A DNA stretch of 28,609 nucleotides from a virus: IMG/VR virus record IMGVR_UViG_3300045141_000328, positions 1 through 28,609 of that record. One strand, written 5' to 3'. Positions 1 through 28,609 of the stretch are shown one piece after another (positions within the stretch are counted from its first letter, which is position 1; each line of letters begins with the position of its first letter). The translations under genes were made by a program, and so were the position numbers. The notes under the pieces are model-generated. The model was not told the origin of the DNA, did not search any database, and saw only the letters and a list, made by a program, of their open reading frames with translations.

Positions 1-30
1 GGCGTGTGACATTGGTGATCGGCGTGTGAC
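1..30. repeat. Short direct repeat GGCGTGTGAC, two copies
   Basis: The ten bases GGCGTGTGAC occur at 1-10 and again at 21-30, two helical turns apart, just before the portal gene. This is seen directly. It could be a protein-binding site or part of an upstream gene's 3' end; the window edge prevents a decision. Confidence 0.35.
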
Positions 31-47
31 GTACACTTGGCTACGTC

Positions 48-2057
48 GTGGTCATCGACCGCTCGAAGAAGGAGCTCAAGCCGCCGGATAGCTCCTATCT
101 GACGTCGCTCCAGACCGAGCTCGGCGACCTGTACCTGCAGCAGGACAACGACCTCGACCTGGTCCGCGAGCAGCGCGAGATGCGCCGCCCGGCCCTCTCA
201 GAAGCCGACAAGGACTACATGCTCGTCCACGTCGACCCGCGCGACCCCGACATTACTGAAGAAGCCTTCCAGCAGACGGCCATCCTCACGCTCGAGCGCC
301 CCAAACTGTCCATCGTTGGCGGTGAGGGCGACACGGCGCAGACCGTCGCCTCCAAGCTCGAGCATTTCACGGAAGAGACGTTATGGGAATGCGGGTGTCG
401 AGAGCCCGGCAGCGACACCATGACCCAGGTCACCGACGCCACCCTGAACGATGGCGGCGGCTGGGCCAAGCTGCTCTGGTCGTCCGACCTGTGGTCCGAA
501 CGCTACGGCATCGCCTCACCCAAGTCGGGCGATCCCACCGACGCGTACACGTCCTACGACAAGATGACCGAAGAGGCCAAGAAGCGCGCCGGCCCCCCCT
601 TCGTCTGGCAGTACGTCGATCCACGCCGCGTGTACCCGCAGTGGTCCAACGGCTACCTGTGCGAGGTGCTCGAGGTGTCAGAGATGCCGATGCGATCAGC
701 GTTCAGACGGTACCGCCTGTCGCGCGACGCCATCGGCGACATCGTGCCCGAAGAGCTCGGCCAGTCTCAGAACATCATCGAGGCCAGCCGCAACATGCTG
801 TCGTCGGTGACCTTCCTCGAGCACTGGGACGACGTCTGGGTCAGCTACGCCATCTGCTCACAGAACTTCAATGGCGACCAGACCGGCTACATCGTCAAGC
901 AGTTCAAGCACAAATACAGCTTTGGCGTGCCCTACGACTACGCCCCAGGCTTGACCATGAACCACTGGCGCAACCGCAAGGTCGGCTGGGGCATTGGCCG
1001 CACCAAACTCTGGCTCGTGCAGTACCGGCAGTACTTGCGGGCCATGCACGCGCAGTACGTCGCCAGGGACCTCCTTTCCCCCCTGGTGACGTACGGCGAC
1101 ACCCCGGCCGCCGCGGTGATCGGCGACGACGGTCTGCCCAAGGAAACCGACCCCACGGTTCACCCCGGCGAGATCCTGAACCTGCCGCCCGGCCGCCAGC
1201 TGCAGCGCATCCAGTACCCCGACGCCAGCACCCTGGAAAAACACATGGCGTTGATCGACGGCGCCATCCGCGACCTGGAATCACCTCGAGTGACCACGCT
1301 CAGTGGCATGGAGGGCGCCGGGTTCGCCATCTCCCAGGTGCTGAGCTACTCGAGGACGCGTGTCGGTCCCATCCGCCACGGCATCGAGTCCCTTCTGAAG
1401 GGGCAGACCGAGAAGTTGTGGACGCTGATCCGCGAACGCGCCAACGAGAAGGTGTACGTGTTCTCAGGCGGCATCGACGTGGGCAGCGGCAAAGCTGCCG
1501 CGGAGTTCATCGGCTTCGGCCCCTCGGATCTGCAACGCCCGATGAGAATCAAGTGGGAGGTGCAGGCCCAGCTCCCGACCGACGAAATGATCATGGCGCG
1601 CTACGCCCACGAGCGGCTCGCCGCGGGCACGTTCGGCAAGGACGAGGCCGTCACCTACCTGGGCGACAACCCCGACGAGATCCGCCGCAGCATTGCCCGC
1701 GACCGCATCCGCGCCTCACCCGCCTATCAGAAATGGCTGGACGCCGAGGTGTTCATGGAAGCGGGCCGAGGCGACCTGTTGCAGAAGGCGCAGGACGCCG
1801 AGCAGCTCGCGCTCAGCGGTCAGGTCAACGCCGCGTTGCCCAGCGGTCAGCCCCAGCCGGGGGTGTTCGAAGGTGGCGGTCCAGGCGCTGGCGGCGTGCC
1901 AGACCTGGGCGCACTGGCGACCGCACCCAACGGTGCCGGCGCATCGCCGCCAGGGTACGGCCAGGTCATCGGTGGCGCGCAGCAACCAGGTGGGACACTG
2001 CCGGCGGGTGGCGTGCCGTACGGCCCCCAGGGGCCAGCCGCACCAGGCGGTCGCTGA
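48..2057 (+). CDS. Phage portal protein
   Basis: Likely portal protein, the dodecameric ring at one capsid vertex through which DNA is packaged and ejected. The 669-residue product has an acidic helical N-terminus with a DLDLVREQREMRR stretch, as portals often start. A central region reads WQYVDPRRVYPQW, and a later helix has SGMEGAGFAISQVLSYSRTRVGPIRHGIE, split here as SGMEGAGFAISQ and VLSYSRTRVGPIRHGIE, the pattern of portal stem and wing regions. A further stretch near residues 505-565 (LPTDEMIMARYA, YLGDNPDEIRRSIARD) also fits. The last 70 residues are Gly/Pro/Gln-rich and probably disordered. The start is GTG at 48; an in-frame stop lies at 27-29 and no clear ribosome binding site is visible. 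The stop overlaps the next ATG (TGATG). The family call rests on recalled patterns; no search was run. Confidence 0.8.
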   Translation: MVIDRSKKELKPPDSSYLTSLQTELGDLYLQQDNDLDLVREQREMRRPALSEADKDYMLVHVDPRDPDITEEAFQQTAILTLERPKLSIVGGEGDTAQTVASKLEHFTEETLWECGCREPGSDTMTQVTDATLNDGGGWAKLLWSSDLWSERYGIASPKSGDPTDAYTSYDKMTEEAKKRAGPPFVWQYVDPRRVYPQWSNGYLCEVLEVSEMPMRSAFRRYRLSRDAIGDIVPEELGQSQNIIEASRNMLSSVTFLEHWDDVWVSYAICSQNFNGDQTGYIVKQFKHKYSFGVPYDYAPGLTMNHWRNRKVGWGIGRTKLWLVQYRQYLRAMHAQYVARDLLSPLVTYGDTPAAAVIGDDGLPKETDPTVHPGEILNLPPGRQLQRIQYPDASTLEKHMALIDGAIRDLESPRVTTLSGMEGAGFAISQVLSYSRTRVGPIRHGIESLLKGQTEKLWTLIRERANEKVYVFSGGIDVGSGKAAAEFIGFGPSDLQRPMRIKWEVQAQLPTDEMIMARYAHERLAAGTFGKDEAVTYLGDNPDEIRRSIARDRIRASPAYQKWLDAEVFMEAGRGDLLQKAQDAEQLALSGQVNAALPSGQPQPGVFEGGGPGAGGVPDLGALATAPNGAGASPPGYGQVIGGAQQPGGTLPAGGVPYGPQGPAAPGGR

Positions 2058-2560
2058 TGGCCGGCTCTCCCCAGCAGTCTGAATTCTTAAAGCTGCAGCA
2101 GGAGATCACCAGCGAGGTGCAGCGGGATGCGCCGGCTATTGCGACGGGCGTGTTCGGCGACAACAAAAATCATCCGGATATGGCGCAGGTGTCCAACCAG
2201 AAGCTGGACGACCTGTACCGTCAGAAGTACCAGACCAACGATCGCGCCTGGCTGCAGTCAGAGGCACGGCGTGACCCGCAGCAGTTCCTGGACGTCGCCA
2301 AGCGCATTGGCGTCAGCATGCCTCAGCCGGGTGAGCCGTCCACCGTGGTCGACCCCAACGCATTCGGCAAGGCGGTGATGGCCAACGCCGCACCACCAGC
2401 GCCACCAGCTATGCCAGCACCGCCGCCGGCGTTGCCGCCGCCACCACCAGTGATGCCCGCGCCACCGGCCATGATTGCTCCACCACCGGGTCCGGTTGCG
2501 CCGCCGCCCGCAATTCTCGGGCCGAACGGTCAGCCGCTACCTGCGACGGGTGTTACTTGA
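2057..2560 (+). CDS. Hypothetical virion-region protein with proline-rich tail
   Basis: A 167-residue protein that starts at the ATG overlapping the portal stop codon, so the two genes are translationally coupled. Residues 1-100 are helical and charged (EFLKLQQEITSEVQRD, DDLYRQKYQTND, DPQQFLDVAKRIGV). From about residue 113 to 155 it is almost only Pro, Ala and Met, an extended disordered tail. No enzymatic motif is visible. Its place between portal and the giant virion protein suggests a structural or chaperone role. The frame is open far upstream across the portal gene, but that part has an arginine-rich shadow composition, so the start at 2057 is preferred. Confidence 0.7.
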   Translation: MAGSPQQSEFLKLQQEITSEVQRDAPAIATGVFGDNKNHPDMAQVSNQKLDDLYRQKYQTNDRAWLQSEARRDPQQFLDVAKRIGVSMPQPGEPSTVVDPNAFGKAVMANAAPPAPPAMPAPPPALPPPPPVMPAPPAMIAPPPGPVAPPPAILGPNGQPLPATGVT

Positions 2561-2768
2561 TGCCCTGGTACTTGTACTCCCACCGCCACTCCGATGGTGG
2601 CTCCCAGCGGGTGACGCCAGGGTGAGCCGCGTAGTACTCGGTCTGGAAGGCTTGCCAGGCGCGTTCTTTGAACCAGTCGCGCACGCCCGCAAGAGCGATC
2701 AGCCCGTACGGCACGCCAACGATAAGGGCGAGCAGCACAAGGTCCCAACGCATAAACTGCAAAGACAT
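2553..2768 (-). CDS. Small single-span membrane protein on the opposite strand
   Basis: A 71-residue product. A hydrophobic segment covers about residues 9-29 (DLVLLALIVGVPYGLIAL), followed by an amphipathic, aromatic and charged tail rich in W, E, Y and K. A GGAG ribosome binding site sits 7 bases before its ATG (complement of 2776-2779). The gene fills the only plus-strand gap in the structural cluster and its 3' end overlaps the 3' end of the preceding gene by 8 bases. The composition looks like a real membrane protein, whereas the plus-strand reading is arginine-rich. The function is unknown. A lysis accessory, superinfection exclusion or signal-anchor peptide are all possible. Confidence 0.65.
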   Translation of the reverse strand: MSLQFMRWDLVLLALIVGVPYGLIALAGVRDWFKERAWQAFQTEYYAAHPGVTRWEPPSEWRWEYKYQGIK

Positions 2769-2863
2769 CTCGATACTCCAATTGTCGGGATGATGGCGCT
2801 CCAGGTGTGTGGCCTGGGGCGCCCTTGTTATAGCCGCAGTGCGTTGAGCCGGGCGTGATTTAG

Positions 2864-5800
2864 ATGCCTGGCACCATCCTCCTCGACGACCTGCGCTCGA
2901 GCATCGGCGACGAGCTGCGCTCCCACGCTCAGGGATTGCTGCAACTCGGCCAGGGCGCCGTCCAGAGCATCAACGATGCGATCCCCCCGCCGCCGCCGGT
3001 ACCCCAGGGTCCCGACCCCAACCAGATCCTGCAGGAGCTCCAGCAGCACGCCCAGCAGGCCGCGGCCGCTGCACAACCTGCCGTCCAGGTGCTCGGTGGG
3101 GCGCAACAGTCCGCGGGTGACGTGCTGCAGCAGCTTCAACAGCACGCGTCCAACCTGACCAGCGATGTCGGCCAGCAGTTACAGCAACACGTCAACAGTC
3201 TCACCCAGGGCGCGCAGGACGCCGTCCAGAGTCTGGCCACCCCACCACCGGCGCCACCACCACCAGCGACCACCACGCCATCGCTGGGCGGTCCGCCACC
3301 GTCAGACACGGGACCGGCGACCGTTGGTCAGGGCCAGTCGGCGTTCATCACCAGCCTGCAGGGCATGGCGCAGCGCGCAGCGGCGGCCACGGGCATCGAT
3401 CCCAACGCCATGCTGGCGATTGCCGCCAACGAGACCGGCTGGGGCCAGTCGTCCAACGCCCAGCAGCAGAACAACCTGTTCAGCCTGCAGGGTGACGGCA
3501 GCAACGGCTCGAGGTGGGCCAGCTACAAGAGCCCGCAGGAGTCGTTTGACGCGTTCATCAACCTGGTGCAGACCGCGCCGCGGTACGCCCAGGCGTGGGC
3601 CGATCGAGGCAACGCCAGTAAGTTCGTCGACGACCTGCGGAACGCGGGCTACGTGGTCGACGAGCCGGGCTACCCCGCGCAGGGATGGGTCGACCAGGTG
3701 AAGTCGATCTACGACCATCTGCCCCCGGCCGCACAGGGAGCGGTCAACGCGGTGCAGGGCGCTGGCCAGCAGGTGCTCGGCGCCGCTCGAGGTGCGCTCG
3801 ACACGGCGTCGACGGCGATGAACCAGTCCCAGTTCGGTGACCCGCAGTTGACGGCCGACGAGGCGTACGCGGCCTGCGGCCCCGCGGCCGCCGTCAGGTT
3901 CGCCGAACGTTTTGGACGTAACCCCACGCTCAGAGAAGCCACCGATCTGGCCAAGCAAGTGGGCTGGACCAGTGGCGGCGGTATGGCCGGCATCACCAGC
4001 GAGCAGCAACTGCTCAAGAACATGGGCGTCGATACGCACATTGTTGCGCCCGATTGGGATGCGATCGCCAAAGAAGCGCAGACGGGGAACCCGGTCACCA
4101 TCAGTACGCAAAATCACTACTTTTTCGCCGACGGCTACAACCCGCAGACGGGCGCGTTCCACGTGGGACGGTCGGGTCTGGACCTGAAAAACGGCAGCGA
4201 GTGGATGACGCCGACCCAGATGGAAAATCTGATGGGCCGCGCGCAGGGCGCCCTGTTCGCCGACAACCCTGCGGTACCTGCCTCGAGCACATCTCCCACG
4301 TCACTGGGCGGCACCGGTGGTGCATCCAACGCCCCGATCACCATTGGTGGGCCAGCCCCCGTGAAGGCGCCGCTGTACGTCAAGGGTGCCATGCAGGACG
4401 CCAACGGCAACGTGGTCGCCGACCAGGGGCCAACGCCCATCCAGTCTGCCGCGGACGTGCTCGGCGGCGCCGCCGGCGCAGTCGGCGAAGCGGTCGGTGG
4501 CGCGGCATCGGCACTGGGCTCGGCCGCGCAGGGTGCGCTCGCTCAGGCCACCGCGCCCGTCCAGCTCCAGCCCGGCCAGGTGTCGGCGCGCGACCAGGTC
4601 AACCAGGTGGCCAGTGACGTGCAGCAAGCCGCGCAGGGCGTGCTGGGCGCGGCACAGGACGTCAACCGGATGACGCCTGGCACAACGGCAGTCAATGCGG
4701 TAGCGCCCGTTTTGGGGGCCGCTGCAAGCGATCTGGGCACCACGGCTCGAGGTGCGGTAGACGCCACCGTTCCCGTGCTCGGTGGTGCGGCCAGTGATCT
4801 CGGCACCCAGGCGGAGGCGTTCGCGCGGTCGCCGGTGGGTCAGCGTCTCTTACAGGCCGCCGCGGAGAATGCCCAGGAGGGGCCGTCGTTGATCCCGGCG
4901 GGCACGATGAGCCTGTACCGCGACGTCATGCAGGTCAAGAACGATTGGCTCGAGCAGAACAACCCGCTCAACAACCTGCCCGGCGCACGGCCAGAACCAG
5001 GCCACGAGGGCGACATCACGCCCGGCGGATTGATCGCGGGTCTGACCACGGGCATCGCGCAGCAGTTCACCGACCCGTTGATGCTGGCGTTGCTGGGGCC
5101 GACCAGTGGTGTGGCTGAAGCGGGCACGGGCGCTCTCAGTGGCGCGGTGAGCCGCATCGTCGGGCCGCAACTGGCGGAACGGCTGTCGCCCGGCGCGGTC
5201 AGCGTGCTCGGCACGATCGCCCAGAAGTTTTCGCAGGGCGCCATCGTGGGCGGGCTGCAGAACGCGATGTTCGAAGCCGAGAAGAAGGAGAGCACGCCCG
5301 AGTCGGTGGGCCAGGCGCTGGTGGTCGGCGCAGGGTTGGGCGGGGTGATCGACGTGGGCGCGGCCGGCGTTGCACAGGTCGTACGCCGTCTGGGCCAGGT
5401 GCTGCTCGACAACGCCCCACAGATCACCGAGGCCTTGCGCTCCTCGAGGCTACCCGCCCAGACCACCGTCAACAACGCGCTGGGCGGCGTGCCGGAATTG
5501 GCCGCGCGGGCTCGAGGCGAAGCGACCCCGGTCGCGCCGACGGCGCCCGCAACTGAAGCTGCACCGCTGCCACCGTCGACGGCGGTCGGTCGCCAGCGAT
5601 TACCGAACTATCCCGCGGACACGCCTGAGGGTCGGTTCGAGGCCATCGCGCGACCGTTGCGCGAGGCATCGCCGGATGGCTTGCTGCATCTCGATCTGAA
5701 CACGCTGCCGCAGGACGTGCTGCCGCTTGACAGGAACGTCGCCAAGAGCTCGGCGAACGGGTTGGTCAAACTGGCGCCGGGCGGCATGCCGAATACAGAC

Positions 5801-8800
5801 GACCTGCGCGCGCTGTACGAGGCCAACCCTAACAAGCGCGACTTCTACTACGACCAGGCAGACCAGGGAATCCCGACCGTCGGCGCGCACAACCTCGAGG
5901 AGTGGTTCGCGCTGAACGCCATCAGCAGCATGCAGACCAACGTCACCGGCCAGGTGTCGGAGGCGGCGAAGGTCTTCGGCATGGTGCGGCAGATCGCGCA
6001 GGAAGGTCGTCAGGCAGGACTGTCGCCGCCTGAGATCAAGGCCAGCATCCTGAAGGCGGTCAACGACTACACGTACGGTGGTCCCGCGGGACCGAACAAG
6101 CGCATCGCCATGAACCGTGGCTATGCGACTGGTATTGCCGATACGGGTGGGCCGAAGACGCCGTCGTTCGCGGGCAACTACGGTTCTGCCGAAGCGCGTC
6201 TCTACGACCCGGCGATTACCAACGACATATGGAACTGGCGCACGATGAACATCGACACCAGCCAGACTCCAGCGGTGCGCGGTGGCAAGACGTACATGGA
6301 TTCGCCGCACGAGTCCGCCGCGGCCAACAACAAGAACCTGTACCGCGGTGTCGAGGCGGTCTTCAACGAGCTCGGTGCGGAGCAGGGGGTTGACGGGTTC
6401 GCGTTCCAGTCGTCGGTGTGGGACGGTATCCGCGCGATGGCTGAGGGTGCTCCCGAGGCGTACGCCAAGTGGAAGGCGGGCGACTTCCAGGGCGCCATCC
6501 GCGATGCCAAAGCCGCGGGCGTCTTCGACCGGCCGATCGGTAAAGTTGGTGCGCCCGAGCCGGGCGAGATCTCGCGGGCGATGCAGCAGCCGTCGGTAAA
6601 GGCGGCGTTGGCGCAGTACGCGCCGTATCTGCACGATCCCCTTCCGCCAGAGCTGGGGATACCGTCGGTGCAGCGTGCGTTCCTGGGTGACACCAGGAAA
6701 GCGTCGGGCACGCTCCGACCCGCGACGCACGAGTTCCGTAACGCGCAGCGCGGGCTGCAAGAGAGCAACGCTCCGATCGTGCGCGGCGTGCCCGGCGGTG
6801 TGCTCGATCGATTAGGGGTGGACGAACGCGGGGTGATGCCGTGGCTGGCAACCGCGCACCGCGTGGTCGAAGAGACGCCAGGGAACTACGTCGTGCATCT
6901 GCCGTCGGGCAACAGCGACACCGCACGGTACGTGGCGGCGACCATCGGCGACGCGCTGAAGGCGCCGGAGATGGCGATTCACTATCCCGACTATCGGGCG
7001 CCGGACGCCGCGGGACTGAGCCTGGTGGCTGACAGGGCGACGCTGGATCGTGTGCAGGCGGCGCTGGCCGCGGATGGTCACCCGACGGTCAGAGGCCCCA
7101 CTGGAGGGTCGCTGCAGATACCCCTGTATGACATGGAATCGGCGCCTCGTGTGGTAGAATCTCTCAAGAATGCGGGCGTCGATCCCGCGACGTTAGATAG
7201 GTACAACGGGACCAATGAGCGCATCCAGGCCGCAGACTATGCACGAACTCTTGGATCAACTGGGAGTCGGTTCGAACCGACTACCGTCGAGCGACGCAGT
7301 CTACTCGAGCGGGCCAAAGGTGGTCCTTCCGAAGCAGGAGCCGTCGAAGGCACCGGCTCTGCGGCCCCACCCGGAGGCGGCGCCGCCTCCCCCGCCAGGG
7401 GTGGGCTTCGAGGCTCCCGAGAGCTAACCCCGCCACCGCGGACGCTGTACCACGGCACGAGTGCCGACTATCCGTCGGTTGAGCCGGGGCAGCGGGCCTT
7501 CGAAGGCGAGAACTCGCTCGGTCCTGGTCACTATCTGGCAACTGACCCAGGCGTTGCCTCCGGGTATGCCGAACGGGCGCAGAACCCGGAAAGTATCGAG
7601 GGGTTCCAGGGTCAGGGTGCGAATGTTCGCAAGGTCAACGTGCCAGCGGACATGCGGCTGTTCAATATCACCCAGACTGACCGTGACCTGGCCGCGCCTG
7701 AAATCACGCGCATTGCCGACGTGCTCGAGCGGCAAGGTGGTGTCCGAGCGGGCGAAGCGGTCAATGAACTTCGCTATCTGGCCGGGATTGCCGATCCTTC
7801 TGCGAAGCTCGGTGGTGATGCCTCGCCGAACGCGGTGTTTGATGCGATGGCGTCGCGGGGGGTTGAGCCGCGAACGATCAGTTTTCTGTTGCGGAAACTG
7901 GGGTATGAAGGCATCGAGCACATCGACTCTCTGGATGGGGCGCACAACGTCCTGGTCTTTCCCGAGGCGACGAACCGTCTGCAGAACGCCATCAGTGGGC
8001 GGCAGGGCGGCCAGGCCCAGGTGCCGTTCGGCATCAACCTCGCGGGTGGTGTTGCTGGCGGTTACGCCGGTAACCTGGCAACACCCCAGGACGCGTCACC
8101 CGAAGAGCGCCTGAGAAACATCGGGCTCGGGGCAACCGCGGGGTTGCTCGGTACGCATCTGATCACCCGCGGTGGTGCCGGTCCCCTCTTGGAACGCGCC
8201 GTCGCGGGTGTCGGCCGCGAGGGTGAAGCCGGCTTCCGCGCACCAGAGACGCGCCCGACACTCGAGGAGCAACTCGCGCGGGCAGCAGACCGGGGTCCAC
8301 GCCCCGGCGAGAATCTGCTGCGGGCCACCACCGAAGAGCGGCCACCACCCAGCGAGGAGCCGACCCGCCAGACCGTGCGCGGTGTCGAACCAGGCACGCC
8401 GCGGAACATCGGCGAGGTCGTCACCAATCCGCATCTGCTGGATGCGGCTGGTCCTGGCGAGACGCCGATGACGATGGACGAGCGCCTCGCCCATCAGGAC
8501 ACCCTCGAGCAACGCTACCAGGCCAACCAGGACCGTCTGGCCGCCATCGACGAGCAGCTGCGTAATCCTACGCAGAAGCCTGAGCGGCCGCCGTGGGGTG
8601 CGGGCTACACCAACGACAACCTGGTCGAGATCGCCCAGCAGCACGGTCAGAGCGCGTACGACCCGTTGTGGTGGGAGAAGGCCGGGCTGGACACCGGGTC
8701 GGGCGAGGTACGTCTCGACGTCGGCCAGAGTGGTATCCGCGGCACCGGGACGCGCGAGCCCACGCCGACCGAGTTGCGGGCGGAACGCAACACGCTGGCG

Positions 8801-11800
8801 CTCGACCAGCGCCACATCGAGGCCGCGGGCGAGCAGCAGGCGAATGCGCCGGACGACGCACAGTTCGCCCGCCGCGGCCAGCGTGCTGCAGACCTGCCGT
8901 TCGCGGGTGGCGAAGAGAACGCGCCGCACGGTCCGTACGCGACCGAGCAGGCATCGTCCGGTCCAGGCTCGCTGGCCGAAGACATCGTCACCCAGAACGG
9001 CCGCAAGAGCTACGGCGACCCGCTGAGCGGCGACGGGCTGCGCGAAGCGCCCGGCGAGGTCATCGGCACCAGAGGCGGCGTGACCGGGCGTGGCATCAGC
9101 GACGCCGAAGCGGCCAACGTGCCGCCACCCAGCGAAGCCACCCTCAAGCGGATGCCGAACCTGGACGCCATGCTGAAGGGCGCCATGCCCGAGGTCAGGG
9201 CACAGATCCAGCGCGCGGCCGAGGACAACCCCGAGCTGTTCGACGCGTACACCCAGGGCCGGATCTCGCACGACTCGCTGGTGAACGACCTGGCCACCAA
9301 AGTGGGCATGACGCGCGACGAGTGGCTGAAGACGCCTGTCGGCAAGGGTTTCAATCCGCAGGAGATGGTGGCGCTGCAGGCCGCGGCTATCGATGCCCAG
9401 GCACGGTCCGAGAAGATGGCCAGGGACATCGTCGCCAGGGGCGGGGTGGATGCGCTGTCGGACGAGCAGGTCGCGTACGGGCTCAACGAGCTCTCCAAGA
9501 ACACCCAGTTGCTGACGGTGGCCAGGGGTGGGCGCAGTACGGCGGGCCGCACGCTGGAGTCGCTGAAGAATCGGCTGGACGCGACGATGGCGCGCGGCAT
9601 CAACGCTAGCAACGAGCGCATCGGCGCCCAGCGCATTGCCGACCAGGCCAAGCGGGCGACGGCTCGCGCAACGCAGCTTCTGGAAAAAACGCGCGAGATG
9701 GATGTCGAGCAGAAGACCGCGGTCGCCACGGCGCGGTCGAACGGGGCGCCGAAGAACATCCTCGATCAGATCGCGGCCGCGTACGACCAGCTCGATCGCT
9801 ACAACGCCATGACGCTGCACGAGAAGGCTGACGACTTCAACGCGCTGAAGGCTGCGCGCGATGCCGCGGCGGCGAAACGTCAGGCGGCGGTGCGGGAGCC
9901 GCCCCAGGAATTGCTGAGTGCCTTGCAGGCGGAGCTCGCCGCGGAGCGTAAGAACTTTGCCAACCGCAAGAACACGTGGGAAGACATGGCGTTCTGGGAT
10001 AGCAAGGCCAACGAGATCGCCGCTGAGAAACGCAACGCGTTCCGCGGGGGTCTGTACATCGAGCAGTACCGCAAGAGTGCCGACCTGGCCGCGAAGTCGG
10101 CCGAGGCTGATGCGAAACGCGCGTTCGACCTCGAGTCGAAGCGCCAGTCACTGCAGTCCCAACGCGCGAGCAGCGTGCTCGAGGCGGTGGGTGGCCAGAA
10201 GCCGTCCCGAGAATTGCTCGCCAGCTACGTCAAGGCGATCACGTCCGACGATCCGCTGGCCGCGGGCAAGTTCATCAAGGGCTTGCAGCAGCAGGGCTGG
10301 TGGGGCCGGTCGCAGATCGTGCGTATCGCGGGGCTACTCAGCTCCACGGTCACCCATATGGCCAACATGGTCGGCAACATCAGCCAGGTGCCGCTCGAGG
10401 TCGCCACGCACGGCATGGTGGTGGGCATTGACTGGGCACGCGCGGCGGCCACTGGTGGTGAACGCCAGGCGTACATGGCTGAGCTCGGTCCGATGCTGGA
10501 GGCGTACGGCCCAGGCTTTCTGTCCAGCATGCCGGACGCCCTCAAAATTCTGCAGACCGGCATCTCGCCGGACGACCTGGTGAACCTGAAGAACATGCGG
10601 CCAGGTCTGGCGTCCGGGTCGGAGAAGCTCGACGCGGCCGTGGAGATGCCGCTGCGATTGCTGCAAGCTGAAGACCAGGTGTTCAAGGGTGGCGCGTTCG
10701 CCATGCAGGCGAACCGTGTGGCGACCCGCTATGCGGTCCGCGAAGGGTTCCGCGGCGAGCAGATCAAGGGGCGCACGGCGAACATCGTCAAGAATTTCGA
10801 GGAGTACCCCGAGCTCTACAAAGAGGCGCACGACGCCATGCTGCGGATGGTCTTTCAGGAGCACCGCGACTGGATACCGTCGCCGCGTGGGGCCGCGCAG
10901 GGCGTCGTGTCGCAGCCGCTGCCGTTCATTCGGACCCCAGCCAACATCACGGCCCAGGGCGGGGGTCTGTCACCGTTTGGGCTGGCCGGCACGGTCGCCG
11001 CGGTGCGAGCCCGCGGCGCATTGCAGACGGCAGGCGGCGCAACGTCAGCGCAACTCGGGCGCGCGACTTTACTGGCAGAGCAGCGCCTCGCGCGTACGGC
11101 GCTGGGCACGGCCATTGTGGGCATGGGCGTCGGGATGGGGGCCGGCACGTTCAGTGGTGGCAAGAGCATGCTGACCGGCGCGTACGACCCCAACGAAGCC
11201 AGCACGTACCCGCAGGGGTGGCGCGAGTGGTCGGTGGTCACCCAGGACCCGGTCAGCGGGAACACGTACTACGTGCCGATGCAGAATTTTGGAGCTGCCG
11301 GTGCGCCGCTGGCGATGGCGGCCATCCTGACGGACGCGGGCAAGCGTGGGCACAGCCTGCTGGATAAGGACGAGGCGGCTCGAGCGGCGACCAGCATCGG
11401 CCAGTACGTGCTCGACAACACGTTCCTGCAGGGCCTTTCAGATACGGTCAACGTGTTGCACGACCCGAGTCGGTACGCCAATAAGTTCCTCGAGAGCCTG
11501 GTGAGCAGCTATGGGCCGTATTCGGCGATGGGCCGCCAGATTCAGCGGGCCTACGGGGTGGCCAGCCGCAACCCGCACGATGGCTTCGTGGGGCTGGTCG
11601 AAGCGATGGAGTCGAACTATCCAGGGCTGAGCGGCAACGTGCCCGAGTCGTTGACGGCGATCGGCGAGCCGCGGACGCAGGGCATCTCTGGCGCAGCGGC
11701 GTTCGCCTTGCCGGTCCGAGCCGACATCCTGCGCGACGAGCCCACGCTCAAGGCGTTGCGCGACAACGATGTGCGGATTCCGCCGGCGCCGAAAGCGGTC

Positions 11801-12106
11801 AACGTGGGCAATGGCTGGTCGGTCGATCTAACGCCAGAGGAGCAGGATCAGTTGCAGCGGTCGCGCGGCGAGATCATCCGCCAGCAGGTGGCCGCGGTGA
11901 TGGGGTCATCGCTCTATAAGGACGGCGACATCAGCGTACGGAACCAGTTGTTGTCGAAGGCGATCAGCAACGCGTCGCAGAACAGCGACGTGCTGTTTAC
12001 GCGGACGTTGTCGCGGGCTGATTTGCAGTCCACCACCGCGGGCGGACGCGCGGTCCGTCGTACCGTGCCGACGCCATACACCGTGGCAGGAGAGGACGCA
12101 GCCTGA
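2864..12106 (+). CDS. Giant multidomain polyvalent virion protein (glucosaminidase, C39-like peptidase, ADP-ribosyltransferase-like)
   Basis: A 3,080-residue protein, probably packaged in the virion and ejected with the DNA. Visible parts in order: an Ala/Gln-rich helical N-terminus; residues about 158-287, a FlgJ-like glucosaminidase or lysozyme fold (AANETGWGQS, then NNLFSLQG); residues about 328-470, a C39-like cysteine peptidase with Cys338 in YAACGPAAA and His418 in QNHYFFADGY; residues about 975-1215, an uncharacterised module with EEWFALNAISSMQ and SPHESAAANNKNLY; residues about 1525-1705, an ADP-ribosyltransferase-like fold with LYHGTS (His1530), GPGHYLATD (Tyr1557) and a closing HNVLVFPEATN; then charged coiled coils to about 2480; and residues about 2485-2800 with SSTVTHMANMVGN and PFIRTPANI plus a glycine-rich hydrophobic segment near 2743-2766. 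Such mixtures fit the polyvalent proteins described for phages and conjugative elements. The stop overlaps the next ATG. Enzyme activities are inferred from motifs. Confidence 0.85.
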   Translation: MPGTILLDDLRSSIGDELRSHAQGLLQLGQGAVQSINDAIPPPPPVPQGPDPNQILQELQQHAQQAAAAAQPAVQVLGGAQQSAGDVLQQLQQHASNLTSDVGQQLQQHVNSLTQGAQDAVQSLATPPPAPPPPATTTPSLGGPPPSDTGPATVGQGQSAFITSLQGMAQRAAAATGIDPNAMLAIAANETGWGQSSNAQQQNNLFSLQGDGSNGSRWASYKSPQESFDAFINLVQTAPRYAQAWADRGNASKFVDDLRNAGYVVDEPGYPAQGWVDQVKSIYDHLPPAAQGAVNAVQGAGQQVLGAARGALDTASTAMNQSQFGDPQLTADEAYAACGPAAAVRFAERFGRNPTLREATDLAKQVGWTSGGGMAGITSEQQLLKNMGVDTHIVAPDWDAIAKEAQTGNPVTISTQNHYFFADGYNPQTGAFHVGRSGLDLKNGSEWMTPTQMENLMGRAQGALFADNPAVPASSTSPTSLGGTGGASNAPITIGGPAPVKAPLYVKGAMQDANGNVVADQGPTPIQSAADVLGGAAGAVGEAVGGAASALGSAAQGALAQATAPVQLQPGQVSARDQVNQVASDVQQAAQGVLGAAQDVNRMTPGTTAVNAVAPVLGAAASDLGTTARGAVDATVPVLGGAASDLGTQAEAFARSPVGQRLLQAAAENAQEGPSLIPAGTMSLYRDVMQVKNDWLEQNNPLNNLPGARPEPGHEGDITPGGLIAGLTTGIAQQFTDPLMLALLGPTSGVAEAGTGALSGAVSRIVGPQLAERLSPGAVSVLGTIAQKFSQGAIVGGLQNAMFEAEKKESTPESVGQALVVGAGLGGVIDVGAAGVAQVVRRLGQVLLDNAPQITEALRSSRLPAQTTVNNALGGVPELAARARGEATPVAPTAPATEAAPLPPSTAVGRQRLPNYPADTPEGRFEAIARPLREASPDGLLHLDLNTLPQDVLPLDRNVAKSSANGLVKLAPGGMPNTDDLRALYEANPNKRDFYYDQADQGIPTVGAHNLEEWFALNAISSMQTNVTGQVSEAAKVFGMVRQIAQEGRQAGLSPPEIKASILKAVNDYTYGGPAGPNKRIAMNRGYATGIADTGGPKTPSFAGNYGSAEARLYDPAITNDIWNWRTMNIDTSQTPAVRGGKTYMDSPHESAAANNKNLYRGVEAVFNELGAEQGVDGFAFQSSVWDGIRAMAEGAPEAYAKWKAGDFQGAIRDAKAAGVFDRPIGKVGAPEPGEISRAMQQPSVKAALAQYAPYLHDPLPPELGIPSVQRAFLGDTRKASGTLRPATHEFRNAQRGLQESNAPIVRGVPGGVLDRLGVDERGVMPWLATAHRVVEETPGNYVVHLPSGNSDTARYVAATIGDALKAPEMAIHYPDYRAPDAAGLSLVADRATLDRVQAALAADGHPTVRGPTGGSLQIPLYDMESAPRVVESLKNAGVDPATLDRYNGTNERIQAADYARTLGSTGSRFEPTTVERRSLLERAKGGPSEAGAVEGTGSAAPPGGGAASPARGGLRGSRELTPPPRTLYHGTSADYPSVEPGQRAFEGENSLGPGHYLATDPGVASGYAERAQNPESIEGFQGQGANVRKVNVPADMRLFNITQTDRDLAAPEITRIADVLERQGGVRAGEAVNELRYLAGIADPSAKLGGDASPNAVFDAMASRGVEPRTISFLLRKLGYEGIEHIDSLDGAHNVLVFPEATNRLQNAISGRQGGQAQVPFGINLAGGVAGGYAGNLATPQDASPEERLRNIGLGATAGLLGTHLITRGGAGPLLERAVAGVGREGEAGFRAPETRPTLEEQLARAADRGPRPGENLLRATTEERPPPSEEPTRQTVRGVEPGTPRNIGEVVTNPHLLDAAGPGETPMTMDERLAHQDTLEQRYQANQDRLAAIDEQLRNPTQKPERPPWGAGYTNDNLVEIAQQHGQSAYDPLWWEKAGLDTGSGEVRLDVGQSGIRGTGTREPTPTELRAERNTLALDQRHIEAAGEQQANAPDDAQFARRGQRAADLPFAGGEENAPHGPYATEQASSGPGSLAEDIVTQNGRKSYGDPLSGDGLREAPGEVIGTRGGVTGRGISDAEAANVPPPSEATLKRMPNLDAMLKGAMPEVRAQIQRAAEDNPELFDAYTQGRISHDSLVNDLATKVGMTRDEWLKTPVGKGFNPQEMVALQAAAIDAQARSEKMARDIVARGGVDALSDEQVAYGLNELSKNTQLLTVARGGRSTAGRTLESLKNRLDATMARGINASNERIGAQRIADQAKRATARATQLLEKTREMDVEQKTAVATARSNGAPKNILDQIAAAYDQLDRYNAMTLHEKADDFNALKAARDAAAAKRQAAVREPPQELLSALQAELAAERKNFANRKNTWEDMAFWDSKANEIAAEKRNAFRGGLYIEQYRKSADLAAKSAEADAKRAFDLESKRQSLQSQRASSVLEAVGGQKPSRELLASYVKAITSDDPLAAGKFIKGLQQQGWWGRSQIVRIAGLLSSTVTHMANMVGNISQVPLEVATHGMVVGIDWARAAATGGERQAYMAELGPMLEAYGPGFLSSMPDALKILQTGISPDDLVNLKNMRPGLASGSEKLDAAVEMPLRLLQAEDQVFKGGAFAMQANRVATRYAVREGFRGEQIKGRTANIVKNFEEYPELYKEAHDAMLRMVFQEHRDWIPSPRGAAQGVVSQPLPFIRTPANITAQGGGLSPFGLAGTVAAVRARGALQTAGGATSAQLGRATLLAEQRLARTALGTAIVGMGVGMGAGTFSGGKSMLTGAYDPNEASTYPQGWREWSVVTQDPVSGNTYYVPMQNFGAAGAPLAMAAILTDAGKRGHSLLDKDEAARAATSIGQYVLDNTFLQGLSDTVNVLHDPSRYANKFLESLVSSYGPYSAMGRQIQRAYGVASRNPHDGFVGLVEAMESNYPGLSGNVPESLTAIGEPRTQGISGAAAFALPVRADILRDEPTLKALRDNDVRIPPAPKAVNVGNGWSVDLTPEEQDQLQRSRGEIIRQQVAAVMGSSLYKDGDISVRNQLLSKAISNASQNSDVLFTRTLSRADLQSTTAGGRAVRRTVPTPYTVAGEDAA

Positions 12107-13986
12107 TGCCCAGTTATCCGAGCAAGCAAGCCGCGGTCAATGCGCTCGTTCCGGGCGCGACGATCGTTGGTGAGAAGCCGTACGTCGTCAAGGTCGCCAA
12201 CCCTAAAGCTGGACTCGCCGGCGAGCCAGCGCAGATCGATCAGGTGGCGGGCACCACGTTGTCGATCCAGAGTGCGGACGGGACGCCTGACACGATCACG
12301 ATCGGCAGTGAGCACGTAGAGGGTCCAACCGGCAACGTCAGCTATGACGTTCTTGACGGCCCGACGAAGGCGCCGTCGAAGACGTCCACCCCGGCCGGTG
12401 GGCTCGAGCGGCTGGACGAAAACCTGAACGTCATCCCGCCAGGCTCGAGTACGCCGACGGTCTACGTGCGCGACCCGAAGGCGCCGCCAGGCACCCAGCC
12501 GTTCAAGGTCGACCCCAACGTCAAGACCGACCCCAGCACGTGGACGCCGATCACCGACCCGAACGATAAGAGCGACAACCCCCGCGTCATTGGTCTGTGG
12601 GACCCGGCCAACAACAAGGTCGGCGCCAGCGTCTCCGCCCAGGCTGGCGCGAAGACCTCAGACCCTGGCAAGTGGACGCCGGTGTACCGCACGCCAGGCG
12701 ACGCCAGCAGCGGCGTGGTCGGCCAGTGGGACCCGGTCAACAGCGAGCTGCACGCGGTGTCGAGCGCGCCGGACGGGACGCAGATCGTGGCGACGCCGAC
12801 GGCGATCTACACGCTCGACAAGGCCACCGGCAAAGTCATCAACACCCAGGAGGTCGCCCAGGGCGACGTCAACAAGCAGGCCGTGTCGGTCGGCGGCAAG
12901 GTGTACGTGTTCGATCCCAAGACGGGCGGGCTGACCTTGCCGGAGAACGTGAAAGACGCGGCCACGGTGGGCAACAGCACCACCCTCAAGGATCTCGTCT
13001 GGTACGACGACCAGGGCAACGAGGTCAGCCGCACGCCCAATCCGAACTACGGGAAAGCGCCGGTCACCGCGCCAACACCGAACACGGTTGCACCCTACAT
13101 TCAGGTTCCCGATCCGAACAACCCGTCGCAACTGATCTGGATCGAGAACAAGGGCCAGGTCACGGCGAGCGCCGCGCTGCAGCAACTGGCGGCGCATCTG
13201 ACCGGGCAAGTGGTTGACAAGAAGATCACGGTCGACGAGGCCAAGACGCTGATCGACGCGGCCAACCAGCGCATGACGGCCGACACGGCGCAGACCAACG
13301 CCGAGACGGCCCAGCAGCAGAACGTCACGACGGCGGCCGGCGATGTCCTGAGCAATACGCGCGGCAACGCCCAGACCGGCGCTGGCATGCTGCAGCAGCG
13401 GGCCGCGACGGCGAGCGGGATGCTGCAGAACATCCTGGGCCAGGCGACCGGCGCCAAGAACCTGATGTCGGCGCCAGCCGGGTTGGGCGAGCAGCTCGTG
13501 AACGGTATCGGGGGCTGGACGGCGGACATGATGGGTGGGCAGAGCACGCTGGATTCGGCCGCGCGCATGGTGCAGATGGCCGATCCGTCGAGCAACATGG
13601 CCGATCCCGCCACCCAGACCGCGGTGGGCGTGCTGCAGCAGATGCTCGACAAGTACCACCAGGTGACGGGCTCACCGCATCCCGCGGTGATGGCCACCCA
13701 GGCCGCGCAGCAGAGCGCACAAAACGGCGGTATGACGGCGCCAAATACCGCGCCACCTCCCCCGCCAGTGCAGCAGCAGCAGCAGTTCGGAGGTCTGGCG
13801 CAGGGAGGCGCGAATATGGGTGGGATGAATCTGTATCCGACGCCAGGCTCACCAGGCATGCCGATCAGCGGTCTGGCTCAAGGAGGAGGTCAACCAGGCG
13901 GCATGCCGTTCGCTCCGGTGATGTCGGGATTTGTTGCCCCAGGCGCGCCAGTCAAGCCGCCGCCAGTCACGGTCACGGTGGGTTGA
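12106..13986 (+). CDS. Virion structural protein with WDP repeats and helical tail
   Basis: A 626-residue protein whose ATG overlaps the stop of the giant gene (TGATG), with AGGAGAGG about 10 bases upstream. Residues 1-90 look beta-rich. Two related blocks follow at about 140-220, each with WTP, then RVIGLWDPANNKVGA or GVVGQWDPVNSELHA, suggesting a tandem beta repeat or propeller blade. Residues about 340-530 are helical and rich in Ala, Gln and Thr (for example AQQQNVTTAAGD). The last 90 residues are Pro/Gly/Gln low complexity. I do not recognise a family. Position suggests an internal virion or ejection protein working with the giant product. Confidence 0.7.
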   Translation: MPSYPSKQAAVNALVPGATIVGEKPYVVKVANPKAGLAGEPAQIDQVAGTTLSIQSADGTPDTITIGSEHVEGPTGNVSYDVLDGPTKAPSKTSTPAGGLERLDENLNVIPPGSSTPTVYVRDPKAPPGTQPFKVDPNVKTDPSTWTPITDPNDKSDNPRVIGLWDPANNKVGASVSAQAGAKTSDPGKWTPVYRTPGDASSGVVGQWDPVNSELHAVSSAPDGTQIVATPTAIYTLDKATGKVINTQEVAQGDVNKQAVSVGGKVYVFDPKTGGLTLPENVKDAATVGNSTTLKDLVWYDDQGNEVSRTPNPNYGKAPVTAPTPNTVAPYIQVPDPNNPSQLIWIENKGQVTASAALQQLAAHLTGQVVDKKITVDEAKTLIDAANQRMTADTAQTNAETAQQQNVTTAAGDVLSNTRGNAQTGAGMLQQRAATASGMLQNILGQATGAKNLMSAPAGLGEQLVNGIGGWTADMMGGQSTLDSAARMVQMADPSSNMADPATQTAVGVLQQMLDKYHQVTGSPHPAVMATQAAQQSAQNGGMTAPNTAPPPPPVQQQQQFGGLAQGGANMGGMNLYPTPGSPGMPISGLAQGGGQPGGMPFAPVMSGFVAPGAPVKPPPVTVTVG

Positions 13987-13993
13987 TCAGGTC

Positions 13994-15157
13994 ATGCCGT
14001 ACTATCCGAATCCCACTGGCGGCGCGCCGATCCAGGCGGACACGAACCCGAACCCGAATTCGGGGGGTGGTTCGTATGGCTACTACTCCGCGCCTGGCTA
14101 CAACGGACCGCCGCCACCCACCGGCGGCGGAAGCAATGGCTCAAGCGGCAGTGTCAGCGGCGCCGCTGGCAGTGGCGGTCAACTCGGTGGTGATCCGACG
14201 ATCACCCAGCAGACGGGCTCGGGCCAGTCCCTCGCCGCGGGGATCAACAGCCTGCTCGGCGCCGTTGCCTCGGGTAACAGACAGGCCTTCGAGGAGCAGG
14301 TCCGCGAGTTCAACGCCACGTTCGGTCTGAACCAGGACCAGTTCAACCAGCAGGTCAGCGAGTACAACCAGAACCTTGCCGTCACCCAGGCGGGGCTGAC
14401 GGGTCAGTACAACGGGCAGCAGACGCAAGCCGCGCAACTGCAGGCGGCCAACCTGGCCGCTCAGCGAGCGGGGCTCACCGGGTACTACCAGGACCCCAGC
14501 ACGACCTCGGGTCCCACCCAGGCGGCGTATCTTGCCGCGCGTACCACACAACTGCAGGGCATGGGCTTTGATCCTGCCCAGGCGGCGCAGACCGCGTTGT
14601 CCGAGTGGAACCAGGGCCTCGCGCAGTCGGGCAACGTGGCGGGTGGCATGCCACCCAGTCTCGTCTCAGCCGCCGGGCCGGGCACGCCGACGATGGCCTA
14701 TCAGCAGCAGCAGTATGCCCAGCAGATGGGTGCGGTGACGGCCGCGGCGTCGATGCAGGCCAACCCGTTCCGCCAGGCGCAGGTGATCGGTCAGGCTGGC
14801 CGCATCCTGCAGGGCATGCCGACGGCCGGCTTCCAGGCGCCGACCACGGTGGCGGGCGTGGGCACGGCCGGCGGCAACACCCAGGGTGGCATGGGGTATC
14901 TGAGTCAGTTGATCTCGGATATTCAGGACCCGACGGCCAACCAGACGACGGCGCAGTCGTGGCTGGACGCGACGCCGACACCGAACAAGATCGACTCGAG
15001 CAGTTTTCTGAGAGCCTCGCCGACGACGCAGAACCTGATTCTGCAGAGTATGCAGGAGAAGTTTGGGTTAGACCCGACCGACTCGTTGAAACAGATCCAG
15101 AATACGCTCCCGCAATTCTCGGCGCCCAACACCACGGGCACGGTCAGGAGGGGTTGA
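13994..15157 (+). CDS. Virion-associated Gln/Ala-rich protein
   Basis: A 387-residue product starting at ATG 13994, just after the preceding stop; an upstream in-frame start at 13931 would run through the previous gene and is not preferred. The first 80 residues are Gly/Pro/Ser-rich. Residues about 95-165 form a helical Gln/Asn-rich stretch (EEQVREFNATFGLNQDQFNQ) that ends in two copies of an AGLTGxY motif (AGLTGQYNGQ and AGLTGYYQDP). I recall this motif in structural proteins next to capsid genes of short-tailed phages, but no function is established. It is probably a minor capsid or ejection component. Confidence 0.7.
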   Translation: MPYYPNPTGGAPIQADTNPNPNSGGGSYGYYSAPGYNGPPPPTGGGSNGSSGSVSGAAGSGGQLGGDPTITQQTGSGQSLAAGINSLLGAVASGNRQAFEEQVREFNATFGLNQDQFNQQVSEYNQNLAVTQAGLTGQYNGQQTQAAQLQAANLAAQRAGLTGYYQDPSTTSGPTQAAYLAARTTQLQGMGFDPAQAAQTALSEWNQGLAQSGNVAGGMPPSLVSAAGPGTPTMAYQQQQYAQQMGAVTAAASMQANPFRQAQVIGQAGRILQGMPTAGFQAPTTVAGVGTAGGNTQGGMGYLSQLISDIQDPTANQTTAQSWLDATPTPNKIDSSSFLRASPTTQNLILQSMQEKFGLDPTDSLKQIQNTLPQFSAPNTTGTVRRG

Positions 15158-15160
15158 GAG

Positions 15161-15295
15161 ATGCCGCTGAAGAAGAGCGCCAGTAAAGCCGCGGTCGGCC
15201 AGAACATCAGGACTGAGGTCAAGGCCGGTAAACCGGTCAAGCAAGCGGTAGCGATCGCGCTGGACGTGCAGCGACGGGCGAAGGGCAAGAAGTAA
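15161..15295 (+). CDS. Small basic phage protein (44 aa)
   Basis: The protein begins MPLKKSASKAAVGQN and ends with RRAKGKK. It is very lysine- and arginine-rich with a conserved-looking central KPVKQAVAIAL segment. The start lies 4 bases after the previous stop and its TAA overlaps the next ATG (TAATG), so it is embedded in a coupled gene string. Similar tiny basic proteins with a QAVAIAL core occur in many phage structural clusters; the role is unknown, possibly nucleic-acid binding. Confidence 0.75.
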   Translation: MPLKKSASKAAVGQNIRTEVKAGKPVKQAVAIALDVQRRAKGKK

Positions 15296-16182
15296 TGCCA
15301 GGCGATTGGGACAAGAACGTCCACCCCGACCTGGTCGATGACGAGGAGAGCTCGTCGTCCGAGCCGTCGGCGCCCCGCCCTCGCGGTCGCGGGCGTGCCA
15401 ACTCTGACGCGGCCCTCCCCGCGACGGCGGGCGAGGCAGTATCAGAAGAGCCTGTCACTGAGTCAGGTTCCCAGGACACTGCCGAGCCCGACCCGGCGAC
15501 ACCCGACCTCGCCTGGTTCGACCAGGTCAGGGACGCGAAAGACCCCGTCGAAGCCCTGCGGCTGATTACCAAGAACCTGCCGCGCGACCAGCTCGAAAAA
15601 GACGAGGTCATGTCCGGCGTGATCGGCGCGCGTGCCGAACGCCGGTTCAACGAGATCAAGGCTCAGCAGGAGCGCGCGGCGCAGGAGCGAGCCAAACTGG
15701 AAGCGGCCGCCAACAACGACCTGTACACCCTGGGCGAGATGACTCAGCGCGAGTTGCAAGGGCAGCTCGCGTCGCAGCAAGCCGCTCAGGCCGCGGGACC
15801 GTTTATGGACGGCATCGTCCAGTTTCAAAAAACCCTGCCCGAGGTGATCCAGAAGAAGATCGCCGGGAAAACCTTCGGGGCAGGCAAGGGCTACGCCGAG
15901 GGCGTGGCAGAATACGTGGCAGCCATCGTCGACGAGGCAGTGGAGCTCGGCGTCAGTAAGCGCGAGTCCGCACTGAGGAAATCGGTGATGAGCGAGATAA
16001 ACGGTGACGAGCCTGTCCCTGAGCGCGACTCTGGTACCCCCGGTCGCGTCCGAGAAGTGACAGACGAAATGATCGCCGCCATGACGCTTCGAGAATATGA
16101 GGCGCTGTTCGACGAGAACGGTAAGCCAAAGCCAGGGGTACGCCATCGGTCAACCCGAGGGATCCCCGTTCGTCAACATTAG
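15295..16182 (+). CDS. Scaffolding-like capsid assembly protein
   Basis: A 295-residue acidic, largely helical protein directly upstream of the major capsid gene, the usual scaffold position. Residues 15-75 are Ser/Glu/Pro-rich and disordered. Residues about 100-150 form a coiled coil (ERRFNEIKAQQERAAQERAK). The C-terminal part is mixed charge and ends with a basic segment (RHRSTRGIPVRQH), and scaffolds often contact the coat protein through a basic C-terminus. Start ATG 15295 overlaps the previous stop. The assignment rests on composition and position, since scaffold sequences diverge widely. Confidence 0.75.
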   Translation: MPGDWDKNVHPDLVDDEESSSSEPSAPRPRGRGRANSDAALPATAGEAVSEEPVTESGSQDTAEPDPATPDLAWFDQVRDAKDPVEALRLITKNLPRDQLEKDEVMSGVIGARAERRFNEIKAQQERAAQERAKLEAAANNDLYTLGEMTQRELQGQLASQQAAQAAGPFMDGIVQFQKTLPEVIQKKIAGKTFGAGKGYAEGVAEYVAAIVDEAVELGVSKRESALRKSVMSEINGDEPVPERDSGTPGRVREVTDEMIAAMTLREYEALFDENGKPKPGVRHRSTRGIPVRQH

Positions 16183-16203
16183 GGGGTCATTCAAGACAAC
16201 CAC

Positions 16204-16218
16204 ATGGCAACCGGTGCT
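16204..16218 (+). CDS. Major capsid protein, exon 1 (first five codons, MATGA)
   Basis: ATG GCA ACC GGT GCT, followed at once by an in-frame TAG. The last six bases, GGTGCT, pair with GGCACC at 16231-16236 to give a group I P1 helix with a U-G pair at the splice site, so the exon is predicted to end at 16218. Joined to 16985 the reading becomes MATGATEFVDKTISDG, a normal capsid N-terminus. A G-rich stretch at about 16183-16188 is the only nearby ribosome binding candidate and is rather distant. Confidence 0.75.
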
Positions 16219-16984
16219 TAGTACGGTATAGGCACCTAACGCAGCTCAAATGCGGGGAAGCCCTAAGAGCCTTCGAGCCTGATTAGGGAAGAGTGCGAAG
16301 GATGGAGCAATGGGTAATCCGCAGGCGAAAGTTTCAGATATCGAGTACGGCTGGTTAGCCGGGTTCTTTGACGGTGAGGGTTCTGTGGTACTGACGATTC
16401 GTCCCAGCGCAGGCAAGAACGGTGGACCCAAGGTCCAGCCGATGGCGCTGCTCGCTGGGACAGATCAGGCCGCGCTGGATGCAATCACGAGCATCCTCGA
16501 GCGTGTCCAGGTCGGGCATCACGTCGCATGGGCCATTCCCAGGGGCACTGCTCGTAATGGCAATGCCTACAAACGTGCCTGGGCTGTTCGTCTCGTGGGA
16601 CTCAAACGAACCCAACGTTTCGTCGAATGGATCTTGCCCGCGCTGCAGACGAAGCGCGAGCGGGCCGAGTTGGTGCTGCAGTACATCGCAGCGCGTTTGG
16701 CTCATAGCGACTTCCGCACGCCGATCCAGCCCGAAGAGTGGGCGATGGCAATGCAGATGAAATTGCTCAACAGCAAGACCCAGCCGTTTACTCGAGAAGT
16801 CACCTTGAACACCGAACCAGCCGGGCTCACTTCAGAAGAGGCTCGGGTGCGTGGCATGAAGGGCCACGCCGTTCGGTGGGGTTACGCTGATACTAGCCTC
16901 AACGACCCCACGCTGCGCTTGCCCATCTGAGTGGGCAATGAAGGTAGAGTCTGCTCTTACATAAAAGTGTAAGCTAACAACAGG
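16219..16984 (+). ncRNA. Group I self-splicing intron in the major capsid gene
   Basis: 766 bases. Helices paired by hand: P1 GGTGCT 16213-16218 with GGCACC 16231-16236 (terminal U-G wobble at the 5' splice site); P3 CGCAGC 16240-16245 with GCTGCG 16912-16917; P4 TGCGG 16251-16255 with CCGCA 16319-16323; P5 CCCTAA 16261-16266 with TTAGGG 16283-16288; P7 CA(AC)GAC 16900-16906 with GTCTG 16949-16953, leaving a two-base bulge; P8 TTGCCCA 16919-16925 with TGGGCAA 16932-16938; P9 CTTACA 16956-16961 with TGTAAG 16968-16973. Their order matches the group I core. The P and Q strands AAATGCGGGGAA and AATCCGCAGGC resemble the conserved elements. The terminal G is 16984; the first exon 2 bases ACC could pair with GGT 16225-16227 as P10. 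Exon frames join without a shift. Splicing itself is inferred. Confidence 0.85.
16310..16930 (+). CDS. LAGLIDADG homing endonuclease, intron-encoded
   Basis: A 206-residue protein with one LAGLIDADG motif near residues 13-24 (YGWLAGFFDGEGSV), so it would act as a homodimer. The motif's acidic residue (D in FFDGEG) is present. The segment FVEWILPALQTKRERAELVL fits the alpha-helical part that follows in this family. It should cut intronless capsid alleles near the exon junction and spread the intron. GGATGGAG lies a few bases before the ATG. The coding region starts just before the P4 3' strand and its stop TGA lies in the P8 loop, so it overlaps P4, P7, P3 and P8 of the ribozyme. The C-terminal 25 residues encoded by core sequence may be poorly constrained at protein level. 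Confidence 0.9.
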   Translation: MGNPQAKVSDIEYGWLAGFFDGEGSVVLTIRPSAGKNGGPKVQPMALLAGTDQAALDAITSILERVQVGHHVAWAIPRGTARNGNAYKRAWAVRLVGLKRTQRFVEWILPALQTKRERAELVLQYIAARLAHSDFRTPIQPEEWAMAMQMKLLNSKTQPFTREVTLNTEPAGLTSEEARVRGMKGHAVRWGYADTSLNDPTLRLPI

Positions 16985-17824
16985 ACCGAATTCGTAGATA
17001 AAACCATTTCAGATGGCGTTTTCTCCCCCGACATCTGGAGTAAGCAGGTACTGCGGGCGACAGAGTCGAACTTGCTCTTCGCAAAGTCAGTAAACCGAGG
17101 ATTCGAGAACGACGCGTCGGTCGGAAAGACCGTCAAAGTAGCGTCAATCGGGAATCTGGCGGCGAGGGCAAAGACAGAAAATACGGCTATTGTCTACGAG
17201 ACAGTTGCAGAAACTGCCACGACAATAACCTTAAACATTTGGTCATACGCCGCCCTTGGCATCGAGGATATCGTCAAGGTGCAGAGCATCATCGATGTCC
17301 AATCCGAATACCAGCAGAAGCTGGGTTACGCCCTGGCTAAGGACGTCGACACCAACCTGGCCGTGGACGTCGCCGGGTTTACGCAGACCGTTGGCACCCT
17401 GGGCACGGCACTGTCGGACGCCAACGTCCTGGCCGCGGTGCAGTTGCTGGATAACGCCGACGCGCCCCAGACCGAACGGTTCTTCTTGATGAGCCCGGCT
17501 GAGAAGGTGGCCAAGCTGGCACTCGACCGCTGGTCGAACGCCCTGTACATCGGCAACACCAACCTGCCGTCCAAGGACGGTCAGCTCGGCGACATGTACG
17601 GACTCAATCTGGGCATCACCACCAACCTGGTGAAGCCGGCTGGCGGCCAGGCCAACAATTTCATCGGCCATCGGGAAGCCATCGCGCTGGTGATGCAGCG
17701 CACGCCCAAGTCGCACATCTTCTACGACATAGACGTTTTCAGCTGGAAATTGGCCGTCGAAGAGATTTACGGCCACCAGATGATGCGTCCGACGTTCGGC
17801 GTCTGGGCCAAGGGAGCCGCGTAG
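16985..17824 (+). CDS. Major capsid protein, exon 2
   Basis: Exon 2 encodes 279 residues; with exon 1 the product is 284. It reads TEFVDKTISDGVFSPDIWSK at the junction, then NLLFAKSVNRGFE, NDASVGKTVKV, a central SIIDVQSEYQQKLGYALAKDVDTNLA helix (here split: SIIDVQSEYQQKLG and YALAKDVDTNLA) and ends GVWAKGAA. This matches the pattern of HK97-fold coat proteins of short-tailed and related phages (FxPxIWS start, long spine-helix region). An in-frame TAA at 16970-16972, inside the intron, closes the frame upstream, so no independent start covers the N-terminal arm except the TTG at 17072, which would lose about 29 residues. Scaffold upstream and head-completion genes downstream support the call. 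Confidence 0.88.
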   Translation, partial: TEFVDKTISDGVFSPDIWSKQVLRATESNLLFAKSVNRGFENDASVGKTVKVASIGNLAARAKTENTAIVYETVAETATTITLNIWSYAALGIEDIVKVQSIIDVQSEYQQKLGYALAKDVDTNLAVDVAGFTQTVGTLGTALSDANVLAAVQLLDNADAPQTERFFLMSPAEKVAKLALDRWSNALYIGNTNLPSKDGQLGDMYGLNLGITTNLVKPAGGQANNFIGHREAIALVMQRTPKSHIFYDIDVFSWKLAVEEIYGHQMMRPTFGVWAKGAA

Positions 17825-17827
17825 ACC

Positions 17828-18436
17828 GTGGCGAGCGACACTTTCACCGAGCGGATGCAATCAAAAACGCTTGGCCGCTCGGACATTCCCCTCAGGCGCG
17901 GGCAGAATTACAACTACCCGCTGCGCTGGTGGGCGACCCCCAACGGGGACATCGTCCAGTTGCAGTCTGACCCCCAGAACCGCGCGTTGTACGCCGATCT
18001 GGGGTTTCACCTGCTGGCCGTCACCGCCGCACAGGGCGACTCGCTGTCGGAAGTCGAGGAGTGGGAACGCCTCGAGCGGCCCAGGATCATCGCCGAGCAG
18101 CGCAAGCGGGCCAAGCTGATCAATGCGATCCGCAAGGCAGACCAGAAAGACCCCACGCTGGGCACCCTCATCGACGTCGAGACGATCGACTCGCAGACCA
18201 CCGACGAGCTCGAGGCCACCATCCGAGACATCCGCGCGCACGGCGCGGTGATCCGGGTGGTCGACACCAAGTTTCGGGACGAGCCCGAGCCGAGTCTGCT
18301 GCGCGGCGTCGAGACGAGCGCCACCAATGCGCTCGAGGACCTGCAACGCAAACTGAGCGCCGACGGCGCCAGGGCAACCACGATCGAAGGCACCGGCAAA
18401 GATCCCATCGACGAGGCGCGACGAAGGAGGACCTAA
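17828..18436 (+). CDS. Hypothetical head-completion region protein
   Basis: 202 residues from GTG 17828, three bases after the capsid stop. The N-terminal 60 residues contain RRGQNYNYPLRWWATPNGD and look like a small beta domain. From about residue 70 on it is helical and charged (EVEEWERLERPRIIAEQRKR). The C-terminus is strongly basic (DEARRRRT). No catalytic motif is seen. Direct adjacency to the capsid gene suggests a head-associated role. I do not recognise the family. Confidence 0.65.
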   Translation: MASDTFTERMQSKTLGRSDIPLRRGQNYNYPLRWWATPNGDIVQLQSDPQNRALYADLGFHLLAVTAAQGDSLSEVEEWERLERPRIIAEQRKRAKLINAIRKADQKDPTLGTLIDVETIDSQTTDELEATIRDIRAHGAVIRVVDTKFRDEPEPSLLRGVETSATNALEDLQRKLSADGARATTIEGTGKDPIDEARRRRT

Positions 18437-18441
18437 GACCC

Positions 18442-18744
18442 ATGAGCGAACCTGTGGATTTCGTGGCTCAGGCGAACCTGATGCACGAGCACGGCCCGGC
18501 GGTGACGCCGCCCAGCACGCTGTACTTCACCTATCTGAAACCCGACGGCGAGTCGATCGTCGCGCCGGCGACCAGTGCCGAGGTGTACCTGCGGGAAGGG
18601 TTCACCATTACGGGCGAGCAGACCATCGAAAGCCTGGAGGCGTATAGCGCCGAGCAGGCCGCGAAGGCGGCCCCGAAGGCGGAACGTGAAACGCACGCGC
18701 CCAGGGCTGAGCACGTCGAGGGGCCGGCTCGGCCGAGGTCCTGA
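18442..18744 (+). CDS. Hypothetical small protein
   Basis: 100 residues from ATG 18442. AAGGAGG lies upstream at about 18424-18430. The first 65 residues form a compact domain (STLYFTYLKPDGES, AEVYLREGFTITGEQTIESL); the remainder is Ala/Glu/Lys-rich and probably disordered. The frame is open further upstream, but that part is antisense-like arginine-rich sequence overlapping the previous gene. The function is unknown; structural cluster context. Confidence 0.6.
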   Translation: MSEPVDFVAQANLMHEHGPAVTPPSTLYFTYLKPDGESIVAPATSAEVYLREGFTITGEQTIESLEAYSAEQAAKAAPKAERETHAPRAEHVEGPARPRS

Positions 18745-18746
18745 CG

Positions 18747-19202
18747 ATGCCGCTGGACGGCGGCAAAATCGGCTCGCAGGTCGGGGCGGCGATGGGCCTG
18801 TGGACGCACACGCCCGTCGATTGGCGTGGGAACGAAACGGGTCAGGCGCCGCCTGGTCCGGCGGGGTGGCCGCCCAACGCGTCGGCTGCCACCGCGGTCT
18901 TTCCGAATGGCTCACCCAGCGTGGCCACCGGTCAGGCAGTCAGCATTACGGCCATTTCGGTCACGGGTATCACCGTGTCGGGGGCGACCGTCAATTTTAC
19001 CCTGTCGCAGTCCGCATTGAACTGGATCGACTACGGCACGACGACGGCCTACGGATCGACCAACACGCAGGGGTCGGGCACGGGTCCGCAGGTCAAGGCG
19101 CTGTCAGGGCTGACCACGGGCACGCTGTACCACTACCGGATTGCGGCGTACGCCAACGGTCTGACGACCTACTCGCCAGACGGGACGTTCACGACCAGCT
19201 AG
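18747..19202 (+). CDS. Fibronectin type III-like virion protein
   Basis: 151 residues. Residues about 65-151 resemble a fibronectin type III or purple-acid-phosphatase N-terminal type beta sandwich: alternating strands, WIDYGTTTAYGSTN, a GLTTGTLYHYRI segment with the tyrosine-corner pattern, and YSPDGTFTTS at the end. The first 60 residues are Gly/Pro-rich. Ig-like and FnIII-like domains on phage heads and tails commonly bind cell surfaces or decorate capsids. The ATG lies two bases after the previous stop. The domain call is by pattern only. Confidence 0.65.
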   Translation: MPLDGGKIGSQVGAAMGLWTHTPVDWRGNETGQAPPGPAGWPPNASAATAVFPNGSPSVATGQAVSITAISVTGITVSGATVNFTLSQSALNWIDYGTTTAYGSTNTQGSGTGPQVKALSGLTTGTLYHYRIAAYANGLTTYSPDGTFTTS

Positions 19203-19211
19203 GAGATGGTG

Positions 19212-19433
19212 ATGCAGGACGACGACAACGCACTCGGCCAGGTGGCGTACGAGGCGTATTCGGCCAATACCGGTGGCAAGTCGCTGGCGACCGGCGACAA
19301 CCTGCCCGCGTGGGCCGACCTCGGCGAGGCGTACAAAACGGCATGGATTGCGGCGGCGCGCGAGGTGGTGGCCAATGCCACCGAGCCTGTCGAGGAGCCT
19401 GCCGACGAGGCAGAGCCTGAAGCCACGGCGTGA
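19212..19433 (+). CDS. Hypothetical small acidic protein
   Basis: 73 residues from ATG 19212. AGGAG at 19201-19205 is 6 bases from this ATG but directly abuts the ATG at 19206, so the later start is chosen. The protein has one helical domain (LGQVAYEAYSANTGGKS, WADLGEAYKTAWIAAAREVV) and an acidic Glu/Pro/Ala tail. Small proteins with a W-x-x-L ... AW pattern are frequent in phage structural clusters. The function is unknown. Its stop overlaps the next GTG. Confidence 0.6.
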   Translation: MQDDDNALGQVAYEAYSANTGGKSLATGDNLPAWADLGEAYKTAWIAAAREVVANATEPVEEPADEAEPEATA

Positions 19434-19876
19434 TCGACGAGCACGGTCGGACCGAGTACCTGAGCGTCATGGCGGCGCATCGGCCCGACTGCGCCTTCGG
19501 CCAGGGTTTTTTCCGCTTGAGTTTTGGGGAGCACGAGGTGCGGTACTGCCAGACGTGGGACGCCGTCCTGACCGCGACCAAACTACTCGAGGGCGTCGTG
19601 CCGGAGATCCGCGTCGAACGCGACGGGCATTGCCTCGATGGCGACCCGCTGATCGGGGATGCCAATACGCCGGACGTCGTCGACGGCGAGTGGTGGCTGT
19701 CTCTGCCGCGCGAGGATGCCATGCGCGAGCTCGGGCTGACCAGGGAAGCCGATTACAAGCGGGCGTACGACGCGATCGCGGCCACGGTTTACCGTAGGGA
19801 CAATCGCGCGTCTCAGGGCGGTGTGCGGGCGTCCATCGTGATCAAACGGCCAGGGGCCAGGGTGGTGAACGCATGA
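19430..19876 (+). CDS. Hypothetical head-tail region protein
   Basis: 148 residues from GTG 19430, which overlaps the previous stop (GTGA). Composition is that of a folded mixed alpha/beta protein (FFRLSFGEHEVRYCQTW, GEWWLSLPREDAMREL, YKRAYDAIAATVYRRD). No motif is recognised. It could be a head-tail connector by position. The stop TGA at 19874-19876 overlaps the next ATG. Confidence 0.55.
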   Translation: MIDEHGRTEYLSVMAAHRPDCAFGQGFFRLSFGEHEVRYCQTWDAVLTATKLLEGVVPEIRVERDGHCLDGDPLIGDANTPDVVDGEWWLSLPREDAMRELGLTREADYKRAYDAIAATVYRRDNRASQGGVRASIVIKRPGARVVNA

Positions 19877-20232
19877 TCGACACGCTGTCTGTCAGCCCTG
19901 TCAGCCAGGACCGCTTCACCGATGGGATGTGGCGGCACACGGGACGGTTCCAGGTGTCTCGACGATTGCCGACGGGGGTGGTGGTGACGGTGACGCTGCC
20001 AGACGACTGGCAGACGATCACGGTGGCTGATGGGTCGATCACCTCGGCCAAGATTGCCGACGGCACGATTCAGACCGTGGACATTGCCAATGGGGCGGTG
20101 ACCGCGGCCAAGCTGGGGTCGGACGTGCATCCGACGCCGGCCGAGTTCAACGCGCTGGTGGCGCGTGTGACGGCCCTCGAGGCCAGGCCTGTGATCAACA
20201 GCATCGACGACCTGGTGTACGGACCAGCCTGA
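19873..20232 (+). CDS. Fibre-repeat protein, short
   Basis: 119 residues. After an N-terminal 50-residue domain there is a repeat of about ten residues: DGSITSAKIA, DGTIQTVDIA, NGAVTAAKLG. This [D/N]G-hydrophobic-T pattern is typical of trimeric phage tail-fibre shafts. A short coiled coil (FNALVARVTALEAR) follows, a usual trimerisation element. The same repeat type appears in the fibre protein at 24084-24836, suggesting the two pack together or share ancestry. The ATG overlaps the previous stop; its own stop overlaps the next ATG. Confidence 0.65.
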   Translation: MIDTLSVSPVSQDRFTDGMWRHTGRFQVSRRLPTGVVVTVTLPDDWQTITVADGSITSAKIADGTIQTVDIANGAVTAAKLGSDVHPTPAEFNALVARVTALEARPVINSIDDLVYGPA

Positions 20233-21335
20233 TGACGACCCCGCCGCTGCCATCCCCGCCACTCCAACTGCCGTCGTGGGTGACACCGCCGCTGGTGGCG
20301 CTGCATACCGCGACGCTGCAGTTGATTCGTTCGAGTCTTTCGCAGGAGGCCGGCCCGTTTATTGGTCCCGAGGCGTACGACGTCCGTGCGATGGGTGGCT
20401 CGGACGAAACCAAACTGGTCTGCACGATCTACCCGATCCTGTCGGGCATTCCGCAGCAGGACCAATTGATCGACCGACCGCTGTACCGCCCGAACGCGAC
20501 GCAGGTCACGGACCGCAATCGGTACGTGATGAGCTACGACCCGACGACGGGCACCATTACCCCGGATGGTGTCTGGGCCATAGCGCCGCTGGCCGATCCT
20601 GGCCTGGGCACGCGGTACCAGGACCTCGAGGCGTTCATCTACGCCGATATGGAGCGGATGATCTACTCCGACCTGGAGAACACCGGGCTGGCCGGTTTTG
20701 GCGAGCGGTTCGAAGTGCTGGGTCCGTTCGACGCACCAACCTGCCACCGCTTGATCAACGAGGGGCTCAGGCACTGCTGGGTGGTGGTCGAGGTGGCGTG
20801 CGTGCCAACCATCCTGACGACCAGGCACGACCTGAGTGTGGTCGCGCCGTGGCTGATCGATACGGGCAACGTGCTGCAGGTGGGCCTGCTGGCAGCCGGT
20901 GAGGACCGCAACCTGCAGGACCCGTTCGAGCGGCGCATCATGGGCCAGGTCGAACGCGACGGCGGGCACTTCTATTTGAATACGCAGCCGCACACGTTCA
21001 ACGACGGCGACCTGATTTATCTCCGCGTGCTGAAACGGGCGTACGACCACTGCCGGCCGGCGGGGGGCACGTTCGGCGATCAGCAGGGTCTGAGTCTGGA
21101 AACAGACGAGGCGCCGGTCATGCGCGGGTGGGCCGCGGCCGCCGCGCTGGTGGCTGGCTGGCGACAGTTCGGACATCTGCTCGAGCCGGCGGCCAATCAG
21201 CGATTGATCCGGGACCAGGCCAGCGCGGTGGCCGCCTTCAACGACCTGGTCAGGGAACACCTGGTGGCGGATATGCCGCAGAAGAAGCTGTACCGCCAGC
21301 GCACGTTCGGGCCAGGCGTCAGGACCGCTGGATGA
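20232..21335 (+). CDS. Structural protein, possible tail or neck component
   Basis: 367 residues, coupled to the preceding gene by TGATG. Mixed alpha/beta composition without low complexity. Notable segments are VVVEVACVPTILTTRHDLSV, a MRGWAAAAALVAGWRQFG helix and a C-terminal KKLYRQRTFGPGVRT. No enzyme motif is visible. Position between fibre-repeat and beta-propeller-like genes suggests a tail, adaptor or neck protein. Its TGA (21333-21335) overlaps an ATG at 21332 that opens only MSFFDAL before a TAG, see the HNH gene. Confidence 0.6.
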   Translation: MTTPPLPSPPLQLPSWVTPPLVALHTATLQLIRSSLSQEAGPFIGPEAYDVRAMGGSDETKLVCTIYPILSGIPQQDQLIDRPLYRPNATQVTDRNRYVMSYDPTTGTITPDGVWAIAPLADPGLGTRYQDLEAFIYADMERMIYSDLENTGLAGFGERFEVLGPFDAPTCHRLINEGLRHCWVVVEVACVPTILTTRHDLSVVAPWLIDTGNVLQVGLLAAGEDRNLQDPFERRIMGQVERDGGHFYLNTQPHTFNDGDLIYLRVLKRAYDHCRPAGGTFGDQQGLSLETDEAPVMRGWAAAAALVAGWRQFGHLLEPAANQRLIRDQASAVAAFNDLVREHLVADMPQKKLYRQRTFGPGVRTAG

Positions 21336-22083
21336 GCTTTTTTGATGCGTTGTAGCAACGTGTGCAGAGCCCCAGTGCTCCGTGGCGTCGTTCCGTCGTA
21401 TGGCATTGCTGGCAGTCGTCGAAGTAGATTGCCCACCGCCCGTTTCTGGACGGACGGCGACCTGTTGGTTGCTGCACGTTGTAACGAATACGTGCGAGAC
21501 GACGGCCCTCGCACCTCGCGCAACGACCGCGGGCTTTATATGGTTTCTCGGTTAGACCGCACTCGATACACGCGTCAAATCGGGATGACCACTGCTTGCG
21601 GGGTCGGCGATCTCGTGGCCCGAACGTGCGAATGTCTTCGCGTTGATAACAGCGTGTACACAAGCCGTGCGAGGCGTGGAGCCTTGCTGTCGTCCCACAC
21701 ACTCGACACGAGTCGTGCAATAGAGACCAGCGTGAACCGAGCACCTTCTGTTCGTTGTGGATGTCCTGATGCTGAGTGTTGCTTACCAGACGGAGGTTTT
21801 CTAAACGGTTGTCCGTCTTGTCGCCGTTTACGTGGTGAATGTGAAGGCCTTCGGGAATTGCCCCGAACGCAGCCTGCCAGACAACACGATGCTCAAATGC
21901 CCGAGTCCCATCGGGGAGCCATAGGCGTACATAGCCTCGCGTGTCGACGTGCCGACCGCCGCGCCAGTGGTGACTGTCTGCCCCGCCGCGCGGCTTCTTG
22001 CACTCAGAGCACAGTCGCCCCGTCCTTGATGCTGTCGGTTGCAGCCCACACCGGCCACAGAGAAATTGCTCCAGCTCCACCAC
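21319..22083 (-). CDS. HNH homing endonuclease with zinc-ribbon repeats
   Basis: 254 residues from a GTG start. Residues about 60-115 form an HNH domain: FEHRVVWQAAFGAIPEG, then LHIHHVNGDKTDNRLENL and NTQHQDIH, with the His-Asn-His residues present. Four CxxC pairs of zinc-ribbon type surround it: CGRCG with CSEC near the N-terminus, CRVCG with CTRC, CIECG with CARC, and CQQCH with CTRC. Such repeats would bind DNA or its target site. It lies antisense to the tail genes; its 3' end overlaps the end of the preceding structural gene by 17 bases. Base composition looks less GC-rich than its neighbours, fitting recent transfer. Confidence 0.88.
   Translation of the reverse strand: MVELEQFLCGRCGLQPTASRTGRLCSECKKPRGGADSHHWRGGRHVDTRGYVRLWLPDGTRAFEHRVVWQAAFGAIPEGLHIHHVNGDKTDNRLENLRLVSNTQHQDIHNEQKVLGSRWSLLHDSCRVCGTTARLHASHGLCTRCYQREDIRTFGPRDRRPRKQWSSRFDACIECGLTEKPYKARGRCARCEGRRLARIRYNVQQPTGRRPSRNGRWAIYFDDCQQCHTTERRHGALGLCTRCYNASKKLIQRS
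21332..21355 (+). pseudogene. Orphan start of an interrupted gene (MSFFDAL)
   Basis: An ATG overlapping the stop of the 367-residue gene opens MSFFDAL and then stops at TAG 21353-21355. The ATGA coupling is the style used throughout this gene string. The remainder of the frame is replaced by the antisense HNH gene. It may be the original start of the tail protein now read from 22115. This is an inference; the reading is too short to prove. Confidence 0.35.
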
Positions 22084-22114
22084 ACAATTATACGGTAACT
22101 GGGGTAATGGCGTA

Positions 22115-24073
22115 ATGTGTTCGCTGTATGCGAAGCGCTCCCCCTGGCCTTTTCACGTGGTCATTTCGGGCACGGGTTTTTTGATTGGTGCGCCGCAGCC
22201 GGGGCAGCCGGCGCTGGTGTCCACCAAGACGGCCGATATCGGCGCGGTGGCGCCGCCCGACTACTCGTACGCCGGGGCCAATCCGACCAACGATCGGGAG
22301 GAGCCGTTTCAAAATCTGACGCTGGGCCTGGGGTTGAGCCTGCAGGAGAAGTGGGACGATCAGCGGTACCTGGCGGCCAACGCGGTGGACCTGTCGGTCT
22401 GGCCGTGGTGCCTGGGTCCCGAGATCGGCACGTACACCCTCGGGGGCGTCGATGCGGTGCGGGGCATCAACCGGTTCTTTGAGATCGGCACCACCCTGTA
22501 CGCCGCCAACGGGGTCAATGTGCTCAGAAAGGCCGCGGGTACGAGCGATACGTGGTCGATCGCGCACACGTTCGGGCAGCCCATCCTGGACGTGTGCGTC
22601 TTTTCCAGCAACTTCGACGGTGTGCAGCGGGCGTTCTTCGCATTGGCTGGCGCGGTGGCGCAGTACACGTCGGACGGCACCGCGTACACGGCAATGGCCA
22701 CGTTCAATGCGTTGGCCTTCACGGTGATTGGCAAAGAGTTCTGGTGGGCGGACGACGTCAACCGGCTGAGAAAACTGGACACCAACGCCGACCCGACCAA
22801 CGAAGCCAACTACACCAGCCTGATCTTCAGGGCGGGTGACAAGTCGGCCGCCATTACCTCGTTGCTGGTGACCAGTGGCGGCACGTTGGTCATCGCCAAA
22901 ACTGACGGGACGTACACGCTGAATGCCGCCGGAGACGATCACGAGATCTTCCCGTTTTTGCGGTACGCGGACACGCCCAACAATGGCAAGGCGTGGGGCA
23001 CGTTTGAAAACGGCCTGTACGTGGCCTACGGCAACAGTTTGGGTCGCATCGACTCCGACCTGTCGTGGACGTCGGTGGGGCCGGACGACCTGTCCAGCAA
23101 CGTGGCGGGCATCTCTGGCCAGGTGACCGCGTTCGCGGGGGTCGGCCAGATGTTCGCCTATGCTGCGCTGCTCGACAGAAATACGAACACGGGCTACCTG
23201 TGCAAGTTCGGGGCCTGGGTCAGTATGGGCGTGCGAGGTCCACGGCAGAGCACGCTGGTGACGGCACTGGGCTCGCAGGGCACGGGCGAGCCGGTCCACA
23301 TCGACGCCTGGCACGGCAGTGTCAGCATCCCGTTCGTCGGCCGCGCCATACAGGCATTGTTTGTCTCGACGATCGGCTCACCGACGAGTGGGCACACGCG
23401 GACGTACGTCGGCTTTTCTGACGGGTCGATCGGCTGGATCTTGAATCCGTGTACGCCCAATCCCGCGGGCTGCCTCGACTACCGGTACTTCGTGGGCGAC
23501 GGCTGGGTGGACCTGCCGGTCTGGCACGGCGGGTACCACGCGTCGATCAAGAGTCTGCGTCATTTCAGCGTGACGGGTCCGCGGATCGACGCCAACGACT
23601 ATGTGACGCTGGAGTACCGGTTGGACCCGACGCCGGGCATGGCGTGGACCCCGCTTTCTCATACATTCAACACGGCGGTGTACGACCGCGCGAGATTCCC
23701 GACGGGGGCGACCTGCACCCTGGCGGCATTGCGGGTGCATCTGCACAACACCGACCATGCGAGCTCGCCGCTGGTGTCGGCCGTGTCGTTGGGGCATGCG
23801 CTCAGGCCGCAGCGGGTGATGGAGTTCGCGGCCGACATCCTGTGTGCCGACGGCCTGGTACGCCGTGACGGAGTGCCGGTCAGGATGGGGCGAAAACAGA
23901 TTCAGAAACTGATCGAGGCAGCGGTGGACAACCCTGGGGCGGTGACGGTGATCCTGCCGGACGAGACGACGCAGCAACTGTCGTTCACCGACTATTCGGT
24001 CATGCAGAGCTTCGACGAGATCGGTCGTCAGTGGCGAGGATCTCTCAGGATCAAGGCGGTCCAGTGGATATGA
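22115..24073 (+). CDS. Tail protein, beta-propeller-like
   Basis: 652 residues from ATG 22115. The sequence is beta-rich with repeated short motifs such as INRFFEIGTTLYAANG, FENGLYVAYGNSLGRI and RTYVGFSDGSIGWILN, the look of a beta propeller. The C-terminal 90 residues include an alpha/beta domain (MGRKQIQKLIEAAVDN, MQSFDEIGRQWRG). Proteins of this size and look occur as tail hub or tubular components in short-tailed phages. A GGGG stretch about 12 bases upstream is the only ribosome site seen. The frame is open a further 39 codons upstream into the HNH antisense region, which reads unlike a phage structural protein. Confidence 0.65.
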   Translation: MCSLYAKRSPWPFHVVISGTGFLIGAPQPGQPALVSTKTADIGAVAPPDYSYAGANPTNDREEPFQNLTLGLGLSLQEKWDDQRYLAANAVDLSVWPWCLGPEIGTYTLGGVDAVRGINRFFEIGTTLYAANGVNVLRKAAGTSDTWSIAHTFGQPILDVCVFSSNFDGVQRAFFALAGAVAQYTSDGTAYTAMATFNALAFTVIGKEFWWADDVNRLRKLDTNADPTNEANYTSLIFRAGDKSAAITSLLVTSGGTLVIAKTDGTYTLNAAGDDHEIFPFLRYADTPNNGKAWGTFENGLYVAYGNSLGRIDSDLSWTSVGPDDLSSNVAGISGQVTAFAGVGQMFAYAALLDRNTNTGYLCKFGAWVSMGVRGPRQSTLVTALGSQGTGEPVHIDAWHGSVSIPFVGRAIQALFVSTIGSPTSGHTRTYVGFSDGSIGWILNPCTPNPAGCLDYRYFVGDGWVDLPVWHGGYHASIKSLRHFSVTGPRIDANDYVTLEYRLDPTPGMAWTPLSHTFNTAVYDRARFPTGATCTLAALRVHLHNTDHASSPLVSAVSLGHALRPQRVMEFAADILCADGLVRRDGVPVRMGRKQIQKLIEAAVDNPGAVTVILPDETTQQLSFTDYSVMQSFDEIGRQWRGSLRIKAVQWI

Positions 24074-24083
24074 GGAGGCGCTG

Positions 24084-24836
24084 ATGGCGCGAACGAACGC
24101 AACCAATTTTAGTGGCGCGCTGCAGTTCCCGTATGCGACTGCCGCGACCGATCTTTTCCACAAGGAAGATGTACAAACGCTGGCTCTGGCGGTCGATCAG
24201 CACGATCACTCGAGTGGCAAAGGTCTGATCCTGGCGACCGCGGCGATTCCTGCCAATTCGATCACCTCGGCCATGATTGTCAACGGGACAATCACCGGCG
24301 CCGACATCGCCACCAACACGATCGTCGGCAGCAACATCGCACCGCAGACGATCGTTGGTGGCAACCTGGTGGATGGCACCGTGGGCAGCCAGCAGATTAC
24401 GGATGGCGGTGTCGCCACGGTCGACCTGGCCGCCAATGCCGTCACACAAGCCCGTTTCCTCACGGGTACAACCGCAAATCCGACAACGACTTCGGCGACC
24501 CTCGTGGATCTTCCCGAGGTGACGTTGACGTTTACGAGTGGTGGCACGGCTGCCGTCAGTACCCAGGTGCTCATCTGGCTGAGCGGGTCGTTCTACGACT
24601 CGACGGTTTCCGCTATCTGTACCTTCGGTATCAATATCGATAGTGCTGATGTCATCATCGCCCCAATATGCGCGCCAGGTGCTGGAACCGGCTTCATTTT
24701 CATCCCCACGGTGATCTACCTGACGACCCTGGCCCCTGGGGCACACACGATCAAGGGCCGCTGGAGCACGAATGCAGGCACGCTCACGTGTAATCAAGCG
24801 CAGCGTGTCATGAGCATTCTGGAGTTACGCCGATGA
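24084..24836 (+). CDS. Tail fibre or receptor-binding protein
   Basis: 250 residues, GAGGAGG ribosome site about 5 bases before the ATG. The N-terminus contains VDQHDHSSGKGL, a motif common in tail-fibre bases. Residues about 55-125 are a shaft of ten-residue repeats (NGTITGADIATNTIVGSNIA). Residues about 130-250 form a beta-rich head domain, probably a jelly-roll type tip (TLVDLPEVTLTFTSGG, GAHTIKGRWSTNAG). It would trimerise and contact the host. Its TGA overlaps the next ATG. Confidence 0.75.
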   Translation: MARTNATNFSGALQFPYATAATDLFHKEDVQTLALAVDQHDHSSGKGLILATAAIPANSITSAMIVNGTITGADIATNTIVGSNIAPQTIVGGNLVDGTVGSQQITDGGVATVDLAANAVTQARFLTGTTANPTTTSATLVDLPEVTLTFTSGGTAAVSTQVLIWLSGSFYDSTVSAICTFGINIDSADVIIAPICAPGAGTGFIFIPTVIYLTTLAPGAHTIKGRWSTNAGTLTCNQAQRVMSILELRR

Positions 24837-25300
24837 CGATGACCGCACTGGGCGTGCCGACTGGGGGCAAACCCATCACCCTCGGCCAGTTGGAAGGCGA
24901 GTTGAACGCCGCTGGTGTGACCATGTCTGGCCTGGGCATGAGTGACGAGCACGTGTACACCTACGACGCTGCAGGACAACCTGCTGACTTCGAGACCGGG
25001 GCGCGCTCCACGGTCGATCAGATCGTTGCGGACCACATTGCCTTACGCGACAGGACCGACGAGGAATACGCGACCGAGTTTCAGGATGCAGCGACGACGG
25101 CGGTACGCCGTCAGGAGATTCGGGATATCACGGCGGGCCTGCTGCCGCGCGAACAGGTCAGGGTGGATAACGGGCAACCCATCGATCAGCCGGTACCGCA
25201 GGCGGATCCGCTGGAGGCAATCAGGGCCGTGCCGCTCGGATCAACGACGGACGAGCTGCGCGACGCGATCGTGGCCTACCTGGAGCGGTTCGGTGGCTGA
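24833..25300 (+). CDS. Hypothetical fibre-associated protein
   Basis: 155 residues, coupled by ATGA to the fibre gene. The N-terminal part reads LGQLEGELNAAGVTMSGLG; a helical, charged middle (STVDQIVADHIALRDRTDE) and a C-terminal helix (TTDELRDAIVAYLERFGG) follow. No motif is recognised. A gene following a fibre gene is often a fibre assembly or attachment protein, which is a positional inference only. Confidence 0.6.
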   Translation: MTMTALGVPTGGKPITLGQLEGELNAAGVTMSGLGMSDEHVYTYDAAGQPADFETGARSTVDQIVADHIALRDRTDEEYATEFQDAATTAVRRQEIRDITAGLLPREQVRVDNGQPIDQPVPQADPLEAIRAVPLGSTTDELRDAIVAYLERFGG

Positions 25301-25475
25301 GTACAACATCGGACCAGGGGTCGCCCAGGCGATGGCCGAGGCGGGCGATGAGCCGAGGAGCTCGGAGCAGTTCATCATCTTGCTCGAGGGCGACAAGATC
25401 TCGCAGACGTTCGGCCGCGACAAAATTTACTACTGGATCGAGAGGGATAACGTCGTCAGGACGTCCCCCTTTTGA
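25293..25475 (+). CDS. Lysis protein N-terminal part (0 frame, upstream of frameshift)
   Basis: A 60-residue reading from GTG 25293 that overlaps the previous gene by 8 bases. It begins MAEYNIGPGVAQAMAEAGDE and ends YYWIERDNVVRTSPF before TGA 25473-25475. The downstream peptidase reading is one base ahead and has no start codon before its catalytic cysteine, so the two parts are best joined by a +1 shift at CCC TTT TGA. I recall similar N-terminal segments in single-chain proteins of high-GC bacteria and phages but cannot name a family. Confidence 0.7.
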   Translation: MAEYNIGPGVAQAMAEAGDEPRSSEQFIILLEGDKISQTFGRDKIYYWIERDNVVRTSPF

Positions 25476-25476
25476 T
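25464..25476 (+). promoter_or_regulatory. Candidate +1 frameshift site (TCC CCC TTT TGA)
   Basis: In the 0 frame the codons are TCC CCC TTT TGA. A Phe tRNA on TTT 25470-25472 can re-pair on TTT 25471-25473 without a mismatch, with a UGA in the A site. This is the same arrangement as the RF2 autoregulatory site (CTT TGA). No stem-loop was verified downstream. Confidence 0.55.
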
Positions 25477-25956
25477 GTTGTCGAAACAGCGACCACCTGG
25501 GATCCGCAGACCCAGCAGCCTGCTCAAATTTATGACTGGAGCTGCTCATCGTGTGCGACAGAATGGACCGAGCGCGCGGTCTGGGCTGCGCGGTCGGCCG
25601 ACATCTACGCCAACCGTGAGGCGGTTACGTATGCGATCGGCTACCCGTCGAACATCAGCTCGGCACTGGGGCTGCATGACGGCAGTGGTGTGGAGCTGCA
25701 GCGAGTGCTACGCGAGCACGCCGGCCTCGACACCGAGCAGGGCTGGTTGTCATTCGACGAGGCCTACGAGCGGTACAGCCACACGCTGGGGCTGATGAGT
25801 GGGCAGCGGATGTACCACTGGGTTTCGGTTCGCGGAATTTCTGGCTCGAATCTCTGGATCGCCAATAGCGCGCCTGGCTATATGGGGGTTTGGGACATGC
25901 TCAGCCGCTACGACTACGAACGCCTGGGCGGCTGGTCCTGCATCTGGGTCGTGTGA
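25474..25956 (+). CDS. Cysteine-peptidase-like lysis protein, +1 frame part
   Basis: 160 codons, read after the frameshift as DVVETATTWDPQ onward, giving a fused product of about 220 residues. A cysteine pair in DWSCSSCATEW sits where the catalytic Cys of papain-like or C39-like peptidases lies, and MYHWVSVRGI followed by LWIANSAPGYMG supplies the usual His and the following Asn-containing strand. It probably cleaves peptidoglycan peptides as the endolysin, given the holin-like gene 10 bases downstream. An alternative is that the frame break is a sequencing indel in the C5T4 run, or a decayed gene. Confidence 0.6.
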   Translation, partial: DVVETATTWDPQTQQPAQIYDWSCSSCATEWTERAVWAARSADIYANREAVTYAIGYPSNISSALGLHDGSGVELQRVLREHAGLDTEQGWLSFDEAYERYSHTLGLMSGQRMYHWVSVRGISGSNLWIANSAPGYMGVWDMLSRYDYERLGGWSCIWVV

Positions 25957-25966
25957 AGGAGACGCT

Positions 25967-26119
25967 GTGAATATTGCGATGCCACCGATAACCGTGGGGT
26001 TAATCCTGGCGATCATCATCTTAATTTTGGCCGTCATCGGCCTGGTCGGCGTACTGCCGTTGAACCCGCTGATCATCTTCGGGATGTTCGCCGGGCTGGC
26101 CATTTCCAGAATGGTCTGA
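25967..26119 (+). CDS. Holin-like two-helix membrane protein
   Basis: 50 residues from GTG 25967, with AAGGAG at 25956-25961 five bases upstream. Residues about 7-30 (PITVGLILAIIILILAVIGL) and 33-47 (PLIIFGMFAGLAI) are hydrophobic and separated by a short turn with Pro and Asn. Small size, two membrane segments and its place right after the peptidase gene fit a holin. The hydrophobic run could instead be a spanin-like or pinholin element. Confidence 0.7.
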   Translation: MNIAMPPITVGLILAIIILILAVIGLVGVLPLNPLIIFGMFAGLAISRMV

Positions 26120-26287
26120 CGCCAACGCATCGCCCTCGGCGACCAGGTCGCGGATGCGGTAGATGATCAGCACGCGGACGGCAACGCCTTCGCGTTCGGC
26201 GACCTTCTCCAGTTTTTCCCACGCGCTGCGCGTGATCGGGAGACTGAGCATTGGCATATCGCCAGTATGGAAGGCCCGCATGCGCAA
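26021..26287 (-). CDS. Ribbon-helix-helix-like small regulator
   Basis: 88 residues. From MPMLSLPITRSAWEKLEKVA through EREGVAVRVLIIYRIRDLVAEG, a beta strand, helix, turn, helix pattern like ribbon-helix-helix repressors is seen. The N-terminal 10 residues before MPMLSL may be an upstream start artefact. The C-terminal 40 residues overlap antisense with the holin gene and are polar. A perfect inverted repeat lies 15 bases upstream of the start. I infer a DNA-binding, possibly self-regulating role. Confidence 0.6.
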   Translation of the reverse strand: MRMRAFHTGDMPMLSLPITRSAWEKLEKVAEREGVAVRVLIIYRIRDLVAEGDALASDHSGNGQPGEHPEDDQRVQRQYADQADDGQN

Positions 26288-26301
26288 AAGTCGTCAGTCT
26301 G

Positions 26302-26324
26302 GTCAGTGCTATCAAAGCACTGAC
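26302..26324. promoter_or_regulatory. Perfect 9-base inverted repeat, operator or terminator
   Basis: GTCAGTGCT (26302-26310), spacer ATCAA, AGCACTGAC (26316-26324). An outer pair TCGTCA 26291-26296 and TGACGA 26321-26326 offers an alternative fold. It sits between the stop of the zinc-finger gene and the start of the ribbon-helix-helix gene, both on the minus strand. There is no T-run directly after either arm, so an operator is slightly preferred over an intrinsic terminator. Confidence 0.6.
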
Positions 26325-26331
26325 GACGCAG

Positions 26332-26538
26332 TTAGCCCATGTTTTGTGTCAAAGGTGATAGAGCACGTGAAACGTTCAGATAGAAGTGCGCTTTAGGATC
26401 ATCAAGCGAGACTGCACAGCACATCTCACAGTCACCATTGGCGCAGCGCACATCACGCCATACCTTGTGATAGAAGGCGTCGTGCCCGCACACGCGGCAG
26501 AGCATGACGAGCACCGGGCCGGCAGTAATCTTAGTCAC
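26332..26538 (-). CDS. Small zinc-finger protein, last gene of the minus-strand cluster
   Basis: 68 residues from GTG overlapping the upstream stop (GTGA). CRVCGHDAFYH and CANGDCEMC provide four or more Cys ligands of zinc-ribbon type. The C-terminal part is unstructured. It could bind DNA, RNA or a host protein; nothing in the sequence decides. Confidence 0.65.
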   Translation of the reverse strand: MTKITAGPVLVMLCRVCGHDAFYHKVWRDVRCANGDCEMCCAVSLDDPKAHFYLNVSRALSPLTQNMG

Positions 26539-26840
26539 GCTAAATTACGGGCTTTCGCGCGACCAAGTGCCAGATACAGAGCGTGGGAGGCGTCCACGTA
26601 CTCCTCGCTCTCCTCGTCGTCATCCTCAGAGTTTTCGACGGCGGTAGCCCACGCGTGCGCGGCCTGCTCAATGGCCCGCAGCCGCTCGACCTCGGCCAGG
26701 GCTTCCTCGTGAAGGGCGTGACATACGTTCCCTGTTTCTTTAGCCGCATCACGATCCACCTGTAGCCGCTCGATCTGCTGCTGCAGACGGTCGATCTCTC
26801 GCTCTGAGGCTTCCATGTACGCGCTACGTTTGGTAGTCAT
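26535..26840 (-). CDS. Small coiled-coil protein
   Basis: 101 residues. Residues about 8-60 are a heptad-like coiled coil (EREIDRLQQQIERLQVDRD, EEALAEVERLRAIEQ). An acidic segment (ENSEDDDEESEEY) and a basic tail (GRAKARNLA) follow. The start overlaps the upstream gene's stop by ATGA. The function is unknown. Confidence 0.65.
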   Translation of the reverse strand: MTTKRSAYMEASEREIDRLQQQIERLQVDRDAAKETGNVCHALHEEALAEVERLRAIEQAAHAWATAVENSEDDDEESEEYVDASHALYLALGRAKARNLA

Positions 26841-27220
26841 AGTTGGGCCTTGTTGCTATCAAGCTCGATGACGGGGCACTCGCGGCACTCGTCGTTGTGT
26901 TTGTCGATGAGCGTTCGCAGTCGCTCCGCATCCGCCTCGGCAACCACACATGCTTGAAGGTGGCCAGCCGAGATGCGATTCAAGGCCGCGAGTTCTACTC
27001 GCAGCCGCTCGACTTCCTTTTCGGCGCGGACCTTGGCGTCGATCTCAACCAGATACTCGGCATGCAATTCCTCGAAGCTCACGGGGCCGGTGCCCGTCGA
27101 CGCACGCCGATACGCCTCCGCAACTACTCTCGCGTCAGTGGGCGCCTGGTCGATGCGCGGATCGTGGGCAGGCTGACACCCGTCGCCGACGTAGTGAGTC
27201 TGGCCAGGATCAGTGCTCAT
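26837..27220 (-). CDS. Small coiled-coil protein with Cys motif
   Basis: 127 residues coupled by ATGA to both neighbours. Residues about 20-105 are helical with repeated Glu/Ala/Arg/Leu (EIDAKVRAEKEVERLRVEL, AEADAERLRTLIDKHNDE), followed by CRECP near the C-terminus. It looks related in style to the next coiled-coil gene and may form hetero-oligomers with it, which is inference. Confidence 0.65.
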   Translation of the reverse strand: MSTDPGQTHYVGDGCQPAHDPRIDQAPTDARVVAEAYRRASTGTGPVSFEELHAEYLVEIDAKVRAEKEVERLRVELAALNRISAGHLQACVVAEADAERLRTLIDKHNDECRECPVIELDSNKAQL

Positions 27221-27423
27221 GGCACGGGGCGGAAATGCTCGAGCGCCTGGGCGACTTCGTCGTCATCGAGCTGGCGGCTGACGTTGAACCTGACGCTCGA
27301 GAGGCACAGGTGTCCATCGGGTAGCCGGTCGTGTTCCAAACACAAACACCTGCAGCATAGACTGCAAAACGTTTGCACTGGAGCCTGGCAGCCAGCGCGT
27401 TCACACTGATCGGGGAGGGTCAT
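27217..27423 (-). CDS. Small B-box-like or AN1-like zinc-finger protein, first gene of the cluster
   Basis: 68 residues from ATG at 27423-27421, with GAGG a few bases upstream. An alternative TTG at 27450 would remove that ribosome site from use. The N-terminal half is Cys-rich: CERAGCQAPVQTFCSLC, CRCLCLEH, with C-x4-C and C-x2-C spacings and a final His like a treble-clef or B-box zinc site. The four cluster genes overlap by ATGA or GTGA and would be made from one transcript. Function unknown; anti-defence, immunity or transcription control are open. Confidence 0.65.
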   Translation of the reverse strand: MTLPDQCERAGCQAPVQTFCSLCCRCLCLEHDRLPDGHLCLSSVRFNVSRQLDDDEVAQALEHFRPVP

Positions 27424-27464
27424 AGAACCTCGCTTTAAGGATAGGGACAATGGGTCATTGACAC

Positions 27465-27480
27465 GGTGGGTGGGTGGGTG
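27465..27480 (+). repeat. G-quadruplex-type motif (GGTGGGTGGGTGGGTG)
   Basis: Four G-runs of 2 to 3 bases separated by single T residues, followed by TG. This fits a parallel quadruplex. It is in the template strand just upstream of the leftward zinc-finger cluster. Confidence 0.55.
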
Positions 27481-27536
27481 TAAGCCAGACGTGCGCGCGA
27501 CGCGGGGCGCGCGTCCGCTCCCGCACAGCGGAAGGG

Positions 27537-27632
27537 GGGATCAACCCGCGACCAGACAGATCTCGCAGCTCGTGATCTCTTTGCAGGACGCCACGGGCTG
27601 CTCGACGACCGTCTGAGCCGCTGGTTGATCCC
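27537..27632. repeat. 10-base inverted repeat with distant arms
   Basis: GGGATCAACC at 27537-27546 and its exact complement GGTTGATCCC at 27623-27632. Outward bases are mostly G on the left and C on the right, so the pairing can extend to about 12 to 13 positions with one mismatch. This spacing is like arm-type or core recombinase sites, or a binding site pair. Confidence 0.5.
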
Positions 27633-27728
27633 TCCCATCTCTATAGGCTCCCCTGTGCGGGGAAAAGAGCGGACGATGAGTGCCGCGAGGACGCCCCCAG
27701 GGCACGGCTCCCATCATCCGCCCATCCA

Positions 27729-28609
27729 CTAGTGGCTATGCGCCGCACGGCGGGCACACTGGGTGCAGTGAAACGCACGGACGTTGCCGGTGCCCTTGAA
27801 GGGGATCGGATGGGCGTGCACGCCGTTGCCCAGCCACTGCTCGGCGAGTGACGCGCGTCCGGCGCGATCGGCGATGATCGATTGGGCGAAGTGGACGTAG
27901 TCGGCCGTTACCTCGTGGCTGAGGTGGCCGACGATGCGTCGCAAGCCGATCTCATCACCTGGGAACGCCACCAGATACCACGTACAGAACGTGTGGCGCA
28001 GCCGATGGGCGATGGGGTTCAGAACCCCCGCGGCCTCGCCGAGGCGTTGGATGATGCGGCTGGCGCCCTCCGATGACAGTGGCCGGCCTTCGTGCGACAG
28101 GAACAGGCGACCGGCGTCCTTACCGTGAGCGGGGCGAATGGTGAGATACGCGCGCAACGCGCGCACGGTGCAGCCGCCGTCACGTTTTGAGCCGTCGCCC
28201 ATGGGCACCAGGCGTTCGCGGCGGCCCTTGCCGTCTCGGCCGACGAGCGCCTGGCGCTGATCGAGGCGCAGGCGATCGATCGTCAGCGTGGCGGCCTCGC
28301 CGATGCGCATGCCAGTGTCGAGCAGCAACAGGAAGAGGGCCTCGTCACGAGCCGCGGTACGCGAGGAGCGGGCGACGCCCCACATGGCGTTGACCTCGAT
28401 CTGGGTGTAGGGCTCGCGCAGGATTTTGCCGACCCGCGGCACGCTCAGCTTGCGCAGCGTGTCGTCCGGGAGAATGCCCTCGCGCTCGAGGAAGCGGGCG
28501 AAGGTTTTGGCGCGTGCGGCCAGGGTGCGGACGCTGACGGCGCCATGGCGGGAGCTGGCGGGGTTGACGCGATCGCGGTACCAGGCGAGGACGGCGCGGA
28601 CGTTGTTGG
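27729..28609 (-). CDS. int: Tyrosine recombinase (phage integrase), N-terminus beyond window
   Basis: About 293 visible residues, open to the window edge; a GTG at 28442 would start after the core-binding domain, so the gene is read as partial. The upstream part (VRAVLAWYRDRVN, VRTLAARAKTFARFLEREG) is a SAM-like core-binding domain. The catalytic set is present: Arg in DTGMRIGEAATL, Lys near DGKGRRERLVPM, His-x-x-Arg in HRLRHTFCTW, His in VGHLSHEV and Tyr in TADYVHF. After the tyrosine there is an unusual tail of about 45 residues that ends FHCTQCARRAAHSH, with a CxxC pair and two late His residues. It would integrate or excise the phage genome. Confidence 0.85.
   Translation of the reverse strand, partial: NNVRAVLAWYRDRVNPASSRHGAVSVRTLAARAKTFARFLEREGILPDDTLRKLSVPRVGKILREPYTQIEVNAMWGVARSSRTAARDEALFLLLLDTGMRIGEAATLTIDRLRLDQRQALVGRDGKGRRERLVPMGDGSKRDGGCTVRALRAYLTIRPAHGKDAGRLFLSHEGRPLSSEGASRIIQRLGEAAGVLNPIAHRLRHTFCTWYLVAFPGDEIGLRRIVGHLSHEVTADYVHFAQSIIADRAGRASLAEQWLGNGVHAHPIPFKGTGNVRAFHCTQCARRAAHSH

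Follow-up and report, generated by a model that had tools for sequence, protein, structure and literature searches.

We find that the major capsid gene of this phage is very probably split between codons 5 and 6 by a mobile group I intron that carries its own LAGLIDADG homing endonuclease gene; splicing of the RNA, cleavage by the endonuclease, and homing of the intron are predictions made from the sequence. The source is a virus record of 28,609 nt, and positions are given on this full-length stretch, referred to as the window (Table 1). The capsid gene begins with an ATG at 16204 and runs for five codons into an in-frame TAG at 16219–16221, as the initial annotation had pointed out. When 16218 is joined to 16985, the reading frame continues as MATGA-TEFVDKTI..., an N-terminus that intron-free relatives have in one piece, which bears out the earlier proposal that this joint restores the start of the capsid protein. 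Exon 2 alone is recognizable as a capsid family member, with matches to PF19821 (Phage_capsid_2; 33.3 bits against a cut-off of 25, E 4e-8) and to phrog_267 in PHROG (major head protein, E 3.5e-30). Even the closest phage matches to the capsid protein stay below 30% identity, and two capsid scans of an 84,980-genome collection returned no capsid relative or lysogen. An integrase gene of the PF00589 family (27729–28607, minus strand, E 6e-27) lies at the window edge, so the phage may be temperate. On the plus strand, a 3,080-codon reading frame (2864–12106) has peptidoglycan hydrolase matches near its start that fall below curated cut-offs.

Table 1. Features of the capsid locus, with positions on the window
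Feature	Position	Strand	Remarks
Leader	16181..16203	+	Shine-Dalgarno AGGGGGU 16181-16187, 16 nt from ATG
Possible leader stem	GUC 16186-16188 / GAC 16195-16197	+	Leaves 6 nt to ATG; predicted
Exon 1, major capsid gene	16204..16218	+	ATGGCAACCGGTGCT = MATGA; same five codons or variants run into exon 2 in intron-free relatives
Probable group I intron (codons 5/6)	16219..16984	+	766 nt; U precedes, G terminal
P1	16213-16218 GGUGCU / 16231-16236 GGCACC	+	U·G pair exactly at 5' splice site
P10 (possible)	16224-16227 CGGU with exon 2 ACCG 16985-16988	+	
P3	16240-16245 CGCAGC / 16912-16917 GCUGCG	+	Both sides changed in codon-20 introns
P4	16251-16256 / 16318-16323	+	In second sub-threshold Rfam piece
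P5 extension	16270-16275 / 16296-16301	+	Within P4 span 16251..16323
LAGLIDADG endonuclease gene	16310..16930	+	206 aa, inside intron; model most like I-CreI, I-MsoI chains
P6	16324-16326 GGC / 16896-16898 GCC	+	Most of endonuclease reading frame between strands
P7	16904-16908 GACCC / 16947-16951 GAGUC	+	One C·A; GACCG/CAGUC in L088
P8	16919-16925 / 16932-16938	+	Inside P7 span
P9 hairpin	16956..16973	+	CUUACAU AAAA GUGUAAG
Exon 2, major capsid gene	16985..17824	+	279 codons + stop

Empty Sites among Relatives

The strongest evidence for an intron is comparative, in the form of empty sites among relatives. In a capsid search of viral contigs, the best 80 of 128 relatives were used; directly 5' of the exon 2 match, 72 of the 80 have MATGA or one of its variants without a break, and eight carry an insert. 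Another 47 contigs, that of the diverged relative L088 among them, came from further capsid searches, one of which had L088 as its query. The capsid queries thus yielded 127 contigs besides the window, and these counts include near-identical contigs: 104 are uninterrupted, nine have an insert exactly at the codon-5 joint, 12 are interrupted at another place in the gene (four after codon 20 and eight in codon 88), and two (L206 and L234) are cut before the intron places. Searches with the endonuclease contributed eight more contigs: L089, whose codon-5 intron runs off the end of the contig; L241 and L242, with inserts at codon 20; and L245, L249, L252, L253, and L254, with inserts at codon 88. 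The codon-5 intron occurs in three clearly different lineages: the window type, L016/L034, and L088.

The Ribozyme Core

Eight helices were found in the window, and 46 of 47 pairs are standard in a count that uses A 16323 twice, once for P4 and once for P6. The initial annotation had placed P3, P4, P5, P7, P8, and P9 in the right order; P3, P4, the P5 extension, P6, P7, P8, and P9 do pair in that order, P6 being an addition. The P1 helix with a U·G pair at the joint stands as proposed, and a P10 pairing, read from the sequences, is possible in the window and L034 and not in L088. Exon 1 ends in the U of the P1 U·G pair and the intron ends in G, as is required of group I splice sites; a T is the last exon 1 nucleotide in 8/8 codon-5 alleles and in 16/109 of the other alleles compared. 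The sole nonstandard pair is a C·A at the fourth pair of P7, present in all seven complete codon-5 introns. P3-P4-P6-P7-P8 in order, with compensating changes and this one constant C·A in P7, make up a group I core.

The compensating changes are found at two depths. Among the three codon-5 lineages, P7, P8, and P9 change on both sides: the fifth pair of P7, C-G in the window type, is flipped to G-C in L088, P8 is UUGCC/GGCAA or CUGCC/GGCAG, and P9 is CUUACAU/GUGUAAG or CUCACGC/GCGUGAG. P1, P3, P4, and P6 are invariant at this depth and so uninformative by themselves. When codon-5 introns are set against those at codon 20, P1, P3, P4, the P5 extension, P6, P7, P8, and P9 are all re-paired with different letters. 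P3, for instance, is CGCAGC/GCUGCG at codon 5 and CCGACC/GGUCGG or CCGGGC/GCCCGG at codon 20, and P4 is UGCGGG/UCCGCA versus UGCUGG/UCAGCA. P1 tracks its exon, with GGUGCU/GGCACC at codon 5 and AGCCCU/GGGGCU at codon 20.

A covariance search with the Rfam group I model had been proposed as a check, with the absence of a match to be held against the intron, and taken to the letter this result goes against it: RF00028 has no match in the window at its gathering score (50 bits). Two pieces appear below that threshold, one covering P8, the 3' strand of P7, and P9 (14.0 bits, E 0.88) and one covering P4/P5 (12.7 bits, E 2.2). At the gathering score, the model matched none of 20 related loci either (19 with introns and L018 without). 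A scan with lax thresholds (E up to 1) of four intron-bearing loci gave full-length matches to codon-88 introns in L251 (32.6 bits, E 3e-5) and L249 (27.6 bits, E 9e-4), both below the 50-bit cut-off, and no match to the codon-20 intron of L242 or to L088's codon-5 intron (L100). In our view, one main cause of the weak score of the codon-5 intron is the 569 nt that separate the strands of P6. The gathering score is a curated cut-off and not a defining structural feature of group I introns.

We rejected the idea that the same ribozyme sits in other genes, as two exact core patterns run against viral contigs returned capsid contigs of the same family, seven loci judged by eye to be chance, and L102. 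At about 3154–4120, L102 has what looks like a group I intron of a different, unrelated kind, which contains a reading frame.

The Intron-Encoded Endonuclease

The endonuclease gene starts just 5' of the 3' strand of P4 and stops in the P8 loop, so that it also encodes P6, the 5' strand of P7, the 3' strand of P3, and the 5' strand of P8; the last residues of the protein are encoded by the 3' core of the ribozyme. A structure model (mean pLDDT 70.3, pTM 0.65) has variants of I-CreI and chains of I-MsoI as its best Foldseek matches (E 5e-9), and the top five have TM-scores by target length of 0.67–0.69 with rmsd of 5–10 Å; residues 156–171 and 181–206 are modeled without confidence. Across the endonucleases of the three intron sites in the capsid gene, 15 columns are invariant in 21 sequences, including W-x-AGF-x-DGEG. 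The invariant motif and the model together point to an I-CreI-type LAGLIDADG protein, with the family fold and the helix that bears the catalytic acid. Sequence libraries give fainter signals, with Pfam LAGLIDADG models below cut-off (14.5 versus 22.5 bits and 13.6 versus 23.1 bits), weak I-CreI-type matches in a phmmer search of the PDB, the PHROG label HNH endonuclease, and no NCBIfam match.

The endonucleases of the three sites are, by sequence comparison, kin. Identity is about 30–33% between codon 5 and codon 20 (E down to 1e-22), 27% between codon 5 and codon 88 (L224, E 8e-11), and 31% between codon 20 and codon 88 (L224, E 1e-13), the codon-88 comparisons resting on L224 and L225. In known phages, the codon-5 endonuclease has one weak match, in Sphingobium phage Lacusarx, and tblastn searches of 50,697 phage records with the endonucleases of all three sites gave no match in a mycobacteriophage, one of the searches being judged by its count of organisms.

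Several other endonuclease-like genes came to light. The codon-20 endonuclease has weak matches inside portal-annotated genes of Gordonia phages such as Minos (H44–H48), perhaps an intein or an intron. The records of L071 and L235 have weak LAGLIDADG matches about 500 nt 3' of the capsid gene on the opposite strand, possibly free-standing endonucleases. In the window, an HNH endonuclease gene (21319–22083, minus strand, Pfam HNH_3 E 1.8e-18) lies on the strand opposite to its neighbors, and homologues of it occur in 2 of 37 related records.

Mobility and the Three Intron Sites

The exon flank of the codon-5 intron carries a co-conversion tract, which is indirect support for the predicted cleavage of the intron-free site. 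Over the first 93 nt of exon 2, the window is 99–100% identical to the intron-bearing L007, L010, L011, L012, L014, and L015, 80–83% identical to eight close intron-free alleles (L002–L006, L008, L009, and L013), and 80–82% identical to L016 and L034 of a diverged intron lineage. The first exon 2 mismatch to the window falls at nt 132 in L007, 192 in L010, 132 in L011, and 42 in L014, and at nt 3 in all five intron-free contigs tested. Upstream, a comparison that covers intron-bearing alleles only, identity to L011, L014, and L015 is 0.92–1.00 for about 900 nt and 0.74–0.91 beyond that, and the gapless alignment of L012 to the window is lost 700 nt upstream of the joint.

Divergence at synonymous sites gives a more varied picture. 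The endonuclease dS is far below that of capsid exon 2 for L011–L014 (0.05 versus 0.42) and for the window and L011 (0.16 versus 0.55), and the direction is mixed for pairs with L088 (0.87/1.05, 0.96/0.80, 0.98/1.16, and 1.04/0.68). Third-position identity is higher in the endonuclease than in the capsid gene in 6/10 codon-5 pairs, 7/10 codon-20 pairs, and 14/55 codon-88 pairs, so that only some of the pairs give clear evidence of recent transfer. At codon 20, the endonucleases of L204, L216, L241, and L242 share 93–97% protein identity and their capsids 71–87% over codons 95 on. The minimum number of label changes on a capsid gene tree (135 genes, codons 95 on) is six for the codon-5 label, five for the codon-20 label, and 11 for the codon-88 label. 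Taken against the other intron labels alone, the codon-5 label needs four changes, where shuffled labels average 8.4 and none of 500 shuffles was as low; the label is clustered, then, and does not form one clade. This clustering is a point against the mobile-intron explanation; near-copies would produce it.

The introns at the other two sites are also group I introns with LAGLIDADG genes, 655–671 nt long after codon 20 (L201, L202, L204, L216, L241, and L242) and 767–777 nt long inside codon 88 (L218–L225, L245, L249, and L252–L254). Two introns in one capsid gene were seen in none of the 135 capsid-matching contigs, some of which are cut, and few would be expected given the intron frequencies observed. 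The expectation that the DNA at codon 5 is highly conserved was not borne out: in 104 intron-free alleles, the 22 nt around the codon 5/6 joint have a mean pairwise identity of 0.708, at the 12th percentile of the gene (mean 0.759), whereas codon 20 reaches 0.812 (86th percentile) and codon 88 reaches 0.782 (64th). The low conservation lends some support to the earlier remark that codon 5 is an unusual homing site.

The predicted pathway would run as follows. The intron RNA would fold around P3–P9, a guanosine would attack after the U of codon 5 at the U·G pair of P1, and the exons would join after the terminal G to give a normal 284-residue capsid protein. The in-frame UAG directly 3' of the joint would keep ribosomes out of the core, and the endonuclease would be translated from unspliced RNA or from the freed intron. 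It would then cut intron-free capsid genes of coinfecting phages, and repair would copy in the intron together with flanking exon. The gating of capsid synthesis by splicing, put forward in the initial annotation, is likewise a prediction, one that follows from the reading frame.

The Displaced Shine-Dalgarno Sequence

The capsid gene leader differs between alleles with and without the codon-5 intron. The Shine-Dalgarno sequence lies 14–16 nt from the start in 8/8 codon-5 alleles with a visible leader and 2–11 nt from it in 117/117 alleles without that intron (100 uninterrupted, 6 codon-20, and 11 codon-88), a count that picked farther motifs in some alleles when made without a distance limit. 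At a distance of 2–11 nt, the strongest pairing to the 16S 3' end is −4.2 kcal/mol or better in 117/117 and −0.7 to −1.6 in 8/8 codon-5 alleles. Alleles with an unlocated start or a leader shorter than 32 nt are excluded from these numbers, among them three codon-5, two codon-88, and four uninterrupted ones.

The displaced sequence may gate translation or may merely hitchhike. Hitchhiking by co-conversion is the simpler reading, and we think it rather probable: the displaced Shine-Dalgarno sequence would have no function, the donor's leader being carried along each time the intron moves. The close identity for hundreds of nucleotides upstream of the joint among window-type alleles fits this reading, as does the finding that the eight codon-5 alleles have just three distinct leaders. 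It accounts less readily for the 26 nt AAGACAACCACATGGCAACCGGTGCT, which are identical in the window and L034 despite an endonuclease dS of 0.65, or for the stem of 3–4 bp that is predicted in all three leader types and in each leaves 6 nt to the ATG. Shuffled leaders form a comparable stem in 17%, 8%, and 10% of cases for the three types.

We also consider, as a tentative and rather unlikely reading, that the ribosome-binding site co-evolved with the intron. An initiating ribosome covers about 15 nt past the start codon. Exon 1 has much the same length, so normal initiation would hide the 5' splice site, and the Shine-Dalgarno sequence would on this account have moved to 14–16 nt, there to be bridged or masked by the small stem. 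Capsid synthesis would then require that splicing come before translation, and related homing introns would be contending for three sites in the capsid gene family. Bridging and masking by the predicted stem are both possible, as the same leader fold can also pair the Shine-Dalgarno sequence with a CC in the leader. Folding of the spliced leader gave no clear release of the Shine-Dalgarno sequence after splicing.

Alternative Readings of the Insert

A decayed intron that has lost splicing, with a capsid protein that starts inside exon 2, is very improbable. The C·A in P7 and the weak Rfam score would suit it, and in the list of start codons for the exon 2 frame a TTG at 17072 comes first; a start there, however, would cost 34 residues, among them a segment that hardly varies across 13 aligned relatives. 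The gene for the endonuclease is undamaged and, to judge from the comparison of the window with L088 (dN 0.12, dS 0.87), under purifying selection, the helices are kept by paired changes over a dS near 1, and alleles of this kind occur again in each of three diverged intron lineages, all of which argue against decay. That an unrelated fragment was joined into the capsid gene during assembly can practically be dismissed: the contigs are all derived from metagenomes and no isolate was found, but the same insertion point is seen in nine other capsid contigs with different IMG sample numbers and in L089, in three diverged versions. LAGLIDADG endonucleases are found in inteins too, but an intein, or another element excised in frame at the protein level, is scarcely conceivable here: the capsid frame stops at the first codon of the insert, exon 1 and the endonuclease are read in different frames, and the insert has a group I core in which bases change in pairs. 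The identity and boundaries of the intron and the restored N-terminus, as first annotated, are backed by intron-free alleles, compensating base changes, and the endonuclease gene.

Comparison with Known Introns

A capsid-gene intron as such is not new. Mycobacteriophage LittleE (Cluster J) is reported to have a probable group I intron of 819 bp with a LAGLIDADG-like gene in its major capsid gene, with splicing proven by RT-PCR and N-terminal sequencing (PMC3706429). By that account the two introns are alike in lying in a phage major capsid gene, in having about the same length and a LAGLIDADG-type gene, and in having intron-free relatives; the LittleE endonuclease gene is on the other strand, whereas the one here shares the strand of the capsid gene and overlaps the ribozyme core. 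The LittleE intron is placed at nucleotide 496 of the gene (PMC11855218), compared with an exon 1 of 15 nt here. The paper on the LittleE splicing also names Tuc2009 as a capsid intron case (PMC3706429).

In the window, the first exon is unusually short. The first exon of the T4 td gene is longer than these 15 nt. The td intron with I-TevI is described as having its endonuclease gene in the P6 loop, from which it extends into P7, as here, but the enzyme is of the GIY-YIG type and the host gene encodes thymidylate synthase, in place of LAGLIDADG and capsid (PMC3073962). The same source describes overlap of endonuclease genes with intron cores, which the window endonuclease fits, and a stop codon just 3' of the 5' joint in most group I introns (PMC3073962). 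The ICP1 tape measure gene resembles the capsid family in that one virion gene has several introns with different endonuclease genes; there, three introns with HNH genes are reported to occur together in one gene (PMC10448857), whereas no two introns were seen in any of the 135 contigs, some of them cut. Leaders of T4 genes 38 and 25 share the overlong Shine-Dalgarno spacing, and RNA structure is reported to restore a working distance there; the available portion of that source mentions no intron, and the codon-5 leader stem is a prediction only (PMC3014915). Among the literature matches listed, which cover few subscription journals and include sources available in part, we found neither a phage capsid gene split by an intron after its fifth codon nor one in which introns occupy three sites.

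Efficient splicing of bacterial group I introns is reported to depend on translation of the upstream exon, and ribosomes that move past the 5' joint can keep the intron from folding (PMC3073962). A 15-nt first exon in a gene that must be highly expressed puts both claims to a natural test. With three related introns at three sites and many intron-free alleles, the family also makes intron spread, site jumping, and co-conversion measurable in wild phages.

Follow-up and report, generated by a model that had tools for sequence, protein, structure and literature searches.

The window analysed here, a stretch of 28,609 nucleotides from IMG/VR virus record IMGVR_UViG_3300045141_000328, very probably carries a single modular endolysin gene in which programmed +1 ribosomal frameshifting, favoured by an RNA hairpin, would yield both a free N-terminal module (N-module) and the full endolysin. 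By computation we found a conserved frame break, an invariant slip codon, a covarying hairpin, a domain boundary at the site itself, and a swap of the catalytic module behind it, and it is on these that the reading is based.

All parts of the gene lie on the forward strand. The 0-frame open reading frame (25293-25475) begins with a GTG at 25293, which overlaps the end of the preceding gene and falls in a start column common to the relatives, and it reads 60 codons (VAEYNIGPGV...VRTSPF) before the TGA at 25473-25475. The +1 frame (25474-25956) then encodes the predicted C39/papain-like peptidase module (C-module) in 160 codons (25474-25953), ending in a TGA at 25954-25956, and alignment places the catalytic codons at 25525 (Gln78), 25543 (Cys84), 25816 (His175), and 25864 (Asn191). 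The slip site, CCC TTT TGA, occupies 25467-25475, and the C5T4 run around it (TCCCCCTTTTGA) spans 25465-25473. On slipping, the P-site UUU would re-pair on UUU one base further on, with GAT as the next codon, and the fused product is predicted to contain the junction-spanning peptide ...TSPFDVVETATTWDPQ...

Searches of IMG/VR with the downstream peptide, the fused alignment, and the N-module returned 10, 72, and 80 loci, respectively, and removal of duplicates left 74 distinct loci, the window included (73 further from IMG/VR). Neither the cultured phages nor the GTDB genomes that we searched contained relatives. A +1 shift is needed in 59 of the 74 (again with the window), while 7 have a −1 geometry and 8 are continuous. 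The sequence-only reading of this DNA had proposed +1 recoding at CCC TTT TGA, and the proposal is borne out by a +1 break at the same residue in 58 distinct loci besides the window, down to about 40% identity, with the reservation that these loci are related by descent and the counts are therefore not independent. As its main competitor that reading had named a homopolymer indel at C5T4; were this an error of base calling or assembly, the true gene would be continuous. The run does resemble a homopolymer and some relatives are continuous; nevertheless, 58 other loci from many samples have the break at that very codon, including forms in which the run is only CCCTTTC, and the hairpin described below is found with the shifted genes and not with the continuous ones. 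This effectively rules out an indel, to which we give next to no probability.

Both halves behave as coding sequence. Nucleotide changes pile up at third codon positions, first of frame 0 in the N-module (4429/3923/9526 at positions 1/2/3) and then of frame +1 in the C-module (3062/1969/6141), which indicates that both frames are under protein selection. In addition, the trans-frame protein aligns with the naturally continuous proteins through the junction residues PF, and length differs only in the linker that follows them. A decaying endolysin gene would account for a broken frame, but hardly for the invariant catalytic Gln, Cys, His, and Asn, the third-position bias in both frames, or the recurrence over a deep tree, and decay can practically be dismissed. 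As far as sequence comparison goes, the frame break is confirmed as genuine and conserved, and not due to chance.

TTT occupies the P site in 59/59 of the +1 loci, with T or C as the next base in every one, whereas elsewhere in the first 49 of the +1 genes TTT makes up 18% of Phe codons (46/258). CCC fills the E site in 52/59, the others having CCG, TCG, TCT, TCC, GCC, or GTG; since this codon varies, the P-site codon is the constant part, and the common factor is the predicted re-pairing of tRNA-Phe from UUU to UUY. The A site holds UGA in only 34 of the 59 loci, CGG in 12, CGA in 8, and other codons in 5. Thus 25/59 have a sense codon there (CGG, CGA, CGT, CGC, CTC, CCG, or CCT; CGN in 22/25), and in these one to three sense codons precede the stop. 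As to whether the A site is slow, through a stop or a poorly decoded codon, the picture is mixed: CGA is rare among the Arg codons of the relatives' genes (5%) and CGG is not (18%), and the +1-frame amino acid also constrains the A site.

These A-site data bear on whether the shift reports the supply of release factor RF2, as in prfB-like autoregulation. Such a role would suit the UGA directly after UUU in 34/59 loci and the in vitro finding that a hairpin effect required the absence of RF2 (PMC6321510). The UGA and sense-codon classes, however, are intermixed across the tree, whose well-supported branches require 10 or more label changes, and because 25/59 loci have a sense A site, mostly CGN, RF2 cannot be the shared signal. 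We regard autoregulation of this kind as quite unlikely, and the tie to release-factor levels suggested in the sequence-only reading is not general. The likeness to the RF2 recoding site, also drawn there, stands as regards the U run before UGA and falls as regards the stimulator, in that an RF2-type Shine-Dalgarno is absent and a hairpin is found in its place. No Shine-Dalgarno-like sequence upstream of the slip site is common to the relatives, and an RF2-style Shine-Dalgarno was dropped as the shared stimulator; the prfB arrangement itself (CUU_UGA with the Shine-Dalgarno AGGGGG 3 nt upstream) is not seen, the codon here being UUU.

The window hairpin (25450-25464) pairs ACGTC (25450-25454) with GACGT (25460-25464) around the loop GTCAG, ends 5 nt before the P-site TTT, and has a z of −2.2 against a synonymous-codon null, in which sequences are recoded synonymously using the relatives' own codon usage. 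In the relatives the stem, typically of 5-7 bp, lies 5' of the E-site codon and usually leaves 3-5 nt between its last pair and TTT. Over the first 49 +1 loci the mean z is about −1.6; it is about −1.5 in the UGA class and −2.2 in the sense-codon class, as against −0.5 to +0.1 at five control offsets drawn from the same sequences, where the signal is absent, and +1.15 in the continuous genes, which lack the hairpin; kinship of the sequences limits the independence of these counts. The stem covaries across the relatives. The two halves of each sequence's own stem pair at −6.8 kcal/mol, compared with −4.5 (sd 0.26) when 3' halves are re-dealt among sequences (0/300 as low), and compensation can be followed beneath a fixed amino-acid string such as ATRR, encoded as GCC ACC CGG CGA or as GCG ACC CGT CGC. 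A clear hairpin is absent at some +1 loci (L024, L031, and L047).

Slippage by RNA polymerase at the C/T run, producing a mixed mRNA pool, is another way in which frame could be restored, as transcriptional slippage is able to do. Runs like TTT or CCCTTT are too short for the usual bacterial transcriptional slippage, however, and the runs here come down to just those lengths; moreover, covariation in the hairpin and codon choice in frame 0 both indicate translation, and we hold polymerase slippage to be very unlikely. For programmed frameshifting during translation there is a published precedent. With 70S ribosomes, a hairpin refolding beside the E site stimulated +1 shifting and opposed −1 shifting, as a mimic of the helix that the RF2 mRNA forms through its Shine-Dalgarno (SD), and upstream refolding hairpins stimulate +1 shifting in yeast too (PMC6321510). 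The place and presumed direction of action of the hairpin fit that work. In the 70S system the effect at CUU UGA was seen only without RF2 (PMC6321510), and for that reason efficiency at UGA sites could be low.

The two parts might instead be separate genes, with translation of the peptidase beginning either within or close to the N-module, or re-initiating at its stop. In the distant relative L083 (4645-5462) a true LGFP open reading frame (24.2 bits) and the separate one of a related peptidase overlap by GTGA, much like ordinary translational coupling, and many relatives have an ATG in the peptidase frame (the Met of an MP.Q motif) 46-76 nt after the slip. That ATG, however, is not conserved and is missing from the window. 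The sequence-only reading had stated that no start precedes the catalytic Cys, which is correct for the interval between the TGA and Cys84 (zero ATG, GTG, or TTG) but not upstream of it, where the +1 frame is open as far as 25171 and contains a single ATG at 25348, its only start before Cys84. This ATG lies out of frame inside the conserved GDE codons of the N-module and is not conserved as a start. The open +1 frame of 6/58 loci has no ATG, GTG, or TTG before the Cys, and in a number of other relatives it opens just 11 nt 5' of the slip codon. Two genes would also leave the invariant TTT-Y, the hairpin, and the in-frame fusions unexplained, and we think this arrangement unlikely.

The assignment of the C-module to the C39/papain-like cysteine peptidases is by fold only, with modelled structures matching the C39 peptidase of PCAT1 (6mpz; E 1.3e-4, TM 0.74 on the target) and PeiR (2.2e-5), and a Gordonia phage endolysin in a viral library. 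Gln78, Cys84, His175, and Asn191 are invariant in 43 sequences and stand in the order found in papain; the Pfam C39 profile gave no match above cut-off for the window or for L018. L018 is a naturally continuous relative, and its AF2 model was built with an alignment of plainly translated fragments of other relatives. It shows two domains (pLDDT 89.5) in which residues 60-66, at the junction, form the sole stretch below 50. The shift point is thus a linker between two folded modules in this model, and in-frame relatives naturally encode the same two-domain protein.

For the N-module a cell-wall-binding role of the LGFP type is probable, as a lead. Modelled alone (AF2, pLDDT 90.6), its best fold matches are both to MytA (6swz, Z 6.3 over 55 aligned residues at 2.3 A; 6sx4, Z 5.7 over 52 at 2.2 A), with the caveat that all Z values are below 8 and may reflect only a common arrangement. 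MytA, the mycoloyltransferase A of C. glutamicum, is the solved LGFP structure, and its LGFP repeats take part in cell wall binding (PMC11299179). The lead is strengthened by L083, in which a true LGFP open reading frame is paired with the related peptidase gene. Profile searches returned little: Pfam and PHROGs had no match to either half of the window gene, the Pfam LGFP repeat (PF08310) matched 0/31 N-module members, the N-module profile was not significant against the LGFP frame of L083, a PDB-sequence profile search with the N-module gave chance immunoglobulin matches only, and Foldseek with the N-module alone found nothing significant.

The clearest pointer to function comes from two relatives, L078 (5001-5722) and L081 (4995-5719), in which an Amidase_2 domain (E 6e-17 and 3.5e-15) stands behind the same N-module in place of the peptidase. 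Their junction reads CCT TTC GAA/GAG followed by a stop, with Amidase_2 in the −1 frame, so that the break is retained across the swap and the second frame can be taken as an exchangeable peptidoglycan-hydrolase module. Directly downstream in the window is a 50-residue hydrophobic, holin-like open reading frame with a GTG start (25967-26119, forward strand), and a small hydrophobic holin-like frame of this kind adjoins the enzyme gene in most loci, the amidase-swapped ones included. The swap and this neighbour together identify the two-frame gene as encoding a modular phage endolysin, with predicted muralytic activity, and with the Cys/His peptidase fold they uphold the earlier call of a lysis enzyme.

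The direction of the shift has changed repeatedly. On a protein tree of 70 rows, the four states require 16 changes, 4 of them for the −1 state and 3 for the continuous state, and each −1 change stands beside a +1 or continuous relative. The 7 loci of −1 geometry have C CCT TTY at the site, which is a tandem −1 heptamer of the classic type. Most of these loci, among them most of L041, L050, L051, L057, and L070, keep the upstream hairpin, which is a misfit with the mechanism, since such hairpins are reported to oppose −1 shifting. Of the shifted relatives, L022 is nearest to the main continuous clade, and its GTTCCCTTTTGAG is one base away from the clade's GTCCCTTTTGAG. As evidence that would tell against recoding, the sequence-only reading had named homologues that lack the slip site and have an unbroken frame. 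Continuous genes do exist (8), but all of them (genes named: L012-L018, L027, L082, and L132) keep a C_CCU_UUY run with a −1-frame stop after 0-1 codons, lack the hairpin, and have many shifted relatives around them. These in-frame lineages show the frameshift to be dispensable. Their C_CCU_UUY could be a relic of a shifted past, or it could signal reversed polarity, as in dnaX, whereby the full enzyme would be made by default and slipping by −1 at this run would lead to the stop after 0-1 codons and hence to a short form. Reversed polarity would fit the retention of the −1-frame stop in 8/8 continuous genes and the loss of the hairpin that would oppose −1 slipping. We suggest, tentatively and as a possibility rather than an expectation, that selection keeps a two-product output while the route to it flips: a +1 slip at UUU-Y, where a hairpin pushes forward, a −1 slip that takes place at C_CCU_UUY, or reversed polarity in the continuous genes. 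The hairpin would then be a natural bacterial +1 stimulator.

The slipping itself, its efficiency, the action of the hairpin, and the use of the short product we infer as follows. A ribosome on the N-module frame would arrive at UUU with UGA (in relatives, UGA or mostly CGN) in the A site. Ribosomes that stop at the UGA would release the free 60-residue N-module, whereas in a fraction the peptidyl-tRNA-Phe would slip one base forward, from UUU to UUY, helped by the hairpin as it refolds in the wake of the ribosome, usually at 3-5 nt 5' of the P-site codon, the place taken in the RF2 mRNA by the Shine-Dalgarno helix. Slipped ribosomes would go on to make N-module plus peptidase, that is the full endolysin. 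The gene would in this way fix how much wall-binding subunit is made relative to full enzyme and limit the dose of the latter, and a set ratio of the two is the likely benefit.

Programmed +1 shifting and two-product endolysins are each already known, and several systems invite comparison. As at the CUU_UGA of prfB (RF2), the P-site tRNA would slip forward onto a U beside UGA, with a duplex a few nucleotides behind the P-site codon; unlike prfB, the codon is UUU, the duplex is an intramolecular hairpin rather than an SD:anti-SD helix, many relatives use CGN and not a stop, and the product is a phage enzyme. The UUU_CGN of influenza A PA-X and the Amalgaviridae, likewise with tRNA-Phe moving from UUU to UUC and CGN in the A site, recurs as UUU_CGN in 22/25 sense-codon relatives. 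Those, however, are eukaryotic RNA viruses, and PA-X has no evident stimulator (PMC5009743), whereas we are dealing with bacterial DNA phages and a 5' hairpin. The Listeria phages PSA, A118, and A500 are also dsDNA phages, in which +1 shifts give a second product and +1 and −1 are exchanged among relatives (PMC5009743); there the proteins are those of capsid and tail, with a Pro codon in PSA, and here we have a lysis enzyme and a Phe codon.

Among endolysins, Lys170, CTP1L, CD27L, and LysP7951 each produce from one gene a full enzyme together with extra free wall-binding subunits that set activity, and the full-length subunit of internal-start endolysins can be inactive alone (PMC9430671, PMC4777826). 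The window gene is predicted to share this output of full enzyme and free binding subunit. Theirs arises when translation starts internally and yields the binding domain of the C-terminus; in the window gene the two parts lie in different frames, leaving no in-frame internal start for the second, and because the binding module is N-terminal, early termination would give the short product and the shift the long one. A Lactococcus phage lysin of two overlapping genes (Shearman 1994) is cited by PRFect among known frameshift genes. Mycobacteriophage LysA proteins combine modules of the same kinds, N5 (C39-like), Ami-2A, and LGFP, with binding modules at the C-terminus and no frameshift mentioned (PMC3314691).

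None of the papers that we searched described a conserved UUU-Y site combined with a natural 5' hairpin and with a slip direction that changes repeatedly. If the reading is true, a lysis enzyme can be added to the few phage genes in which +1 shifting is used, and a known two-subunit endolysin design has a new route. Among the relatives, a single protein backbone also comes naturally with different A-site codons, hairpins, and slip directions, which makes it testable whether an upstream RNA hairpin can serve as a natural bacterial +1 stimulator in place of a Shine-Dalgarno helix. For annotators, the frame break explains why such lysins would be split or missed by gene callers.

Elsewhere in the window, a 3080-residue protein (2864-12106, forward strand) has a Glucosaminidase domain (E 9e-20) with a weak C39-like peptidase match beside it, and PHROG matches to endolysin and internal virion proteins, as of a second, virion-type wall-degrading protein. 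On the reverse strand at 27729-28607 is a phage integrase (PF00589, E 6e-27) cut off by the right end of the window. It points to a temperate phage, although the GTDB genomes searched contained no prophage relative. An HNH endonuclease (16310-16930, forward strand; phrog_5046, E 2.8e-11) lies directly ahead of the major head protein gene.
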